Notes under the pieces: model-generated
Databases searched by the model: none
Told to the model about the DNA's origin: nothing
The model's input: the letters and a program-made list of their open reading frames with translations, nothing else
Made by a program: the position numbers and the translations under genes
Assembly: GCA_020073445.1 (NCBI GenBank)
Contig: JAIQFE010000028.1
Location: forward strand, 1-64,000
Source of the DNA: Terriglobia bacterium
GTDB taxonomy: Bacteria > Acidobacteriota > Terriglobia > Bryobacterales > Bryobacteraceae
Length of the DNA stretch: 64,000 bases
Direction of reading: 5' to 3'
Shown here: positions 1-64,000 of the stretch, piece by piece
Position numbering within the stretch: position 1 is the first letter of the stretch
How the letters are laid out: every line of letters begins with the position of its first letter

Positions 1-145
1 CGAACAGCCCGCCATAGCCATGCTCCTGGTACCGCTGCCGCATCCGCTGCATGTTGCGGACACTCATTCCGGCAATCTCGGCCGCCTCGATCCAGGTCAG
101 GCTCTTGGCCATCGCTTTCAGAATCACGTCTTGCAGCTTCATCAT
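1..145 (-). CDS. Transposase N-terminus (partial, runs off the left edge)
   Basis: Only the first 48 codons are present, starting from tandem ATG codons at 145 and 142. The peptide reads MMKLQDVILKAMAKS and continues to HGYGGLF. It matches the N-terminal helix-turn-helix of ISNCY/IS1202-type transposases, which begin with a MKLQDVI-like stretch and end the first HTH near GYDGLF. Its role would be recognition of the insertion-sequence ends. The DDE catalytic domain lies outside the window, so it is not possible to say whether the transposase is intact. Confidence 0.75.
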   Translation of the reverse strand, partial: MMKLQDVILKAMAKSLTWIEAAEIAGMSVRNMQRMRQRYQEHGYGGLF

Positions 146-264
146 CCGCTCCGTTTCTCGGGCGGGTATCGCTCGGCTCGGTGTCTCCACCTCGCCAGCT
201 TCCTCCCGCCCGGCCTGGACCGGACAACTAACGTGCTAATTCCACCGGACAACTAACGTGCTAA
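1..264 (-). mobile_element. End of an ISNCY/IS1202-like insertion sequence
   Basis: This is the 5' end of an insertion sequence that continues beyond the left edge. It holds the first codons of a transposase reading leftward. Outside the gene lie two copies of a 21-bp direct repeat with core CCGGACAACTAACGTGCTA, at 219-239 and 244-264, giving a 25-bp period. Repeated short sites next to the terminus are typical of transposase-binding sites. The outer boundary is probably near 264-270, because ordinary coding sequence begins at 328. No target-site duplication can be checked, since the other end is outside the window. Confidence 0.7.
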
Positions 265-327
265 CGACAGATTTCGCCATCCCCCTTGACTCTGGTCTCC
301 TTAAGCAATAGCCTCGGCGGGAGACTT

Positions 328-1119
328 ATGAAGCTCAGGGGCGTCCTTCCGCTGGCGATGATGGGGATATGGCTGTCGGTTCCAGCCACAGCGCTCTCGG
401 TTTGTTTGGATCCCGATTATCTTCCGTATTCGAATCAAGCCGGCGACGGGTTCGAGAATAAGATCGCCTTGGCGGTTGGGAACGCGCTTCGCGAAAAAGT
501 GCAATTCACCTGGGCCAGCCACCGCGGTCACGGCGGCTTTCCTCAATTCCTCTCCTCCACGCTGGACGCCGGGAAGTGCGACGTGGTGATGAGTATTCCC
601 TATGGCAGCCGTGAAGAACTGACGACACGGCCTTATTACACCTCGTCCTACGTTTTCATTTTCCCCAAGAGCAAGAAGTACGACGTTACGAGTATGGATT
701 CGCCGCTGCTCAAGCGGCTGAAGGTTGGTTTCGAAAGGGAAACGCCTGCCGAAGACGCCTTGAAGATGCGCGGTTTGATCACAGGCCCCGGCGGTGTGGT
801 CGGGTTCGACGTGTCGGACGAAGGCGGCGGATCGCCCGAAGTAATGCTGACGGCACTGAAGAACGGAAAGATCGATGTCCTGATAACCTGGCAGCCGGCC
901 ATCGGCGCGTTCCTAAAAGCCTATCCCGATTTCGAAGTGGCGATTGTTCCGAACACGCGAGCTCTGGGAGCCCCCGAGCAGTACACGTTTCCCATGTCGA
1001 TGGGAGTCCGCGAAGGCAACGACGCGTTGAAGAAGAGACTCGACGAGATTATCGAAAAGCATCAAGCGGAACTCACGTCCATATTGGCTGATAGCGGAGT
1101 GTTGGTGAGTTTTAAATGA
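328..1119 (+). CDS. xoxJ: XoxJ/MxaJ-like periplasmic solute-binding protein of a PQQ dehydrogenase system
   Basis: This is a 263-residue periplasmic binding protein of the SBP_bac_3 type, with a signal peptide (MKLRGVLPLAMMGIWLSV, cleaved after ATA). Family members read VCLDPDYLPYSN at the mature N-terminus, as here, and are found beside methanol or alcohol dehydrogenases. XoxJ is thought to help activate or deliver cofactor to the dehydrogenase; it is not a proven transporter component, and no permease gene is next to it. The ATG at 328 is preferred because GGGAG lies at a proper distance and the signal peptide then begins normally. The gene overlaps the next by ATGA. The insertion sequence directly upstream may have cut off the native promoter. 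Confidence 0.82.
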   Translation: MKLRGVLPLAMMGIWLSVPATALSVCLDPDYLPYSNQAGDGFENKIALAVGNALREKVQFTWASHRGHGGFPQFLSSTLDAGKCDVVMSIPYGSREELTTRPYYTSSYVFIFPKSKKYDVTSMDSPLLKRLKVGFERETPAEDALKMRGLITGPGGVVGFDVSDEGGGSPEVMLTALKNGKIDVLITWQPAIGAFLKAYPDFEVAIVPNTRALGAPEQYTFPMSMGVREGNDALKKRLDEIIEKHQAELTSILADSGVLVSFK

Positions 1120-1790
1120 GAGCCCTGATTTTCGCCGCGTTAGCGGTTGCGGCGCTAGGACAGGACGCCGCAAAACTGATCCAGGCAAGTGATTGCTCCT
1201 CCTGTCACGCTGTGGATCATCGGGTGGTGGGGCCTGCGTACAGTGAAGTCGCCAAGCGCTATTCAGGGCAAACGGACGCGTCCAATAAACTGGCCGCGAA
1301 AATTCGGGACGGCGACGGTGGGATGCCCGCTCATCCCGACTTGACAGATGCGCAGCGGACAGAAATCGCGAAGTGGATACTGGCGCAAACGCAGTCTTCT
1401 CCGAGTCAGGCGGAGGTCCAAGCCTACGCCTACGCCCTGAAGGACGCCACGACAGTCCAATTGGAGTTCCCCCTATTTGTCGATGGAAAGGGTCCGAAGG
1501 TCACCAAAGACGTCTTCCATGGATATCAGTTGTACAACTCGTACTGCTATCGCTGTCACGGAACAGACGCTACCGGCGGCCAGTTGGGGCCCGACCTGCG
1601 GCGCTCTCTCGCGTCGGGAATGAAACAGCAAGAGTTTCTCTCGACTGCCATGACCGGAAGGAAAGAGCAGGGCATGCCGGCGTGGGCCGGTTTCCTCAGC
1701 GAAAAAGACGTGGTTGACGTTTACCAGTATGTAAAGGGACGAAGCCTTGACCTGGTGCCTTCCGGCAGGCCCGCCTCCGAACAAGATTAA
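1116..1790 (+). CDS. Secreted dihaem cytochrome c, likely electron acceptor of the adjacent dehydrogenase
   Basis: The protein has 224 residues with a short signal peptide. It has two class-I cytochrome c domains: CSSCH at residues 27-31 with a likely axial Met at 70 (GGMPAHPDL), and CYRCH at 144-148 with a second GMPAW-type Met. It is expected to sit in the periplasm and take electrons from the PQQ enzyme, as XoxG or CytcL does. Canonical XoxG has a single haem, so this is a non-standard acceptor, perhaps a fusion of the primary and secondary cytochromes. It overlaps xoxJ by 4 bp and is followed after 41 bp by the dehydrogenase, consistent with one operon. Confidence 0.85.
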   Translation: MRALIFAALAVAALGQDAAKLIQASDCSSCHAVDHRVVGPAYSEVAKRYSGQTDASNKLAAKIRDGDGGMPAHPDLTDAQRTEIAKWILAQTQSSPSQAEVQAYAYALKDATTVQLEFPLFVDGKGPKVTKDVFHGYQLYNSYCYRCHGTDATGGQLGPDLRRSLASGMKQQEFLSTAMTGRKEQGMPAWAGFLSEKDVVDVYQYVKGRSLDLVPSGRPASEQD

Positions 1791-1831
1791 GCCGCAAGAT
1801 TAAGCGCAAGACTGAAAAAGGAGATCTCGAC

Positions 1832-3616
1832 ATGAACCGCATGAAATGGCTGAGTCTGGGAATCGTACTCTGCAGCGCGATCGTGGGGATCTCGCGTGCC
1901 GACGAAGCCTTGGAGAAAGATGCCCAAGATCCCAATCAGTGGGTCTTGCCGTTGGGAAGTTATAGCGGGATCCGCCACAGCAAGCTAAGTCAGATAAACA
2001 CTAAGAACGCCGATAAGCTGCACGTCGCCTGGACCATGTCGACGGGCACACTCCGAGGGCAAGAGGGGCAGCCACTGGTGGTCGGCAACATGATGTATTT
2101 CGAAAGTTCCTATCCGAACTTCGTCTACGCCATCAACCTCGACAACGTTGGCCAGATCGTTTGGAAGTTCGCGCCGGAGCAAGACAAGTTTTCGCCCTCG
2201 GTGGCATGCTGCGATCTGGTCAACAAGGGCGTCGCCTACGCGGATGGGAAGATCCTGGTCACAACCTTGGACACGCACGTCTACGCGCTCGATGCAAAGA
2301 CAGGGAAGGTTGTGTGGACTGCACAGAACGGCGATCCGCAACTGGGCCAGACCATGACCATGGCGCCGCTGATTGTCCACGACAAAGTGATCGTGGGTAT
2401 TTCAGGAGGTGAGTACGGCGTCCGCGGCTATCTGAGCGCCTTCGATCTCAAATCCGGGAAGCTGGTGTGGCGCGCGAATAACGTCGGCCCCGATCAGGAC
2501 ATTTTGTTCGACCCAGCCAAGACCATAGACGGAGCGACCCAACAACCCGTGGGCAAGGATTCCAGCCTCAAGACCTGGAATCAGGACGAGTGGAAACTCG
2601 GCGGCGGCACCACGTGGGGCTGGTACACCTACGATCCCCAGCTCAACCTGGTTTACTACGGCAGCGGAAACCCCGGGACCTGGAATCCTTCGCAGCGGCA
2701 GGGCGATAACAAGTGGTCTACCGCTCTCATCGCCCGCAATCCGGATACGGGAGTGGCCGCGTGGTCGTATCAGATGACCCCGCACGATGCCTGGGACTAT
2801 GACGGCATCAACGAGAGCGTGCTCACCGACAGCGTCGTTGACGGCGCCACCATTCCGACGCTGACCCATTTCGATCGTAACGGCTTTGCCTACCTGCTCG
2901 ACCGGCGCAACGGCAAACTCCTGCGAGCCAATAAATTCGATTCGACCACCAACTGGGCCAAAGAGATCGACCTGAAGACGGGCCGGCCGGTTCTGAACCC
3001 GGATAAGATGACCAAGGAAGATGTCAATGTCAAAGACATCTGCCCCGCGGCGCAAGGCGCCAAGAATCATCAACCGGCGTCCTATGATCCCAAGACTAAG
3101 TTGTTTTACGTCGGGACCAATCACATCTGCATGGATTACCAAGCATTCAGCGTCAAGTACCGGGGCGGCTTCCCGTACGTGGGGGCCACACTAAGCATGT
3201 TCCCCGCGGATCATGGGAATATTCGCGGCAGGCTCATCGCGTTCGATTCGGTCACTGGACAGACCAAGTGGGCGGTCAACGAAATGTTCCAGGTTTACAG
3301 CGGGCCGCTGACCACCGATGCGGGCGTGCTGTTTTACGGCACGCTGGATGGCTGGTTTAAAGCCGCCGATCAAGCCACGGGAAAGACCCTGTATCAGTTC
3401 AAAGCGCCCTCGGGCATCATTGGTAACCCCATGACCTACATGCACAAGGGAAAACAGTACATCGCGGTTCTCACCGGCGTGGGTGGATGGGCCGCCATCG
3501 GCCTCGCCGAGGGGCTTACCAAGGGCACCGAAGGATTGGGCGCGGTTGGTTTGACTACTTCGCTCACCGACTACACGAACCTGGGAGGCACGCTGGTCGT
3601 ATTCAGTCTCGACTAG
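1832..3616 (+). CDS. xoxF: PQQ-dependent alcohol (methanol) dehydrogenase, lanthanide type
   Basis: This 594-residue quinoprotein is an eight-bladed propeller with a signal peptide ending near SRA. Family marks are all visible: the vicinal disulfide pair SVACCD, the metal-ligand Glu in GGEYGVRGY, the Asn in GSGNPGTWNP, and the catalytic Asp322 in PHDAWDYDG. Asp324, two residues on, is the extra carboxylate found in lanthanide enzymes (XoxF/ExaF) and replaced by Ala in calcium MxaF. The reaction would be oxidation of a primary alcohol in the periplasm, passing electrons to the cytochrome encoded upstream. A strong AAAGGAG ribosome-binding site precedes the ATG at 1832. The substrate (methanol or a longer alcohol) cannot be told from sequence. 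No pqq genes are in the window. Confidence 0.9.
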   Translation: MNRMKWLSLGIVLCSAIVGISRADEALEKDAQDPNQWVLPLGSYSGIRHSKLSQINTKNADKLHVAWTMSTGTLRGQEGQPLVVGNMMYFESSYPNFVYAINLDNVGQIVWKFAPEQDKFSPSVACCDLVNKGVAYADGKILVTTLDTHVYALDAKTGKVVWTAQNGDPQLGQTMTMAPLIVHDKVIVGISGGEYGVRGYLSAFDLKSGKLVWRANNVGPDQDILFDPAKTIDGATQQPVGKDSSLKTWNQDEWKLGGGTTWGWYTYDPQLNLVYYGSGNPGTWNPSQRQGDNKWSTALIARNPDTGVAAWSYQMTPHDAWDYDGINESVLTDSVVDGATIPTLTHFDRNGFAYLLDRRNGKLLRANKFDSTTNWAKEIDLKTGRPVLNPDKMTKEDVNVKDICPAAQGAKNHQPASYDPKTKLFYVGTNHICMDYQAFSVKYRGGFPYVGATLSMFPADHGNIRGRLIAFDSVTGQTKWAVNEMFQVYSGPLTTDAGVLFYGTLDGWFKAADQATGKTLYQFKAPSGIIGNPMTYMHKGKQYIAVLTGVGGWAAIGLAEGLTKGTEGLGAVGLTTSLTDYTNLGGTLVVFSLD

Positions 3617-3658
3617 CCTGACCACCCCAATCATTCATCCGAACGAAAATTTCCCCTA

Positions 3659-3694
3659 TTGACATTCTAACCTGCTAGTACTAATGTTTTAGTA
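3659..3694 (+). promoter_or_regulatory. blaI promoter with overlapping BlaI-type operator; transcript probably leaderless
   Basis: TTGACA (3659-3664) is followed by a 17-bp spacer and TAATGT (3682-3687), a near-consensus housekeeping promoter. The perfect inverted repeat TACTAA-TGTT-TTAGTA (3679-3694) covers the -10 box and ends on the A of the ATG at 3694. TACTA/TAGTA is the half-site type bound by BlaI/MecI repressors, so autorepression is likely. The expected transcription start, about 7 bp after the -10 box, coincides with the ATG, which suggests a leaderless message. Confidence 0.75.
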
Positions 3695-4062
3695 TGAAGC
3701 GGGCAAGAACGACCCTCACCGGGCAGGAACTCGAAATCATGAAGGTGATCTGGAAGCTCGGAACACCCACGGTGCGGCAGGTTTACGAAACCCTGCTGGA
3801 ACGCCGCAAAGTGGCCTACACCACCGTCATGACCATGATGAACATCCTGGAGCAGAAGGGCTATCTCAAGAAACGCCAAGGCGACCGGGCCTTTGTCTAC
3901 GCTCCTAGCCGACCCGAAAAGCAGGTCATTCGAGCCATGGTCCGCGAGTTCGTCGACCGCGTGTTCAATGGGGCGGCGGAACCGCTGCTGCTGCATCTCG
4001 TCGAGGATGACCAGCTCACCAAAGAAGAGCTGGACGAAATCCGGAAGAGCATACGGCCATGA
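3694..4062 (+). CDS. BlaI/MecI/CopY-family repressor
   Basis: This 122-residue protein has an N-terminal winged helix (residues 5-75, with LTGQELEIMKVIWKLG and the recognition region RKVAYTTVMTMMNILEQKGYL) and a C-terminal dimerisation helix. BlaI proteins repress as dimers and are released when a partner membrane protease cleaves or triggers them. The partner is the next gene, which overlaps by ATGA. Length matches the family. The regulated process is unknown: no beta-lactamase is nearby, and in acidobacteria such pairs are very common and not tied to resistance. Confidence 0.92.
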   Translation: MKRARTTLTGQELEIMKVIWKLGTPTVRQVYETLLERRKVAYTTVMTMMNILEQKGYLKKRQGDRAFVYAPSRPEKQVIRAMVREFVDRVFNGAAEPLLLHLVEDDQLTKEELDEIRKSIRP

Positions 4063-5945
4063 ACACCCTACTATTCGACAACTTGTTGTCCTGGTCCGCC
4101 GAGTTCGCGATTCTCGCGATGGCAGCCAGTGCGGCGGCGTATACGCTGCGTCACGCGCGGGCGCGGCTGTATTTCTGGCAGGCGATTCTGGCGGTCGCTT
4201 TGATGCTGCCCGCGATTGCCCCATGGAAACAATCCGTCGACGTCGCGTTGCCGCTTCCGCCGCCCGTAGTGCTGGCGACCCACGGCGTTCCGGTTTCGAA
4301 CGTTCCCGTATCGATGACCTGGGGATTCGAACAGCTGCTGGTGTTGCTGGCCGCCGGCGCCGTGCTTCGGCTGGCGTGGGTGGGCGTGGGACTGATACGC
4401 CTGTCTCGCATCCGGAAGCACGCCCGGCGTTTGCCGGAGCCGCCGGTCGGGTTCGGAGGAAGCGCAAGCTGGTACGTCTCGGATCAGGTGAGTGGTCCGG
4501 TTACTTTCGGCTGGCTGCGGCCGACGATTTTGCTCCCGACCAAGGTTTGCGAACTGACGCCCAGCGCGCAGGAAGCCATCGCCAGTCACGAGCTGTTCCA
4601 TGTTCATCGGCGCGACTGGCTGTTCGTCATGGCGGAAGAAATGATTCGCAGCGTGCTGTGGTTCCATCCTGCCGTCTGGTTCGTGCTATCGCGCATTCAA
4701 CTGGCGCGAGAGCAGGTGGTCGATCAGGAAGTGGTCCATGCCACGCGCGATCGCGCGGGATATTTAGAAGCCCTGGTATCGGTGGCCGCGCAACGACTTG
4801 AGCCGGATGTCGCACCGGCTCCACTTTTCTTGAAGAAACGCCAGCTCGCGGTGCGAGTGCAGGCGCTATTAAAGGAGACCTCGATGTCCGCATCCCGTCT
4901 TGCCGCTCATATTTCGGTCGCCGCATCCGTCGCGGTTATCGGCGCCTGCGGCGCGGTCTGGTTCTTCCCTCTGCAGAGTGCCGCGCAGGTTGCTCCGGAC
5001 GACGCAGGTATCACCGTGGATGCGGGCGGCACCTTGGCCCATCGCCCGCCCGTGCACTATCCGGGCGAGGCAGCTGCCGGCGATGTGCTGCTGGAACTGA
5101 CTCTGAACTCCAAGGGCGAGGTCGCCGATGCGCGCGTGCTGAGTGGTCCGGATGAATTGCGCAAGGCGGCTCTCGCGAGTGCACTGGACTGGCATTATGA
5201 CGGCGCCGCCTCGACACTGCTTCACGCAACCGTTCATTTCGGACAGAGGACGACGCGGAATGCACCGCAACCTCCTCCCCCTCCTCCTCCGCCTCCGCCA
5301 CCACCGCCGCCGGGTGCAGTTGGCGGGAGAGCCAAGGGCGGTCCATTTACTGCTCCGCCTCCGCCACCACCTCCGCCTCCACCACCGGAGACCGCCGTCA
5401 TTCAGCGGATCGATTTCGTGGGATTGAGTCCTGAATTGCAGCAGCGCGTGCAGAGCAGCCTCCCCGTACACGAAGGCGACACGCTAAGACTTGCCCAGTG
5501 GGATAGCGTTCGGCAATCTTTGCGGGACATCGACGAGCACCTGGTCATGGTTGTTCAGGGGAATGGAAATCCTTCGGACCGCGTGATTCTCAGGATCATG
5601 CTGCGGCAGGAGGTAGCGTTGGCTCCTGCGGTGACGGCATCGGTAGGATACCGTATCGGCGGAGGCGTCAGTGCGCCGGTCCCGACGGTCCGGCCGGAGC
5701 CTGAATACTCCGAAGAAGCTCGCGCCGCCAAATGGCAAGGTGCGGTTCTGTTGCAGGTACTGGTGGACGAAAACGGTGTCCCGCAGGACATTCAGGTCGT
5801 CCGGCCGTTGGGCCTCGGACTGGACCAAAAGGCCATCGAAGCGGTGCAGCAGTGGCGCTTCAAGCCGGGGCTCAAGGACGGGAAACCAGTAGCGGTCTCT
5901 GCCAATATCGAAGTCAATTTTAGGCTTGCACCATGGCGTCAGTAA
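4059..5945 (+). CDS. M56 (BlaR1/MecR1-type) membrane metalloprotease fused to TonB-like and POTRA-like modules
   Basis: The protein has 628 residues. The N-terminal third contains several membrane segments and the zinc motif HELFH (177-181), followed by the family helix ending REQVVDQEVV. A further membrane segment lies near residues 280-305. Then come a TonB_C-like module (about 320-395, HYPGEAAAGDVLLELTLNSKG), a proline run of about 14 (about 405-418), a second of about 11 (about 433-443), a POTRA-like segment (about 447-505, IDFVGLSPELQQRVQSSLPV) and a second, clearer TonB_C domain (about 530-625, PEYSEEARAAKWQGAVLL to QWRFKPGLKDGKPV). The protease would sense a signal and inactivate the upstream repressor. 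Proline-rich spacers suit a periplasm-spanning arm. A canonical penicillin-binding sensor domain is absent. Confidence 0.85.
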   Translation: MNTLLFDNLLSWSAEFAILAMAASAAAYTLRHARARLYFWQAILAVALMLPAIAPWKQSVDVALPLPPPVVLATHGVPVSNVPVSMTWGFEQLLVLLAAGAVLRLAWVGVGLIRLSRIRKHARRLPEPPVGFGGSASWYVSDQVSGPVTFGWLRPTILLPTKVCELTPSAQEAIASHELFHVHRRDWLFVMAEEMIRSVLWFHPAVWFVLSRIQLAREQVVDQEVVHATRDRAGYLEALVSVAAQRLEPDVAPAPLFLKKRQLAVRVQALLKETSMSASRLAAHISVAASVAVIGACGAVWFFPLQSAAQVAPDDAGITVDAGGTLAHRPPVHYPGEAAAGDVLLELTLNSKGEVADARVLSGPDELRKAALASALDWHYDGAASTLLHATVHFGQRTTRNAPQPPPPPPPPPPPPPPGAVGGRAKGGPFTAPPPPPPPPPPPETAVIQRIDFVGLSPELQQRVQSSLPVHEGDTLRLAQWDSVRQSLRDIDEHLVMVVQGNGNPSDRVILRIMLRQEVALAPAVTASVGYRIGGGVSAPVPTVRPEPEYSEEARAAKWQGAVLLQVLVDENGVPQDIQVVRPLGLGLDQKAIEAVQQWRFKPGLKDGKPVAVSANIEVNFRLAPWRQ

Positions 5946-5984
5946 AGTCTGGCGTGTTGGGCGATAATATGAGTTCCGCCCAAC

Positions 5985-6308
5985 ATGCCCAAAATCACCT
6001 ATATTTCAAATGCCGGCGTTTCCCGCACGGTTGACGTTCCGGTCGGCGACACCGTCATGGAAGGCGCCGTCCAGAACGACGTCGACGGGATCGTCGCCGA
6101 GTGCGGTGGCAACTGCCAGTGCGCTACCTGCCACGTCTACGTCGAAGAAAAGTTCCTGCCGGTGCTGAAGCCCATCGCCGAGGACGAAGACGCGATGCTT
6201 GAGACCGCGGCTTCGCCCCGTAAATCCAATAGCCGCCTGAGCTGCCAGCTCCACGTGACGCCGGCGTTCGACGGCTTGGTGGTCCACACGCCGCCCACCC
6301 AACAATAA
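5985..6308 (+). CDS. [2Fe-2S] ferredoxin, adrenodoxin/P450 type
   Basis: This 107-residue cytoplasmic electron carrier has the cysteine pattern of the adrenodoxin/putidaredoxin class, ECGGNCQCATC (C-x5-C-x2-C), with the fourth ligand in SCQLH. The final TTPPTQQ-like tail is disordered. It directly precedes its probable reductase with stop and start codons adjoining. Such pairs usually feed a cytochrome P450 or a Rieske-type oxygenase, but neither gene is in the window, so the end acceptor is unknown. Confidence 0.9.
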   Translation: MPKITYISNAGVSRTVDVPVGDTVMEGAVQNDVDGIVAECGGNCQCATCHVYVEEKFLPVLKPIAEDEDAMLETAASPRKSNSRLSCQLHVTPAFDGLVVHTPPTQQ

Positions 6309-7493
6309 GTGGCCGTTGTCATCATTGGCGGCGGGCAGGGCGGATTCCAAACCGCCGCGTCGCTGCGTGCCGAGGGTTACCAGGAACGCATCACGCTGAT
6401 TGGCGACGAGCCTGGAGTGCCTTATCAAAGGCCTCCGCTCTCGAAGGGCTTCCTGCTCGGCAAGCAGGAGCAGCGCCACGCCGAGCTGCGGCCGGCTGCG
6501 TTCTATGAGACGCAGCGCATAGATCTGTTGACGGGCCGCGTGACCGCTATCGATCGCGTGGCGCGTCGCGTCAAGCTCGATTCCGGGGAGCAGATCGAAT
6601 ACGACACTCTGGTGCTCGCCACCGGCGCGCGCAACCGTCCGCTTCCTCACGAGGGAGTATTTTATCTGCGTACGCTCCCGGAAGCCACGGAGATTCGCCA
6701 GCGTCTGGCTGCGGCTCAGGACGTGGTCGTGATCGGCGGAGGATTCATCGGGCTCGAAGTCGCCGCCGCGGCTCGCACTCTCGGCAAGCAGGTCACCGTG
6801 GTCGAAGGGCAACCGCGGTTAATGGCAAGGGTGGTAGCACCGGTCGTGTCCGAATATTTCCGCGGCCAGCACGAGGCCAAGGGTGTCGACATCCTGTTAA
6901 ACGCGGTGCTGTTAGGGATAAGCGAAAAAGAGGTGCTGCTAGAGGAAAGAACCCGCCGCCCTGCCGACCTGGTGATTGCCGGGATCGGCGTGGTACCGAA
7001 CGTGGAGCTGGCGCGCGAGGCCGGTTTGCCCGTCGGCAATGGCATCACTGTAGACGAGTACCTGCGAACTCCCGACGAGCGTATTTTCGCGATCGGGGAT
7101 TGCGCGGAGAGCCCCAGCATGTTCGCGGAAGATTTGTGCCGTCTGGAATCGGTGCAGAATGCGGTCGATCAGGCGGCTTGCGTCGCCAAGGCCAACGTCG
7201 GACACCGAGCGCCGTATGGGGCCGTGCCGTGGTTCTGGACTGATCAGTACGATATCCACCTGCAGATGGCGGGCTTGCCGACGGGGTTCGATCAGGTGGT
7301 CACGCGCGGCGATCCGGAGAGTCGCAAATTTTCGGTGTTTTACTTCCGGGGTGGGAAACTCTGCGCGGTGGATTCGGTGAATCGTCCCGCGGATCACTTA
7401 GCGGCAAGAAAGCTGATCGGGGCACACGCGACCGTGAGCCCCGACCAAGCCAAGGACGAAAGTTTCGACCTGAAGGTATCGCGGGCTGAATGA
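6309..7493 (+). CDS. FAD-dependent NAD(P)H:ferredoxin reductase
   Basis: The 394-residue protein belongs to the putidaredoxin-reductase/BphA4 family. It has an N-terminal FAD site (VVIIGGGQGG), an NAD(P)-binding site near residue 140 (VVIGGGFIGLEVAAAARTLG), the second FAD signature FAIGDCAE, and a C-terminal reductase domain. The start is a GTG placed immediately after the ferredoxin TAA, which implies translational coupling. It would move electrons from NAD(P)H to the upstream ferredoxin. A hairpin repeat follows the stop codon. Confidence 0.9.
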   Translation: MAVVIIGGGQGGFQTAASLRAEGYQERITLIGDEPGVPYQRPPLSKGFLLGKQEQRHAELRPAAFYETQRIDLLTGRVTAIDRVARRVKLDSGEQIEYDTLVLATGARNRPLPHEGVFYLRTLPEATEIRQRLAAAQDVVVIGGGFIGLEVAAAARTLGKQVTVVEGQPRLMARVVAPVVSEYFRGQHEAKGVDILLNAVLLGISEKEVLLEERTRRPADLVIAGIGVVPNVELAREAGLPVGNGITVDEYLRTPDERIFAIGDCAESPSMFAEDLCRLESVQNAVDQAACVAKANVGHRAPYGAVPWFWTDQYDIHLQMAGLPTGFDQVVTRGDPESRKFSVFYFRGGKLCAVDSVNRPADHLAARKLIGAHATVSPDQAKDESFDLKVSRAE

Positions 7494-7497
7494 AAAA

Positions 7498-7576
7498 GGG
7501 ACAGGCAGCTCTGTCCACTCCCAGGCTCGTGCGCAAAGTCACAAGTTTACGGGAGGGGACAGAGTAGCCTGTCCCC
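7498..7576. repeat. Twin-hairpin intergenic repeat, family 1, copy A
   Basis: A 79-bp element has a palindrome at each end: GGGACAGGCAGCTCTGTCC (7498-7516) and a longer GGGGACAG...CTGTCCCC palindrome (7555-7576). It is nearly identical, in inverted orientation, to the copy at 61508-61587, with about 3 differences. It lies between two convergent genes, so it may act as a two-way terminator or RNA-stabilising structure. No coding capacity. Confidence 0.85.
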
Positions 7577-7598
7577 ATCACAACAGCCGTTTTGCGGC

Positions 7599-8267
7599 TT
7601 AATTGACGGACGTACACCGGCAGCCGGCGTAGATCTCATCCAGCGCGCCGTTCAACGCGTCCAGAATGCGATCTGCGACCGCGGCGGCCTCGGCAGCCGG
7701 GACCTGATGCCGTTGGATCAAGGCTTCCCACTGCGCGGCGTGCTCCACATCGGCCGATTCGTGCACGGCGAAGTAACGCAGCGTGTCGTCTTCGGTGATC
7801 TTGTAGTTCGCCTTGAGTCCCTCGATCTTTGCGGCCGAAACAGCCGGGATCTGGTTCTCGTAGCAATACAGGCCGGCGGCGGCGAGTCCGGTGTCCATCT
7901 TGGCGATGGAACGGAACGTCTCGACCAGAGCCTTCATCTTCGGGCCAGCGGCTTGTTCGAGCACAGCCTGGCGCGATTCGCCCAGCCCGGCGGCAAAATC
8001 CAGCCAGAGGTCGGGGTGAGTGGGTGAAGTGGCTTCTTCGTCAGCCAGGTTTGCTGCAATGGTCTGCCGGGAAGCGAGGTCTTCGCAGCGGCTGTGCATT
8101 TCGCTCAAGTAAGCGGGGAAAGCACGGACGTGCGTGAAATATTGGCGCGCGTAGGACTGCAGGTCTTCGAGAGACAGCTCGCCCTTGCTCCACGCCACGT
8201 AGAACGGATGCTTCAAGAGGTGCTTGGCATCAATCTTTTGGTTCAGAACTTCGATGGTCGAAGACAT
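7599..8267 (-). CDS. CADD-family di-iron protein, candidate p-aminobenzoate synthase for folate
   Basis: This 222-residue protein has the all-helical haem-oxygenase/TenA-like fold. It resembles Chlamydia CADD, which replaces the classical pABA pathway by using its own side chains as substrate. The CADD metal ligands are kept with a shift of 4-5 positions: E77, H84, E137, H169, D173 and H176. The residues proposed to be consumed or essential in CADD (Tyr27, Tyr43, Lys152) correspond to Y23, Y39 and K147. It is therefore more likely a folate enzyme than a thiaminase (TenA). It stands alone, facing away from an MFS gene, with start codons only a few bases apart. The function is inferred from family residues. 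Confidence 0.8.
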   Translation of the reverse strand: MSSTIEVLNQKIDAKHLLKHPFYVAWSKGELSLEDLQSYARQYFTHVRAFPAYLSEMHSRCEDLASRQTIAANLADEEATSPTHPDLWLDFAAGLGESRQAVLEQAAGPKMKALVETFRSIAKMDTGLAAAGLYCYENQIPAVSAAKIEGLKANYKITEDDTLRYFAVHESADVEHAAQWEALIQRHQVPAAEAAAVADRILDALNGALDEIYAGCRCTSVN

Positions 8268-8287
8268 ATGTGCAGTATTCTACCAGA

Positions 8288-9478
8288 ATGTGGGCCGCCT
8301 CCATAGTCATGATGGTGTGCTCCTGGCTGTCCTATGTCGACCGCCAGATTCTGGCGACGCTTTCGGTCGTGATCCTGGCCGATACCGGATTGAGCACCGA
8401 ACGCTATACGGAAGTGGTTTCGGCGTTCTCCATCGCCTACATGATCGGGAATCCGTTGTGGGGTTCGCTCCTGGATTACATCGGATTGCGTAAGGGAATG
8501 CTGGCGGCGGTGGCCATCTGGAGCGCGGCGAGCCTGTCGCACTCATTCGTGGGGCAGGGCACTGCGGCTTTTCTCGGACTCGCCGCGGCCCGCGCATTAT
8601 TAGGTTTTGGCGAAGGCGCCACCTTCCCCGGCGGATTCCGCACGGCCATGGATTCCTTGCCGCCGAATCGCCAGGCGCGCGGCATCGCGATCTCCTATAG
8701 CGGCGGATCGCTAGGAGCGATCGTGACGCCGTTCCTGGTGATCCCGATCGCGGGTCTTTTTGGATGGCGGGCGGCCTTCCTGGTCACCGGAACGCTGGGA
8801 TTCGCATGGCTGGCGCTGTGGGCCAAAGTCGCTCGGCCGCCTTACCTGCGGTTGCCGGAGCGCAAGCCGGTCAAGATCGTGTGGCCGAATTTTTTCGAAC
8901 GGCGATTCTGGGCCTTGGTCTGCGGCTATTCGCTAGGCGCCTTCGCTCTTGGCCCGATTCTGTATTTGAGCTCGCTGTATTTGAATCGCGTGTTCGGCGT
9001 GTCGCAGGACAACTTGAAGTATTATCTGTGGGTTCCTCCAGCGGGTTGGGAAGCTGGATATTTCTTCTGGGGCTGGGCGACTGATAAAGCAATGGCCCGG
9101 TACGCGTCCAGGGAGAGTCGTCCGGCGGGGTTGTTTGTGCTGCTGACGATCCTGCAGTTACCTCTTGCCGCGGTGACGTGGATCGCATCTCCCGCGCTCG
9201 TCATGATCGTTTTCTTCTGGTCGATGTTCGTGGTGGCGGGATTCATCGTGGTCGCCCTGCGCGCGGCATCGCGAGCGTATCCGGCCGGGCAGAGTTCGAT
9301 GGTGGCGGGGCTTGGGGCAGGGACGTGGTCGGCGCTGGTCGCCGTATTGCTGCCGCTACTGGGGCGATGGTTCGACCAGCAACGCTACACCGAGACGTTC
9401 CTGTTAGTGACCCTGGTCCCGGTGTTGGGGACGGCGATGTGGCTCTGGTTGACTAGACCGCTTGTTGGAAACACATGA
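8288..9478 (+). CDS. MFS transporter (ACS-like)
   Basis: The protein has about 396 residues and twelve predicted membrane segments. It begins MWAASIVMMVCSWLSYVDRQIL and has the loop motif GSLLDYIGLRKG between segments 2 and 3, similar to the major-facilitator signature. General similarity is to anion:cation (sugar-acid) symporters. The substrate is not predictable. A GTG at 8270 would add six residues, but ATG 8288 fits the family N-terminus. Either start leaves no room for a separate promoter next to the divergent CADD-like gene. It overlaps the next gene by ATGA. Confidence 0.85.
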   Translation: MWAASIVMMVCSWLSYVDRQILATLSVVILADTGLSTERYTEVVSAFSIAYMIGNPLWGSLLDYIGLRKGMLAAVAIWSAASLSHSFVGQGTAAFLGLAAARALLGFGEGATFPGGFRTAMDSLPPNRQARGIAISYSGGSLGAIVTPFLVIPIAGLFGWRAAFLVTGTLGFAWLALWAKVARPPYLRLPERKPVKIVWPNFFERRFWALVCGYSLGAFALGPILYLSSLYLNRVFGVSQDNLKYYLWVPPAGWEAGYFFWGWATDKAMARYASRESRPAGLFVLLTILQLPLAAVTWIASPALVMIVFFWSMFVVAGFIVVALRAASRAYPAGQSSMVAGLGAGTWSALVAVLLPLLGRWFDQQRYTETFLLVTLVPVLGTAMWLWLTRPLVGNT

Positions 9479-9852
9479 CGGCGAATCGTATTCGCGACTT
9501 CGTTTTATACATCGCGATTGGCCTGCTGGTGGGGCTTCTCGCGATGTGGCTGGCATTTCATAGCGATCGATCGGGCTCTGAAGTATTCAAGTGGCCGGGA
9601 CTGGCAGTCAACACGGCGATTGTTTTCGGCTACGCGATCAAGTTTAACCGCATCCTCTGGAAACGTCGCTCATTTTGGATGACCTTATTCCTGCTGCTTT
9701 TTGTGCATTTGTTCGCGTTCGTCATCGTCCTGCGACTGGTCGATGACTTTCGACCCGTTTGGTGGATTGTGATCGTTCCGATGGAAAGTGTGGTTATTGG
9801 TTTCGCTCTTACCGCCACGGGCCATCAGTCGGACAAGTCAGTCAAAAGATAG
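9475..9852 (+). CDS. Small multi-span membrane protein, function unknown
   Basis: This 125-residue protein is not recognised. It is hydrophobic with four likely membrane helices: about residues 7-27 (FVLYIAIGLLVGLLAMWLAF), 38-54, 64-86 (MTLFLLLFVHLFAFVIVLRL) and 92-112. It has a short basic tail (HQSDKSVKR). The start overlaps the MFS stop by 4 bp, so the two are co-translated and the small protein might be an accessory subunit. No motif supports a specific role. Confidence 0.7.
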   Translation: MTANRIRDFVLYIAIGLLVGLLAMWLAFHSDRSGSEVFKWPGLAVNTAIVFGYAIKFNRILWKRRSFWMTLFLLLFVHLFAFVIVLRLVDDFRPVWWIVIVPMESVVIGFALTATGHQSDKSVKR

Positions 9853-9870
9853 GGCAAAGCAGAGGTCGAA

Positions 9871-9985
9871 GTGGCGCACGCACTCGTGCGTGCCGTATCG
9901 ACACTCGTGTCGATACCTGTGGGCCGCGGCTCGAAATGGCGTCGAGAAGAGTCTCGACGCTGGACGCACGAGAGCGTGCGCTACC
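9871..9985. repeat. Four-hairpin composite repeat between convergent genes
   Basis: Four near-perfect palindromes follow each other: 9876-9893 (7-bp stem), 9895-9916 (10-bp stem, GTATCGACAC paired with GTGTCGATAC), 9939-9960 (9-bp stem around AGAG) and 9965-9980 (6-bp stem). The first and last are also inverted copies of each other, with shared core GCGCACG/CGTGCGC, so the whole block can fold as a cruciform. The layout is like a BIME (bacterial interspersed mosaic element). It separates two convergent genes and abuts the stop of the MFS gene at 9985. Confidence 0.8.
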
Positions 9986-11280
9986 TAGGGGTTCATTTGC
10001 AGGTAGTGCTTCCGGTATGGCCGGCGAGTCGCCAATATGATGACCAGCATCAGCACGCCCGATGCGGCCATAGTGACCGAGATTCCCGCGCCGATCATCT
10101 TCGGATCCCGGAAGACATAATCGGCGAACACCCCTGGCATCAATGGTCCCAGCGTCAGACCGCCCAGGTTGAGAAGGAACAGATACAACGCGCTGACCTG
10201 CGCGCGAACCTGATTCGGAAAGATCAGCTGCAAGGCTGCGCCGGCGGTGCCCATCGGCAGCACCAGGAAGAAGAAGCCCGGACCGATCAGCGCTAGCGAC
10301 CACTCTGCGCTCGGCATGAGCATTGCCGGAACCAGAAACAGGAGAATCCCGATGGCGCAGGGAATCGCGACCAGCAGAGGCGCGTCGATCATGCCACGCT
10401 TCTGCCAGCGCTCGCTGAGCCATCCGCCCAGGTACAGGCCCAAGCCGCCAAAGGGAAGAATCAGGAATCCCAGGGCGCGTCCGGTCTGGCCGATGTTCCA
10501 GCCGTGGGCGCGCAGGAAATACGTCGGCACCCAAGCGGTGAATGCATAGTTGCAGGCGGCCTGGAAGACAAAGCCCACCGAGATCCCGACAACCGACTGC
10601 CAGCGCGAACGGATTTCGGTGAACGTATCCGCAACACTCAGCTTGGTCACGCCGGCCGCGGTCCGCGCAAGGTTCTTGCGGATCGGCTCCTTCACGGTGA
10701 AGACCAGCAGGGCGAAGAGCAATCCAGGCAGCCCCAGAATCACGAACGTCACTCGCCAGGAGGCCATGGTTCCCAGAATCGGCAAGGTCATTTCGGGCTG
10801 GCGTGTTACCGCTTGCACGGCCGTTCCCCCAACGATCAACGCCAGGCTCGATCCCAGCAGCTGCCCGATGTAGAACACGCTCAGCGCGGCTCCTAATCGC
10901 TCTTTGGGAAAAAGATCCGACAGGATCGAGAACGAAGCCGGGTTCAGGCCGGCCTCACCGATGCCAACGCCCATGCGGGCCAGAAACAGCGTCGTGTAGC
11001 TCCGGGCAATCGCACATCCCGATGTGAAGATGCTCCAGAATGCGATGCAGATCGAGATGAGATTGCGGCGATTGGTCGAATCCGCCACACGTCCCAGGGG
11101 CAGGCCCATGATGGCGTAGAACACGGCGAAGGAAAATCCCTGCAGCAGGCCGACCAGAGTGTCGTTGATCTTGAGATCGGCCTTGATGAAGGGGACCAGC
11201 AAGCTGAGGATCTGGCGGTCGACATAGGACAGCGCGTAGCACAACATCAGGACTACGGCGGCGTACCAGGCTTTTTTCAC
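9985..11280 (-). CDS. MFS transporter (spinster-like)
   Basis: The protein has about 431 residues and twelve predicted membrane helices, with the SYVDRQILSLLVPFIK N-terminus and the LGRVADSTNRRNL loop typical of spinster-type MFS proteins. The GTG at 11280 is taken as start because it gives VKKAWYAAVVLMLCYALSYVDR, the normal family beginning, and avoids overlapping the divergent kinase gene. An upstream in-frame ATG at 11391 would add a 37-residue non-hydrophobic leader that is antisense to that kinase. It shares the SYVDRQIL motif with the transporter at 8288. The substrate is unknown. Confidence 0.85.
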   Translation of the reverse strand: MKKAWYAAVVLMLCYALSYVDRQILSLLVPFIKADLKINDTLVGLLQGFSFAVFYAIMGLPLGRVADSTNRRNLISICIAFWSIFTSGCAIARSYTTLFLARMGVGIGEAGLNPASFSILSDLFPKERLGAALSVFYIGQLLGSSLALIVGGTAVQAVTRQPEMTLPILGTMASWRVTFVILGLPGLLFALLVFTVKEPIRKNLARTAAGVTKLSVADTFTEIRSRWQSVVGISVGFVFQAACNYAFTAWVPTYFLRAHGWNIGQTGRALGFLILPFGGLGLYLGGWLSERWQKRGMIDAPLLVAIPCAIGILLFLVPAMLMPSAEWSLALIGPGFFFLVLPMGTAGAALQLIFPNQVRAQVSALYLFLLNLGGLTLGPLMPGVFADYVFRDPKMIGAGISVTMAASGVLMLVIILATRRPYRKHYLQMNP

Positions 11281-11302
11281 GTCGAACCAATATACTGCAA
11301 AC

Positions 11303-11824
11303 GTGTTGATCAAGATTCCCGAGCGCAGTCTGGTCCTCTTAATCGGCGCGGCCGGAAGCGGCAAATCGACATTCGCGCGGAAGCATTTCAAAACTACGGA
11401 GATCGTTTCTTCGGACGCGCTTCGGGGCGTCGTCTCCGACGACGAAAGCGATCAGACCGCCTCGGCGGATGCGTTCCAACTGCTGCGGATGATCACCGGC
11501 ATGCGCCTGCGCCGCGGAAGACTTACGGTGATCGATGCCACCAACGTTCAGCGGCCGGCGCGCAAGGCCTTGCTGGCTCTGGCAGCGCAGAACTCGGCAC
11601 CTGCCACGGCCATCGTGTTCAACCTCCCGGCGGCAGTCTGCCTGGCCCGCAATCAGTCGCGGCTGACCCGGCCCGCCAGCGCTGAAGTGGTCGAAAAGCA
11701 GGTGGCGGACATGCTCAGTTCCCTGCCGGGATTGGACGAAGAAGGGTTCCAGTACGCGTATGTGATGGATAACACGGGAGATATCGATTCCGCGCAGGTT
11801 TTGCGCGAAACCTGGAACATGTAA
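11303..11824 (+). CDS. P-loop kinase resembling the polynucleotide kinase domain of Pnkp
   Basis: The 173-residue AAA_33-type kinase has the Walker A motif GAAGSGKST near residues 15-23 and the following region FARKHFKTTEIVSSDALRGVVSDD, as in the kinase module of bacterial polynucleotide kinase-phosphatase. The later VIDATNVQRPARKALL matches the family's second motif. The phosphatase and ligase modules of Pnkp are absent, so this is a stand-alone kinase whose substrate may be RNA, DNA or a small molecule. The start is GTG 11303; TATACT at 11291-11296 lies just upstream, which could make the message nearly leaderless. It is divergent from the MFS gene. Confidence 0.75.
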   Translation: MLIKIPERSLVLLIGAAGSGKSTFARKHFKTTEIVSSDALRGVVSDDESDQTASADAFQLLRMITGMRLRRGRLTVIDATNVQRPARKALLALAAQNSAPATAIVFNLPAAVCLARNQSRLTRPASAEVVEKQVADMLSSLPGLDEEGFQYAYVMDNTGDIDSAQVLRETWNM

Positions 11825-11888
11825 TCCGTTTGGCACTGGTTAAGTGCGCCAGATTCTAGGTAACATTACAACTTAGGGACTCTCACGC

Positions 11889-14800
11889 TTGAACCTCACA
11901 GCTCTTTTCATCAAGCGGCCAGTCATGACAGCACTTGTCATGATGGCTATCATCATCTTCGGTGTTGCCGGATACCGGACGCTACCGGTGAGCGACCTCC
12001 CCAACATCGACTACCCGACCATCCAAGTCCAGGCCAACCTGCCGGGAGCGAGCCCGGAGACGATGGCTGCCTCGGTGGCGACCGTGCTGGAACGGCAGTT
12101 CTCCACGGTTCCCGGGTTGGATTCGATGACCTCCACCAGCGTGCGCGGGCGCAGCAACATCACGCTGCAGTTTGTACTTGACCGCAATATTGACGCCGCC
12201 GCGCAGGACGTCCAGAACCAGATCGCGGCCGTAGTCCGGAAGCTGCCGGTCGGAATGCCGGCGCCTCCGCAGTTGCAGAAGGTGAATCCGGCGGACCAGG
12301 CGATCTTATTCATGGGCGTGAATTCCGCCACCATCTCGCCCCAAGAGCTGGACGAGTATGCGGAAACTCTCATCGCGCCGCGAATTTCGACCATCAACGG
12401 CGTGGCGCAGGTGAACGTGTGGGGCGCGGCGAAATTTGCCGTGCGCGCCCAAATGGACCCGAATCAGCTGGCGGTGCGCGGCATTGGAATTGACGAAGTC
12501 GCCGCGGCCATCCAGAAACACAACGTCAATCTGCCGGCCGGAATTCTGTGGGGCACCAATCAGGCCTACACGGTCCAAGCCGATGGCCAGTTGGTGAACG
12601 CCGCCGGATACAGGTCTCTCATCGTCTCCTACAATCACGGATCCCCGGTGCGGCTGGGTGAATTAGGCCGGGTGCTCGACGGCATCCAGAACGACAAGGA
12701 ACTCGCCTGGGTCAATGACCTGGACCGGGGTAGCGGCGACACGCGTTCCATCATGTTCCAGGTGCAACGCCAGCCGGGCACCAACACGGTTGAGATCGTG
12801 GACAATATCAAGGCGCTGTTTCCAGAGTTCCGCGCGCAGCTGCCGCCCGCGGTCAACCTGGATGTGGTGTATGACCGCTCGACCTCCATCCGCGAGTCGG
12901 TGGACGACGTAAAGTTCACTCTGCTCTTGACGGTCGGCCTCGTCGTGCTGGTGATTTTCGTTTTCCTCCGCAACCTCTCGGCCACCCTGATTCCCAGCCT
13001 GGCGCTGCCTCTTTCGGTGGTGGGAACGTTCGCGGCCATGTACTTCTTCAATTACAGCCTGGACAACCTGTCTTTGATGGCGCTGACGCTGGCGGTCGGA
13101 TTCGTGGTGGATGACGCCATCGTGGTGCTCGAGAACATCGTCCGGCACATGGAGATGGGCAAGTCGCGGATGGCCGCAGCCGTCGAGGGCGGCCGCGAGA
13201 TCGGCTTCACCGTCCTTTCGATGACGCTGTCGCTGACCGCCGTGTTCATACCGGTGCTGTTCATGCCGGGCATCGTCGGAAGGCTGTTTCATGAGTTCGC
13301 CGTCGTCATCAGCGTGGCGATTCTGATTTCCGGATTTGTGTCGCTGAGCTTGACGCCCATGTTGTGCAGCCGCTTCCTGCGGCCGCCCGGCGAGAAACAC
13401 GGCAAGCTGTTCCAGGCCACCGAACGCGGGTTCGACGCCATCCGCGATCTTTACCGCATCACGCTCAACGGCGTAATCCGGCACCGCTTCCTGACGCTGA
13501 TGACGGCCGTGGCTACTTTAGCCATCACGGTGTACCTCTACGGACTGGTTCCCAAGGGATTCATTCCCAGCCAGGACACGAATCAGATCAACGCTTCCAC
13601 CGAGTTTTCCCAGGACGCATCCTTCGACATCATGGGGCGGCTCCAGCAGCAAGTGGATGAGATCATCGCCAAGAATCCGAATGTCGACGCCTACTTTTCT
13701 CGCACCGGCGGCGGCGGGAACAACGCCGGCAATGCCGGCAATCTGCAAATCCGGCTGAAACCCCGCGCCGTGCGTAAAGCCACACCGGAACAGATCATGG
13801 ACGAACTCCGGCCGTTGGTGAACCAGATCCCCGGCGTGAAGACCTACTTCCAGAATCCGCCCCTGGTGCGCATCGGCGGCCAGCAATCCCGCAGCCTGTA
13901 CCAATACACCCTTCAGGCGCAGAACCTCCAGGAGCTTTACCGCGCTTCCACGGATTTTGAAAAGCGCCTGAGGGAGACTCCCGGTTTGATCGACGTCAAC
14001 AGCGATTTGCTGATCTCCAGCCCGCTGGTAGACGTCAAGATCGACCGCGATCATGCGTCGTCTCTGGGCGTCACCGCGGACCAGGTCGAAGACGCGCTCT
14101 ATAATGCGTACGGCACGCGCCAGGTATCCGATATCTACGCCCCGACCAACGATTATCAGGTGATCCTCGAGCTCTTGCCGCAATATCAGCAGGATCCTAC
14201 CGCGCTCGATTTGTTGTACGTGCGCTCCGCCACCGGGAAGCTGGTCTCGTTGAACACGATTGCCAAGGCACGCACTACGGTGGGTCCTCTTGCGGTGAAC
14301 CACCTGGGGCAGCTCCCATCCGTAACGGTTTCCTTTAACCTGGCTCCCGGCGTTTCTCTCGGCGATGCCGCCGATCGCGTCGAGCAGGTTGCGCGGGACA
14401 CGCTGCCGGATACGGTTCACGCGACGCCCCAGGGAGCCGCGGCGGCGTTCCAATCGTCCTTCGTAGGCTTGGGCTTGCTGCTGGTGGGGGCGGTCCTGGT
14501 GATCTATATGGTGCTGGGGATTCTCTACGAGAGCTTCATTCACCCCATCACGATTCTTTCCGGCTTGCCTTCCGCCGGAATGGGCGCGCTGGCCACGCTA
14601 CTTTTGTTCCACGATGAGCTGAACATCTACTCCTTCGTCGGCGTCATCATGCTGGTCGGAATCGTAAAGAAGAACGCCATCATGATGATCGACTTCGCGA
14701 TCGAGGCCCAGCGCCTGCACAATGTTCCGCCCGCGGATGCGATCTACGAAGCCTGCCTGGTGCGCTTCCGTCCGATCATGATGACCACCGTGGCCGCTCT

Positions 14801-15041
14801 CATGGGCACTTTACCCATTGCGATGGGTCTAGGCGCCGGCTCGGAGGCGCGCCGCCCGCTGGGCCTGGCCGTGGTCGGTGGATTGGTAGTTTCTCAGCTC
14901 CTGACGTTGTATATCACTCCGGTCGTATACATCTACATGGAGCAGTTCCGCGGCGCCTTCGACAAGCTTGGAAACAAGCTCGGCCGCAAGCGGAAGAAGC
15001 GGGCCGAGACGATTCCCGCGCCGGCCGTCGTCACAGACTGA
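11889..15041 (+). CDS. RND multidrug efflux permease (AcrB/MdtB-like, HAE1 family)
   Basis: This 1050-residue inner-membrane proton/drug antiporter begins MNLTALFIKRPVMTALVMMAI from a TTG codon at 11889. It has the two-fold repeat of membrane and porter domains. The proton-relay residues are present: the Asp pair in GFVVDDAIVVLENI and the Lys in GIVKKNAIMMIDFA. It closes with a basic tail (GRKRKKRAE). The usual periplasmic adaptor and outer-membrane channel genes are not adjacent, so it must use partners encoded elsewhere or lie at the end of a split operon. No clear promoter is seen in the 64 bp upstream. Confidence 0.92.
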   Translation: MNLTALFIKRPVMTALVMMAIIIFGVAGYRTLPVSDLPNIDYPTIQVQANLPGASPETMAASVATVLERQFSTVPGLDSMTSTSVRGRSNITLQFVLDRNIDAAAQDVQNQIAAVVRKLPVGMPAPPQLQKVNPADQAILFMGVNSATISPQELDEYAETLIAPRISTINGVAQVNVWGAAKFAVRAQMDPNQLAVRGIGIDEVAAAIQKHNVNLPAGILWGTNQAYTVQADGQLVNAAGYRSLIVSYNHGSPVRLGELGRVLDGIQNDKELAWVNDLDRGSGDTRSIMFQVQRQPGTNTVEIVDNIKALFPEFRAQLPPAVNLDVVYDRSTSIRESVDDVKFTLLLTVGLVVLVIFVFLRNLSATLIPSLALPLSVVGTFAAMYFFNYSLDNLSLMALTLAVGFVVDDAIVVLENIVRHMEMGKSRMAAAVEGGREIGFTVLSMTLSLTAVFIPVLFMPGIVGRLFHEFAVVISVAILISGFVSLSLTPMLCSRFLRPPGEKHGKLFQATERGFDAIRDLYRITLNGVIRHRFLTLMTAVATLAITVYLYGLVPKGFIPSQDTNQINASTEFSQDASFDIMGRLQQQVDEIIAKNPNVDAYFSRTGGGGNNAGNAGNLQIRLKPRAVRKATPEQIMDELRPLVNQIPGVKTYFQNPPLVRIGGQQSRSLYQYTLQAQNLQELYRASTDFEKRLRETPGLIDVNSDLLISSPLVDVKIDRDHASSLGVTADQVEDALYNAYGTRQVSDIYAPTNDYQVILELLPQYQQDPTALDLLYVRSATGKLVSLNTIAKARTTVGPLAVNHLGQLPSVTVSFNLAPGVSLGDAADRVEQVARDTLPDTVHATPQGAAAAFQSSFVGLGLLLVGAVLVIYMVLGILYESFIHPITILSGLPSAGMGALATLLLFHDELNIYSFVGVIMLVGIVKKNAIMMIDFAIEAQRLHNVPPADAIYEACLVRFRPIMMTTVAALMGTLPIAMGLGAGSEARRPLGLAVVGGLVVSQLLTLYITPVVYIYMEQFRGAFDKLGNKLGRKRKKRAETIPAPAVVTD

Positions 15042-15084
15042 CGGTAAAGTCGTCTAAGGTCTGCAAAAAAGTAGCGGACTATTT

Positions 15085-15100
15085 CCTCAGTAACCTGAGG
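15085..15100. terminator. Short hairpin between convergent genes
   Basis: CCTCAG-TAAC-CTGAGG forms a perfect 6-bp stem with a 4-base loop just after the RND gene. It overlaps the last codons of the convergent small gene. There is no clean T-tract after it, so intrinsic termination would be weak; the assignment is tentative. Confidence 0.35.
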
Positions 15101-15452
15101 CCGTCTTTAAGGTAGACACCTTAGGCTGCGCGCCCGACCAGAGCTGCAGCAGATGCTTGGGCGTGAACCAGCGTTCGGACCAGCGAGACTCGGGCGCGAG
15201 CTTCACTTTGACAAAGAATCCGAGTGACTGGTCGCGCCGGCAATCCTCTACAACCCCTTCTAACTGATGGGTCTTGCTCACGATTCGCACGGCCGCAGCA
15301 CGCGGAAAAGAGCAATCCGTCAATATCTCAGCGCACCACTCGCCGATCTCTTCCAGGTTACCCAGAGTGGCTGGCCGTCCCCGCCGGTCGGTACGGGTAA
15401 TGAATACTAGTTCGGAGCACAGATGACGGCTGACCGATTTCGAATCCTGCAT
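15087..15452 (-). CDS. Small protein, possibly PilZ-like
   Basis: This 121-residue cytoplasmic protein has no signal peptide. The pattern R-T-D-R-R-G-R near the start, followed by strands such as GNLEEIGEWCAEI and RAAAVRIVSKTHQLEGVVEDC, resembles degenerate PilZ domains found in acidobacteria. The strict c-di-GMP motif (RxxxR...D/NxSxxG) is not complete, so binding is doubtful. It is a single gene, convergent with the RND pump and divergent from the ABC operon. Confidence that it is a gene is moderate, and for PilZ identity it is low. Confidence 0.55.
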   Translation of the reverse strand: MQDSKSVSRHLCSELVFITRTDRRGRPATLGNLEEIGEWCAEILTDCSFPRAAAVRIVSKTHQLEGVVEDCRRDQSLGFFVKVKLAPESRWSERWFTPKHLLQLWSGAQPKVSTLKTASGY

Positions 15453-15586
15453 TACTTCCTCTCACGCCTCCACTGGTACTGGTGCGTTGCACGTCCTAGG
15501 CCATTTCACCGAGCATGGTCACTCGGGATTCGACTCAGTGCGGGGTAGAGAGAGCCATGGTTCGAATCCCTTAAGATCTAAGAAGA

Positions 15587-16345
15587 CTGAGCACACCAAC
15601 AGAAACCACGCGCGGGGTCGCCCTCCGCCTGGAGCGCGTACGGCGGGTCTTCGACAACACCCTCGTCGTGATCGAGGGGATGGATCTCCGCATTGAGGCC
15701 GGAGAGTTCCTCGCAGTACTAGGGCCCTCCGGATGCGGGAAGTCGACGCTTCTCCGGATGATCGCCCGGCTGTCTGTAACCGATGGTGGTCGGATTGTTA
15801 CCGAGCCGGAACAGTTCCAGACCGCTTTCGTGTTTCAGGATGCGCACCTCCTGCCTTGGCGGACCACGTTGGACAACGCCGCGCTTCCCCTGGAATTGAT
15901 GGGGCTCGGACGCGACGAGCGCTATGCCAAGGCTCGCGCCGCGTTGGCTCAGGTGGGATTAGCCGAAGCTGAGGTGCGCTATCCGGCTCAGCTTTCGGGC
16001 GGCATGCGCATGCGCGTGTCTCTGGCGAGGGCGCTGGTCACGGAGCCTCGCCTGCTGTTGATGGACGAGCCCTTCGCGGCGTTGGACGAGATCACGCGGT
16101 TCAACCTGGAAGTCCAGCTGCGCGATTTGTGGCAGCGCCGGGGGATGACAGTGATCTTCGTGACGCATTCGATTTCGGAAGCTGCTTTCCTGGCGAATCG
16201 TGCGGTGGTCATGACTCGTCGCAAGGGCGGCATCAAACTCGACCGGCGAATGGATCTTCCGGTTGAGCGGACGAATGATCTGCGGTCCGATCCGCGCCTG
16301 GGACATGAGATGAAGGTCTTAATGGGGGCAATGGAGGAGGAATGA
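15587..16345 (+). CDS. ABC transporter ATPase (nitrate/taurine/HMP type), probable CTG start
   Basis: This is a 252-residue ATPase with Walker A GPSGCGKST, Q-loop FVFQDAHLLPW, signature LSGGMRMRVSLARAL, Walker B LLLMDEPFAALD and the switch His in THSISEA. The family's first strand (VALRLERVRRVFDNTLVVIEGMDLRI) is encoded upstream of the first GTG at 15668, so the gene must begin earlier. An in-frame stop sits at 15572-15574, and between the two there is no ATG, GTG or TTG. CTG at 15587 gives a natural N-terminus, (M)STPTETTRG. Either a rare CTG start or a sequence error explains this. It overlaps the permease by ATGA. Confidence 0.85.
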   Translation: MSTPTETTRGVALRLERVRRVFDNTLVVIEGMDLRIEAGEFLAVLGPSGCGKSTLLRMIARLSVTDGGRIVTEPEQFQTAFVFQDAHLLPWRTTLDNAALPLELMGLGRDERYAKARAALAQVGLAEAEVRYPAQLSGGMRMRVSLARALVTEPRLLLMDEPFAALDEITRFNLEVQLRDLWQRRGMTVIFVTHSISEAAFLANRAVVMTRRKGGIKLDRRMDLPVERTNDLRSDPRLGHEMKVLMGAMEEE

Positions 16346-17094
16346 AGAAATCCTGGCCGCCGCTGATCCCTTTTGTAGCGATTACGCTGGCCTTGGAGTG
16401 GATGGTGCGCAGCGGGGCCGTGCCGAGTTACCTGGTCCCCGCGCCCAGCGCGGTTCTACGGGCATTGCTCGACAGCCGCGATGAGCTGGCGGCTGCCATG
16501 GCGAAGACGTCGGCGGCCGCATTGGTCGGTTTCGCGCTGAGCACCATCACGGGCGTCGCGATTGCGGTGCTCCTGTCGTCGTCGCGCGGGATCCAGCGGG
16601 CATTCTATCCCTACGCCGTATTCTTTCAGACCGTGCCGATCATCGCGATCGCCCCGCTGCTCGTGATCTGGTTCGGATATGGCATGAAGACCGTGATCGC
16701 GTCGGCGTTCATCGTGTCGATCTTTCCGGTAATCGCCAACACGCTCACGGGGCTGCTTTCGACCGATCCGGCGCTGCGGGACTTGTTCCGTCTGTACGGC
16801 GCGTCCGCTACGGTCACGCTGGTCAAGCTTCGATTTCCCGCGGCATTGCCGCAGATCCTCACCGGACTCCGGGTGGCGTCGGGGCTGGCCGTGATCGGCG
16901 CGATTGTCGGCGAGTTTATCGGCGGGCAGGGCCTGGGGTCCGTGGTCGACGTCGCCCGCACCCAGCAGCGTGTCGACAAGGTATTCGCGGCTGTGCTGCT
17001 GGCGTCACTGCTCGGATTGGCGCTGTTCGGTCTCATCAATCTGATCAGCGCACTTACGCTGCGCCGCTGGCATGCGTCCGAACAGGGTAGCTGA
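16342..17094 (+). CDS. ABC transporter permease (SsuC/ThiX type)
   Basis: This 250-residue inner-membrane permease belongs to the binding-protein-dependent transport family. It has about six helices and the coupling EAA-like loop near residues 145-175 (FRLYGASATVTLVKLRFPAALPQILTGLRVASG). It is coupled to the ATPase by a 4-bp overlap and followed after 19 bp by the binding protein. Homologues import sulfonates, nitrate or hydroxymethylpyrimidine, and the permease sequence does not distinguish them. Confidence 0.9.
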   Translation: MKKSWPPLIPFVAITLALEWMVRSGAVPSYLVPAPSAVLRALLDSRDELAAAMAKTSAAALVGFALSTITGVAIAVLLSSSRGIQRAFYPYAVFFQTVPIIAIAPLLVIWFGYGMKTVIASAFIVSIFPVIANTLTGLLSTDPALRDLFRLYGASATVTLVKLRFPAALPQILTGLRVASGLAVIGAIVGEFIGGQGLGSVVDVARTQQRVDKVFAAVLLASLLGLALFGLINLISALTLRRWHASEQGS

Positions 17095-17113
17095 CCAGCG
17101 ACAATTGAAAGAC

Positions 17114-18022
17114 ATGAATCGCAGAACATTCTTAGGCGGGTGCGCCGCCCTACTCGCCGCTTGCGGAAAGCCGGCCAAGATTCGGTTAGCGTTGAACTGG
17201 AAACCGGATCCGCAGTTCGGCGGGTTCTACGCCGCGCCCTACGACAAGCACGGACTGGATCTCGAGGTCCTGCCCGGCGGAGCCGGCACGCCGACCGTAC
17301 AGATGATCGGCGCGGGATCGGCCGAGTTCGGGATCGTCTCAGCGGATGAGCTGGTGGTCGCACGCGCCCGCGGAAATGACGTGGTGGCGTTGTTCGCCGT
17401 TTTTCAGAGTTGTCCGCAGGGGATCATGGCGCACGCCTCGCGCCAGCTCGGCTCCATCGGCGATGTGCTCAAGGAAGGGACGCTCGCAATACAGCGCGGC
17501 CTGCCGTACGCGCGAATTCTCGAAAAGAAGTATGGATTCGATCACGTCAAGGTGGTCCCGTCTCCTGGCGGCGACATTAGCGCGTTCCTGCGTGACGAGA
17601 AGTTCGCACAGCAGTGTTTCGTGATGTCCGAGCCTTTGCAGGCCCGGCATGCGGGCGTCGACGTGAAAGTATTTCCGGTCGCCGATATCGGCTACAACCC
17701 GTACACAACGGTGCTCGCCACCAGCGGCGCGCAACTCAAGAGCGATCCCGATCGCGCGAAGTCGATGGTCGCCGCGGTGCGCGAAGGCTGGCGGGCGTAT
17801 CTGAACGATCCGGCTACCACCAACGCGAAGATGCACGATCTGAATCCTTCGATGGATGCCGCTGCCTTCACGGAGGTCGCCGGGGCGCAGAAATCATTCA
17901 TCGAGACCGGCGAGCTAGGCAGCATGACCGCGGAACGATGGGCCACGCTCATCGGCCAGCTTGCGGAGCTGGGCGACATTCCACAGGCGATCCCGGCGCA
18001 AGACTGCTTTCGCAACCTCTAG
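17114..18022 (+). CDS. NMT1/THI5-like ABC substrate-binding lipoprotein
   Basis: This is a 302-residue binding protein. ATG 17114 gives MNRRTFLGGCAALLAACGKP, a signal with an RR pair and a lipobox ending at Cys17 (LAAC), so it is probably exported and lipid-anchored. The mature part begins KIRLALNWKPDPQFGGFYAA, the hallmark of NMT1/THI5-type proteins that bind thiamine-pyrimidine precursors or other small nitrogenous ligands. It forms a complete importer with the two genes before it. No TPP riboswitch is visible upstream of the operon, so thiamine-precursor uptake is only one possibility. It overlaps the convergent gene by 4 bp. Confidence 0.85.
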   Translation: MNRRTFLGGCAALLAACGKPAKIRLALNWKPDPQFGGFYAAPYDKHGLDLEVLPGGAGTPTVQMIGAGSAEFGIVSADELVVARARGNDVVALFAVFQSCPQGIMAHASRQLGSIGDVLKEGTLAIQRGLPYARILEKKYGFDHVKVVPSPGGDISAFLRDEKFAQQCFVMSEPLQARHAGVDVKVFPVADIGYNPYTTVLATSGAQLKSDPDRAKSMVAAVREGWRAYLNDPATTNAKMHDLNPSMDAAAFTEVAGAQKSFIETGELGSMTAERWATLIGQLAELGDIPQAIPAQDCFRNL

Positions 18023-20211
18023 CGCGGCGAGGCAGGCGGCGCCGTGAGGAGTACGAATCGCTCGCCGTCGCGGGTGGCGATGTTGCTCAACTGGGCTGGA
18101 CTGTTAACACCCGCCAGGGGGAAGAGCGTCCTTGGAACTCCAGCCTGCAATTCGGGACCTACCGTGATATCCGCCGCTAACAGCGCGGACGGTACCAGAC
18201 CAACGAGGTTGAAGAATAGGAGTTCCTTGCTGTCCTGCCGCCAGAAAATCCCGCCGAGGGCGGCGTCTTTCGACACCTGCAACGGTTTCTGACCAGGATT
18301 ATCGAGAGACGCGACATACGTCTCAAAACGCCCGGACTGGTTGGAGCTGTACGCGAGGTAACGGGCGTCAGGCGAGAAACGTCCTCCCCGAGCGCCACTG
18401 ACCAACCGCACCGGCTTCCGATCGCCTTCCACTTGAACTGCATAGATGACGTCGGCGTTCCAGAAGCATAGCCTGCCGTCGGCTGACCAGTCGGTGATGA
18501 ACGCTCCGCCCGCCGATTGCTTGTAGATCAGCTCTTCGGTACCGGATCCGTCGGAAGCCTTCCGATAGACCTCATTCTGGTTTGAGACGTAAGCGATTTG
18601 CTTGCCGTCGAAAGACCACACGGGCGAGGCGTGGGGCGCAGGGTCAGAGGTGATTTGCGTTCCCTTGCCGGTGGAGACGTCGAGCACCCAGACGTTCGTC
18701 TTCCCCTGATCGTTCCGGATCACGGCGATCCGGGTTCCATCGGGCGAGACGGCGGGCTGGCTATACGAGCCCAGTTCTCCCACGGTTTGTATTGCCTTCC
18801 CCTGCCGGTCGACCAGCGTGATCATACTGCGAGGTGCGGCAGCAGGCGATCTCTGCGCAGCCTGATGTAACAGATAGCGGCGGGCGGTGCCGTCCGCGGC
18901 GCCTCTTTGAATCGCGGCCTGTGCCCCCTCCGCGAGCGCTTTCAGCAAGGCCGGTTCGTCTTCCTCGCGCACTGTAACCATCGTCAACCCGACAGTTCCC
19001 ATCTCGTCGAAGGATTCCTCTCCGAACAGTGCGCGCTTAGGTGGATTGCTCGGGTTCCTCGGATTGTCTGACGAGTTGTCGTACCGCAGTAGGGCGTCGA
19101 TCCGGGTGCCCTTGGGCAGCGTGAAAGACGTTTTGTAGGTGTACTGTTCCTGCCAGTTGAAGTCCCAGTCCTGGATCCAGATCAAAGGCTTGGTTGTGCC
19201 GTCTGGCAGGGTCGCTGTAGCCTTGATCTCTTTGGCCAGATAATGCGCGTGCGCAAACGCGCCATAGACATTCACATCCACAGGCAGCGTGAAGGAGTCG
19301 CGAATCGCGTAGTTCTTTTCGCCCGGCGGGATGTCGATGCCTGCGCCAAAGCCGAATAGCGAGGGGAAGCCGGCGTCGATCATCTTCCGTTCAGGAGCTT
19401 TGTCGGCGAAGTAAATTCCGACCACCGACTTCTCCGTTTCCGGCTTGCCGGTCAAGTGAAAGTGCATCTGCAAGAGGAAGTCCGAACCCTTGGGCAGCGG
19501 CATGGCCAGTCCGCCTGGCGCGAATGCGGCCGTCCCGCCGACAGCCCATCCGCCCAGTCCTCCGGAGTTTCCTTGGCCTGGCGCGACCCCGACCGTTCCC
19601 ATCCCGCCGAATCCAGGTTTCCCGTCCACACCATCGATCCTTGCCATGGATCCTGCTGGCGCATAGGCGAACAGGACATGGTGCACAATCTTGCGCGCGC
19701 TGGGACGAAACTCCACCGCGCGGACCCACTTGTCCTCCTTCAAGCCCAGCGGGATCACAAAATTCCGGAACACGTCCGGACCGCTTGCAGGCAGGTCGAA
19801 CCCGACCGGCATCTCCAGAATCAAGTCGGGTTTCCCCAGATGCCAGCCTTCGGCGAATTCTGGGAGTTTCGGCATCTTCGCGGGATCGCCTTGCGGCATA
19901 CCTTGCTGCACCCAGTCGGCGATGGCCGCGATCTGCTGGTCGGTCAGCCGGCGTTCGTCGGCGAATTCGCCGTAGCCGTGGGTCGCGTGCCACGGAGGCA
20001 TGTAACGGGCTTTCGTGACGGTGGCGATCAGGGCGCCGCGCTTCTTGACGTCCTCATACGAGATCAGTGAGAACGGAGCCGCTTCACCCGGACGGTGACA
20101 CGTCACGCAGTTGTCGTAAACGATCGGAGCGATGTTCTCGCTGAAGGTGACCTTGTCGGCCGCCGGAAGAAGCGTGGCAGCAGCCATCAGGATCGCAAAG
20201 TGTCTACTCAT
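18019..20211 (-). CDS. Secreted cytochrome c / copper-monooxygenase-like / beta-propeller fusion protein
   Basis: The protein has about 730 residues. A signal peptide (MSRHFAILMAAATLLPA) is followed by a haem site CVTCH (35-39). Next comes a region with the two-copper pattern of ascorbate-dependent (PHM/DBH-type) monooxygenases: His pair IVHHV (177-178), MHFH (250 and 252) and HAH (321 and 323). The C-terminal 250 residues are PD40/TolB-like propeller repeats (DGTRIAVIRND, DGKQIAYVSNQN, DGRLCFWN). It is expected to act in the periplasm or on the surface. The substrate is unknown. ATG 20211 is preferred because GGGAG lies 6-7 bases upstream. It is divergent from padR. Confidence 0.8.
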   Translation of the reverse strand: MSRHFAILMAAATLLPAADKVTFSENIAPIVYDNCVTCHRPGEAAPFSLISYEDVKKRGALIATVTKARYMPPWHATHGYGEFADERRLTDQQIAAIADWVQQGMPQGDPAKMPKLPEFAEGWHLGKPDLILEMPVGFDLPASGPDVFRNFVIPLGLKEDKWVRAVEFRPSARKIVHHVLFAYAPAGSMARIDGVDGKPGFGGMGTVGVAPGQGNSGGLGGWAVGGTAAFAPGGLAMPLPKGSDFLLQMHFHLTGKPETEKSVVGIYFADKAPERKMIDAGFPSLFGFGAGIDIPPGEKNYAIRDSFTLPVDVNVYGAFAHAHYLAKEIKATATLPDGTTKPLIWIQDWDFNWQEQYTYKTSFTLPKGTRIDALLRYDNSSDNPRNPSNPPKRALFGEESFDEMGTVGLTMVTVREEDEPALLKALAEGAQAAIQRGAADGTARRYLLHQAAQRSPAAAPRSMITLVDRQGKAIQTVGELGSYSQPAVSPDGTRIAVIRNDQGKTNVWVLDVSTGKGTQITSDPAPHASPVWSFDGKQIAYVSNQNEVYRKASDGSGTEELIYKQSAGGAFITDWSADGRLCFWNADVIYAVQVEGDRKPVRLVSGARGGRFSPDARYLAYSSNQSGRFETYVASLDNPGQKPLQVSKDAALGGIFWRQDSKELLFFNLVGLVPSALLAADITVGPELQAGVPRTLFPLAGVNSPAQLSNIATRDGERFVLLTAPPASPR

Positions 20212-20233
20212 CTCCATCTCCCAATCGCATGCC

Positions 20234-20289
20234 TTGACTGTTGTCGATAGTCTGGGTACAATTGTCGATATTCTAGGCGTCGGTGTCAA
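20234..20289. promoter_or_regulatory. Divergent promoters with 21-bp spaced direct repeats (PadR operator candidate)
   Basis: Rightward, TTGACT (20234-20239), a 17-bp spacer and TACAAT (20257-20262) precede padR. Leftward, TTGACA (20289-20284), 17 bp and GACAAT (20266-20261) precede the cytochrome fusion gene. The direct repeat TTGTCGATA occurs at 20241-20249 and 20262-20270, exactly 21 bp (two helical turns) apart and inside both promoters. This fits control of both genes by one dimeric regulator, most simply the PadR encoded next to it. Confidence 0.6.
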
Positions 20290-20330
20290 GATAAAAAGGT
20301 CAAGACAAAACGTCGAGAGAGAATTTTCCT

Positions 20331-20660
20331 ATGCCAAAACCGTCCGACCTCTTGCAGGGCACCGTCGATCTATTGATCCTGAGAACGCTATCACGCGAGG
20401 CGCTGCATGGCTGGGCCATCTCCAAACGCATCCAGCAGCTTTCCGGAGACGTACTATCGGTGCAGCAGGGTTCGCTTTATCCAGCCCTGCACCGCCTGGA
20501 GCAAAGCGGATGGATTGATTCCGAATGGAAGGATACGGAACTGGGCCGCAGCGCCAAGTTCTATGCGCTGACGCCTGAAGGCAAACAGCAATTGGAGAAA
20601 GAAGTGGATAGCTGGAAGCGGCTGTCCTCGGCCGTGGGATTGGTTCTCAAGAAGGCGTGA
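20331..20660 (+). CDS. PadR-family transcriptional regulator
   Basis: This 109-residue protein has the PadR winged helix: LLQGTVDLLILRTLSREALHGWAISKRI, then QGSLYPALHRLEQSGWIDSEW and the wing ELGRSAKFYALTPEGK. The C-terminal dimer helix is short, as in the subfamily that accompanies ADOP permeases in acidobacteria. It lies 64 bp before such a permease and divergent from the cytochrome fusion gene. The ligand is unknown. Confidence 0.93.
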   Translation: MPKPSDLLQGTVDLLILRTLSREALHGWAISKRIQQLSGDVLSVQQGSLYPALHRLEQSGWIDSEWKDTELGRSAKFYALTPEGKQQLEKEVDSWKRLSSAVGLVLKKA

Positions 20661-20724
20661 ATGGCCTGGCTGCGAGCGACGACTAAAGCGTAGCAGACCG
20701 AGCCTGCTCCACGATCTTGGTCTT

Positions 20725-23472
20725 ATGACACCGTCTCGACTCTTTCGCGTCTGGCGTCACCGGGTTCGGTCAGTCTCCGATCGAGACCGGCTCGACGCTC
20801 AACTCGGCCAGGAGATCTTATTCCACTTCGAGCAACTGGTCCACGAGAAGATCGCCGAAGGGTTGGCCCTCAAAGATGCGCAGCGCGAGGCGCGGCTGGC
20901 ACTGGGCAATATACCCCTGTTGGAAGATCAGTGCCGCGACCAGCGACGCATCGGCTGGCTGCACGACCTGTGGCAGGACGTGAAGTATGGCGTTCGGACG
21001 CTGCGCCAGAATCCCGGCTTTGCGTTGATCGCAGTATGCTCTCTGGCTTTGGGGATCGGCGCCAATTCCGCTATCCTTGGGGCGCTCCGGACCACGCTGC
21101 TCGCGAAGATTCCCTTTCCCGACGGCGACCGCCTGGTTCTGCTGCGCACCTATCCGGAGTGGAATCCGGCACTGAGCAACGCCGCCTCGATTCCCGATTA
21201 CGTTGCCTGGAAACTCCAAAGCCGCAGCTTTGAATCCATGGGAGCCTCGATAGCCGATCATTCCAGGGACTTCGGCGCGGAGGAGGATGGACGTCCCGCG
21301 GAACGAATCGAAGGGCACGGAGTCGCCCCATCGCTCTTTGCGACCCTCGGTGTTCAGCCGCTTCTGGGCCGCACGTTCACCGAGGAGGAAGCGGAGATCG
21401 ATCACCCCGCGCCAGTCATGGTCCTCAGCCATAGCCTGTGGCAACGCCGATTCGGGGGCGACCCCGGGGTGCTCGGGAAACAAGTCCGTTTGAGCGGCAG
21501 CAACCTGACGATCGTCGGCGTGATGCCCCCGGACTTCCACTATCCGCTGGAGGAAACCGAATACTGGATCCCGCTCGGCATCAATCGCTTCCAGTTGCAG
21601 GGATCGGCACGATACTTCGAAGTGCTGGCGCGCTTGAAGCCCGGCGTGAGCGTGGAACAGGCGCAGGCCGAGATGGACGGCATCGGCGCGCAACTTGCGC
21701 GCGATTTTCCCGATCGCCACAAAGGCTGGCGGATTCGCGTCCAAACGCTGCGTGACGTTTGGTACGGCTGGAGGAAAACTCCTCTGGCGACGCTCGAAGG
21801 AGCGGTGGCGCTGGTTCTCCTGATCGCGTGCGCGAATATTGCGGGTCTGTTGCTGGCTCGCGGCACCGCGCGCCGCCCGGAAATCGTGATGCGCATGGCG
21901 CTCGGCGCCGGACGCGGCCGCGTTGTGCGACAGATGTTGACCGAGAGCGTCCTGTTGTCCCTGATCGGCGGAGCGCTGGGAACCTTCGTCGCCTGGGGAG
22001 CCCTCAGGGCGCCGCTCCAGATGCATCCGCCGCTGGCCGGCCAGCGAATCACAGACGTCGTGGTGGATCTTCCACTGCTTGCCTTGCTGGGATTGCTTTC
22101 GGTTGTGACCGGCCTGATCTTTGGCCTTGGTCCGGCGATCGCCTGCTTTCAATTGGATCTCGCCGGCCCCCTTAAGGAATCGACCAGAAGCGCCGGATCG
22201 CCTTATAGGCGCAACCGGCTGCAGTCGGCCCTGGTCGCGCTGCAGATCGCATCGGCGTTGGTGCTGTTAATCGGCTCCGGGCTTCTGATCAACAGCTTCG
22301 TGCGCCTGGCCGGATTCGACCTCAATTTCGACCCGACCGGCCTGCTTACGTTCGAATACCGGATTCCCCAGCAGCGGTATGTGCACAATGTGGGCGTCTT
22401 TCAAGGTGCGCCTTACTCCGCCATCGACCCATCGCCAACACCTGCTATCCAGCGCGTCTATGAGCATCTCCGAGCGATGCGGGGCCCGGAGTCCGTCGCC
22501 GGCATCTCTCTGCCTCCTGTGAACAGCCTGGTGCTCAATAGCCTCGGCTTCAGCATCGAGGAGCGGCCTATGCCTCAAAGCGCCGAGGATCGAAACGCTT
22601 ACCGGGCCGTCTATTTTCTGATCACTCCCAATTTCTTCACTACGATGAAGACCCGCTTGTTACGGGGCAGGGACCTGAACGACTTCGACACGGCGGCTGG
22701 TTCCTGGGTCGCGATCATCAACGAGACCATGGCGCGACTGTTCTGGCCCGGCGAAGATCCGATTGGAAAGCGTTTGATGCTGGAAGTCGTTGCGGGTGAG
22801 CGGCCTCGCGAAATCGTCGGTGTCGTGGCTGATATTCCAACGCGGCGCGACCGGGCTGAGCCGCAGCCGGTGATATACACTTCTTATCTGCAGCAGTCCC
22901 CGGCGTATCGCGGACCAATTGCGAACATGTTCGGCCAGATGACCTTTCTGCTCCGCACCTCGGGCGATCCAATGAGCCTGGTGCCGGAAGCACGCAGCGC
23001 GGTAGCGGAGGTCGATCCCGATCACGCGATCACCAGAATCCAGACCATGGAACAGTATTGGGGCGGCGGGATGCGTGACAAACGTATTCTGGCCGCGGTG
23101 CTCGGTGTTTTCGCGTTTGAGGCCACACTGCTCGCAGCCATCGGGATTTACGGCGTGATGGCGTATTCGGTCGCGCAGCGCACTCGGGAAATCGGCATTC
23201 GCATGGCTCTGGGCGCGAGCTCGCACAAGATTCTAGCCTTGATAGGCGGGCGGGCGGCCATTCTGATCTCGCTCGGCGTGCTGCTCGGTTTGGCGGGTTC
23301 CCTGATGCTTTCCCGGCTGATCGCCTCGCAGCTGTGGGGAATCCAACCGACCGATCCGGCGACGTTTACCGGAGTATCGCTGTTGCTGATCGCCGTAGCC
23401 CTGCTGGCGTGTTTCGTCCCCGCGCGGCGGGCGATTCGCGTGGATCCGACAGAAGCATTAAGATCCGAGTAG
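20725..23472 (+). CDS. ADOP-type (acidobacterial duplicated orphan permease) FtsX/MacB-like protein
   Basis: The 915-residue membrane protein contains an N-terminal cytoplasmic helical segment (about residues 1-85), then two MacB_PCD-FtsX units. Membrane helices occur near NPGFALIAVCSLALGIGANSA, ALVLLIACANIAGLLLARGTARRPE and again at the C-terminus with VAQRTREIGIRMALGAS. These proteins lack a dedicated ATPase gene and are expanded in acidobacteria beside PadR regulators, as here. A role in export or in mechanical coupling across the periplasm is proposed but untested. Its 3' end overlaps convergent thiE by 15 bp. Confidence 0.92.
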   Translation: MTPSRLFRVWRHRVRSVSDRDRLDAQLGQEILFHFEQLVHEKIAEGLALKDAQREARLALGNIPLLEDQCRDQRRIGWLHDLWQDVKYGVRTLRQNPGFALIAVCSLALGIGANSAILGALRTTLLAKIPFPDGDRLVLLRTYPEWNPALSNAASIPDYVAWKLQSRSFESMGASIADHSRDFGAEEDGRPAERIEGHGVAPSLFATLGVQPLLGRTFTEEEAEIDHPAPVMVLSHSLWQRRFGGDPGVLGKQVRLSGSNLTIVGVMPPDFHYPLEETEYWIPLGINRFQLQGSARYFEVLARLKPGVSVEQAQAEMDGIGAQLARDFPDRHKGWRIRVQTLRDVWYGWRKTPLATLEGAVALVLLIACANIAGLLLARGTARRPEIVMRMALGAGRGRVVRQMLTESVLLSLIGGALGTFVAWGALRAPLQMHPPLAGQRITDVVVDLPLLALLGLLSVVTGLIFGLGPAIACFQLDLAGPLKESTRSAGSPYRRNRLQSALVALQIASALVLLIGSGLLINSFVRLAGFDLNFDPTGLLTFEYRIPQQRYVHNVGVFQGAPYSAIDPSPTPAIQRVYEHLRAMRGPESVAGISLPPVNSLVLNSLGFSIEERPMPQSAEDRNAYRAVYFLITPNFFTTMKTRLLRGRDLNDFDTAAGSWVAIINETMARLFWPGEDPIGKRLMLEVVAGERPREIVGVVADIPTRRDRAEPQPVIYTSYLQQSPAYRGPIANMFGQMTFLLRTSGDPMSLVPEARSAVAEVDPDHAITRIQTMEQYWGGGMRDKRILAAVLGVFAFEATLLAAIGIYGVMAYSVAQRTREIGIRMALGASSHKILALIGGRAAILISLGVLLGLAGSLMLSRLIASQLWGIQPTDPATFTGVSLLLIAVALLACFVPARRAIRVDPTEALRSE

Positions 23473-24084
23473 ACGGATCCACTCTTGTGTTCGCGCCCGG
23501 ATGTTTCCATCCTCTGGAAACAGATCGCCGATCACGGCCACCGAATCGGCCCCGGCTTCGAGCACCTGAATCGCGTTGGCGCGGGTGATGCCTCCGATCG
23601 CCACCAGGGGACGGTTCGAGAGTGGACGCAGCCGGCGTAGCTCGTTGACGCCTACGGTAGGATCCGGGTTTTCCTTCGTCATAGTCCCAAAGATGGGACC
23701 AAGCGCGAGGTAATCGGCCGGTTCGTCGCAGGCCGCGCGCAGTTGCGCTTCGTTGTGGGTGGAGTAGCCTACGACAGCGTCCGTGCCGACGACGCGTCGT
23801 GCAACGGAAGGCAGCAGGTCGTCTTGACCTAGGTGCAAGGCTGCCCCGAACAGTTTGGCCAGGTCGGCGCGATCGTTGACCACCAGCGTTGCACCGGCGC
23901 CACGCACCAGTTCCGCGATCTGTTCGAGCCACCCGAACGCTTCCCGCGAGAGAAAACCTTTGTGGCGGAATTGCAGGATCTTCGCGCCGCCTTCGAGAAT
24001 TTGCCGCGCGGCGCCCACTGGTTCCATGCCGTGTCGAACGGACACTTCGGTATCAAGGATTGGGTAAAACCGCGGCAGAATCAT
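23458..24084 (-). CDS. thiE: Thiamine-phosphate synthase
   Basis: This 208-residue TIM-barrel enzyme joins hydroxymethylpyrimidine diphosphate and thiazole phosphate. Recognisable parts are the diphosphate region QFRHKG (QLREK in others), VVNDRADLA, the LHLGQDD strand, GYSTHN, YLALGPIFGT.TK and the phosphate loop VAIGGIT. It is the last gene of a five-gene leftward run, 3 bp after the peroxiredoxin stop, so it has no riboswitch of its own. Other thi genes are not in the window. Confidence 0.92.
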   Translation of the reverse strand: MILPRFYPILDTEVSVRHGMEPVGAARQILEGGAKILQFRHKGFLSREAFGWLEQIAELVRGAGATLVVNDRADLAKLFGAALHLGQDDLLPSVARRVVGTDAVVGYSTHNEAQLRAACDEPADYLALGPIFGTMTKENPDPTVGVNELRRLRPLSNRPLVAIGGITRANAIQVLEAGADSVAVIGDLFPEDGNIRARTQEWIRLLGS

Positions 24085-24087
24085 GAT

Positions 24088-24528
24088 CTACGCAGCCGCC
24101 GCGAGCACTTCATCCGGCGACGGCTTCCCGCGACGGGAATATCGAACGTTGCCGTCCGGGCCGATGAGGTAAACCGTTCGCTTCGGCACAAACCAGCCCT
24201 CCGACTGATACAGCTTGGCGATCTGCTGGCCTTCGTCGATCAGCAAGGGGAACGGAAACTTATACTTGTCGCGAAAGCTCTGATGCTTCGTGCTGCGCGC
24301 AGGGTTCACGCCGAACACGATGGTGTTACGCGCCTGCGCCTGCGTCCAGTGATCGCGAAATTCACATAGCTGTATGGTGCAGATGCTGGTGTCGTCGGCC
24401 GGATAAAACACCAGGACCACGTTCTTTCCGCGCAAAGCCGATAGCGTCACGCGGCTGCCGTCTTGATCCGGAACCGAGAAGTCTGGCGCTGGAGTGCCGA
24501 CCGGCAACGGTGGCGTGAACCACCCCAT
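24088..24528 (-). CDS. Peroxiredoxin, PrxQ/BCP type
   Basis: This 146-residue thiol peroxidase of the AhpC/TSA family has peroxidatic Cys50 in DDTSICTIQLCEFRDHW and a resolving Cys55 in the C-x4-C arrangement of PrxQ/BCP. It removes hydrogen peroxide and organic peroxides using thioredoxin. The usual TPGCT motif is altered to TSICT, which keeps the essential Thr and Cys. It abuts rluB with a start at 24528 directly after the rluB stop at 24529, so the two are translationally linked. Confidence 0.9.
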   Translation of the reverse strand: MGWFTPPLPVGTPAPDFSVPDQDGSRVTLSALRGKNVVLVFYPADDTSICTIQLCEFRDHWTQAQARNTIVFGVNPARSTKHQSFRDKYKFPFPLLIDEGQQIAKLYQSEGWFVPKRTVYLIGPDGNVRYSRRGKPSPDEVLAAAA

Positions 24529-25260
24529 TTACTCGGGCGTCTCCATCTTCATCAGCTTGCGGAAACGCTCGATCTCGCGCGGCGTGAGCACGCGGTAACG
24601 GCCCGGCGGCAGATCCAGCTCCAGGAATCCGATCTTCACGCGCCGAAGCTTCTCCACCAGCCGGCCAAAATGTTTGAACATGATGCGGATCTGGTTCTGC
24701 CGGCCTTCGGCGATCCGAACTTCGTACCAAGGATTCGCCCCGCCTTTGATCCGCTTGATGTGCGCGGGCGATGTTCTCTTCCCGTGCAGCGAAATGCCTT
24801 CGCGGAACTCTTTCTCTTGTTCCTCGGCGAGGACACCGTTCGCCTTCACCACGTAAGTTTTCATGACGTGACTGGCGGGCGCGGTGATGCGATGCGCGAA
24901 CTCGCCGTCATTGGTCATCAGCAGCAGGCCTTCGCTGTTGTAATCCAGTCGTCCCACTGGAAACACGCGCTCCTTCACCCCACGGAGCAGTTGCATCACG
25001 GTCGGACGGCCCTCGGGATCGGACATCGTGGTCACGCAGCCCTTGGGCTTGTTGAGCGCAATATAGAGGTGCCGTTTGGGCGCGCGCAGCAGTTTGTTGT
25101 CGACCTTGATGCTGTCGCGCTCCAGGTCGGCCTTGGAACCAAGCTCCGTGATCGTCGCGCCGTTCACCGACACGCGACCCGCCTGGATCAACTCCTCGGC
25201 TTTCCTCCGGCTGGAGATTCCAGCCTGCGAGAGAATCTTCTGTAGACGTTCCTCAGGCAT
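24529..25260 (-). CDS. rluB: 23S rRNA pseudouridine synthase (RluB/RsuA family)
   Basis: This 243-residue enzyme has an N-terminal S4 RNA-binding domain (residues 1-60, RLQKILSQAGISSRRKAEELI) and a catalytic domain with the invariant Asp in GRLDYNSEGLLLMTNDGE. It converts uridine to pseudouridine in rRNA; by position after scpB it is most likely RluB, although RsuA/RluE/RluF share the motif. It overlaps the end of scpB by 8 bp. The scpA-scpB-rluB order is widely conserved. Confidence 0.92.
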   Translation of the reverse strand: MPEERLQKILSQAGISSRRKAEELIQAGRVSVNGATITELGSKADLERDSIKVDNKLLRAPKRHLYIALNKPKGCVTTMSDPEGRPTVMQLLRGVKERVFPVGRLDYNSEGLLLMTNDGEFAHRITAPASHVMKTYVVKANGVLAEEQEKEFREGISLHGKRTSPAHIKRIKGGANPWYEVRIAEGRQNQIRIMFKHFGRLVEKLRRVKIGFLELDLPPGRYRVLTPREIERFRKLMKMETPE

Positions 25261-25918
25261 CGGTACCCGGAGGCTCAGTCGCCGGAGATTCGGCTGCGGC
25301 CGTAGCTGCTGGCTCAGGTTGCGATTCTTCCACCAGCTCCAGGCGTCCTAGTTCTTCGAACTCCTTGAGCGTCGGCAGTTCCTTCAAGTCCTTCAAGCCA
25401 AATTGGACCAGGAATTCTTTGGTGGTTTTGTAAGTGAGCGGCCGTCCGACCACGTCCTTGCGCCCGGCCTCCGCGATCAGCTTGCGGTCGAGCAGCGTCT
25501 TGAGCACGCCCGCGCCCTGCACGCCGCGGATCTCCATGATTTCGGGAGTGGTCACGGGCTGCTTGTAGGCGATTACCGCGAGCGTTTCCAGCGCCGGCAG
25601 GGACAACTTCATCGGAGGGGTCAGCTTTTTGACGAACGCACGCACCGCTTCGTGATGCTCGGCCTTGGTGGCCATTTTGTATCCGCCCGCGATCTCGCGG
25701 ATACTCAGTCCGTGCTCGGGCTTGCCGTACTCCTCAACCAACTGGTCAAGAATCCGCTTGATCTTATCGATCGGCTGCTCGATCGCCGCGGCGATCTGCT
25801 GCACGGTTAGGGGCTCGTCTGTGATGTAGACAATCGCCTCCAGAATTGCCTGAAGCTGCGCGTCTTCGCTATCCGTACTTTGGTCTTCGGCCAACTGGGC
25901 CGCATCCATCTCATCCAT
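25253..25918 (-). CDS. scpB: Segregation and condensation protein B
   Basis: The 221-residue partner of SMC and ScpA in the bacterial condensin complex has two winged-helix domains: AILEAIVYITDEPLTVQQIAAAI near the start, and ALETLAVIAYKQPVTTPEIMEIRGVQGAGVLKTLLDRKLI in the middle. Low-complexity acidic/Ala-rich tails flank both. The start overlaps the scpA stop by one base. Confidence 0.95.
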   Translation of the reverse strand: MDEMDAAQLAEDQSTDSEDAQLQAILEAIVYITDEPLTVQQIAAAIEQPIDKIKRILDQLVEEYGKPEHGLSIREIAGGYKMATKAEHHEAVRAFVKKLTPPMKLSLPALETLAVIAYKQPVTTPEIMEIRGVQGAGVLKTLLDRKLIAEAGRKDVVGRPLTYKTTKEFLVQFGLKDLKELPTLKEFEELGRLELVEESQPEPAATAAAESPATEPPGTDA

Positions 25919-26697
25919 CAGTTATATCCTTGCTCAATTGCAGCCAATGTGTCTCCGCCCGCAAACGCCGCCTCGAAACCCTTCAGCCGCTTCAATCCGA
26001 TTTCGCCAAACGAATCCTGTTGGGTCAGCCCGACGGCCTGCAGCTTCACCAGCTCCAGCAGCGCCAGAAACAGGCAGATCATGGCGCGGCGGCTGCGCTG
26101 TCGCTCGAATAAGTCGCGCGCGGATACCGGCCCTCGATCCTGCTCGAATACTCCGCGCAAGTACCGGATCATATCGGGCACGGAAACTTCTTCCGTCCCG
26201 ATCTCATAAACCGGCCGGTGCTTGGCCCGTTCCAGAACGGTCTGGAAAGTCTTCACCAGATCGAACAGCGTGACCGCCAGTCCGGGATCGTCATCCTCAG
26301 CGCGAAACTGCGCGATCTGTGGATTCGACCATACGGCTTCTTCCACCACCCGCTTCTGTTGCAGCATCTCGGCGGCGGATTTGAAACGTTCATGCTCCAG
26401 CAGCCGATCGACCAGTTCCTGCCGCGGATCTTCTTCCGGCAGGAGCTTATCGAGCTCCGGATCGCGCGGCAGCAGCATGCGCGACTTGATGTGGATGAGC
26501 GTGGCCGCCATGTAGACGAACTCCGCGCTCAGTTCGATATCCATCTCCGCGGCCTTCTGCATGTATTCCAGATACTGCTGCGTGATCCGAGCGATGGGGA
26601 TGTCGTAAATGTTGATCTCCTGCTTCCGGATCAGGTCCAGCAGCAGGTCCAACGGGCCATCGTATTGCTCGAGGTGAAAATTCAGCGGGGACGACAC
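25918..26697 (-). CDS. scpA: Segregation and condensation protein A
   Basis: The 259-residue kleisin subunit of bacterial condensin begins with the diagnostic FHLEQYDGPLDLLLDLIRKQEINIYDIPIARITQQY and contains the AATLIHIKSRMLLP segment. It bridges the SMC heads and binds ScpB. It is the first gene of the operon scpA-scpB-rluB-prxQ-thiE. The region upstream contains a hairpin repeat (26734-26815), and no convincing promoter was recognised between it and the start. Confidence 0.95.
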   Translation of the reverse strand: MSSPLNFHLEQYDGPLDLLLDLIRKQEINIYDIPIARITQQYLEYMQKAAEMDIELSAEFVYMAATLIHIKSRMLLPRDPELDKLLPEEDPRQELVDRLLEHERFKSAAEMLQQKRVVEEAVWSNPQIAQFRAEDDDPGLAVTLFDLVKTFQTVLERAKHRPVYEIGTEEVSVPDMIRYLRGVFEQDRGPVSARDLFERQRSRRAMICLFLALLELVKLQAVGLTQQDSFGEIGLKRLKGFEAAFAGGDTLAAIEQGYN

Positions 26698-26733
26698 TTC
26701 TATTCAGGATATCAGTCTGTCATGCAGAGATTC

Positions 26734-26815
26734 GGGGGACAGACTACTCTGTCCCATCCCGTCGACTCCTGACTTTTCCTTCCAGCGCGGGAGTGGACAG
26801 AGCGGCCTGTCCCCC
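26734..26815. repeat. Twin-hairpin intergenic repeat, family 1, copy B
   Basis: This has the same plan as the copies at 7498 and 61508. The left palindrome GGGACAGACTACTCTGTCCC lies within 26735-26755, the right half reads GGACAGAGCGGCCTGTCC within 26795-26815, and the divergent centre keeps a CCTGACTT-like core. Unlike the others, it sits between two genes on the same strand, upstream of scpA and after the POTRA gene. Confidence 0.75.
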
Positions 26816-26823
26816 TTTTCGAC

Positions 26824-28104
26824 CTATCTTCGCTTGCCGCCGGTGTTCTTCAGGGGAGTTCCCGCGCCGCTGAAAAATAGCGTCACATCCACAGTGTGGC
26901 TATCGTTGTCGATGTTGCTCTCCGCACGAGTCTTGCCCAGGTTGTCGAAGATGCCCTCTTCGCGCACGCGGTTCAGGAACGCCTCCGGATACCCGTCCTG
27001 GAACGGCTGCCCTGGCTCGATTTTCCACATCTTTCGAATGGCCGGCTCGCCAATCAGGTCCAGCCCTTGGATATTGAGCTTGCCGAGCGTGAACTGCGGC
27101 CCGCGCTCGATATTGACCGTCAGGTTGACCGTGTGGTCCTCGTCATGGATATCGCGTACAACTTTGGTATCGGCTTGCAGATATCCTTGTGTGCGCTGGC
27201 GCTGGCGGATCTTAGCAAGACTCGCCTCGATGCGCGCGAAATTGGCTGTGTCGCCCTTGTGCCAGTCGTCCAATTTTTCGAGTGCCGCGACTTCGGTGGT
27301 GGGCACGCCCGCCAGCGCGACGGTGCCCAATTTATAGACGGGGCCCTCATCGATGGCGATGGTCACCACCACTCCGTCATTGTTTTCGGCTTTCTTCGCA
27401 GTGATCTCGGGGAACGCTACCCGGATCCGGCCTTGCTCTTCATACATGGGCCGGACGGTGGAATCGAGCACCCTCCTCACCAGCGGCTCGCTGTAGGGAA
27501 TGCCAACGGCGTCCTTCGAAAGTTTCTGGAGTAGAAGGGCGGTCAGCATTTCGCGGTTGCCGGTGAACTTGACCTCGGCAATGTGGGCGCGCTCGCCGAC
27601 CGGGCGGAACACGATTTCGAGGCCTCCCGTATCGCTGTTCAGCTCGCCCATCACTTCTACTTTGCCTTCGAAGAACTGGTGGATCGCCGCGTTGTAGCGA
27701 TTCAAGACCTGAGGAGTCGCGGGAATCTTGTCGCCGAGCAGTAGTTCCTGTTTCTTGAGCGCTGCGCGTAGCGCGTCGGCGGAGGCGGGTAGCGCTTCAA
27801 AGCGGTACGGATACAGTGTCCCGACTTCGACCACTTCGAATGTGGTGTCGTATCCGGTGACGGTGGCGGCGGGCTTGAACGAATAGCCGACGCTCTCGAA
27901 TGCCCCGGATTCGAGCAGTCGCTCGCGCGCGGCGTCGAAATCTGTCTTGTCGACCAGTGCTCCCTGTTTCAGGCCGGAAGCCGCAACGATGCGTTCGGTC
28001 GGGATCTGCTTATTGCCCTGAATTTGCAGCGTCACCAGCGGATACTTTTGAGCCGGTTGAGCGCACAGGACCGTCCCGACAAGCAGTAGTAGACAGCCGC
28101 GCAT
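26824..28104 (-). CDS. Secreted POTRA-repeat protein without a beta-barrel
   Basis: The protein has about 426 residues with a signal peptide (MRGCLLLLVGTVLCA). It is made almost only of POTRA modules, recognisable from LVTLQIQGNKQIPTERI, AHIAEVKFTGNREMLTALLL, VYKLGTVALAGVPTTEVAAL and FTLGKLNIQGLDLIGEPAI. BamA and TamA carry such modules before a membrane barrel, but here the chain ends soon after the last module with a basic tail (NTGGKRR). It may be a periplasmic helper of outer-membrane insertion. ATG 28104 is favoured by GGGAACAGG upstream; in-frame ATG 28119 and GTG 28128 are alternatives. Confidence 0.8.
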   Translation of the reverse strand: MRGCLLLLVGTVLCAQPAQKYPLVTLQIQGNKQIPTERIVAASGLKQGALVDKTDFDAARERLLESGAFESVGYSFKPAATVTGYDTTFEVVEVGTLYPYRFEALPASADALRAALKKQELLLGDKIPATPQVLNRYNAAIHQFFEGKVEVMGELNSDTGGLEIVFRPVGERAHIAEVKFTGNREMLTALLLQKLSKDAVGIPYSEPLVRRVLDSTVRPMYEEQGRIRVAFPEITAKKAENNDGVVVTIAIDEGPVYKLGTVALAGVPTTEVAALEKLDDWHKGDTANFARIEASLAKIRQRQRTQGYLQADTKVVRDIHDEDHTVNLTVNIERGPQFTLGKLNIQGLDLIGEPAIRKMWKIEPGQPFQDGYPEAFLNRVREEGIFDNLGKTRAESNIDNDSHTVDVTLFFSGAGTPLKNTGGKRR

Positions 28105-28158
28105 ACCTGTTCCCATCATGCCACGCACACGAGTGGGACGCGGCCCGCCGGCCGCCCG

Positions 28159-29091
28159 TTACTTTCTAGGCTGGGCAAGCACACCCGGCGTCGCCGGTAC
28201 CGCCTGCAGAACCGGACCTCCCGAGCGACCGCCTCGCCCACCTCCTGCCGTCACCGTGTAATCGGAAGGAACTTCGAAAAAGGTTGGCGGCGGGCTGGAC
28301 CGGTTGATGCTCTTCAACGCGAAGGTGGTCTCTCCGGTCCTGGGGTCGCTGTGCCTGGTCATGACGGTCATCTGCAGGTCGGGCGAATACCAACGCTCGT
28401 CCACGATGTTGATCGGGCGATCATTGCCGATGTCGCCCGCGGGAATCGTCGTGGTGGTGCGGGTTCCCTGGGCTTGGACACCTTCGATGTACATTTTGCC
28501 GAGATCTTCGGTCTTGCTGTCGCTAGGACTTGAGAACTTGGTGATGGAGCCGGAATTGACATAAAAGAAACCTTGCGGTGCAGCTGCTGTTCCAGCAATG
28601 GCGACGGAGACGGTATCCGGTCCTCCGCGGTCGCCGGGAACGCCGGGAACAGAGGCGGTACTGAACATTACCGGTACGGCACCCTTTTCGGCTGTTCGGG
28701 ATTCCGGGTGCAGCGTGAAACGGGTCCCCGCTACCGGGTCCGTGATGAAGATAGCCCCCATGGCGGAAGTTTCCTCGCGCCGCTCGCGACCTTCACTGTC
28801 GCGATACTGCATGGCCGAGCTACGCTGCACGATCCGGTTTCCGTCCGCCAGAGTCTGAATCGTTTCGTTCACCACTTCGGCGGAATAGGGCGCGCCTTTC
28901 ACAGTCGGGCCGGAAACCAATTGGCTGGAAACGAACGCAAATGTCTGTTTGTTGAACATGACGTTTGCCTTGACTTGATCCGCGGCGGCCTCGGCAGCCG
29001 CCTTCTTCTGCGCACGGAGGACATCATCGGTCTGCGCAAGGAGCATCGAAGTCACTCCTGCTGCCAGCAACACCTTTAGCATCATCTTCAT
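28159..29091 (-). CDS. Secreted protein of unknown function in a sigma-factor operon
   Basis: This 310-residue protein has a clear signal peptide (MKMMLKVLLAAGVTSMLLA). No known domain is recognised. The mature chain is rich in beta-strand-like and Thr/Ser stretches and contains repeated phrases such as QRSSAMQYRDSEGRERRE and ERWYSPDLQMTVMTRHSDPRTG, seen in acidobacterial families of unknown role. It ends in a Gly/Arg-rich, proline-bearing tail (GGGRGGRSGG). It lies 9 bp after the putative anti-sigma gene, so it is probably in the same operon and a candidate target or sensor. Confidence 0.8.
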   Translation of the reverse strand: MKMMLKVLLAAGVTSMLLAQTDDVLRAQKKAAAEAAADQVKANVMFNKQTFAFVSSQLVSGPTVKGAPYSAEVVNETIQTLADGNRIVQRSSAMQYRDSEGRERREETSAMGAIFITDPVAGTRFTLHPESRTAEKGAVPVMFSTASVPGVPGDRGGPDTVSVAIAGTAAAPQGFFYVNSGSITKFSSPSDSKTEDLGKMYIEGVQAQGTRTTTTIPAGDIGNDRPINIVDERWYSPDLQMTVMTRHSDPRTGETTFALKSINRSSPPPTFFEVPSDYTVTAGGGRGGRSGGPVLQAVPATPGVLAQPRK

Positions 29092-29100
29092 ATTCTTCTC

Positions 29101-29646
29101 CTATTGCTCATAACTCACGAACCGAATAGCTCGCGCGAGCCCTTCCTGTCCCACCAAAACGTCCGCATAAACCCGATCTGTAAGGCGATCCTCGTTGACC
29201 GGCAATCCGACCTTCCGCATGGTCGACGCGGGTACCGTCACGCGCAGCAATTCGCCGCGTTCGAAGGGTGGAGCTGCGTCGAGCAGCGGGAAAAACTGAG
29301 TAACGATTTCGCGAGGCTGCCGCGGGATCGGCCGAGCCTTGTGCGCTGCCTTCGCCGCCGGGGCAGCCGCTCTCTCGACGGGCGCGGCAGTTTCGGCGAC
29401 TAACTGCTTAACTACAGGAACGGGAGCCGCAGGCTTCGGGCGTTCCAACGATCCAGCAGCCAGGAATACAACCAGCCCGGCAGCGGCAGCCAAACTCGCC
29501 AGCGCAATCGTCTTCAGCTTCTTGCGGGCACGACTCCTCCGGAACGCCTGAACCAGGCGAGCTTCCACCGCCTCGGGCGCCTCGCGCCCCGAGTCCTGTT
29601 CGGCCAACGCCCGCAAAGCAGCAGCTAAGAAATCTTCGGACTGCAT
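29101..29646 (-). CDS. Single-pass membrane protein, putative anti-sigma factor
   Basis: The protein has 181 residues. An N-terminal cytoplasmic segment (MQSEDFLAAALRALAEQD...EARLVQAFRRSRARKK) is followed by one membrane helix (about residues 47-66, LKTIALASLAAAAGLVVFLA) and a periplasmic Ala/Pro-rich domain ending in VYADVLVGQEGLARAIRFV. No zinc-binding HxxxCxxC anti-sigma motif is present, so the anti-sigma role rests on position: it overlaps the end of the sigma gene by 22 bp. The start at ATG 29646 is supported by AAGGAG just upstream. Confidence 0.7.
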   Translation of the reverse strand: MQSEDFLAAALRALAEQDSGREAPEAVEARLVQAFRRSRARKKLKTIALASLAAAAGLVVFLAAGSLERPKPAAPVPVVKQLVAETAAPVERAAAPAAKAAHKARPIPRQPREIVTQFFPLLDAAPPFERGELLRVTVPASTMRKVGLPVNEDRLTDRVYADVLVGQEGLARAIRFVSYEQ

Positions 29647-30197
29647 TCGATACTCCTTCCGGCGCACGCTACCCCCCGCAGCTTCCGCGCCAGCATGGTC
29701 CGGCCGCGGTTTAGTCTGGATCGCACCGTTCCCACCGGGCAATCCAGAGCCATCGCGGCTTCCTCGTAACTTGAATCCTGCAAATCACATAAAACGATAA
29801 CTTCGCGAAATACAGGAGGTAGACTCAGAACCGCCTGCCGCACCTGCTCGATGGATTCGCGACGCGTCAGGTCCTCCAGCAGGTCTTCCGGCCCCGCGCA
29901 CTCATCGTCGATTTCCAGCTCCGCCCATGCGCGACGATCCAATCTCCTCAGAACGAGGTTGCGCGCGATCCCATACAGAAACGAGGCGACCGTCCCGCGA
30001 GTCTCGTCATAGCGAGTTCCCTGCAGCAACAGCGCCAGGAAGGCTTCCTGCGTAACATCCTCGGCGATGGCAGTGCTTCCGGTCATCTGCAAAGCGAAGC
30101 GATAGACGCCTCCCTGCCGGCGCCTGTAAAGCGCTGTAAAGGCGTCCTCTGCGCCCGTCAGGGCCTGCTCCAGCAACGCTGCGTCGGTGGCGATCAT
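29625..30197 (-). CDS. ECF RNA polymerase sigma factor
   Basis: This 190-residue sigma-70-family factor keeps only regions 2 and 4. Region 2 reads FTALYRRRQGGVYRFALQMTGSTAIAEDVTQEAFLALL and region 4 reads LPPVFREVIVLCDLQDSSYEEAAMALDCPVGTVRSRLNRGR. A short Cys-bearing tail follows (VACAGRSIECSPK). It would direct transcription of a small regulon, probably including its own operon with the membrane and secreted proteins downstream. Confidence 0.94.
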   Translation of the reverse strand: MIATDAALLEQALTGAEDAFTALYRRRQGGVYRFALQMTGSTAIAEDVTQEAFLALLLQGTRYDETRGTVASFLYGIARNLVLRRLDRRAWAELEIDDECAGPEDLLEDLTRRESIEQVRQAVLSLPPVFREVIVLCDLQDSSYEEAAMALDCPVGTVRSRLNRGRTMLARKLRGVACAGRSIECSPKIS

Positions 30198-30221
30198 CTG
30201 ATGACTTCAGCCTGTCGTTAG

Positions 30222-30250
30222 TATTCCGCAGCCCGAGAGGCAAAAGTTCC
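30222..30250 (-). promoter_or_regulatory. Candidate autoregulated ECF promoter
   Basis: Leftward from 30250, GGAACTT (30250-30244) is a classic AAC-type ECF -35 element. It is followed after about 16 bp by GGAATA near 30227-30222. It lies about 25 bp before the sigma gene start. The -10 is weakly defined, so this is tentative. Confidence 0.35.
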
Positions 30251-30261
30251 AGAAAACTCGC

Positions 30262-30288
30262 TCTGTCAAACTGGCCCTGTTAAACTGG
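30262..30288. repeat. Tandem 12-bp repeat upstream of lpdA
   Basis: CTGTCAAACTGG (30262-30273) is followed by CTGTTAAACTGG (30277-30288), a direct repeat with a 15-bp period and one mismatch. It sits 12-38 bp before the lpdA ATG and could be an operator or a duplication. No known regulator site is recognised. Confidence 0.45.
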
Positions 30289-30299
30289 AGATTCACCCC

Positions 30300-31694
30300 A
30301 TGACATACGACGTGATCATCATCGGGAGCGGTCCCGGTGGTTATTCGGCGGCCGTTCGCGCCGGGCAATATGGCCTGAAGACCGCGCTCATCGAAAAAGA
30401 CCCGAAGCTGGGTGGTTGCTGCCTGCATGTTGGCTGCATCCCGACCAAGGCATTTCTCCATGCCGCCGACGTGTGGGAGCACTTCCTGCACCCGGAAGAA
30501 GACGGGATCCACTGCGATAACCCGCGGCTCGACTTCCCCATGGTGCTCGATCGCAAGAACAAGATCGTCGCCAAGCACGCCAAGGGCGTCGAGTTCTTGA
30601 TGAAGAAGAACAAGGTCGACTGGATCAAGGGCTACGCCCGCCTGGCCGGTCCCGGCAAAGTCGAAGTGGCCACGGACGGCGGCAAACAGATCCTCGAAGC
30701 CAAGAACATCGTGCTGGCTACCGGTTCGGAAGCCCGCATGCTGCCGGGCCTGAAACCCGACGCCCGCCGCATCCTGACGAATATCGAAATCCTGTCCTTG
30801 TCCGAGGTCCCGAAATCCCTGGCGATCCTGGGAGCGGGCGCTGTGGGTGTCGAATTCGCGTCGGCTTTTTCCCGCTTCGGCAGCAAAGTTTCGATTTTCG
30901 AAATGCTGCCGAGACTGGTTCCGGTCGAGGATGAGGAAGTTTCGAAAGAACTGGCGCGGGTATTCAAGAAGCAGGGAATCCGCGTCGAAACCGGAGCCCG
31001 CGTCGACAACGTCGAAAACGTCGGCAGCGGCGTGCGGTTTCAGGCGACCCTGGCGGATGGGAAAGTCGAAGCCGTTTCGGCGGACGCGATCCTGATCGCC
31101 ATCGGACGCAAGCCCAATACGGAAAACATCGGCCTGGAAGGCACCAAGGTCGAACTGGACCGCGGATTCGTCAAAGTGGACCCGTACCAGCGCACCGGCG
31201 AGCCGGGAGTCTACGCGATCGGCGATATCGTCGCGGGCACTCCGCAGCTCGCGCACGTGGCGACGGCCGAGGGCATGGTCGCGATCGGTCACATGGCCGG
31301 AAAAACCGTGGTGCCCATCAACCGGAATCGGATTCCGGGCGCGACGTATACCGAACCCGGTATCGGCAGCGTGGGGCTCACGGAGGCGCAGGCCCGTGCC
31401 GCCGGGCATGCCGTTAAGGTCGGCAAGTTCCCCTTCGCGGCGGATGCCAAGGCTTCGATCCTCGGGCAGCACGATGGTTTCGTGAAAATTGTCGCCGACG
31501 AGCAATACGGCGAGATCCTGGGCGTCCACATCATCGGCCCGGAAGCCTTCGAGCTGATCAGCGAGGGCGTGCTGGCGATGGAAGCCGAAGCAACGGTCGA
31601 GACGTTGTTGCACACCATCCATGCGCATCCCACGCTCTACGAGGCCTTGGGCGAAGCGTTCAACGCGGTCGACGGAATGGCGATCAATGCCTGA
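30300..31694 (+). CDS. lpdA: Dihydrolipoyl dehydrogenase (E3)
   Basis: This 464-residue flavoprotein reoxidises dihydrolipoyl groups on E2 or H protein with NAD+. Visible marks are the FAD site IIIGSGPGGYSAAVRAGQYG, the redox disulfide C41-LHVG-C46, the NAD site AILGAGAVGVEFASAFSRFG, the FAD signature GVYAIGDI and the C-terminal active His in HTIHAHPTLYEAL. It heads a three-gene operon with lipB and an E2 gene, so it probably serves a 2-oxoacid dehydrogenase complex. The E1 genes are not in the window. Confidence 0.95.
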   Translation: MTYDVIIIGSGPGGYSAAVRAGQYGLKTALIEKDPKLGGCCLHVGCIPTKAFLHAADVWEHFLHPEEDGIHCDNPRLDFPMVLDRKNKIVAKHAKGVEFLMKKNKVDWIKGYARLAGPGKVEVATDGGKQILEAKNIVLATGSEARMLPGLKPDARRILTNIEILSLSEVPKSLAILGAGAVGVEFASAFSRFGSKVSIFEMLPRLVPVEDEEVSKELARVFKKQGIRVETGARVDNVENVGSGVRFQATLADGKVEAVSADAILIAIGRKPNTENIGLEGTKVELDRGFVKVDPYQRTGEPGVYAIGDIVAGTPQLAHVATAEGMVAIGHMAGKTVVPINRNRIPGATYTEPGIGSVGLTEAQARAAGHAVKVGKFPFAADAKASILGQHDGFVKIVADEQYGEILGVHIIGPEAFELISEGVLAMEAEATVETLLHTIHAHPTLYEALGEAFNAVDGMAINA

Positions 31695-32406
31695 GGTGTT
31701 ATTGGATCCGACCTTCAGGTCGGATGGTGGCGGCCGGCCTGGAGGCCGCCCCTACTGCGAGTTTCACGATTTGGGCCGGCTGGAATACGCCCGCGCGCTA
31801 GCGCTGCAAACCAATATGGTCGAGCGTCGCAAGCGTGGCGAAATTCCCGACCAGCTGCTGATCCTCGAGCATCCGCACGTCGTCACCATGGGCCGCAACG
31901 GGCACATGGAAAACGTGCTGGCGTCGCCGGAGATTCTGCAGCGCGCCGGAATCGAATTGCACTCGACCGATCGCGGCGGTGACGTGACGTATCACGGGCC
32001 CGGCCAGATCGTGGGCTATCCGATTTTCGATTTGCGGGAATGGAAGCGCGACGTGATCGCCTACGTTCGCGCGCTGGAGCAGGTGTTGATCGAGGCGCTG
32101 GCCGAATTCGGCATTTCCGGAGGCCGGCAGCCGGACGCCACGGGAGTTTGGGTGGAGGGCGCGAAGGTCGCCGCCATCGGAGTGCATATCAGCCGCTGGG
32201 TGACATCCCACGGCTTCGCGCTCAATCTCGATACGGATTTGGATTATTTCAAGTACATCGTGCCGTGCGGGCTGACCCAGCCGGTTACGTCCCTGCGGGC
32301 TCTGGATTGTGATGCGAGCCGGGCAGCGGTCACCAAGTCTGTGGCTGCGGCTTTCGGACGGGTCTTTGAGCGCGACGTGCGCAGTGCGAAAATGGAGAAA
32401 GAATGA
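31687..32406 (+). CDS. lipB: Lipoyl(octanoyl) transferase with a repeat-derived N-terminus
   Basis: This 239-residue LipB moves octanoyl from ACP to lipoyl domains. It shows the family regions HVVTMGRN, DRGGDVTYHGPGQIVGYPI, the catalytic Lys in EGAKVAAIGVHISRW and the nucleophile Cys in VPCGLTQPVTSL. The ATG at 31687 overlaps lpdA by 8 bp. The first 23 or so codons are unusual: they are made of two palindromes (31706-31750) typical of intergenic repeats, coding for LDPTFRSDGGGRPGGRPY. The conserved domain starts after them at CEFHDLGRLEYARAL. No other start codon is better placed, so the repeat seems to have been absorbed into the gene. Confidence 0.92.
   Translation: MPEVLLDPTFRSDGGGRPGGRPYCEFHDLGRLEYARALALQTNMVERRKRGEIPDQLLILEHPHVVTMGRNGHMENVLASPEILQRAGIELHSTDRGGDVTYHGPGQIVGYPIFDLREWKRDVIAYVRALEQVLIEALAEFGISGGRQPDATGVWVEGAKVAAIGVHISRWVTSHGFALNLDTDLDYFKYIVPCGLTQPVTSLRALDCDASRAAVTKSVAAAFGRVFERDVRSAKMEKE
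31706..31750. repeat. REP-like twin hairpin inside the lipB coding start
   Basis: ATCCGACCTTCAGGTCGGAT (31706-31725) is a perfect palindrome with a 9-bp stem. Three bases later GGCGGCC (31729-31735) pairs with GGCCGCC (31744-31750) around an 8-base loop. Elements of this shape are normally intergenic; this one is read through in frame by lipB. Confidence 0.8.
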
Positions 32407-33812
32407 TCGACGTAGAAATGCCCCAGATGGGCGAAAGCATTGTCGAAGGAACCTTGACCAAGTGGCTGAAGAAGCCCGGAGACAGGGTGGAACGCGACGA
32501 GCCTCTATTTGAGATTTCAACCGACAAAGTGGATACCGAGATTCCGTCGCCCGCGGCGGGAACGTTAGCCGAGATTTTGGTCGAGGAAGGGAAAACCGTC
32601 GGGATCAATACCGTGGTCGGACGCATCAGCGATGGCGCGGGCGGCGGCTCTGCCGCACCTGTTGCCGCGTCGACACCGGCACCAGCGCCCGCTGCACCTC
32701 AGGCCACCGTCGCGCAGTCCGATGGAGCGTCCCACGTGGACGCAGCCCCGGCGCCTCCTGCGGCTTACAGCGCGGGAACTGTAGTCGAAGATACCGCCGG
32801 TCCGCTTTCTCCGCTGGTCCGCAAGATGGCCCGAGAGAACAATATCGATCTCAGCCGGGTGAAGGGCACCGGTGTCGGCGGACGGATCACGAAACAGGAT
32901 CTGGAGGCCTATCTCACTGGTCAAACCCCTGTTCAAACCAGTGTCCAGACCGGAACGGCGGTCGCGCCCGTTTCCGCGCCCCGGCCAGTTCAAGCGCCGC
33001 CTCCTCCGCAGCAGGCTCCGGTTTATGTTCCTCCGCCTGCGCCAGAACCGCCACGTCAATCCGCCCCTGCCGCGCCGCCAGCACCCGCGCCCACGCAAGT
33101 CGCCATGCCGGGCGCGCCTCCCGCGATGCGCGTGGAGCCCATGACCATCATGCGCCAGAAGATTGCCGAACATATGACGTTCAGCAAGCACACCTCGGCG
33201 CACGTGACTACCGTTCACAAGGTCGATATGACCAAGGTCGCCAAGCTGCGCGACAAGCTGAAGGGTTCCTTCCAGGCGCAGTATGGATTCGGATTGACGT
33301 TCCTGCCCTTCATGGTGCGCGCCGCGTGCGCCGCCCTGCGGCAGTATCCGCTGGTGAATGCCTCGATAGAAGGCACCAACATCATCTATCACCGCGACAT
33401 CAACCTGGGCATCGCCGTGGCGCTCGAAAACGGGCTGATCGTGCCGGTGATCCGCAACGCCGATGAAAAGAATATCGTGGGACTCCAGCGCTCCATCGTG
33501 GATTTAGCCACCCGCGCCCGCTCCCGTCAGCTCCGTCCCGACGAAGTCACGGGCGGGACGTTCTCCATCACCAACTTCGGCAGCTTCGGCAGCATCTTCG
33601 CGACGCCCGTGATCAATCAGCCGCAAGTGGCGATCCTGGGTATCGGCGCCGTGCAGAAGGAGCCGGTAGTGATCGAAGACGCCATCGCCATCCGCTCCAC
33701 GGCGTATCTGGCGCTGACCTTCGATCATCGCCTGATCGACGGCGCGCTGGGCGATCAGTTCACCGCGAAGGTCAAGTCGATTCTGGAAGACTGGTCTGAA
33801 GAAGTAATGTAA
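32403..33812 (+). CDS. 2-Oxoacid dehydrogenase E2 acyltransferase
   Basis: The protein has 469 residues. An N-terminal lipoyl domain carries the modified Lys42 in EISTDKVDTEIPSP. An Ala/Pro linker leads to the E3-binding domain (about 134-172, SPLVRKMARENNIDLSRVKGTGVGGRITKQDL). A second, very Pro-rich linker follows (about 173-235), then the catalytic domain with His442 and Asp446 in DHRLIDGALGD. The catalytic motif is closest to branched-chain or succinyl-type E2 proteins, but the exact acyl group cannot be assigned without E1. It overlaps lipB by 4 bp and pairs naturally with LpdA. Confidence 0.92.
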   Translation: MIDVEMPQMGESIVEGTLTKWLKKPGDRVERDEPLFEISTDKVDTEIPSPAAGTLAEILVEEGKTVGINTVVGRISDGAGGGSAAPVAASTPAPAPAAPQATVAQSDGASHVDAAPAPPAAYSAGTVVEDTAGPLSPLVRKMARENNIDLSRVKGTGVGGRITKQDLEAYLTGQTPVQTSVQTGTAVAPVSAPRPVQAPPPPQQAPVYVPPPAPEPPRQSAPAAPPAPAPTQVAMPGAPPAMRVEPMTIMRQKIAEHMTFSKHTSAHVTTVHKVDMTKVAKLRDKLKGSFQAQYGFGLTFLPFMVRAACAALRQYPLVNASIEGTNIIYHRDINLGIAVALENGLIVPVIRNADEKNIVGLQRSIVDLATRARSRQLRPDEVTGGTFSITNFGSFGSIFATPVINQPQVAILGIGAVQKEPVVIEDAIAIRSTAYLALTFDHRLIDGALGDQFTAKVKSILEDWSEEVM

Positions 33813-33821
33813 GTGGGGTCA

Positions 33822-33916
33822 GGCAAACTTGGGACTGCCTCCGAATTTCCGCGAGGAGAGCCGCCGGCATCACGGTTCTACTGAGCGCGGAAATTCGCGG
33901 GCTGTCCTAGTTTGCC
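33822..33916. repeat. Long interrupted inverted repeat after the E2 gene
   Basis: GGCAAACT (33822-33829) pairs with AGTTTGCC (33909-33916), and CGAATTTCCGCG (33842-33853) pairs perfectly with CGCGGAAATTCG (33886-33897). Together they could fold a stem-loop of about 95 bases just downstream of the E2 stop. It may end transcription or derive from a miniature mobile element. Confidence 0.65.
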
Positions 33917-33950
33917 GGCCCGAAGTTTAAATAAGAAGGCGGTCGAGGAC

Positions 33951-34039
33951 GGGGACAGGCAGCGCAGCCCGCTCGCGACGAAGATCAGAGCAGGCCGGTA
34001 GGGTCATCCAACGCGCTCGGGGCAGCGTAGCCAGTCCCC
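33951..34039. repeat. Degenerate family-1-like repeat before the skp stop
   Basis: Starts GGGGACAGGCAGCGC and ends GCGTAGCCAGTCCCC, so the outer bases are inverted (GGGGAC/GTCCCC) as in the family-1 repeats, but the middle is unrelated. It fills the space between the long inverted repeat and the convergent skp gene. No coding sequence is seen in 33813-34053. Confidence 0.5.
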
Positions 34040-34053
34040 GGTCCACCACAGAC

Positions 34054-34710
34054 CTACTGTTTGGCTGGTCCCGTGGTCGGCGGCTTAGCCGGAGTCGTTG
34101 CAGGGGGCTTGACCGGAGTGGCCGCGGGCGGCTTGATCGCGCCGGGAGCAGGCTTCGCGGCTGAAGTTCCTGATGAAGGCTGCGTTTTGTCGTAGGCGTC
34201 CACGATCTGCCGGGTCACGTCAACCTGATCCGCGATCCACATGATGCCCGAATTCGGGTTGGTCACGTCCAGGAATACGGCGCAGGCGTTTTCCTGGGCA
34301 AACCGCGCGATCACCGCCTGCATCTTCGCGGACAGATCGTCCAGCAGCTTGCGCTGCATTTCGTCGCGGTCGAACTGGAAATCCTCCACGGCGCGTTTAT
34401 ACTCGGTGTTCTTCCGGTCGAGGCTCTTTCTCATGTCGTCCTGCGCGGTCTGCGACATGGTATTTGCGCCGCGCTGGAGCTTGTCGTTCAGATCGGTGAT
34501 TTCCGCTTGCTTCGCCTGGAGCTTCTTCTCTTCGGGCTCTGAGAACTTAGTCCGAAAGTCTTCCGCGGCGGCCTGGCCGTCCTTGGTGCTGAGCATGGCG
34601 CTCTGCAAGTTGACCACGCAAATCCTGGTGGGGACCGGTCCCGGTGCCGGGGTTTGCGCCATCAGGGTGGCGGACGCCCCAACCAGACCGATTATGAAGT
34701 ACTTATTCAC
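34054..34710 (-). CDS. skp: OmpH/Skp-family periplasmic chaperone with a Pro/Ala-rich tail
   Basis: The protein has about 218 residues. GTG 34710 is preferred because AGGAG lies 8 bases before it; the ATG at 34725 sits on top of that ribosome-binding site. The product begins VNKYFIIGLVGASATLMAQ, a signal peptide, followed by RICVVNLQSAML and a long charged coiled-coil region (KKLQAKQAEITDLNDKL to DEMQRKLLDDLSAKMQAVI), the holding arms of Skp. The last 40 residues are repeats of KPPATTP type, an unusual addition. It lies after bamA on the same strand, the common bamA-skp order. Confidence 0.88.
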   Translation of the reverse strand: MNKYFIIGLVGASATLMAQTPAPGPVPTRICVVNLQSAMLSTKDGQAAAEDFRTKFSEPEEKKLQAKQAEITDLNDKLQRGANTMSQTAQDDMRKSLDRKNTEYKRAVEDFQFDRDEMQRKLLDDLSAKMQAVIARFAQENACAVFLDVTNPNSGIMWIADQVDVTRQIVDAYDKTQPSSGTSAAKPAPGAIKPPAATPVKPPATTPAKPPTTGPAKQ

Positions 34711-34848
34711 AAGAGAACTCCTCATACTTGGCTATTTGTAACATCCTAGCACGCAGATGCGAAGACCCAGTAGCGCAAAGGGCGCCGCGCGCACCGCGAT
34801 GCGGGACCAGGAATGGATCACGCGGCGCTCCGTTTTGCGCGTAATTCA

Positions 34849-37821
34849 TTAGAACGTCCTGCCGATGGTGAAGCGGAATTGCGACCGTCTCTCGAACAAC
34901 GGCGACGGCTGCCCGAACGTGAGAATCGAGTTCGCGAAGGACGCCGCGTTCGGGAAGTAGCTCCGGTCCGCGACAATCGGGGGCTGCAGATACTCGTAGA
35001 CGCGGGTCGGATTGTAGGCCCAGTAGATCCGGAAGGGCTGGTTAAACACCGGCATCAGCACCTGCAACTCCAGTCCGACGGAAGTCCGGATGATCTGGGT
35101 CCCCGGCGCGATCACCGCGGAATCGCCGAAGGCCGCTTCGGGGAATTGCCCGTTCAGGTCGCTGATGCGGCTGGGATTCAGTTTCAGCTGGCTCTTGTTC
35201 GAGATCCGGTTCATGCCCGCATCGAAGAACGGTACCAGCGAGACGGTTTGGCCGACAATCGGAATCCGGTACTCGAAATTCGCCACGATGTTGGTGTCGC
35301 CGCCGGGAAACACCAGTTGGTAGGTCGGGATGACCTGCGATGCATTCTGGAGACTGACCGTTCCCGTAGCGGGGTCGATGAACTTCTGCTGCCGCGGAGT
35401 GCCATCCGTATTCAGGAGGTTCACGGGTGCGGAATTCGGCACGTAGGCCCACGGCCCCGCGCCCCAGAGATCGAATCCTCGCACATCGTTTTCGCCGCCC
35501 ATGTAGAAACGATTGAAGGGAGGCGCGACCTTGCCGCCGTAGCCCGTCACATACTTCGCCGAGAGGTGCATCGCGATCACGTGGCCCGGCCTGAGACCCT
35601 TGCGGAAGTGCCGGAAATCGAGCACCGGCTCGATTTGATTTACGTTGCCGCCCAGAATGCTGCCCGCGAATTGGAACGACGCCTGAAAGCCAGTTCCGGC
35701 CGTGGGAGTGAGGGGGTTGTTGACGGAGTTGTAGCTATAGGTGGGCGTGATGCTCGATGTTCGGATTCCATCCAGCGAATTCTGCTGTGGTCCGTTGATG
35801 CTCAGGAAGTTGAGGTAGTCGTAATATTGCGACGCCGCGTCGGTCAGTGTCCGCACGTTCTGAATGCTGTACCCATAGCTGACGCCCAGGCGCTGGAAAC
35901 TGCGCTTCAGCGGGTAGTTGAGGAACGTGGTGAATCCCTTGGTATTCGAAACGTAGTTGAGCAGGTTCTGGGTGCCCAGCGAATTGTAAAGGGGAATCAG
36001 ATTGGCGCCGGCGAGCACCGAGGCCTCACGTGCCTGATCGAAGTTGAAGCGGCTGACGAAGACCGTGAATCCCACCTGCATGGGCCGGTCCAGGAAGTAC
36101 GGCTCGGTGAAGCCAAAGCTCACATCCGTGGTGCGCGTGCCGAGCTGGCTCGACAGGCTTAAGGTTTCGCCCAATCCCAGGAAGTTGTTGGTCGAATAGG
36201 AGAACCCCACGAAGCTTCCGGAGATTTCCGAGATGCCTCCGCTGAACTGGATGGTGTTCTTGCCGCGCTCGCGGACTTTGAGCGTCAGGTCGACCGTATG
36301 GTTGTTGTTATCCGTCTTCATGTCGACGGAAGAGTCTTCCTTCAGCGTCTCGAAATACCCCAGCTGGTTCAGGCGCAGGATGCTCAAGCGCCACAGGTCC
36401 GTGTTATACGGGTCGCCTTCGTCGATCAGCAACTCACGGCGGATCACTTTGTCGCGAGTGGTCGTGTTGCCGGAGAAATCGATCCGGCGCACGAAGAACT
36501 GGTTGCCTTCATCGAACCGCAGCGTCAGGTTGATTTTATCGGTGCCGGGGATCGGCTCAGGCTCGGGCTCCACCAGGAAGTTGATGTAACCGAATCGGCC
36601 ATACAGCTTGCGCAGCTCTTCAAAGCCCTTCTGCAGCCTTTCGGTGGAGAACGGGTCGCCTTGCTTCATCCGGAAGATCTGGGGAAACAGTTCTTCCGGC
36701 GTGCGGAACAGCTTCACGCCTACAAAGCTGATGGTATTGAGATGATACAGTCGGCCTTCTTCGATGCTGATCGAGATGTTGGCGTTCTTGCCAGGCCGAT
36801 TGGGTTTTATCAATGGCAGGCGGAACTTGCCGCCTCCAACATCCACGATATTGACCGACTGACCCGTGACGCGGGCTGTGAAATAGCCTTGCGATTGGTA
36901 GAACTGGACGATGCGCCCCTCGTCCTCATCCAGCTTCGTGGAGTCGTAGGTTCTGCTGAAGATATTTTCCGCGACCCTGGAGTACGGGATACCGAATGGG
37001 CGCAAGTTCCTCATGGCTCGCCGCACCAGGAGGTTGCTGAATACAGTGTTGCCTTCGAACTTGATGTCGCCGACCTTCACCTTCGGTCCCTCGTCCACTT
37101 TGAACACGATGTTCAACGACGATGGAGGAAATGGCTGCAGCTCCGGCGTCACGGTGGCAAACTGCCGGCCGCGCTCTGCCAGGTAGTCCTGCAAGACGAT
37201 CTGGGCGCGCTGCACCTTGTTCCGGTCATATGTCGATTCCGGGGATAAAGTGACGCGGCGCTCTTTGAACCGGTCCAGAACTTCGGACGTGGTGATCGAT
37301 TTCAGTCCGTCGTACTTGATCGTTCGCACCACCGGCCGCTCCTGGACTTTGAACGTCACGATCCAGCCGGTTTGGCCCGGCTCTCTCGTAACCTCGATAT
37401 TGTCGAAGCGGGCGCTGTTCCACAGCGTGATCAGGTCGCGGTGGATGGATTCGGCGTCGTAGGAATCGCCGCGCTTGGTGAAGATCATGGCGCGCAGCGT
37501 GTCTTGAGGCACCTTCCGCGCACCCTGGAAATTAATGGATTCGATGGTATCGGTGGGAGGGCGGTCGGGCGTCGTGCTGGGCGCAGCTGCGCCCGGCGCC
37601 GCGGGCTTGGCCGGTTCCGGCTGGGGTTTCGGCGGCGCGGGCTCCTGGGCTTGCGGAACCTGCTCGAACGGATTGGGAGGCTTAGGCGGCTGCGGCGCGG
37701 GCTGCTGCTGGCCAAGAAGGGGTATCGCTGTGAACAGGCCAAACAGCACGGCAGGCACCTTGAACGCTGCCGGCACCTTGAGAACGGGGGCGCGCAGGCC
37801 TCGAGGCCTGGGAAACTGCAT
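34849..37821 (-). CDS. bamA: Outer-membrane assembly factor BamA
   Basis: The 990-residue Omp85 protein inserts beta-barrels into the outer membrane. After a short N-terminus and a Pro-rich stretch (about 45-85), five POTRA modules are visible: from IESINFQGARKVPQDTLRAMI, TIKYDGLKSITTSEVL, VGDIKFEGNTVFSNLLVRRAM, LNTISFVGVKLF and VRRIDFSGNTTTRDKVIRREL. The barrel follows, with the conserved GGENDVRGFD motif near residue 780, and it ends RFTIGRTF with a C-terminal aromatic signal. The Pro-rich region before POTRA 1 is longer than in proteobacteria. An upstream ATG-less frame ends with TAG directly before the ATG at 37821. Confidence 0.95.
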   Translation of the reverse strand: MQFPRPRGLRAPVLKVPAAFKVPAVLFGLFTAIPLLGQQQPAPQPPKPPNPFEQVPQAQEPAPPKPQPEPAKPAAPGAAAPSTTPDRPPTDTIESINFQGARKVPQDTLRAMIFTKRGDSYDAESIHRDLITLWNSARFDNIEVTREPGQTGWIVTFKVQERPVVRTIKYDGLKSITTSEVLDRFKERRVTLSPESTYDRNKVQRAQIVLQDYLAERGRQFATVTPELQPFPPSSLNIVFKVDEGPKVKVGDIKFEGNTVFSNLLVRRAMRNLRPFGIPYSRVAENIFSRTYDSTKLDEDEGRIVQFYQSQGYFTARVTGQSVNIVDVGGGKFRLPLIKPNRPGKNANISISIEEGRLYHLNTISFVGVKLFRTPEELFPQIFRMKQGDPFSTERLQKGFEELRKLYGRFGYINFLVEPEPEPIPGTDKINLTLRFDEGNQFFVRRIDFSGNTTTRDKVIRRELLIDEGDPYNTDLWRLSILRLNQLGYFETLKEDSSVDMKTDNNNHTVDLTLKVRERGKNTIQFSGGISEISGSFVGFSYSTNNFLGLGETLSLSSQLGTRTTDVSFGFTEPYFLDRPMQVGFTVFVSRFNFDQAREASVLAGANLIPLYNSLGTQNLLNYVSNTKGFTTFLNYPLKRSFQRLGVSYGYSIQNVRTLTDAASQYYDYLNFLSINGPQQNSLDGIRTSSITPTYSYNSVNNPLTPTAGTGFQASFQFAGSILGGNVNQIEPVLDFRHFRKGLRPGHVIAMHLSAKYVTGYGGKVAPPFNRFYMGGENDVRGFDLWGAGPWAYVPNSAPVNLLNTDGTPRQQKFIDPATGTVSLQNASQVIPTYQLVFPGGDTNIVANFEYRIPIVGQTVSLVPFFDAGMNRISNKSQLKLNPSRISDLNGQFPEAAFGDSAVIAPGTQIIRTSVGLELQVLMPVFNQPFRIYWAYNPTRVYEYLQPPIVADRSYFPNAASFANSILTFGQPSPLFERRSQFRFTIGRTF

Positions 37822-38198
37822 CTAGACCGGATTCCTTTCCACTCTGCGCGTAATTTTTTTGGACGTTCTGCCGCCAAACTGGGTTGCGAAAAACAGTGTT
37901 TCCCTTAAGATCCACATCCCAGGGGACTGGACGGCCGGACAAACTGTCATTCTACCCCATCGGGCGTCGCTCGCGCCTCTTGCCATATTAAGACCGGCCA
38001 GCGTACCCAGCAGAACCAGCCGCCGCCTGCGCCGGATGCCTTCGATGACACCTGCTTCGATCCCGCTGAGCAGGCGCGGCACGGCCCGATTCGTTTTCCA
38101 CCAATGGATTCTCCCCTGCACGGTGTTCCCTTGCACGTTAGGAACCCTCTTATACTAACAGAGTCCCTTGCGGGCTCCGCCTTGCGTGGACCCTCTTT
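37822..38198. other. 377-bp non-coding gap between divergent bamA and fabF-like genes
   Basis: No convincing gene is present. Frames on both strands up to about 100 codons exist, but they have basic, low-complexity products and no domain. The rightward gene has TATACT at 38151-38156, a good -10 box with a poor -35 (TTGCAC lies only 14 bp upstream), and an inverted pair GTTCC/GGAAC at 38125-38129 and 38141-38145 flanks that region. For bamA, AAGGAA lies 11 bases before its ATG; no clear promoter was recognised. Confidence 0.5.
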
Positions 38199-39446
38199 AT
38201 GGAACGCCGCGTCGTCATCACCGGAATGGGCGTAGTCAGCCCCAACGGCATCGGAACAGAAGCCTTCTGGAGCGCTACACGCAAGGGGATCAGCGGCGTG
38301 GGACCCATCACCCGTTTCGATACTACCGGGCTGGCGGTGCGCGTTGCCGGCGAGGTAAAAGACTTTCGCGAGGAAGATTACGTCACGGCTAAAGACCGTC
38401 CGCACGTTTCCCGCGCCACGCCGTTGGCGATTGCCGCCGTGACGGAAGCGCTACAGTGGGCCGGGCTGGACACAGCCGCGATGAGCCGCGAGGAATTGCG
38501 CGCGATCGGCGTGGTGGTCGGCTCCGGAGGCGGCAGCGTGGAGTTCACCGAGGAGCAGTACCGTTTGTATCATTCCGGCAACTGGCGGCAGTGCAGTGTC
38601 TATGTGGTTCCCACCTCGACCATGGGCACGCTGGCCAGCGAAGTCTCCATGCGCTTCGGCCTGCGCGGACTAAGCCACGTGATCACCACCGGGTGCACCT
38701 CCTCGACCGATGCGCTGGGCTATGCGTCGCAAATGATCCGCGCGGGCGGGCTCGATACGATCGTGGCCGGCGGCGTGGACGCACCCATCGCCCCGCTGAT
38801 TCTGCGCGGATTCATCGCCATGAGAATCATGTCGCAAGCCTGGAACGACCAGCCCGAACGCGCCTCGCGGCCGTTTTCGCGCGATCGCGGCGGATTCGTC
38901 ATCGCCGAGGGCGCGTGGTTTTTCGTGCTGGAAGAGCGCGAGAAGGCGCTGGCGAGAGGCGCGCATATTTTGGGCGAGATTGCCGGTTACGGATCCACAT
39001 GCGAGGCTTATCACCGCGTTCGCCTGGAAGAATGCGGCGAAGAGCCCGCGCGCGCCATTTCCCTGGCGCTCGAACAGGCGGGCGTGCCAGCCGAAGCCGT
39101 CGGCTACCTGAACTACCACGGCACCGGCACCGAGCTCAACGACCGGATCGAAACCCGCGCGGTGAAGCTGGCTTTCGGCGAGCACGCTTATCGTCTGCCG
39201 GGATCGTCGCTCAAAAGCCTGATCGGCCATCCGCAGGGGGCGTGCGGCGCGGCGGGCGTGGCGGCAACCTTGCTCGCCATGCGCGACGGAGTTCTCCCGC
39301 CCACGAACAACGTCGAAGTCCCCGATCCGGAGTGCGATCTGGATTACATCCCGGAAACGGGCCGCCGCGCCAGCATCGAATATGCGGTTGCCAACTGCAT
39401 CGCCTTCGGCAGCAAGAACTCCGCTCTCGTTTTGAAGTGCGCGTGA
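38199..39446 (+). CDS. Beta-ketoacyl-ACP synthase II-like ketosynthase
   Basis: This 415-residue condensing enzyme has the catalytic triad of FabF-type proteins: Cys166 in TTGCTSSTD, His307 in NYHGTGTELND and His344 in SLKSLIGHPQGA. It extends acyl-ACP chains with malonyl-ACP. No ACP, ketoreductase or chain-length-factor genes flank it, so it stands alone and may be a fatty-acid enzyme or a specialised ketosynthase. The 39th-66th residues are close to primary-metabolism FabF. A hairpin repeat follows its stop codon. Confidence 0.9.
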   Translation: MERRVVITGMGVVSPNGIGTEAFWSATRKGISGVGPITRFDTTGLAVRVAGEVKDFREEDYVTAKDRPHVSRATPLAIAAVTEALQWAGLDTAAMSREELRAIGVVVGSGGGSVEFTEEQYRLYHSGNWRQCSVYVVPTSTMGTLASEVSMRFGLRGLSHVITTGCTSSTDALGYASQMIRAGGLDTIVAGGVDAPIAPLILRGFIAMRIMSQAWNDQPERASRPFSRDRGGFVIAEGAWFFVLEEREKALARGAHILGEIAGYGSTCEAYHRVRLEECGEEPARAISLALEQAGVPAEAVGYLNYHGTGTELNDRIETRAVKLAFGEHAYRLPGSSLKSLIGHPQGACGAAGVAATLLAMRDGVLPPTNNVEVPDPECDLDYIPETGRRASIEYAVANCIAFGSKNSALVLKCA

Positions 39447-39456
39447 AAAAGGAAAA

Positions 39457-39515
39457 GGGGACAGGCAACGCTGTCCCCTCCAATAAGCTTGTGACTTCGC
39501 CCTTTCGAGCTTATT
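39457..39515. repeat. Family-1 hairpin (single copy) plus 8-bp inverted repeat
   Basis: The palindromic half-element GGGGACAGGC...GCTGTCCCC occupies 39457-39478, followed by a family-like TGTGACTTCGC core. AATAAGCT (39482-39489) and AGCTTATT (39508-39515) form a perfect 8-bp inverted repeat that reaches the last codons of the convergent kinase gene. It lies between two convergent genes, consistent with a two-way terminator. Confidence 0.65.
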
Positions 39516-40446
39516 CCTTCGATTTGTCGTCGGCGGCGCCCACGGCAGCCATTTCCGGCTCGTCGATTCCGTCGCGCTCGTCGTCTTCCTTGGGCGAGTA
39601 GTAGGAATGATAGTAGGTGTACTTGCTGTACAGTTCCCCGCGGCGTGCGCCGTTCACGACGATTCCGAGTACGTTGTTGTTGCACAGCGATTGCATGGCG
39701 CGCGTGACCGAATCGATCGTGGTATGCCCGATGCGCACCACCAGCAAGGTTCCATCGCAGAGAGTGCCCAGCAAATTGGCGTCGGCTGCGAACAAGAGTG
39801 GAGGGCTGTCCATGATCACCCATTGAAACAGCGACGGCAGCCGGTCCATCAGGTGCTTGACCTCACGCAGGTTCAGCAATTCGAGCGGATTGATGACCGC
39901 CGATCCGGCCGGCATGACGTACAGGTTGGTCCCGGCGATTCTCTTGATGCACTTGTGCAGCGGGGCTTGCCCCGTCAGGTAATCGGTGATGCCCGGGCTG
40001 CGATCGATTCCGAACATGGTGTGCATCAGCGGACGGCGGAAATCGAAATCCGCCAGCAGCGTGGTATTGCCGGCCAGGTGCGCCTCGGCCAGAGCCAGGT
40101 TCGCGGCGGTGAGGGATTTCCCTTCAGCGGGTGAAGCGCTGGTGACCACCACCGTATGAATCGGCTGCAGGCTCTGCATGTGATTGAGCCGCGTCCGCAA
40201 CGTGCGGAATTCTTCCATGGGCGCTTCGTGCGGCCGGGTGGCGTCAATCAGCAGGGAATCGGTAGCGGTGCGGAACGGAACTTCTTCCACCAGTTCCAGC
40301 AAGCCCGCCAGATTGGCTCCCATTTCGAGCGTGGCCGTAGGCGCGGCAGCCGCGGGACTCCGTGTTTCGGCGTTGGATTGGACCACCGGCGGGGCCAGTT
40401 CCCCAGTCTTCTCGGCGCGGCGGAGCGCATCATGAACTCGACTCAT
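39511..40446 (-). CDS. Bacterial tyrosine-kinase-like ATPase of exopolysaccharide export (CpsD/CapB/BY-kinase)
   Basis: The protein has about 311 residues. ATG 40446 is chosen because CGGAGGAAAACG precedes it; longer ORF reading adds a non-family leader. It begins MSRVHDALRRAEKTG. The nucleotide site has Walker A SASPAEGKSLTAAN (about 103-116), Walker A' LLADFDFRRPL (about 130-140) and Walker B VIMDSPPLLF. The C-terminus has a tyrosine cluster (LYSKYTYYHSYYSP), the usual autophosphorylation tail. It works with the chain-length protein encoded 17 bp upstream to time polymer length. Confidence 0.9.
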   Translation of the reverse strand: MSRVHDALRRAEKTGELAPPVVQSNAETRSPAAAAPTATLEMGANLAGLLELVEEVPFRTATDSLLIDATRPHEAPMEEFRTLRTRLNHMQSLQPIHTVVVTSASPAEGKSLTAANLALAEAHLAGNTTLLADFDFRRPLMHTMFGIDRSPGITDYLTGQAPLHKCIKRIAGTNLYVMPAGSAVINPLELLNLREVKHLMDRLPSLFQWVIMDSPPLLFAADANLLGTLCDGTLLVVRIGHTTIDSVTRAMQSLCNNNVLGIVVNGARRGELYSKYTYYHSYYSPKEDDERDGIDEPEMAAVGAADDKSKE

Positions 40447-40463
40447 TCGTTTTCCTCCGGTGT

Positions 40464-42128
40464 CTATACTTTGGTCGCGTAGTAAAAGACTACCGATCCG
40501 GCCATCGTGATTGCCGCCATCAAACATGCGGTGGTCCATCCCAGCCAGGCGATGCGCCTGCGCCGGCGGACGACAAAATCGTTCTCCAGGAGCGGGACAC
40601 TTCCCAGGATGGACATTTGGGTGTACGCCCGCACGTCCTTCAGGTTCTTGAGCGACGTGTCCTTCATTTCGCGTGCGGCGGCGATGACGACACCGAGCAG
40701 CAGCCCGAGTCCCGCGCCAATTCCTATGACCTGCGGCCGCTTAGGCTCGGTCGGATATTGGGGTAGCGACGGCGCGTCCAACTGTTCCAGCCTCTCACCC
40801 TGCCCGCGGTTTTCCAGGTCCTTGGAGATCTGTGCCGTGTTCAGACGCGCGTCCAGATCGATATATTTCTGCTTGGCAATCTCCCGCTCACGCAAGAGGT
40901 CTCCATACTGCTGTTCGCCCAAGGGCGCTGCGCTGATCTGCGCCTCCAATTTGTTGATGGCGGCTTGCGTCTTCTTGATTTGCGCGTCCAGGTCCTCGAT
41001 TTCCAAATCTCTTGCCCGGCTGGCGGATTCCAGACGCTGCACGTTTCCGTCGATGTCCAGCACTTCCATTTGCAGCTGGCGGTTCGCCGCTGGCGTCGCC
41101 GCAACCGCAGCCGGAGCGGCTGTCTTAGCCTCGGCTTCTTCCTTTTGGATCTCTGACTTTCGCTGCTTAGCCACTTCCAGCCGGCTCTTCAGAGTCTTCA
41201 CGGCCGGATAGTCGTCCGTGTACTGCTGCCGGGCCGCGGCCAGCGTATCCTCGTAAGTTCGAATCTCTCGTTCGATTTCCAGCATCCGATCGCTCTTCAT
41301 CGCGGCGATCGCGGCAGCGGTCTGCGGTACCTCTCTGGTCAGTTCCGACTTGCGGGCCTTCTCCACGCGCAAATTCGTCTCCAGAGAGAGCTTGTCCATC
41401 TCCGCACGGTTTTTCGAGCTCGTCAGCATCTGATAATTGGTCTGCAAGGTCTGCAGATTCCGGTAGTTCAAGTCCACTTGCTCGGGCAGCCGTCCGTTAT
41501 TCTGCGCCTTGAAGGCGGCGAGCTTGTCTTCCAACGTTTCCAGGTCTTTTCTAGCCTGGTCCGACTGATCCTTCAAAAACTGCGTGGTCTCGGTGGTGGC
41601 AACCGAGCGCGTGGTCAGGTTCTCAGTGATAAACCGGGATACGATGTCCTGGACTACCTTGTTCGCCAGCAACCTGTCCGGATAGGAAAACTGAACGGTG
41701 AAGGCCGGCACGGCGCGGCTGCCTTGTCCCGCCATGATGGGAATGATGTGAATGTCTTTCCGCATGATATTCTCGATCACATCTTCCATCGGCAGGCGCT
41801 TGCGCTCGCGTGGGTAGAGGTCCAGATTATTGATGATGGTGGTGAGCACGTTGCGGCTCAGGACCGTGGTGGCCATCGAGTTAATGCGGTCGGCTAAATC
41901 GTTCGTAATCGAGGACTGGACCATGTTCTGGGGGACTTGCTGCGGAACGATCTTGACCACCGCAACCGAGTCGTAGCTGTCGGGCCATAGATACACTCCC
42001 ACCACGCTCGCCACCAGAGTCAACAGAAAAGGCCCAAAAATCCAGCCCTTATGGCGTCGCAGGATGTCGATGAAGTCTTCGACATCCAGAGCGCGTCGGG
42101 GTACGGAGAAATTCTCGGTTGGTTGCAT
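40464..42128 (-). CDS. Wzz/GNVR chain-length determinant of exopolysaccharide export
   Basis: This 554-residue inner-membrane protein has an N-terminal Wzz segment and membrane helix (GWIFGPFLLTLVASVVGVYLW), a long periplasmic coiled coil (about 190-420, with LLTSSKNRAEMDKLSLETNL to DAQIKKTQAAINKLE), the GNVR-type region APSLPQYPTEPKRPQ and a C-terminal helix (GIGAGLGLLLGVVIAAA). A second hydrophobic helix ends the chain. It controls polymer length together with the kinase downstream. Confidence 0.93.
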   Translation of the reverse strand: MQPTENFSVPRRALDVEDFIDILRRHKGWIFGPFLLTLVASVVGVYLWPDSYDSVAVVKIVPQQVPQNMVQSSITNDLADRINSMATTVLSRNVLTTIINNLDLYPRERKRLPMEDVIENIMRKDIHIIPIMAGQGSRAVPAFTVQFSYPDRLLANKVVQDIVSRFITENLTTRSVATTETTQFLKDQSDQARKDLETLEDKLAAFKAQNNGRLPEQVDLNYRNLQTLQTNYQMLTSSKNRAEMDKLSLETNLRVEKARKSELTREVPQTAAAIAAMKSDRMLEIEREIRTYEDTLAAARQQYTDDYPAVKTLKSRLEVAKQRKSEIQKEEAEAKTAAPAAVAATPAANRQLQMEVLDIDGNVQRLESASRARDLEIEDLDAQIKKTQAAINKLEAQISAAPLGEQQYGDLLREREIAKQKYIDLDARLNTAQISKDLENRGQGERLEQLDAPSLPQYPTEPKRPQVIGIGAGLGLLLGVVIAAAREMKDTSLKNLKDVRAYTQMSILGSVPLLENDFVVRRRRRIAWLGWTTACLMAAITMAGSVVFYYATKV

Positions 42129-42151
42129 TGCTTAGGAGGTCCTCGTGGTCG

Positions 42152-42793
42152 CTATTTAACCAGTATCGTGTCGCCGTTTTGAATCAAAATATTCTGATCG
42201 AGCGCTTCCTTCTTACCCTTCACAAAGTCTTTGTAATTGAAGGTCAGGCGCTGAGCTCCGCGCACGATCGTAATGTTCTTCGTATCGGCGAAGTCCTGAA
42301 AGCCGCCGGTCAGACCGAGCGCGTCGAAAACCCGAATGGGCGTGATCAGGGGAAATTTTCCGCTGCGATTGACTTTTCCGGTCACCACGAAGGACTTGCT
42401 GTTCACAGCCATGACGGAAATCGTCACTTCCGGGCTGGTTATGTATTGCGACAGGGCTTCCTTGAGCTGCACGGTCAAGCGTTCGGGCGTCAAGCCCTCC
42501 GCCTGAAGGTCGCCGACCAGCGCCATGGTGATCTTTCCGTCCGGGCGGACGTTCACCATCCGGGACAAGTCGGCATCGCGGAATACTTCGATCTTTAAGA
42601 TGTCCTCGGGTCCAATAAGGTAAGTCCGTGGATCTATTGCCTGCGCCATCGGCTCGTTTCCCGCGGCAGTCACTCCGGGTTTGTCATAAACCTGGGGTAT
42701 GTTCGGGGGCGCGTTTTTGCCGGCCTGTCCCCAAGCGGGAATGCAGGCTAGGGCCATCAATACAAGTGGAATATTCTTCTTGGCGGTCGCCAT
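42152..42793 (-). CDS. Wza-like polysaccharide export lipoprotein/SLBB protein
   Basis: The protein has about 213 residues. ATG 42793 has a strong GGAGGAGG ribosome site; the longer frame from 42847 adds a leader. A signal peptide (MATAKKNIPLVLMALACIPAWG) precedes the Poly_export motif DPRTYLIGPEDILKIEVFRDADLS and one or two SLBB-like modules (KSFVVTGKVNRSGKFPLITPIRVFDALGLTGGF). It would form the outer-membrane exit of the polysaccharide. Its length is shorter than E. coli Wza, so the outer barrel helix is lacking or divergent. A Cys in the signal region (LACIP) may be a lipidation site. Confidence 0.88.
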   Translation of the reverse strand: MATAKKNIPLVLMALACIPAWGQAGKNAPPNIPQVYDKPGVTAAGNEPMAQAIDPRTYLIGPEDILKIEVFRDADLSRMVNVRPDGKITMALVGDLQAEGLTPERLTVQLKEALSQYITSPEVTISVMAVNSKSFVVTGKVNRSGKFPLITPIRVFDALGLTGGFQDFADTKNITIVRGAQRLTFNYKDFVKGKKEALDQNILIQNGDTILVK

Positions 42794-42860
42794 GCTCGCC
42801 TCCTCCAGCGTCGCCGGTAAGTACTTTCTATTGTAAACCTTATTCATTGACTAGCGCCAG

Positions 42861-42877
42861 ATGGTAACTGGTACCAT
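42861..42877. promoter_or_regulatory. Inverted repeat between exopolysaccharide operon and EVE gene
   Basis: ATGGTA-ACTGG-TACCAT is a perfect 6-bp inverted repeat with a 5-bp centre. It lies about 68 bp upstream of the export operon start and 75 bp before the divergent EVE gene. It could be an operator. TACAAT on the minus strand (42835-42830) is a possible -10 for the operon, but no matching -35 is seen. Confidence 0.4.
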
Positions 42878-42951
42878 TCGATTAGACGCCCCAGGCTGGA
42901 ATGTGTCTAGTAACCACCGTACTGGGACTTTAAGCCTGACCGTACTCCCCC

Positions 42952-43362
42952 ATGACGTACTACTTAGCTAAGACCGATCCAGATACTTACTCTATCGGCG
43001 ATCTGGAGCGAGAGAAACAGACCATTTGGGACGGCGTGACCAATCCCCAGGCCGTCAAGGCCATCCGGGCAATGCAGCCCGGCGACCGTGTGTTTATCTA
43101 CCACTCGGGGGGTGTTTCGGGAATCGTGGGCCTGGCGGCGGTCCGTTCTGCCGGCCGGCCCGACCCTAAAAATCCTAAGTCGGCGGTGGTGGATATGGCG
43201 TTTCTGGGCCGGCTGGATCCTCCCACATCCCTGGCGGAAGTGAAACAAAGCGGCCGGTTCAAGGACTGGGCCCTGGTCCGCCAGGGGCGCCTTTCGACCA
43301 TGGCGGCCCCCGAAGAATTTGTGGAATGGATGCGGGCCCGCTATCCCAGCGTGAAGATCTGA
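42952..43362 (+). CDS. EVE-domain protein (PUA-like)
   Basis: This 136-residue protein begins MTYYLAKTDPDTYSIGDLE and contains the domain phrases IWDGVTNPQAVKAIRAMQPGD and VFIYHSGG, matching the EVE/thymocyte-nuclear-protein-1 family. EVE domains bind modified bases in DNA or RNA, but the partner here is unknown; no restriction or modification gene is adjacent. Confidence 0.92.
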   Translation: MTYYLAKTDPDTYSIGDLEREKQTIWDGVTNPQAVKAIRAMQPGDRVFIYHSGGVSGIVGLAAVRSAGRPDPKNPKSAVVDMAFLGRLDPPTSLAEVKQSGRFKDWALVRQGRLSTMAAPEEFVEWMRARYPSVKI

Positions 43363-43411
43363 CCTATCCGGACTCCCCGGGCCACGGTAGACTAAGAGCG
43401 AAGAATCCTCA

Positions 43412-44632
43412 ATGCTGGTAGCCGGTTCGGTCGCTGATCTTGCCCGTGCGCCGGAGCTGCGCGTGGCGCTGGATTGGTTCCGCCGTGAGCGGGCCTGGAT
43501 CAACGAGCAGCACCTTAAGCTGTGCCGCGTTCCCGCGCCGACCTTCCTGGAACAAAAACGTGCCGAGTGGATGGCGGAGCGCTTTCAGAGCCTGGGCTGG
43601 GAGTCGCGTCTGGATCGTTCGGGCAATGTGGTCGCCTCGCTGCCCGGCCGCCGCGATTGTCCTACGGTGGCGGTTACCGCGCACCTGGATACCGTGCTCG
43701 CTCCCCGCGCGCCGGAAGAGATCAAGCTTTCGGGCGACGGCCGGATGCTGGGGCCCGGCGTTTCCGACAATGGCGCCGGTCTGGCCGCTCTGCTGGCGCT
43801 GGCCGCTGCTTGGAACGCGGCCCCTCCCTTGCCGGACGCACCTCTGGCTCCTCTGCTGATCGCCAACGTGGGGGAGGAAGGCGAGGGCAACCTGAGCGGG
43901 ATGCGTTTTCTGTGCCGCGAATCGAATGGGTCCCGGCCAAAGGCGTTTCTGGTTCTGGACGGGCCCAACACCGATCACATCACCTGCCGGGCTTTGGCGA
44001 GCCGCCGCTTTGAAGTGGCCGTTACCGGTCCCGGCGGACATAGCTGGAGCGACTACGGCGCGGGCAATCCGGTCCACGCGCTGAGCCGGGTCATCGCGGA
44101 ATTCACCTCCGCTCATTTCGCGACCATCGTGCCCAACGAACCCACACCCCGGTCTTCCTTCAACTTTGGCTTGATCCAGGGCGGGACCAGCATCAATTGC
44201 ATCCCCACGGAAGCGCGCGCCAAAGTAGATCTGCGATCGGAAAAGCCGGAGAAGATCGACGAAATGGCGTCGCTGCTGGCAGCCTGTGTGACGCAAGCCG
44301 CCGACGTCGAAAACAACCGCGCCACGGGTGGCCGGGTCACCGCGCGTCTTAAGGAAATCGGTTCCCGTCCCGGCGGCGAGTTGCGCGAGGGTGCGCCGAT
44401 TCTCAGCTGCCTTCTGGCCGTGGATGCGTTCCTGGGCATTCGCAGCCGCCTGGACTGCTCTTCGACCGATGCCAATATTCCGCTATCGTTGGGGATCCCC
44501 GCGGTGTCCATCGGCGCGGGAGGGCAGGGCGGTGGCGCGCATACTCCCGGGGAATGGTTCCACCCGGATGGCCGCGAGCTGGGCTTGCGCCGGATCTTGC
44601 TGGCTCTCTGCGGGCTGCTTCTCACTGAATAA
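43412..44632 (+). CDS. M20-family metallopeptidase
   Basis: This 406-residue cytoplasmic hydrolase has the di-zinc ligands of the M20 family: His and Asp in VTAHLDTV, Asp in GVSDNGAGL, Glu-Glu in VGEEGEG, Asp in LVLDGPN and a late His in GGGAHTPGEWF. The dimerisation domain sits between about residues 205 and 310. Such enzymes cleave dipeptides, N-acyl amino acids or carboxypeptidase substrates, and the precise one cannot be told. It starts 49 bp after the EVE gene on the same strand. Confidence 0.9.
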   Translation: MLVAGSVADLARAPELRVALDWFRRERAWINEQHLKLCRVPAPTFLEQKRAEWMAERFQSLGWESRLDRSGNVVASLPGRRDCPTVAVTAHLDTVLAPRAPEEIKLSGDGRMLGPGVSDNGAGLAALLALAAAWNAAPPLPDAPLAPLLIANVGEEGEGNLSGMRFLCRESNGSRPKAFLVLDGPNTDHITCRALASRRFEVAVTGPGGHSWSDYGAGNPVHALSRVIAEFTSAHFATIVPNEPTPRSSFNFGLIQGGTSINCIPTEARAKVDLRSEKPEKIDEMASLLAACVTQAADVENNRATGGRVTARLKEIGSRPGGELREGAPILSCLLAVDAFLGIRSRLDCSSTDANIPLSLGIPAVSIGAGGQGGGAHTPGEWFHPDGRELGLRRILLALCGLLLTE

Positions 44633-44711
44633 CAGGTTGAATAACGAGTGGAATAACATGCGAGTAACGAAACGATAGGGGACCCGCTCGCGTCCATCCG
44701 CTTGCGGCCCG

Positions 44712-44717
44712 TATAAT
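44712..44717 (+). promoter_or_regulatory. Perfect TATAAT box upstream of the htrA-like gene
   Basis: TATAAT at 44712-44717 lies 76 bp before the HtrA ATG. The bases 17 bp upstream (CGCGTC region) do not resemble TTGACA, so the -35 is weak or activator-dependent. Two GAATAAC words lie about 60-75 bp farther upstream. Confidence 0.5.
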
Positions 44718-44792
44718 GGAAAGCGTCATAGGTATCGATAGCCCTATACCGGCCCGGGACACAGATCTACGCCCAGGGAGAAAGAGATTGCC

Positions 44793-46436
44793 ATGAAGCT
44801 GTTTGAAAAGATGCGCCAGCAGAAATTGATGTCCATGGCCTTGATGCTATTCACTCTTTCGGTGGGCATCCTGATCGGGACGTTGATCAACACGCAGGTG
44901 AACGCAGCCCGCGATCAGAATGCTGCTCCCGACGCGACGCCCCTGACGGTGCCGAGATTGTCGGCGCTGGGGAACGACTTCACGGCGCTGGCCAAGAAGC
45001 TTGAGCCGAGCGTGGTGAACATCACCGTAGACGTGGCGCCGGCGGAGAAGGGTGCGGCCAAAGGGCAATCCCCCGACGACAGCGATGAGGTGCCCGATTT
45101 CTTCAAGCGGTTCTTTGGTCCCGATGGAAGCGGAGGCGGGCAGGAAACTCCGGATTCTCCGAAGCGTCAGGCTTCCGGCAGCGGCTTCCTTGTCGACAAG
45201 AACGGCTACATTGTCACCAACAACCATGTGGTGGAGAACGCCACCAAGATCCGGGTCCGCCTGCATGGCGATCCGGCGGATTACCGCGGCCGCCTCATCG
45301 GAACCGACTTCGAGACCGACCTGGCGGTGATCAAGATCGACACGTCCAAAACGTTGCAGCCCGTAACCATCGCAAATTCGGATTCGGTGCAGGTGGGCGA
45401 CTGGGCCGTGGCGATCGGTTCTCCGTTTGGCCTCGAAGCGACCGTGACGGCGGGGATCGTGAGCGCCATCGGACGCAGTCCGGCACAGCTCGGCGCACGG
45501 ACCTTCCAGCATTTCATTCAAACCGACGCGGCCATCAATCCGGGCAACAGCGGCGGTCCGCTGCTGAACATCCGCGGCGAAGTGATCGGCGTGAATACTA
45601 TGATCGCCACCAGCGGGCGTGGTTCCGAAGGCGTGGGATTCGCGCTGCCGGTGAACATGGTCGCCCGCGCGTATAACGATATTATCCGGATCGGCCGCGT
45701 GACCCGCGGCTCCATCGGCGTAAGCCTGGATCGGAGCGTCGAACCGGAAGTCACGTTGAAAGCGCTCGGCGTGGATCACGGAGCGATCGTGGAGAGCGTT
45801 TCCAAGGGCGGTCCCGCCGATAAGGGCGGAGTCCGCGCCGGCGACATCATCCTGGGCGTGAACGGAATGCCGGTGAAGGATGGTGACGATCTCATCTCGC
45901 ATGTCGCCGATACGGCGGTGGGCGGCACCGCAACGCTGAGCGTCGATCGCGACGGGAAGCCCGTTACGCTCAAGGTCACTGTTGCGGATCGCGCCGAATT
46001 GTACAAGGATCGTCCCGACATCGTGGGTGGCGGCAAGCCGCTCGAAACCATCACCAGCAAGGTCGAAGCTCCGACCGAAGTGAAGTTCGGTTTCCGGCCG
46101 CGTCCCCTCACCGAACAGGAACGGGACAGCGTCGAAGCCCGCCGCGGCGTCATGGTGACGCTGGTCGAGCAAGATTCCTTCGCCGAGGAAATCGGCATCC
46201 AGACGGGCGACGTAATCGACGCCATCAACCGCCAGCCGGTGAACTCCCTGGAGGATATTCGCACCGTGCAGGCCAAGCTCAAGCCGGGCGATGCGGTGGC
46301 GTTTCACGTCTTGAAGGGTGTGACCCCTCCGCCGGCCCCGACTACCCGTGCCCCGAAGGGTCGCAATCTGGCCGTGCGTCAGGCAGCGGACGGACCGCAA
46401 GGCCTCTACCTGTCGGGAATCCTGCCGGGACGCTAA
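44793..46436 (+). CDS. HtrA/DegP-type periplasmic serine protease
   Basis: The 547-residue envelope protease and chaperone starts with a membrane anchor or signal (about residues 12-32, LMSMALMLFTLSVGILIGTLI). The trypsin-like triad is His145 (TNNHVV), Asp176 (ETDLAV) and Ser253 (PGNSGGPLL). Two PDZ domains follow (about 290-385 and 430-510), with a Pro-rich linker (TPPPAPTTRAPKG) before the last 25 residues. A perfect TATAAT lies upstream. It would degrade misfolded envelope proteins. Confidence 0.94.
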   Translation: MKLFEKMRQQKLMSMALMLFTLSVGILIGTLINTQVNAARDQNAAPDATPLTVPRLSALGNDFTALAKKLEPSVVNITVDVAPAEKGAAKGQSPDDSDEVPDFFKRFFGPDGSGGGQETPDSPKRQASGSGFLVDKNGYIVTNNHVVENATKIRVRLHGDPADYRGRLIGTDFETDLAVIKIDTSKTLQPVTIANSDSVQVGDWAVAIGSPFGLEATVTAGIVSAIGRSPAQLGARTFQHFIQTDAAINPGNSGGPLLNIRGEVIGVNTMIATSGRGSEGVGFALPVNMVARAYNDIIRIGRVTRGSIGVSLDRSVEPEVTLKALGVDHGAIVESVSKGGPADKGGVRAGDIILGVNGMPVKDGDDLISHVADTAVGGTATLSVDRDGKPVTLKVTVADRAELYKDRPDIVGGGKPLETITSKVEAPTEVKFGFRPRPLTEQERDSVEARRGVMVTLVEQDSFAEEIGIQTGDVIDAINRQPVNSLEDIRTVQAKLKPGDAVAFHVLKGVTPPPAPTTRAPKGRNLAVRQAADGPQGLYLSGILPGR

Positions 46437-46457
46437 GCAGGTTTAGGAAAAAGCCGC

Positions 46458-46964
46458 TTGCGTTCGATCGCGATCGTAATCGCTCTCGCGTTCAGCACCG
46501 CGTTCGCGGTGTGGGCCGCGACGCCTGCGCCCAAAGGCAAGTCTTCCGCGAAGAAGACCACTGCCAGGAAGTCGACGGCAAAATCCGCCAAGTCTGCAGC
46601 TAAAAAGGTCGCCAGCGGGAAGCAGCCCGCTTCCGCCAAAGAGGCTTCCTCGAAGAAAACATCTGGTAAGCGCACTTCCGCGAAGCAGACGGCTACCAGC
46701 TTCCGGCGATCGACACAACGCGAGCCTGCTCCCGAGCGCTACAAGGAAATTCAGCAGTCGTTGGCGGACAAGGGTTATTTCGCCGGGCCGGTCAACGGGA
46801 CCTGGAATTCCGATTCGGTGGAAGCATTGAAGCGCTTCCAGCGCGATCAGAATATCGGCGACGACGGAAAGCTCGGGTCGCTATCCCTGATTGCGCTGGG
46901 TCTCGGTCCCAAGCGGGGAGCAGAAAAGTCGGAAAATTCAGAAACCAGCCCAACCCCTCCCTGA
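46458..46964 (+). CDS. Exported peptidoglycan-binding protein with a histone-like Lys/Ser linker
   Basis: The protein has 168 residues. A signal peptide (MRSIAIVIALAFSTAFAVWA) begins at TTG 46458, with AGGAAA before it. Residues about 22-85 are almost only Lys, Ser, Ala and Thr, resembling a histone H1 tail and strongly basic. The C-terminal domain (about 92-150, PERYKEIQQSLADKGYFAGPVNG...ALKRFQRDQNIGDDGKL) is a PG_binding_1 fold that binds peptidoglycan. The basic linker could bind teichoic-like polymers, DNA or phospholipid. It follows the protease by 21 bp, probably in the same operon. Confidence 0.85.
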   Translation: MRSIAIVIALAFSTAFAVWAATPAPKGKSSAKKTTARKSTAKSAKSAAKKVASGKQPASAKEASSKKTSGKRTSAKQTATSFRRSTQREPAPERYKEIQQSLADKGYFAGPVNGTWNSDSVEALKRFQRDQNIGDDGKLGSLSLIALGLGPKRGAEKSENSETSPTPP

Positions 46965-46982
46965 TTTTGGTAGAACAGAACA

Positions 46983-47507
46983 ATGACTTATCAAATCGAC
47001 CCGAAGCACAGCGCCGCTCGTTTTAAGATTCGGCACATGATGATCGCCAACGTCGGAGGCGAGTTCAACAACGTTACCGGCACGATTGAGTTCGACCAGG
47101 CCAAGCCGGAGCAGTCGCGCATTGACGCTTCTATCGATGCCAACAGCCTGCACCTGGGCGATCCGGCGCGTGACGGGCACGTCAAGGGCGCGGACTTCTT
47201 CAACGTCGCCCAGTTCCCTACGATTACCTTTAAGTCCTCGAAGGTGACCGCGGCCGGCAGCGGCTATAAAGTGGCGGGTGACTTGACCATGCTCGGAGTC
47301 ACCAAGCCGGTAACCCTGACAGTGGACGCGCTTTCTCCCGAGGTCACGGATCCTTGGAGCCTGCAGCGCCGCGGCTTGTCCGCTGTGACCACCATTAACC
47401 GCAAAGACTTCGGGATGGCCTGGAATGCTCCGGCCGGCGGGGGCGTGATGCTCAGCGAGAATGTCGAGATCACGCTGGATCTCGAAATGACTCGCCCGGC
47501 TGCCTAA
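46983..47507 (+). CDS. YceI-family protein
   Basis: This 174-residue lipocalin-like protein has the family start YQIDPKHSAARFKIRHMMIANVGGEFN and the phrases DANSLHLGD.ARDGHVKGADFFN and YKVAGDLTMLGVTKPVTL. It has no signal peptide, unlike E. coli YceI, so it is cytoplasmic. YceI proteins bind long isoprenoid lipids; the physiological role is unclear. Confidence 0.93.
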   Translation: MTYQIDPKHSAARFKIRHMMIANVGGEFNNVTGTIEFDQAKPEQSRIDASIDANSLHLGDPARDGHVKGADFFNVAQFPTITFKSSKVTAAGSGYKVAGDLTMLGVTKPVTLTVDALSPEVTDPWSLQRRGLSAVTTINRKDFGMAWNAPAGGGVMLSENVEITLDLEMTRPAA

Positions 47508-47523
47508 GCTGCGTTAGAACCTG

Positions 47524-47805
47524 TCATCTGAACTTATCGGGCCACTTGCGGGCGCCGTGGATGATCGCGAGCATCTCCAGGGCGCGGCGCCGCAGCTTGT
47601 AGGCAACGATCATGGGCGGAAGCACCAACTCGCGGATGGCGGTCACACGCCCGATTCTGCCCATCTCGGGATGTTGGGAAAGGGCCTCGATTCCAGCCAG
47701 GATTTTCTCTACGGCTTCGTCCGCGGCCGAGGGGTTATCGTTGCGAATGTAGGCATGCAAAGACTCGAGGTCGCGTAACGCCGTGGGCGTCCAACGGACC
47801 GTCAC
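47524..47805 (-). CDS. RelE/ParE-family toxin
   Basis: This 93-residue toxin-fold protein contains WTPTALRDLESLHAYI and the C-terminal strand MLAIIHGARKWPDKF of the ParE/RelE superfamily. It either poisons gyrase (ParE) or cuts mRNA on ribosomes (RelE); sequence alone leans to ParE. It overlaps its antitoxin by ATGA, the normal order. Confidence 0.88.
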   Translation of the reverse strand: MTVRWTPTALRDLESLHAYIRNDNPSAADEAVEKILAGIEALSQHPEMGRIGRVTAIRELVLPPMIVAYKLRRRALEMLAIIHGARKWPDKFR

Positions 47806-48041
47806 TTCCGGCGCAGACGGCTAGTCACACTCTTCACTTCTGCGTCGGAAGCGAATTTCCCCGCATTGGCCTCGCGCAGGCCTTGCCGGATGTGATCAAT
47901 TTGCCACTGGTGAACGTCGATGTAGGCTTTCAGGGCTTCGTTCACTACGTAGGACCGGTCGCGTTCCAGAGCCGCGGCGATTCCATCCAAGTCCTTTTTT
48001 GTGCGAGTTTCAACCCTGACGGTCATCGTTTCTCTGGCCAC
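47802..48041 (-). CDS. Ribbon-helix-helix antitoxin
   Basis: This 79-residue CopG-like antitoxin has a DNA-binding ribbon TMTVRVETRTKKDLDGIA, followed by helices with RSYVVNEALKAYI. The C-terminal half (DHIRQGLREANAGKFASDAEV) would wrap the toxin. It autoregulates the pair in typical systems. It is the first gene of the operon. Confidence 0.88.
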   Translation of the reverse strand: MARETMTVRVETRTKKDLDGIAAALERDRSYVVNEALKAYIDVHQWQIDHIRQGLREANAGKFASDAEVKSVTSRLRRK

Positions 48042-48079
48042 GGATACACTGTAGCACGAGGGAATACGACGCGATACGG

Positions 48080-49336
48080 TCAGCTTCTGGCGAAGTACAG
48101 CGCCGCGGCGCGCTCCAGCTCGGGCTTGGTCATCTGCGGCGGACGACCTTCATACCGCCCGATGGCCAGCAGGATGTTGCAGATGTCGGCGGGGTAACAG
48201 GCGCGCAATTCGGCGCGGCCATCGCGCAGGCACAGCTTGCGAAGATACTCGGCGCTATCGGCCTCGGCTTGGATGTTGCGCGATGCAACCACGCGCGAAA
48301 AAATCTGGTCGAAGGCGGGGGCATCCACAGCCTCCACGTAAATCTTATTGTGAATACGGCGCAGGAAGGCTTCGTCGGCCAGGTCCGAGGGCTCGAGGTT
48401 AGTCGAGAACACCACCATCAGCTCGAAGGGGATCTGGAACTTGATGCCATACCTCAGCGTAAGGTAGTCGACGCGCCGGTCTAGCGGTACGATCCAGCGG
48501 TTCAGAAGGTCGCGCGGCGACATAAGCTGGCGTCCGAAGTCGTCGATCAGCAGAATGCCGTTGTTGGCTTTCATCTGCAGCGGCGCCGCGTAGATACCCG
48601 ACGATTCATCCAGGCGCAGCTCCAGCATGCTCGGAATGAGTTCGCCGCCGACGACGATGCAGGGCCGTTTGCACAGAATCCAGCGCGGATCCACGTCGAC
48701 GTCGTCATGATCGATAGGATGGTGCACCACGGGATCGTAGACGCTGATGATCTGGTTGTCCACTTCCACCGCGTAGGGGATCATCACCGCGTCCTGATAC
48801 ACGCGCAGCATCCGTTCCGCGAGGCTGGTTTTTCCGTTTCCGGTAGGCCCGTAGACGAAGATCGAGGTTTGCGAAATGATCGCCGGACCCATCTGGTCCA
48901 GCATTTTGTCGGAGACCACCAGGTCCGAAAATGCCTGACGCAACAAACGCCGGTCGACGCTGATGCGCGCCGACTGCGCCTTGGTGGCCGCGTGATATTC
49001 GTTCAGCGATACCGGGCACGCGCCGGCGTATTGAGAAACCTGAAAGCGTTCGCCCGCGAGTTGTTTTCCAGCGGCGGAGAGCACGAACTGGTAATCGTTC
49101 CCGCTCATGCCTTTGATTTCCACCAGCTGTTGCTGGCGCATGTGCTTGAACACCAAATCGACGATGGGCAGGGACACGCGAATCGCCTTGCTGAGGCCGG
49201 TCATGCTGGAAAATCCTTCGATCACCATGCGGCGAAGCATGAGGTCGAGCACCAGCGATTCGGGGATGCCCAAATCCGCGAAAGTCTGCGGCACAGGCGG
49301 AAGAAATGAGCAGCGCACGTGCGCGAAAGTGGCCAT
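48080..49336 (-). CDS. AAA+ ATPase with N-terminal winged-helix-like region
   Basis: The protein has 418 residues. The first 100 look like a winged helix plus extension (LMLRRMVIEGFSSMTGLSKAIRVS). The AAA core has Walker A GPTGNGKT (163-170), Walker B ILLIDDF (261-267), sensor STN (311-313) and arginine finger RR (326-327). The family is unnamed here; it is known from acidobacteria and relatives as a putative chaperone ATPase, often near pilus or secretion genes. The secretin gene divergent from it supports such a link. It could also be a regulator. Confidence 0.85.
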   Translation of the reverse strand: MATFAHVRCSFLPPVPQTFADLGIPESLVLDLMLRRMVIEGFSSMTGLSKAIRVSLPIVDLVFKHMRQQQLVEIKGMSGNDYQFVLSAAGKQLAGERFQVSQYAGACPVSLNEYHAATKAQSARISVDRRLLRQAFSDLVVSDKMLDQMGPAIISQTSIFVYGPTGNGKTSLAERMLRVYQDAVMIPYAVEVDNQIISVYDPVVHHPIDHDDVDVDPRWILCKRPCIVVGGELIPSMLELRLDESSGIYAAPLQMKANNGILLIDDFGRQLMSPRDLLNRWIVPLDRRVDYLTLRYGIKFQIPFELMVVFSTNLEPSDLADEAFLRRIHNKIYVEAVDAPAFDQIFSRVVASRNIQAEADSAEYLRKLCLRDGRAELRACYPADICNILLAIGRYEGRPPQMTKPELERAAALYFARS

Positions 49337-49423
49337 AGCTGAATCTCTAGGTATTACTATCGGCAGCGAGGCTTAAGGGGTTTATCTGCACGTTTAGATC
49401 TCCGAAAGCGTCAAACCTTATCT

Positions 49424-51004
49424 GTGGCTATATCCCGCATCGGATTGATTCTACTGGCCTTTGGCGCGACCCTTGGGGCCGAGGACCAAGCCAGCCGGCT
49501 TTTTAAGGCCGCCCAAAGGGCCCAGCGATCCGGGGATAGCCTCCAGGCCTATCAACTCTATACGCAGGCTGCGGCCCTGAAACCGACCAATGTCCAATAC
49601 ACCCTGAACCGCGACATGCTACGGACGTGGGCTGACCACGCGACCCAGATCTCGCTAGATGACGACGCGGAAAAAGCTGCGCGCAGGATCACTGTAGAGG
49701 CCCTCAGTCCGAGCGAGGTGATCCTCGGGCGGCTGGCGCTTCCTCCGGCAAGGTTGCAGGTTTCGGCCGAAAGGCGGAGCTTCGATCTGCGTGGTACAGC
49801 GCGGCTGGTGCTGGAGCAAGTCGCGGCTGCCTACGGCATCCAGCTACAGTTCGAGGACGGTTACCAGGCTCCCACGGCAGCGTTCACGTTTCGCATGAAC
49901 GATCTGAGCATGCGGGAAGCGTTCCACGCCCTGGAGACCATCACGAACTCGTTCCTGGTACCGGTGAACCCGAAGGTCGCCATGGTGTATCAGGACACCA
50001 CCCAGAAGCGCAACGACAGCGCTCCGCTGATGACCGCCGAAATCCCCATTCCCGAGCGCATCACGGTGCAGGAGGCACAGGAAATGGTGTCGGCCGTGCA
50101 GCAGGTGATGCAGGTTCGCCGGATCGCGGTGGATCCGGGCCGCCGCATGGTATTTCTGCGCGATCAGCCATCCACGATCCTGGCCGCCCGCCAGATTCTG
50201 ACCACTCTGTCTCGCAACCGGGCGCAAGTGAATATCGAAATCGAACTTTTGTCTGTCTCGAAGAATTCAACCTCGACCTACGGGCTGCAATTGCCGAATA
50301 TGGCGCCGGTGCTGAATCTCGGAACATTTCTCCACAATGTTCCCGGCGTGATCAGCGGCTTCGCGCAGTTCGCCACATTTGGCGGCGGGACGACGTTCAT
50401 GGGCATCGGAATCGCCGACGCTGCGGCCTTCGCGACCATGAGCCGCAGCTTCTCGAATGCGATCTTCCAGGCCGATATAACCGCCTTGGACGGGCAGGTC
50501 GCCTCGCTGAAAGTCGGTGAGCGGTATCCCATCATCACCAGCGCTTACATCGGGCCAACCGGCGCCGGCGCGAACACGGGGATCCCGCCAGCTGTGCAGT
50601 TCCAGGATCTCGGCCTGATTCTGAAAATGACTCCCACGGTGCAATCCAACGGTGAGATCACTCTGGACTTGGACGCCGAGCAGAATGCGCTGAATGGCGC
50701 CGCGAACAACGGCATTCCGGTCATCACCAGCCGTCACTTTCAAGGCATGACCCGGCTGGTGGACGGCGAATCGGCGGTGGTCGCGGGCCTAATGCAGAGC
50801 AGTATCAACGAAAATGTCGCTGGTTTTCCTGGAATTTCCAGGATTCCGCTCCTGGGACGCCTTTTCAGCACCACTACCAAGACCGAACTGGTGGGACAAA
50901 CGCTGATCGTCGTAACGCCGCATTTGGTCAGTCTGCCTCCGTGGGAATCCCCGTCCCCGGTGTTGTGGGTGGGAACCGAGACCAAGCCGCTCAGCCTCTA
51001 TTGA
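49424..51004 (+). CDS. Secretin (type II/Tad-like outer-membrane pore)
   Basis: This 526-residue protein starts at GTG 49424. After a signal peptide (MAISRIGLILLAFGATLGA) come a TPR-like helical segment (about 22-75, FKAAQRAQRSGDSLQAYQLY), a secretin N-domain (about 110-245) and the secretin barrel (about 265-505) with QFQDLGLILKMTPTVQSNGEITLDLDAEQNAL and VDGESAVVAGLMQ. It would form the outer-membrane exit of a type II-like secretion or Tad pilus machine. None of the other machine genes (ATPase, prepilin peptidase) lies in the window. Confidence 0.92.
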   Translation: MAISRIGLILLAFGATLGAEDQASRLFKAAQRAQRSGDSLQAYQLYTQAAALKPTNVQYTLNRDMLRTWADHATQISLDDDAEKAARRITVEALSPSEVILGRLALPPARLQVSAERRSFDLRGTARLVLEQVAAAYGIQLQFEDGYQAPTAAFTFRMNDLSMREAFHALETITNSFLVPVNPKVAMVYQDTTQKRNDSAPLMTAEIPIPERITVQEAQEMVSAVQQVMQVRRIAVDPGRRMVFLRDQPSTILAARQILTTLSRNRAQVNIEIELLSVSKNSTSTYGLQLPNMAPVLNLGTFLHNVPGVISGFAQFATFGGGTTFMGIGIADAAAFATMSRSFSNAIFQADITALDGQVASLKVGERYPIITSAYIGPTGAGANTGIPPAVQFQDLGLILKMTPTVQSNGEITLDLDAEQNALNGAANNGIPVITSRHFQGMTRLVDGESAVVAGLMQSSINENVAGFPGISRIPLLGRLFSTTTKTELVGQTLIVVTPHLVSLPPWESPSPVLWVGTETKPLSLY

Positions 51005-52076
51005 GGACGTTCCAATATTCGTGGGCTATTTTTTGGGGATCGTGACCCTGCGCGATGTGCGCCGCGGCGCGACGGCCGATTTCCATACCCGCATTGCGAT
51101 TTCCCGCCAGCCAGGTGATGTAGCCGGCCAGCATCTGCTCCTCGTCGGGTCCTACATCCAGCCGCAAGCAGGCGTTGGCGGGGATGCGGGCTAAAGCCTC
51201 GCTGGCCGTGAAAACCACCGGCTTGCCGATGCCCATCATCCTGATGGCCATTCCTGAAGTCTCCGCCGCCGACGGATAGCGCAGGTTGACGCACAGATCC
51301 GTGGCCGCTGCGTAGCGCCACAACTCACGCTCGGGCAGGTAGCCTGTACGAATAACATTCGGATGCTGAAGCAGCGGGGCGATCGCATTCTTGAAGGTGC
51401 TGGAGACAAACTCTCCGGAGCCCAGGAGACGCGCATCACCGCCGGATCTTTGAAACGCGCGCAGCACGACGGCCAGGCGCTTGGTCTCGCGCTGGTGCCC
51501 GAAGGTCCCGATGAGGAGCGTCTCCGGCTTGAGGCCCAGAGTTTCGCGGAATCGCGTTGTTTCCTCAGGAGAGGGCAGCGCAGGCGGCTCGAATAGGTGC
51601 GGGATTTCGAAGATCTGCGCGTGCGGCGCATGTTCACGGACTAAAGCTGCCGCGGCGGGATTGTGCACGATGATCGCGCGCGAGGCCATAGCGATGCGTT
51701 TGAGCATCGGTCGTGCGAAGTAGCGCACGTCGGCGCCGGATCGCGCGCGCTGCTCCCACAATTCGCGGCCCAGGTCTCGAGAAGCCTCGCCGTAATTGTA
51801 GACGAACTCCTCCACATACTCTTTCGCGTCGAGCATTCCGAGCAGCAGGTGTTGCAGCACCGCATCATGCAGGACCACGACGCCGGGATGGGTGAGCGCG
51901 CGCCGGTAGATGTCGCGATGCAGGGTGTTGTTGCCGATGTGATAGAGCGCGACATCACACTTTTCTGGAGCGACTTCGACGGCTCCAAAGCTGCGAAGCA
52001 GCGGTAACAACGCGCTACTGTAGTCGGCCACGCCTGTTAGCGCGGGCGGCATGGGCGAGAAGAAACCGACTTTCAT
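50991..52076 (-). CDS. Glycosyltransferase, GT-B fold (GT1/GT4-like)
   Basis: This 361-residue enzyme has an N-terminal domain that begins MKVGFFSPMPPALTGVADYS and a C-terminal nucleotide-sugar domain with LLIGTFGHQRETKRL, LLGSGEF and the E-x7-E-like acceptor region SAAETSGMAIRMMGIGKPVVF. Donor and acceptor are unknown. It overlaps the convergent secretin by 14 bp and shares one base with yggS upstream. Confidence 0.9.
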   Translation of the reverse strand: MKVGFFSPMPPALTGVADYSSALLPLLRSFGAVEVAPEKCDVALYHIGNNTLHRDIYRRALTHPGVVVLHDAVLQHLLLGMLDAKEYVEEFVYNYGEASRDLGRELWEQRARSGADVRYFARPMLKRIAMASRAIIVHNPAAAALVREHAPHAQIFEIPHLFEPPALPSPEETTRFRETLGLKPETLLIGTFGHQRETKRLAVVLRAFQRSGGDARLLGSGEFVSSTFKNAIAPLLQHPNVIRTGYLPERELWRYAAATDLCVNLRYPSAAETSGMAIRMMGIGKPVVFTASEALARIPANACLRLDVGPDEEQMLAGYITWLAGNRNAGMEIGRRAAAHIAQGHDPQKIAHEYWNVLNRG

Positions 52077-52756
52077 TACTCTTGTGCCGAAGCTTTAGGA
52101 CGGGGTCCAAACAGCGCCGTGCCGACGCGGATATGCGTCGCCCCTTCTTCGATCGCTGCTTCTAGGTCGTGCGACATCCCCATGGAGAGCTTCGGGAGCT
52201 GATGGATCCGAGCCAACTCCGCCAGGCGGCGGAAGAAGGGACGGGTGGTTTCGGGATCGGGATTCCAGGGCGGCATGGTCATCAGACCTGTAAGCTTCAG
52301 GTTCGGGCATGCGCGGATCGCGTCCATGAGCCCCGGCAGTTCTTCCGGAGCCGCACCCGCCTTGGTGCCTTCCGGAGAAAGCTTGACCTCGATCATCACT
52401 TCCAGTGGCTTCCCGGCTTCATTCAAACGCCGGGCGAGTTTTTCGGAATCGACCGTTTCGATCGCGTGGAACAGTTCCGTCGCCAAGCGGGTTTTATTCG
52501 ATTGAAGATGGCCGATGAAATGAAACTGTGCGTCGGCCAATCCAGATAGCGCCGGATGCTTTTCGGCGAACTCCTGCACATAGTTTTCGCCGAACACGCG
52601 CAGGCCGAGCGAGTAAGCTTCGCAGATCGCCGCGGCGGGAAATTTCTTGGTGACCGCGACCAGCGTGACCTGATCGCGGGTGCGTCCCGCGCGTCCGACG
52701 GCCGTCTGGATGCGATGTTCGACCTGGTCCATGCGCTCCGCGAGGCTGGTGCTCAT
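52076..52756 (-). CDS. yggS: PLP-binding protein YggS/PLPBP
   Basis: This 226-residue PLP-homeostasis protein has the fold-type III barrel with lysine in VTLVAVTKKFPAAAI, then HFIGHLQSNK and IEVKLSPEGTKAG, and the Gly-rich MGMSHDLEAAIEEGATHIRVGTALFG phosphate site. ATG 52756 is taken as start because it forms an ATGA overlap with the upstream hydrolase; another ATG at 52768 adds four residues. Confidence 0.94.
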   Translation of the reverse strand: MSTSLAERMDQVEHRIQTAVGRAGRTRDQVTLVAVTKKFPAAAICEAYSLGLRVFGENYVQEFAEKHPALSGLADAQFHFIGHLQSNKTRLATELFHAIETVDSEKLARRLNEAGKPLEVMIEVKLSPEGTKAGAAPEELPGLMDAIRACPNLKLTGLMTMPPWNPDPETTRPFFRRLAELARIHQLPKLSMGMSHDLEAAIEEGATHIRVGTALFGPRPKASAQE

Positions 52757-53370
52757 GCTGAAAGCCATCCGGGCATCGACGCGGCAGTCGCTGGCGGCAC
52801 ACCGTGGCCGGCGCCTCCGACCACCTGCAAGCGCGGGGCAACAGGGATCAGCTTGATGGCTTCCCTTAATTCGTCCACCGTGCCGAAAGGATCGCTGGTG
52901 CCGTGTACAAACAGGGCGGGCGTTCGAAGAGCAGGGAAGTGGTCTGTCCGAAGCTGCGCGGGTTTTCCGGGCGGATGCAGCGGATAAGACAGCAGAAGAA
53001 GTCCGTCGGCCGCGCCGGGATCTTCGGCCGCGACCATGCTCGACTGCCGTCCGCCGTAGGATTGTCCCGCGAGGTAAAGGGGAACATCCGGCTCCAGTTG
53101 CCGCAATAGCTTGGCGGCCAGAAGGATGCCGTCACGGTCGCGCTTGCCGGAACCGCCGGGTGCACTCCGCGGGCCTGCTTGGCGGAACGGCAGGTCCCAG
53201 CGCAGCACCAAGTATCCGGCTTCGGAAAATGCTTTGGCCACCGCCACCATCAACGGAGCGTTACAATCGCCTCCCGCTCCGTGGGACAGAAGCATGGCAG
53301 CCGTCACCTTGTCCGGATTATGCAGCCAGCCCCGGACGCCGGGCTGTTCCAACTGGTCAATATTTACCAT
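52753..53370 (-). CDS. Alpha/beta hydrolase (dienelactone-hydrolase-like)
   Basis: This 205-residue enzyme has the nucleophile elbow GQSYGG (in LYLAGQSYGGRQSSM), the acid region LFVHGTSDPFG and the late His VVGGAGHGVPP. The oxyanion segment is LLSHGAGGDCNAPLM. No signal peptide is present, so it is cytoplasmic. The substrate is unknown. It is the first gene of the hydrolase-yggS-glycosyltransferase operon, and starts 37 bp from the divergent threonine dehydratase. Confidence 0.88.
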   Translation of the reverse strand: MVNIDQLEQPGVRGWLHNPDKVTAAMLLSHGAGGDCNAPLMVAVAKAFSEAGYLVLRWDLPFRQAGPRSAPGGSGKRDRDGILLAAKLLRQLEPDVPLYLAGQSYGGRQSSMVAAEDPGAADGLLLLSYPLHPPGKPAQLRTDHFPALRTPALFVHGTSDPFGTVDELREAIKLIPVAPRLQVVGGAGHGVPPATAASMPGWLSA

Positions 53371-53407
53371 TGGGGTTCGCCATATATGCTACGTTTGACC
53401 GCATACC

Positions 53408-54616
53408 ATGGTATCGCTTGGCGACATCCACGCCGCTCGCGAACGCATCCGCGGCGCGATTCGTGAGACTCCCTTGCTGTACTCGGAGATCCTGTCGCGC
53501 GAATCCGGCAATCAGCTTTTTCTGAAGCTCGAAAACTTGAACGTCACCGGTTCCTACAAGGAGCGCGGCGCGTTAAACAAGATTCTCACATTGACCAGCG
53601 AAGAACGGGCCCGCGGGGTGATCACCGCCTCCGCCGGAAATCATGCGCAGGCCGTGGCCTGTCACGCATCGCGGCGCGGGATCCGGGCGCAGATCTGCAT
53701 GCCCGAATACACGCCTCTGGTGAAGGTGACGGCGACGCGCGCCTGGGGCGCCGAAGTGATTCTCTTCGGAGCCAACTACGACGAGGCTCTGGAGGAAGCC
53801 CAGCGGCGCAGCCAGGCGGACAGTCTGGTTTTTCTCCATGCGTTCGACGATCCGGCGGTAATCGCGGGGCAGGGCACAATCGGGCTGGAACTGCTGGAGC
53901 AGCTTCCCGATATGGATGCGGTGGTCGTTCCCGTGGGTGGCGGCGGACTGATCGCGGGTGTCGCTTGCGCGGTCAAGGAAACGCGGCCCGAGGTGCGAAT
54001 CGTCGGGATTCAACCGCAGGCGCTGCCTTCGATGGAAGCCGCGCTGCTCCAGCGCAAGCCGGTGATGTTGCCGGCGGCAGCCACCATCGCCGACGGCATC
54101 GCGGTGCGGCAGGTGGGCGAGCTCACGCTTGAGTTGGCGTCGAAGTACGTCAAGGAAGTCGTGACGGTGGACGATGAAGAGGTGGCTCGCGCGATCCTGC
54201 GGCTTCTGGAAAAACAGAAGATGCTGGCCGAAGGCGCGGGAGCGGTGGGCGTGGCGGCGCTGCTGCACGGGAAGACGACACTGCGCGGAAAGAACGTCGC
54301 CGTGGTCATCAGCGGAGGAAACATCGACGTCATCCTGCTGGCGCACATCATCGAACGGGGCCTGGTGAAGGATGGCCGCCTGGTGCGGCTGAGGATTACT
54401 CTGCCCGATCACCCCGGCGGCCTCGAGCGGCTGACCGAAGTGATCGCGGGCGAGCGCGCGAACATCGTTCAGGTGGTGCACGACCGGGCGTATTTCGGCG
54501 TCGACCTGGGCGATGCCAAGATCGACGTGACGATGGAGACGCGCGGCGCGGATCACTCCGAAGAAATGATGCGGCGGCTGCGCGAAGCCGGGTACGCGTT
54601 CGAACGCGTATTGTAG
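53408..54616 (+). CDS. ilvA: Threonine ammonia-lyase with an ACT regulatory domain
   Basis: This 402-residue fold-type II PLP enzyme has Lys51 in NVTGSYKERGALNK as the PLP anchor, the phosphate loop VGGGGLIAG, and a C-terminal ACT domain (about 325-402, RLRITLPDHPGGLERLTEVIAGERANIVQVVHDR). It deaminates threonine to 2-oxobutyrate, the first step of isoleucine synthesis. The single ACT domain fits the TdcB/short IlvA subtype rather than the two-domain biosynthetic form. Confidence 0.92.
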   Translation: MVSLGDIHAARERIRGAIRETPLLYSEILSRESGNQLFLKLENLNVTGSYKERGALNKILTLTSEERARGVITASAGNHAQAVACHASRRGIRAQICMPEYTPLVKVTATRAWGAEVILFGANYDEALEEAQRRSQADSLVFLHAFDDPAVIAGQGTIGLELLEQLPDMDAVVVPVGGGGLIAGVACAVKETRPEVRIVGIQPQALPSMEAALLQRKPVMLPAAATIADGIAVRQVGELTLELASKYVKEVVTVDDEEVARAILRLLEKQKMLAEGAGAVGVAALLHGKTTLRGKNVAVVISGGNIDVILLAHIIERGLVKDGRLVRLRITLPDHPGGLERLTEVIAGERANIVQVVHDRAYFGVDLGDAKIDVTMETRGADHSEEMMRRLREAGYAFERVL

Positions 54617-54623
54617 CGCCGGT

Positions 54624-56612
54624 TTATGCCGGCCGGCGAATGCCCAGCCGCTTCATCAGGCTGCGCAGCGTGCTGGGGTTCATCTCGAGGATTCGAGCGG
54701 CGCCTTTGGGACCCTCCACTACCCAATTCGTCGAAGCCAGCACGCGTTCGATATGACAGCGTTCTGCATCTTCCAGCGACTGGGAAGGGAGCGACTGCAA
54801 GGAAGCGGCTTCCGCCGAGCCGTGGGCGGCCACCAGATCCAGAGGCGCGTCGAGAACTTCGCCCGGGCTGAGCACCACGGCGCGGGCCAGAAGGTTTTCG
54901 AGCTCCCGGACGTTTCCAGGCCAGTCGTAATCCATCAACTGCCGCATCGTCGCCTCCGAGATGCGATGGACGCGGCGGCCGAACTGCCTCGCCAGGACCT
55001 TGACGAAATGAGTCGCCAGAGCCGGGATATCCTCCCGACGCTCACGAAGGGGCGGAACCTCCACGGGAATCACCAGCAGGCGGTAATAGAGGTCCATGCG
55101 GAAGCGGCCCTCTCGCACGGCCTCCGCCAGGTTGCGGTTGGTGGCAGCGAGGATGCGGACATCCACCTTTACCGTGCGGTTCGATCCCACGGGTTCGAAT
55201 TCCTGCTCCTGGAGCACGCGCAGGATCTTCGACTGGCTCTCCAGCGGCAGCTCGGTGATTTCGTCCAGAAACAGCGTTCCGCCGTGGGCGTGTTCGAAGC
55301 GCCCGATCCGGCGATCGGTCGCACCGGTGAACGCGCCCTTGACGTGGCCGAACAACTCGCTCTCCACAAGCCCTGCGGATATCGCCGCGCAATTGACCTT
55401 CACCAGCGGCCGGTTCCGGCGCGGACTGAGGTTATGAATCGCGCGGGCCACCAGTTCCTTGCCGGTGCCGGTCTCTCCCGTGATCAGCACCGTGGCGGAC
55501 GTTCCCGCCACCAGCCGGATGCGATCCAGCAGCTCGCGGAATTTTGGGCTGCTGCCGATCATCTCGTGGTTGTTGTGGTCCGCTTTGATCTCTTCCAGGA
55601 GATAGGCGTTATCCTGCTCCAGCCGGCCTTTCAGCTCGGTGAGTTCGGCGACATGCTGCTGAAGCTCGGCATTGAGGCGAAGGACTTCGGCTTCCGCCTG
55701 TTTGAGCTCGGTGATGTCGCGCGCCGTGACCCAGGCTCCCGTGTACTTGCCGTTCTCGATGATTCCCTGGCGCGTCATCAGAAGAACACGCCCCTGCATG
55801 GTGCGTTCGACCTGCGAGAATTGCCAGCGCGCGCGGATGCCCGCGAGCGTCCGCTCGACTTGCTCGGGATCGCCACGAGGACTGATCGCTTCCATGCGCG
55901 CGCCGATGAGATCTTGCGCGGTGGCGCGGCCGAACAGCTTGGCAGCCTGCTCGTTGCAGTCGGCGACATAGGCATGCTGGTAAATCAGCTCCAGCTGCTC
56001 TTGTTCGGGCAGATCCAGGGCGATAGGCTGATCCAGTTCCACGCGCAGCACCGCCTCATTGCCGTGGCTGACCAAGGCGCGATAGTGCTGCTCACTGCGG
56101 GCGAGCCCTTCCTCGTAGTTCTTGCGTTCAAGCTCGGACGAGGCCCGGACGGCGAAAATCTGGAGCACGGTTTCGGCCAGCTTGGCGTGTTGCAGGGGCT
56201 GGCGGGTCAGCGCGCAAACCAAGCCCAGGCAGCGCCCGCCGGAATCGATCATGGGAGAACCGACGTAGCCCTCCGCGCCCAATTCGGCCAGCATGAGGTC
56301 CTTCGGAAACATCCGCTGGATGCCGCTGGGGTAAGAGCACAGCTGTTTTTCAACCACGTTGGCGCAAGGCGTGCCGTCCAGGTCGTACTCGAATGCCGGA
56401 GCGTCCTTGCCATCGCTGTAGGCCGCCAGGGTTGCGATCCGGCGTCCTCCCGGCTGCAACTCCCCAACCAATACGAAATCCGCTTTGAGCGCGGCTGCCA
56501 GATGGCGGGCCAGCGAGTGGACGAAGGCTTCTCCGGTTTGTCCGGACACACCCTCCGCGATCTCGAAAAACAGATGCTCGAGCAGGCCGGCGGCTTCGCT
56601 CGGGGCGCTCAT
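54624..56612 (-). CDS. Sigma-54-dependent activator with GAF and PAS sensor domains
   Basis: The protein has 662 residues. The order is a GAF-like domain (about 15-160), a PAS domain (about 170-300), a short coiled coil (about 305-345), an AAA+ core with Walker A GETGTGKE (379-386), the sigma-54 loop GAFTGA (426-431) and Walker B GGTLFLDE (444-451), and a C-terminal Fis-type HTH (about 615-660). The intact GAFTGA shows it should open sigma-54 promoters. It has no receiver domain; the sensors probably respond to a small ligand or redox state. The gene lies 86 bp after a response-regulator gene and may be functionally linked to it. Confidence 0.93.
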   Translation of the reverse strand: MSAPSEAAGLLEHLFFEIAEGVSGQTGEAFVHSLARHLAAALKADFVLVGELQPGGRRIATLAAYSDGKDAPAFEYDLDGTPCANVVEKQLCSYPSGIQRMFPKDLMLAELGAEGYVGSPMIDSGGRCLGLVCALTRQPLQHAKLAETVLQIFAVRASSELERKNYEEGLARSEQHYRALVSHGNEAVLRVELDQPIALDLPEQEQLELIYQHAYVADCNEQAAKLFGRATAQDLIGARMEAISPRGDPEQVERTLAGIRARWQFSQVERTMQGRVLLMTRQGIIENGKYTGAWVTARDITELKQAEAEVLRLNAELQQHVAELTELKGRLEQDNAYLLEEIKADHNNHEMIGSSPKFRELLDRIRLVAGTSATVLITGETGTGKELVARAIHNLSPRRNRPLVKVNCAAISAGLVESELFGHVKGAFTGATDRRIGRFEHAHGGTLFLDEITELPLESQSKILRVLQEQEFEPVGSNRTVKVDVRILAATNRNLAEAVREGRFRMDLYYRLLVIPVEVPPLRERREDIPALATHFVKVLARQFGRRVHRISEATMRQLMDYDWPGNVRELENLLARAVVLSPGEVLDAPLDLVAAHGSAEAASLQSLPSQSLEDAERCHIERVLASTNWVVEGPKGAARILEMNPSTLRSLMKRLGIRRPA

Positions 56613-56697
56613 ATGTGTAGCAGACTCCCCTTCTGCACGGGGACCGTGGGCACAATTGTAGTCGAGCCGGATACCCGGCGCAATCGCTGGTAGCCGT

Positions 56698-57114
56698 TCA
56701 TACGCAGGTTGTGCCGGTCTCGCACCTGCCGCTCTCCTGGACTCCGGGCCACGCGGTCCAGCGCAGCAGAACCAGCCGGAGATTTTCCAACCGGAACGGC
56801 TTGGGCATCAGATCATTCATTCCGGCCGCCATGCACTCGGCGCGATCACGTCCGGCGGTGGTGCCGATGATGGGAGTTTGCTTGCCGTGGAGCATGGTGC
56901 GGATCCGCGCCGTAGCCTCGAAGCCGTCCATCGTGGGCATCTGCCACCCCATCAATACCAAGTCGTATTTGTGGTGCCGAAAACGCTCGACCGCCTCAGC
57001 TCCGTCCTCGACGATCTCCACGGAGCAGGCCAGCCTCTCCAGCATCACTCGGACGGCTTTCGCGCTCACCTCGTCGTCCTCTACTACCAGGACTCGAATT
57101 AGTTCTGTGGACAT
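56698..57114 (-). CDS. CheY-like receiver protein lacking the phospho-acceptor Asp
   Basis: This 138-residue protein is a single receiver domain. The acidic pair is present (VVEDDEVSAK), as are the Thr switch (IGTTAGRD) and the conserved Lys (MPKPF). However, the phosphorylation-site strand reads DLVLMGWQMPTMDG, where the usual Asp of DLVLMDVQMP is Gly56 (codon GGG). It therefore cannot be phosphorylated in the normal way and is probably a pseudo-receiver acting by binding or by another input. It is followed on the same strand by the sigma-54 activator. Confidence 0.88.
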   Translation of the reverse strand: MSTELIRVLVVEDDEVSAKAVRVMLERLACSVEIVEDGAEAVERFRHHKYDLVLMGWQMPTMDGFEATARIRTMLHGKQTPIIGTTAGRDRAECMAAGMNDLMPKPFRLENLRLVLLRWTAWPGVQESGRCETGTTCV

Positions 57115-57184
57115 CGAGCATGACTATGGCACGTGATGGACCATCGCTAAATGATTGAAAAAAAGTTATCACTGGGTCCGTTGG

Positions 57185-57254
57185 CGCGAAATTTCGCGGC
57201 GTCTGGGCCATTTGCCGCGATATTGCGTGGGCTATTTTGGGTGCCGTTTATACT
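57185..57254 (+). promoter_or_regulatory. Perfect 14-bp palindrome and -10 box upstream of uvrB
   Basis: CGCGAAATTTCGCG (57185-57198) is a perfect palindrome about 51 bp before a TATACT box (57249-57254). The uvrB start is at 57285. uvrB is under LexA control in many bacteria; this site is not a known LexA box, but it is a candidate damage-response or other operator. No strong -35 is visible. Confidence 0.45.
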
Positions 57255-57284
57255 TGTAAGCGCAGCCCTGCAAGGAAGAGAAAC

Positions 57285-59266
<1,982 letters not shown>

Positions 59267-59279
<13 letters not shown>

Positions 59280-59614
59280 TTCGGCGGTGGGCCGTATTGC
59301 AGCACCTGGACCTTTTCGAGCGTAACCAGTGCGCTGCCCATCATCGGCTCGATGGCTCCGACGAATCCCTTGATTTTTTCCTCGGTATCGACAATCTCGA
59401 CCACGAACGGCAGGTCTTCGGAGAGGCGCAGGATCTTCGCGGTGTGCAGACGGCTGGAGTGGCCGAAGCCCATGGGTCCGCGGAGCACGGTCGCGCCCCC
59501 GAGGTGCATTTCACGAGCCTTCAGCACCAGCGCTTCGTAGAGAGGCCGCCCCTGCCAGCGGTCGTTTTCGCCCAGGAAAATTCGAAGCAGGACCGCATCT
59601 TTGGGTATATTCAT
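59267..59614 (-). CDS. DUF190-family protein
   Basis: This 115-residue ferredoxin-like protein has the phrases [42 protein letters not shown] and [14 protein letters not shown] typical of DUF190. Its role is unknown; it often accompanies fluoride-channel genes and may bind nucleotides as PII-like relatives do. It is separated from the fluoride channel by one base. Confidence 0.92.
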
Positions 59615-59615
59615 G

Positions 59616-60005
59616 CTACCTTCCGTTCGCAGCTACCGCCGCCATGTGGCCGAGCCATACTCCCAGTAAGCAGAACATGAGCGATCCAAGTACGTAGCCC
59701 GCTGCCTGCGCCCACTCGCCGCCGCGGGCGAGATTCAGCGATTCCAGGCTGAACGAAGAAAACGTAGTGTAGCCCCCGCAGATGCCCACCATCACGAACT
59801 GCCGCGCGGTGGTGCCGACGATGAAGCGGCCATCCGCCGAAGTGAACGTCGCAAAGAAGCCGATGAAGCTGCACCCGACAATATTGACGATCATGGTGCC
59901 CCAGGGAAACGTATCGCTAATGACGCGCGCGGCCCAGCCCTGGCAGGCGTAGCGCGCTACGCCGCCGATCGCACTGCCCAGAGCGATCCAGAGGTAGGTG
60001 ATCAT
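59616..60005 (-). CDS. crcB: Fluoride channel Fluc/CrcB
   Basis: This 129-residue membrane protein has four helices and marks of the Fluc family: GGVARY in helix 1, GTMIVN in helix 2 and the pore segment GGYTTFSSFSLE. Two copies form the dual-topology channel that expels fluoride. It lies in an operon with DUF190 and a dehydrogenase. No fluoride riboswitch fits in the 10 bp upstream. Confidence 0.94.
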   Translation of the reverse strand: MITYLWIALGSAIGGVARYACQGWAARVISDTFPWGTMIVNIVGCSFIGFFATFTSADGRFIVGTTARQFVMVGICGGYTTFSSFSLESLNLARGGEWAQAAGYVLGSLMFCLLGVWLGHMAAVAANGR

Positions 60006-60015
60006 TTTTGGACGC

Positions 60016-60939
60016 TCATTTTGGGACGAGGGAGGGCTTGGATAAAGCGTCCAGGACTTCCTGGTAGGTCTTGGGAAACTCGCCGCCGAACTTGCCTTTA
60101 AGGTCGAGATCCGCTGCCCAGTCCATACGGCGCGCCGTCGCTGCGGCCATCATCGGCTCGATACCCAGCTCTTCGAGCGTACGCGCGACCTCATCCATTT
60201 CACGCGCGCGTCTCTCGCCATGCACGACTACGCGGCCGACCATATAGTCGGCCAGCTTCTTCCAGTCGATGCCCGGGAAGTTTTCAGCGAGCGAAGCGAA
60301 GACGCGCGGCTCGGCCCCGTATTGGCTCGCGCCGAGAACGCATTCGAAAATCAGAGCTTCCAGGCCCTTGTAGATCACGCTGCGGAACATCTTCACCGCG
60401 GCGGCGCGGCCGATCTGGTCGGTGGACACCACGTCCAGCCGCATGCCGTAGGGCGTGAACAGATCCTCGAACTCCGGCGCGGAGGCTCCTCCCAGTAGCA
60501 TCGGCGTTCTATGGAGATGCGGTGGAATAGGACCCATCACCGCAATTTCGACAAAGCGGGCGCCGCTGCGGGTGATGACTTCGCCCACTTTCTCTTTCGT
60601 GCGAGGCGATACCGAATTCAGATCGGCGTAGACGTGGCGCGAAGTGAGATATGGAGCAGTCTGCTTGGCGGCGTCGACCGCCTGATCCGCGGTGACGGCC
60701 GAAACAATCACGTCGGCGGCGGCCGGAAGCGCGGCCGAGAACTCGACCAGAGCCGTCCCGGTTTCGCGTGCCCGCTCCTGAATCTTCTCGCCCAGGCCGG
60801 GGGTGTGCACATGGATGTCGAAGGCGACGGTGCGCTTCACGCCGGCTTCGCGGAGCCCCTTGGCCAGGTGAAAAGCAGCCTCGCCGAAGCCGACGAATCC
60901 AAGGCTTTCGACCCCCACTCCAGTCCTCGATTCCAGCAT
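60016..60939 (-). CDS. NAD(P)-dependent 3-hydroxyacid dehydrogenase-like protein (DUF1932 type)
   Basis: The protein has 307 residues. The Rossmann start is LGFVGFGEAAFHLAKGLREAG, somewhat altered from GxGxxG (GFGEAA), so cofactor binding should be checked. The C-terminal all-helical domain (about 190-290) contains KMFRSVIYKGLEALIFECVLGA of the DUF1932 subtype. It is related to 3-hydroxyisobutyrate and 6-phosphogluconate dehydrogenases, but the substrate is unknown. It is the first gene of the crcB operon. Confidence 0.85.
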   Translation of the reverse strand: MLESRTGVGVESLGFVGFGEAAFHLAKGLREAGVKRTVAFDIHVHTPGLGEKIQERARETGTALVEFSAALPAAADVIVSAVTADQAVDAAKQTAPYLTSRHVYADLNSVSPRTKEKVGEVITRSGARFVEIAVMGPIPPHLHRTPMLLGGASAPEFEDLFTPYGMRLDVVSTDQIGRAAAVKMFRSVIYKGLEALIFECVLGASQYGAEPRVFASLAENFPGIDWKKLADYMVGRVVVHGERRAREMDEVARTLEELGIEPMMAAATARRMDWAADLDLKGKFGGEFPKTYQEVLDALSKPSLVPK

Positions 60940-61053
60940 AGTTCCAAGGTACCGCGCGTGGCCGACGGGGCGCTAGGTGTCATTCGCCGGTAGCGGGCGG
61001 GCATCCGTCGAAGAGCCCGTGAACTTCACATGCGGGTGCCTTAACGTGGACAC

Positions 61054-61497
61054 ATGTACAAAGCAGCCATCGAGATCGCAGCGCCGCCCTCAAAGATTTT
61101 CGAGTTCATGACCGACCCGAAGCACCTCCAGAGCTGGCAGCCGGATGTGGTGGAGGCGAAGCCTCTGCCGCCCGGAGGCTTGCAGGTGGGCGCGCACGTA
61201 GGCGCGACCGTTCAGGAGTATGGCCGCAAGTTCGACGTCGACCTCTTGGTGGCCTCCATGAAGCGCAACGAACACATCGCGTATCGCATGGAGGCGCCGA
61301 CGGCGTCGGCGTACGTTGAATATCAAATCGTGCCGTGGGGACCAAAAACCCTGGTCGTGAGCACAGGCGCGATGCGGCCTAAGGGTTTCCTGCGGTCTCT
61401 GTATCCATTGCTGCAGGGCCTGATCCAGCGAATGGTGCAACGCAAAATGCAGTCGAGGCTGATACTACTGCGCGCCTCGCTCGAAAGCCACGCTTAA
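61054..61497 (+). CDS. SRPBCC-family protein (polyketide-cyclase/START-like)
   Basis: This 147-residue protein has the SRPBCC start MYKAAIEIAAPPSKIFEFMTDPKHLQSWQPDVVEAK and the long C-terminal helix (FLRSLYPLLQGLIQRMVQRKMQSRL) that closes the hydrophobic pocket. It binds a small lipophilic ligand; enzymatic or carrier roles cannot be separated. A family-1 repeat follows its stop. Confidence 0.88.
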   Translation: MYKAAIEIAAPPSKIFEFMTDPKHLQSWQPDVVEAKPLPPGGLQVGAHVGATVQEYGRKFDVDLLVASMKRNEHIAYRMEAPTASAYVEYQIVPWGPKTLVVSTGAMRPKGFLRSLYPLLQGLIQRMVQRKMQSRLILLRASLESHA

Positions 61498-61507
61498 CTG
61501 GACAAAA

Positions 61508-61587
61508 GGGGACAGGCTACTCTGTCCCCTCGCGTAAACTTATGACTTCGCGCACGAGCCTGGGAGTGGACAGAGCTGCCTGTCCCC
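61508..61587. repeat. Twin-hairpin intergenic repeat, family 1, copy D
   Basis: An 80-bp element with a palindrome at each end: GGGACAGGCTACTCTGTCCC within 61508-61529 and GGACAGAGCTGCCTGTCC within 61568-61587. Its reverse complement matches copy A (7498-7576) with about 3 differences. It is located between convergent genes, as is copy A. Confidence 0.85.
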
Positions 61588-61600
61588 TCGCGTGAGGATC

Positions 61601-62542
61601 TCACCCCAGACTCTTCTCGAGCCGGTCGAGCGTCTGCATCGCTGGAAGCACCTGAGCCAGGCTGGCATTGGGTTCGCGTTTCCCTTGGATCGCCGCGAAG
61701 AACTCGCGATCCTGAAGCTCAATGCCATTCATCGAGACGTCGACGCCCGAGATATCGATCTTGTTGTTATCGCCGTCGATCAGATCGTCGTAGTAGCAGA
61801 TGTAAGTGCCGTTGTCGCAGATATAGCGGAAGAACGTCCCGATGGGGCCCTTGTTGTTGAACGATAGCGACAGCGTGCATACCGCTCCCGAAGGAGTCTT
61901 CATGATGATGCCCATGTCCATCGCGATCTTCAGCTCGGGATGCATGGGACCCTGTACAGCCTGTGCGACCGACGCGGTCTGGCCGGTCTGATACTGGAAC
62001 AGATCCACGGTGTGGCAGGCGTGATGCCACAGCAGGTGATCCGTCCAACTGCGGGGCTTGCCGGCCGCATTCATGTTCGTCCGCCGGAAGAAGTACGTCT
62101 GCACGTTCATCTGCAGAACCTTGAGCTCGCCCGCCACGATCTTTTTGCGAATGTACTGGTGGCTGGGATTAAAGCGCCGCGTGTGCCCGCCCATCGCGAT
62201 CATCCCGGTTTCCTTCTGCGCTTTCACCAGGCGTTCGGTATCGGCCAGACTGTCGGCGATGGGAATCTCGATCTGCACGTGCTTGCCGGCCCGCATCACC
62301 TGTTCGCCTTGCTTGGCGTGCATCTGAGTGGGCGTCGCCAGAATCATCGCCTCCAGGCCGGGCTGTTTCAGGCTTTCCGCCAGGTCGCCGGTAAAATGCG
62401 GAATCTTGAACTTCTTGGCGACCTCTTCCGTCGCGGCCTGATTGCCGCCCGTGATCGTGATCACTTCGATGCCGGGAATGTTGGCGCAGGCTTCCAGGTG
62501 CTTGATGCCGAAGGCGCCTTGCCCGGCGAGACCGATCTTCAT
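61601..62542 (-). CDS. Gfo/Idh/MocA-family oxidoreductase
   Basis: This 313-residue NAD(P)-dependent dehydrogenase has a Rossmann site near the N-terminus (IGLAGQGAFGIKHLEA) and the family's EIPIADS segment, which carries Ile in place of the usual EKP Lys. Typical substrates are sugars or cyclitols; the altered catalytic Lys position makes the reaction uncertain. It is divergent from the TonB receptor gene, which may share its ligand. Confidence 0.85.
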   Translation of the reverse strand: MKIGLAGQGAFGIKHLEACANIPGIEVITITGGNQAATEEVAKKFKIPHFTGDLAESLKQPGLEAMILATPTQMHAKQGEQVMRAGKHVQIEIPIADSLADTERLVKAQKETGMIAMGGHTRRFNPSHQYIRKKIVAGELKVLQMNVQTYFFRRTNMNAAGKPRSWTDHLLWHHACHTVDLFQYQTGQTASVAQAVQGPMHPELKIAMDMGIIMKTPSGAVCTLSLSFNNKGPIGTFFRYICDNGTYICYYDDLIDGDNNKIDISGVDVSMNGIELQDREFFAAIQGKREPNASLAQVLPAMQTLDRLEKSLG

Positions 62543-62616
62543 CGTGGTGTTCTCTCTCTCCTGAATACGCGGCGGTAGACGAGCCGCAAAAAACTAGCGT
62601 AACCGATTTCCGAACG

Positions 62617-62645
62617 TTGGTGGAACCGGAGAACCTTGCTATACT
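62617..62645 (+). promoter_or_regulatory. Promoter of the TonB-dependent receptor gene
   Basis: TTGGTG (62617-62622), a 17-bp spacer and TATACT (62640-62645) precede the receptor ATG at 62671 by about 25 bp. The match to the housekeeping consensus is good, and the spacing is ideal. Confidence 0.6.
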
Positions 62646-62670
62646 GCGTGAAAATCCTCTCGCTTTTTAG

Positions 62671-64000
62671 ATGAAGTGCATCGTTGCTCTGCTGATCCTG
62701 CTATCCTTTCCGCTCGCGGCGCAAAGTTCCCTTTCTTCCGCCGACGAGGAAACCGCGCAGGCGCCGAAACTCTCCGACTCTCCCGGCACAGCCGAGTTGC
62801 TCCTGTTAAAATTCCCCGCCGCAGTTCCCAGTCCTTTCGACTTCGGCCAGACCGCCCGGCAGAAGCTACCTGTGTTCTCGCTGGAAGGAATGTCCTGGAC
62901 AGCGAACCGGTTCACCGTCGAAGGTATGACCGCGGACGATCCCTACCAACCCGGACATCTGGTGGCACTGCCCGACCCGGGCGGTGTGAGCGAGGTGAAT
63001 TTGTTCGGGCCTTTTTCGGGATCTGGTTCGCGATCCGGCCCGACGCTGTCGTACATCTTCCGGCAGCCTGTATCGAACTGGCATGGATCTACCACGGCGT
63101 ACGCCACCGGCGGCTTGTTGTCTGCGGATAACTTGCCGGTGCCCGCCGAACGCGTGCAGTTGCAGACGTCGTCGCGGCTCCGTCGATTCCTGAACTCTAA
63201 TGCCCAGGCTGGCGGGCGAGTAACGCGCTGGCTCGACGTGTTCTTTTCCGGCACTGGGCGGTGGGCGTCACAGCCCGCTCCTCCCGCGGACACGCTTCCC
63301 GGCAATCTCAAGTCGTGGGATCTCTACACCACCATGCGCGCGTCGATTCATCCCAACGCGGCCAATCACTTCGATGCGTTGATCGTGGGGGCGCGTTCGA
63401 ACGATTTCGGCTGGTCGCTCCCGCAGGCTCTCGAAGCGCTCGATGGACGGCGCGCGGCTCCGCCAATTCTTCCGCAGAGCGACCTTCGGGAAGAGGATCA
63501 CCTGGATTTCGTCCAGCTCGGTTGGACCCGCAATGTTCTTGGAGGCGACTTCCAGGCGCGCTACGGTTATACGACGACGCACATCGATACGGTCGCCGAC
63601 CAGCACCTTCCCGCCAGCTACCTGGATATCGCCATCCAGCACCTGGAACTGGCCTACGTGGATCTGGCCAGTGGCGCGACTCACGGCGGTCCGCTGTTAC
63701 AGACTCAGTCCGTCAAGCTGCAGCACGAGGGGCGCGTCGCGTGGCGCCGCGGCAGTCTCCAGCATGGCGGCATCAGTCACACTCTGACGCTGACTGCGGC
63801 GATCGGCCGGTCGGAGGCTGAGAACCGGTTTCTGAATCCACCCAACGCGCTTGTGACCACCGTAGACGGCCAGCCTGATACCGTGACTCTGCTGCACAGC
63901 CCCCGGACGACCTTCGCCGACGTGGGGCACTTCACGTTCAGCACGGATGATCAGATCCGGCTGGGCCAGAGTGTGAACCTGGACTTGGGATTAACGTTCG
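62671..64000 (+). CDS. TonB-dependent receptor-like outer-membrane protein (partial, runs off the right edge)
   Basis: At least 443 codons are open from ATG 62671 to the window end with no stop. A signal peptide (MKCIVALLILLSFPLAA) is followed by an acidic stretch and a plug-like segment (VFSLEGMSWTANRFTVEGMTADDPYQPG) as in acidobacterial Oar-type receptors, then beta-strand-rich barrel sequence (GWTRNVLGGDFQARYGYTTTHID). Many Oar proteins carry a carboxypeptidase-regulatory-like domain first, and none is seen here. It would take up a substrate across the outer membrane with TonB energy. The 3' part is missing, so the barrel and C-terminus cannot be judged. Confidence 0.85.
   Translation, partial: MKCIVALLILLSFPLAAQSSLSSADEETAQAPKLSDSPGTAELLLLKFPAAVPSPFDFGQTARQKLPVFSLEGMSWTANRFTVEGMTADDPYQPGHLVALPDPGGVSEVNLFGPFSGSGSRSGPTLSYIFRQPVSNWHGSTTAYATGGLLSADNLPVPAERVQLQTSSRLRRFLNSNAQAGGRVTRWLDVFFSGTGRWASQPAPPADTLPGNLKSWDLYTTMRASIHPNAANHFDALIVGARSNDFGWSLPQALEALDGRRAAPPILPQSDLREEDHLDFVQLGWTRNVLGGDFQARYGYTTTHIDTVADQHLPASYLDIAIQHLELAYVDLASGATHGGPLLQTQSVKLQHEGRVAWRRGSLQHGGISHTLTLTAAIGRSEAENRFLNPPNALVTTVDGQPDTVTLLHSPRTTFADVGHFTFSTDDQIRLGQSVNLDLGLTF

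Follow-up and report, generated by a model that had tools for sequence, protein, structure and literature searches.

A BlaR1-like sensor protease with a TonB_C-POTRA-TonB_C periplasmic arm and a dyad over the start codon of its blaI partner

What does a BlaR1-type sensor protease read when its periplasmic part consists of TonB-like and POTRA modules? Elsewhere, a BlaR1-type switch turns on penicillin resistance. The question is raised by a locus of a soil acidobacterium (Terriglobia bacterium, order Bryobacterales), in which a blaI gene lies directly 5' of an M56 open reading frame and shares the letters ATGA with it. We refer to the whole stretch of DNA that was analysed, 64,000 nucleotides long, as the window. 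The features of the locus are as follows.

3659..3664, forward strand: TTGACA, 14 bp ahead of the dyad and probably the -35 box for blaI transcription (from the sequence)
3679..3694, no strand assigned: perfect dyad TACTAATGTTTTAGTA, probable BlaI operator, ending on the first base of the blaI ATG (motif searches, conservation)
3694..4062, forward strand: blaI, encoding a BlaI/MecI-type repressor of 122 aa (Pfam Penicillinase_R, 4.2e-33)
4059..5945, forward strand: M56 sensor protease with a TonB_C-POTRA-TonB_C periplasmic arm, 628 aa (profiles, alignments, AlphaFold model)
4062..4964, forward strand: BlaR1-like membrane and protease part, with helices at aa 2-27, 33-53, 90-121 and 278-302 (AlphaFold, BlaR1 fold match, hydropathy)
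4587..4601, forward strand: HELFH zinc-binding motif (HExxH), aa 177-181 (alignment)
4989..5240, forward strand: first TonB_C module, degenerate, aa 311-394 (TonB_C 26.1 bits; strands and a helix in the model)
5271..5312, forward strand: first polyproline run, 14 Pro, aa 405-418 (from the sequence)
5355..5387, forward strand: second polyproline run, 11 Pro, aa 433-443 (from the sequence)
5391..5603, forward strand: POTRA domain, aa 445-515, with a profile closest to BamA POTRA1 (profiles, model, Foldseek)
5664..5930, forward strand: second TonB_C module, canonical, aa 536-624 (Pfam, fold match, tree, identity to free TonBs)

The ferredoxin and ferredoxin reductase genes that lie downstream (5985-7493) were left out of the system because they were shared in only 4 of 16 neighbourhoods. 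A protein search of plasmid records gave 22 with partial matches and none covering 80% of the query. Among the titles and abstract openings listed in searches of the openly licensed literature, none describes this M56-TonB fusion.

Architecture of the M56 protein

The membrane and protease part of the protein is of the BlaR1 type. Pfam placed Peptidase_M56 at aa 139-270 (E = 1.4e-21 for the protein), and residues H177, E178 and H181 of the zinc-binding motif were invariant in all 18 aligned proteins. The AlphaFold model superimposed on BlaR1 (8exs) over aa 5-265, with 243 aligned residues, a Z of 18.7 and an rmsd of 5.0. The protein thus combines an HExxH M56 domain in a four-helix membrane part with an adjacent BlaI/MecI-type repressor, and shares with the staphylococcal BlaR1-BlaI and MecR1-MecI systems the four helices, the cytoplasmic protease domain, the neighbouring repressor and a dyad at the blaI promoter. 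Unlike BlaR1 and MecR1, however, it does not end in a penicillin-binding domain (Pfam and NCBIfam scans found no transpeptidase or penicillin-binding domain at E up to 1) and carries the TonB_C-POTRA-TonB_C arm. The BlaR1 structures in the fold comparison aligned with aa 5-265 only, in match lists that are ranked, where the absence of a family proves nothing.

The helices of the AlphaFold model, the hydrophobic stretches and the positive flanks agree in predicting that the arm lies in the periplasm, as an earlier note on this DNA had proposed. The same note had described the arm as TonB, polyproline and POTRA-like modules fused to the protease, and had suggested a profile search and structure prediction as a check. 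These found both TonB_C and POTRA similarity, and profiles and model agree that the succession of M56, TonB_C, polyproline, POTRA and TonB_C modules is real. TonB_C was matched in two stretches of the protein, the better at aa 546-623 (3.7e-28, Pfam). When submitted as separate fragments, aa 520-628 scored 80.8 bits and aa 317-401 scored 26.1 bits against a cut-off of 24.6. Of the two TonB_C modules that had been claimed, the second is canonical, whereas the first is degenerate and falls short of full domain length; a fuller sequence of the first is retained in a relative (locus L020). The codons of the polyproline runs are mixed, and the runs are therefore not a simple DNA repeat.

The POTRA domain was identified by its fold and by profile similarity. 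As a single sequence, aa 442-522 scored 12.8 bits in Pfam, below the cut-off of 21.3, and 6 of the 13 members of a profile built for this region matched the Pfam POTRA family with E values of 10 or less. Compared with the PDB, the 13-member profile matched BamA POTRA1 (6j09, 2.1e-8; E. coli 2v9h, 4.4e-5), and it also matched the POTRAs of two other window genes (hhalign probability 89.8). AlphaFold predicts a beta-alpha-alpha-beta-beta arrangement at aa 445-515, with a pLDDT of 86.5 when the domain was modelled alone and a fold match to BamA POTRA1 of Z 8.8. Among the 50 Foldseek matches listed for this model, the titles named Omp85, BamA, FhaC or Toc75 chains (best E 2.3e-3), apart from one whose full title is "Structure of a membrane complex". 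The domain shares its fold and its closest profile with the POTRAs of BamA/Omp85 but differs from them in being a single copy, in having its own invariant residues (L29, D35, D53 and H55 in alignment A2) and in the lack of a barrel, as no Omp85/BamA C-terminal barrel appeared in the Pfam scan or the AlphaFold model.

This architecture recurs. Across 79 loci from named genomes, a count that is not fully independent because some of the loci are contigs also used in model building, blaI was present in 78 and all modules in 60, while 11 had the second TonB_C alone. A short form occurs in strain KBS 96, a cultured relative (L178). No POTRA was found in blaI-M56 loci outside the order. The conservation of the modules, of their order, of blaI and of the dyad, together with the mixed proline codons, rules out a chance or low-complexity artefact.

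The dyad at blaI and its sites in relatives

A perfect dyad, TACTAA-N4-TTAGTA, that shares its last base with the blaI start codon is new in this analysis. Among the 64 loci with the exact dyad, 60 have a blaI ATG that overlaps it by one base, and 55 have TTGAC 14 bp ahead of it. The exact dyad turned up in 19 of 61 genomes, and precisely these genomes gave a best M56-covering match of at least 170 bits; a reversed-pattern control in all 61 found none. A search of the 19 genomes with up to one mismatch allowed counted 50 sites, the exact dyads among them, where the reversed control gave 52, and as this count does not exceed the control, only exact dyads were used. Outside the order, all five dyad sites found in a phylum sample sit at blaI-M56 pairs; the reversed control also gave three matches there, so that the number of sites is near background and their placement alone argues for function. 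The arrangement points to a promoter that is probably leaderless, with the dyad over its -10 region and start codon, in which the locus would differ from those of BlaR1 and MecR1. An adjacent blaI and a conserved dyad at its promoter favour BlaI as the partner of the protease, the repressor that had been named at the outset.

The earlier note had further linked the protein to a BlaI regulon. By motif, such a regulon would extend to further dyad sites in relatives, whereas in the window's own genome it reaches the protein's own operon only. A search of that genome at up to one mismatch found the dyad at blaI and nowhere else, which also removes the ADOP gene of the window (20974-23469) as a target. 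As the dyad occurs there once, the output in this genome may be the switch itself only.

In relatives, we inspected 16 dyad sites away from blaI, and 12 of these lie at or near the start of an ADOP or TIGR03435 gene. Eight are at ADOP permease genes, each with its ATG overlapping the dyad, and four are within 13 bp of TIGR03435 starts. Elsewhere, one site (L074) precedes an outer-membrane barrel gene by 218 bp and another (L080) has no clear gene. Six operator-bearing ADOPs shared 49-71% identity with one another and no more than 36% with the remaining ADOPs of the comparison; the ADOPs of the window's genome were likewise at most 36% identical to that of L228. Across 160 genomes of the order, only nine yielded the ADOP ortholog. 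Four of the nine (47-59% identical to that of L224) have no dyad, which shows that some members of the ortholog group do without the operator. From the placement of these sites we infer that BlaI would regulate ADOP and TIGR03435 genes in the relatives. Searches of the openly licensed literature brought up no earlier regulatory handle of this kind on either family.

The TonB-like tip and what it may read

The second TonB_C module forms the tip of the arm. Its identity to two free TonBs encoded by the genome is 88% and 83%, and it groups with both at a starred fork of the tip tree. It aligned with TonB (6i97_D) over 89 residues (Z 11.5, rmsd 2.1); the best-ranked of the matching TonB structures shows TonB in complex with the receptor FoxA. 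In the tip tree, which rests on 95 usable columns and in which many forks are weak, M56-borne and free tips are intermixed, requiring eight label changes, at least four of them forced by starred branches. That count uses 17 free TonBs and sets apart 17 genes beside M56 genes; pooling the two groups (34 rows) forces 10-11 changes and overstates exchange with free TonB. The tip's identity to free TonBs and the intermixed tree fit a tip that may read the same partner as TonB.

TonB itself is anchored by a single ExbB/ExbD-coupled helix. The window protein shares with it the C-terminal TonB_C fold, the proline-rich spacer and the near-identical tip, but its anchor is the four-helix protease and not a single N-terminal membrane helix. 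The suggestion that the arm energises a receptor or an assembly step is not upheld, given this anchor of BlaR1 type.

On this basis we infer an outer-membrane input to the M56 switch. Our tentative reading, to which we give somewhat less than an even chance, is that the BlaR1-like protease reads an outer-membrane partner through its TonB-type tip and cleaves BlaI. Dimers of BlaI on the conserved dyad, whose position is observed, would repress blaI-M56. Low levels of the M56 protein would reside in the inner membrane with the protease inside and the TonB_C-Pro-POTRA-Pro-TonB_C arm outside, as homology and the model predict. The tip would dock on a TonB partner, most likely ligand-loaded TonB-dependent receptors, with the proline runs and the POTRA supplying reach and a second contact. 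Docking or its loss would alter the transmembrane part and activate the zinc protease, which, by analogy with its family, would cut BlaI as BlaR1 does. Derepression would raise the switch and, in dyad-bearing relatives, also the ADOP permease, TIGR03435 proteins or both.

In cell-surface signalling, as outlined in PMC7593790, occupancy of an outer-membrane receptor leads through regulated proteolysis to transcription. A fuller version of our reading, which is possible but which we regard with some doubt, is that the TonB-like tip mimics TonB in reading loaded receptors and passes the signal on by repressor proteolysis, with outputs in Bryobacterales that include ADOP and TIGR03435 proteins, as one of several insulated channels per cell with different heads and operators. 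The likeness to systems of a TonB-dependent receptor, an anti-sigma and an ECF sigma factor would lie in the proposed logic only, since the switch as proposed uses a repressor and its protease in place of the sigma and anti-sigma factors.

Alternatively, the same repressor-protease switch might use the arm as a general periplasmic protein-binding head that senses, for example, a companion protein or the cell wall and not outer-membrane receptors. We consider this possible, if doubtful. Such a companion exists: in at least 9 of the 79 loci (L124 included), and also in G154 (L268), a protein directly downstream has the TonB_C-POTRA-TonB_C modules, no M56 and a start that by eye resembles a signal peptide. 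The tips of M56 proteins and of the genes beside them are intermixed in the tree, with at least eight label changes forced by starred branches. The heads also appear interchangeable, because other M56 proteins of the same genome carry TIGR03435 and GWxTD heads unrelated to the TonB-POTRA arm. M56 proteins with TonB_C, DUF3738/TIGR03435 or GWxTD heads share with the window protein an M56 domain and a C-terminal head, whereas the window type has in addition the POTRA, the two-TonB_C arm, the dyad and candidate targets in trans. Paralogs with such heads are encoded in the window's genome. Against a general head stands the identity of the tip to two free TonBs, which would be odd if it had a different partner.

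It is unlikely that the protein is an envelope-assembly stress sensor, in which the POTRA would recognise unfolded outer-membrane protein strands or BAM and the TonB_C modules would be spacers or secondary contacts. The BamA POTRA1-like profile suits this idea, as does the FtsX/MacB-like nature of one target class in relatives, the ADOP permeases. However, the switch and its dyad are kept where TonB_C occurs alone, as in the 11 loci noted above and outside the order, and the POTRA varies much among orthologs, with 25-46% identity in 11 of 12. An energy transducer of the TonB kind with an incidental M56 fusion would account for the canonical TonB_C and proline-rich linkers, but we think it very unlikely in view of the four-helix BlaR1 topology, the intact HExxH, the conserved blaI and dyad, and the separate TonB_C proteins without M56 that the genome encodes. 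A conventional sensor of beta-lactams like BlaR1 or MecR1, which M56, BlaI and the BlaR1 fold would suit, has almost nothing left to recommend it when Pfam and NCBIfam scans detected no penicillin-binding domain at E up to 1 and BlaR1 aligns with the membrane and protease part alone.

Implications for acidobacterial signalling

In the reading that we favour, with a TonB-type tip sensing a partner in the outer membrane, the switch probably reports the state of that membrane to a repressor that acts on the switch's own gene. In relatives, this repressor would also control transporter and secreted-protein families. The TonB-mimic version, if true, would amount to cell-surface signalling without a sigma factor. 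For two large and unexplained acidobacterial families, the ADOP permeases and the TIGR03435 proteins, the locus offers a regulatory handle in the form of a candidate operator, repressor and signal. Judged by this architecture, the BlaR1 protease looks like a plug-in switch in which parts that face the outer membrane can take the place of the sensor.

Domain make-up and predicted structure of the M56 protein

The product of the M56 gene had been described from sequence alone as a BlaR1-type protease joined to two TonB modules, proline runs and a POTRA-like fold, and Pfam searches, a POTRA profile and structure prediction confirmed this make-up. M56 proteins paired with BlaI are a known kind, and M56 proteins with TonB_C are catalogued in domain databases. 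In the open-licence literature, which leaves most subscription journals outside, we found no description of M56 fused to TonB_C or POTRA. The blaI and M56 reading frames share four bases, and the locus contains:

3659-3664: TTGACA, upstream of the dyad
3679-3694: perfect dyad TACTAATGTTTTAGTA, its last base being the A of the blaI ATG
3694-4062, + strand: blaI, Penicillinase_R (Pfam)
4059-5945, + strand: M56 open reading frame, 628 residues

Pfam identified Peptidase_M56 and two TonB_C stretches in this frame; as separate fragments the latter scored 26.1 bits (cut-off 24.6) and 80.8 bits. Residues H177, E178 and H181 of HExxH were invariant in 18 aligned proteins. The periplasmic arm contains runs of 14 and 11 prolines, and the stretch between them and the second TonB_C scored 12.8 bits as a single fragment, under the Pfam cut-off for POTRA. 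A profile of this stretch from 13 relatives matched BamA POTRA1 in the PDB (6j09, 2.1e-8; E. coli 2v9h, 4.4e-5) and POTRAs from two other window genes (probability 89.8); taken singly, 6 of the 13 members matched Pfam POTRA at E <= 10 (best 2.7e-4). Two POTRA-bearing genes lie on the - strand of the window (26878-28026 and 36265-37548; open frames of 444 and 990 aa), the larger of which may be BamA-like.

A structural model built from the 18-protein alignment (mean pLDDT 76.6, pTM 0.53) places helices at residues 2-27, 33-53, 90-121 and 278-302. Beyond them, residues 311-394 form a TonB_C-like unit, 445-515 fold as beta-alpha-alpha-beta-beta and 541-621 make up a TonB_C. Foldseek ranked BlaR1 first, TonB C-terminal domains next and Omp85/BamA POTRAs third, and a second aligner applied to Foldseek's own list gave Z = 18.7 for BlaR1 8exs (rmsd 5.0, 243 aligned), 11.5 for TonB 6i97_D (rmsd 2.1, 89 aligned) and 8.8 for BamA POTRA 2qcz (rmsd 2.2, 67 aligned). 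Modelled in isolation, the POTRA reached pLDDT 86.5, and its 50 listed Foldseek matches were POTRA-bearing chains by title (best E 2.3e-3). Read by the positive-inside rule, hydropathy and charge flanks fit a topology of four helices with the C-terminal part in the periplasm, the first helix lying under the hydropathy threshold and resting on the model. The periplasmic placing claimed for the TonB and POTRA modules agrees with these data and the modelled helices. BlaR1 has this same topology.

The TonB-type tip and conservation of the locus

Two free TonBs of the same genome match residues 530-624, at the tip of the arm, with 88% and 83% identity; each has one strongly hydrophobic stretch and, judged by eye, a glycine/proline-rich spacer. 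A tree of 134 TonB_C domains (95 usable columns, many weak forks) joins the tip of the window protein, together with those of its two closest orthologs, to free TonBs of the window's genome and genus at a starred fork. Separating 17 free TonBs from 100 M56-borne rows required 8 label changes, at least 4 of them forced by starred branches; the other 17 M56-less rows, from genes beside M56 genes, were also intermixed (13 changes, 8 forced). In L008/L106 a TonB-like tip precedes an older-type tip, which suggests that the TonB end was inserted there. This exchange of TonB ends is the chief argument, an indirect one, for the arm reading a partner of TonB. At L092/L262 (contig 24 of G000, the window's genome), a free TonB gene is flanked by an ECF-sigma-like gene (by eye) on one side and a TIGR03435 gene on the other, which again connects TonB with TIGR03435.

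Named genome contigs were scanned and the 80 best matches kept, which represent 79 distinct loci; their titles are acidobacterial (Bryobacterales, Terriglobia, Solibacter, others) except for one Bordetella parapertussis record. From these titles we take Bryobacterales to be the window's own order. The Bordetella record (L112, CALQCC020000019.1) is acidobacterial by content and probably a mislabelled metagenome bin. blaI was present in 78 of the 79 loci and all three arm modules in 60, including L156 with M56 split across two frames; the second TonB_C was the sole arm module at 11, the first occurred without POTRA at 3, POTRA and TonB_C without the first at 1, and no module at 4, with several rows truncated by contig ends and the count not fully independent, as some contigs also served for model building. 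M56 is represented by two or three ORFs or pieces at 7/79 loci. Tandem M56-TonB genes, two or three per blaI, occur at L113, L154, L163, L131, L115 and L114. Directly 3' of the M56 gene at L120, L124, L129, L147, L149, L157, L159, L161, L162 and L268 lies a companion (TonB_C-POTRA-TonB_C, no M56), whose protein begins signal-peptide-like by eye and is possibly a soluble partner or decoy.

The dyad at blaI and its candidate targets

Among the 17 other close relatives with an available blaI start, 15 carry the exact dyad there; L016 has one mismatch, and L012 has two, with an exact dyad farther upstream. Across the 79 named loci the dyad at blaI is exact in 64 and within one mismatch in 72, is absent from L126 and L175, and is cut by a contig end in L115 and L127. 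The one-base ATG/dyad overlap recurs in 60 of the 64 exact-dyad loci, and TTGAC lies 14 bp 5' of the dyad in 55. Because a 17-bp spacer would put the -10 hexamer inside the dyad and the transcription start at about the ATG, the blaI-M56 message is probably leaderless.

The exact dyad occurred in 19 of 61 genomes, the window's own counted (reversed control, 0/61). Exactly these 19 had a best M56-covering match of >=170 bits, a cut set after the list had been seen; genomes without the dyad reached 123 bits at best. In G017, one of the 19, the exact dyad is at an ADOP gene (MacB_PCD/FtsX-like permease family) and the blaI copy has one mismatch. The dyad plus TG was found in 46 of 160 genomes sampled from the order (reversed control, 0) and in 7 of 297 sampled from the phylum, where 3 matches to the reversed control turned up as well. 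Two of these seven belong to the window's genus and five lie beyond the order, all five with the dyad at blaI-M56 pairs; blaI starts at the dyad except in L272, 3 bp past it. TonB_C was present in 4/5 of these M56 proteins, the fifth being truncated by the fetched stretch, and POTRA was not found at the five loci.

The window's genome has a single copy of the dyad, at blaI. We inspected 31 sites in relatives (11 and 20 from two sets), a subset taking in part of the lone sites of other genomes in the 160-genome sample; 15 were at blaI and 16 at other genes or none. Eight of the 16 were ADOP genes (L072, L077, L078, L081, L218, L221, L224, L228), all eight with the one-base ATG overlap seen at blaI; L078 and L221 are broken or masked, and L077 runs off its contig. 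Four were TIGR03435 genes (L216, L225, L073, L076), starting at -1, -1, 0 and +13 from the dyad end. The remainder include one TPR gene, one CarboxypepD_reg gene and one site with no clear gene. The last of the 16, L074, has an exact dyad 218 bp 5' of a gene that encodes an outer-membrane barrel protein carrying CarboxypepD_reg, a possible receptor target. No report of BlaI regulating ADOP or TIGR03435 was found in the same open-licence literature, most subscription journals lying outside it.

Six operator-bearing ADOPs share 49-71% identity and are <=36% identical to other ADOPs compared. Their ortholog was found in 9 of the 160 order genomes, five with the dyad; as the other four (47-59% identical to L224) lack it, the group is not exclusively operator-bearing. 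In three of those four genomes no match to M56 was seen at 1e-25, TonB_C being all that matched; the fourth has a short M56-TonB form. At L129 and L135 an ADOP lies directly 3' of the M56 gene or its companion. An ADOP-type permease in the window (20974-23469, +), one of about 31 in the genome, has no dyad.

A proposed switch and its parallel channels

The suggested signalling from outer membrane to BlaI is partly supported: the anatomy, partner gene and dyad are observed, and we infer repression, cleavage, input and response sign. We tentatively propose a repressor-protease switch that reads an outer-membrane receptor through its TonB-type tip, a possibility at somewhat under even chances. 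That the arm senses another periplasmic partner is somewhat less likely; an assembly-stress sensor led by the POTRA is improbable. In the receptor-reading switch, BlaI on the dyad would repress its own operon while the M56 protease waits in the inner membrane. The arm, with its 14- and 11-proline runs and three folded units, could by rough estimate of length span to the outer membrane, where the tip, by docking on a receptor or by losing that contact, would activate the protease. The active protease would cut BlaI, allowing expression of the operon and, in relatives, of ADOP and TIGR03435 genes. As a lead, the changed genes tabulated in a Porphyromonas gingivalis hemin-availability study include one for a BlaI/MecI/CopY regulator, beside which lies an M56 gene (PMC10470040).

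The window's genome holds six blaI-M56 pairs (L263, L264, L265, L266, L267 and window 3694-5945), whose heads are TonB_C-POTRA-TonB_C in the window and otherwise TonB_C, TIGR03435/DUF3738 twice, GWxTD and one unrecognised. Five of the six show a clear dyad close to the start of blaI, and its sequence differs between pairs, so that the blaI-M56 channels of one genome look insulated from each other.
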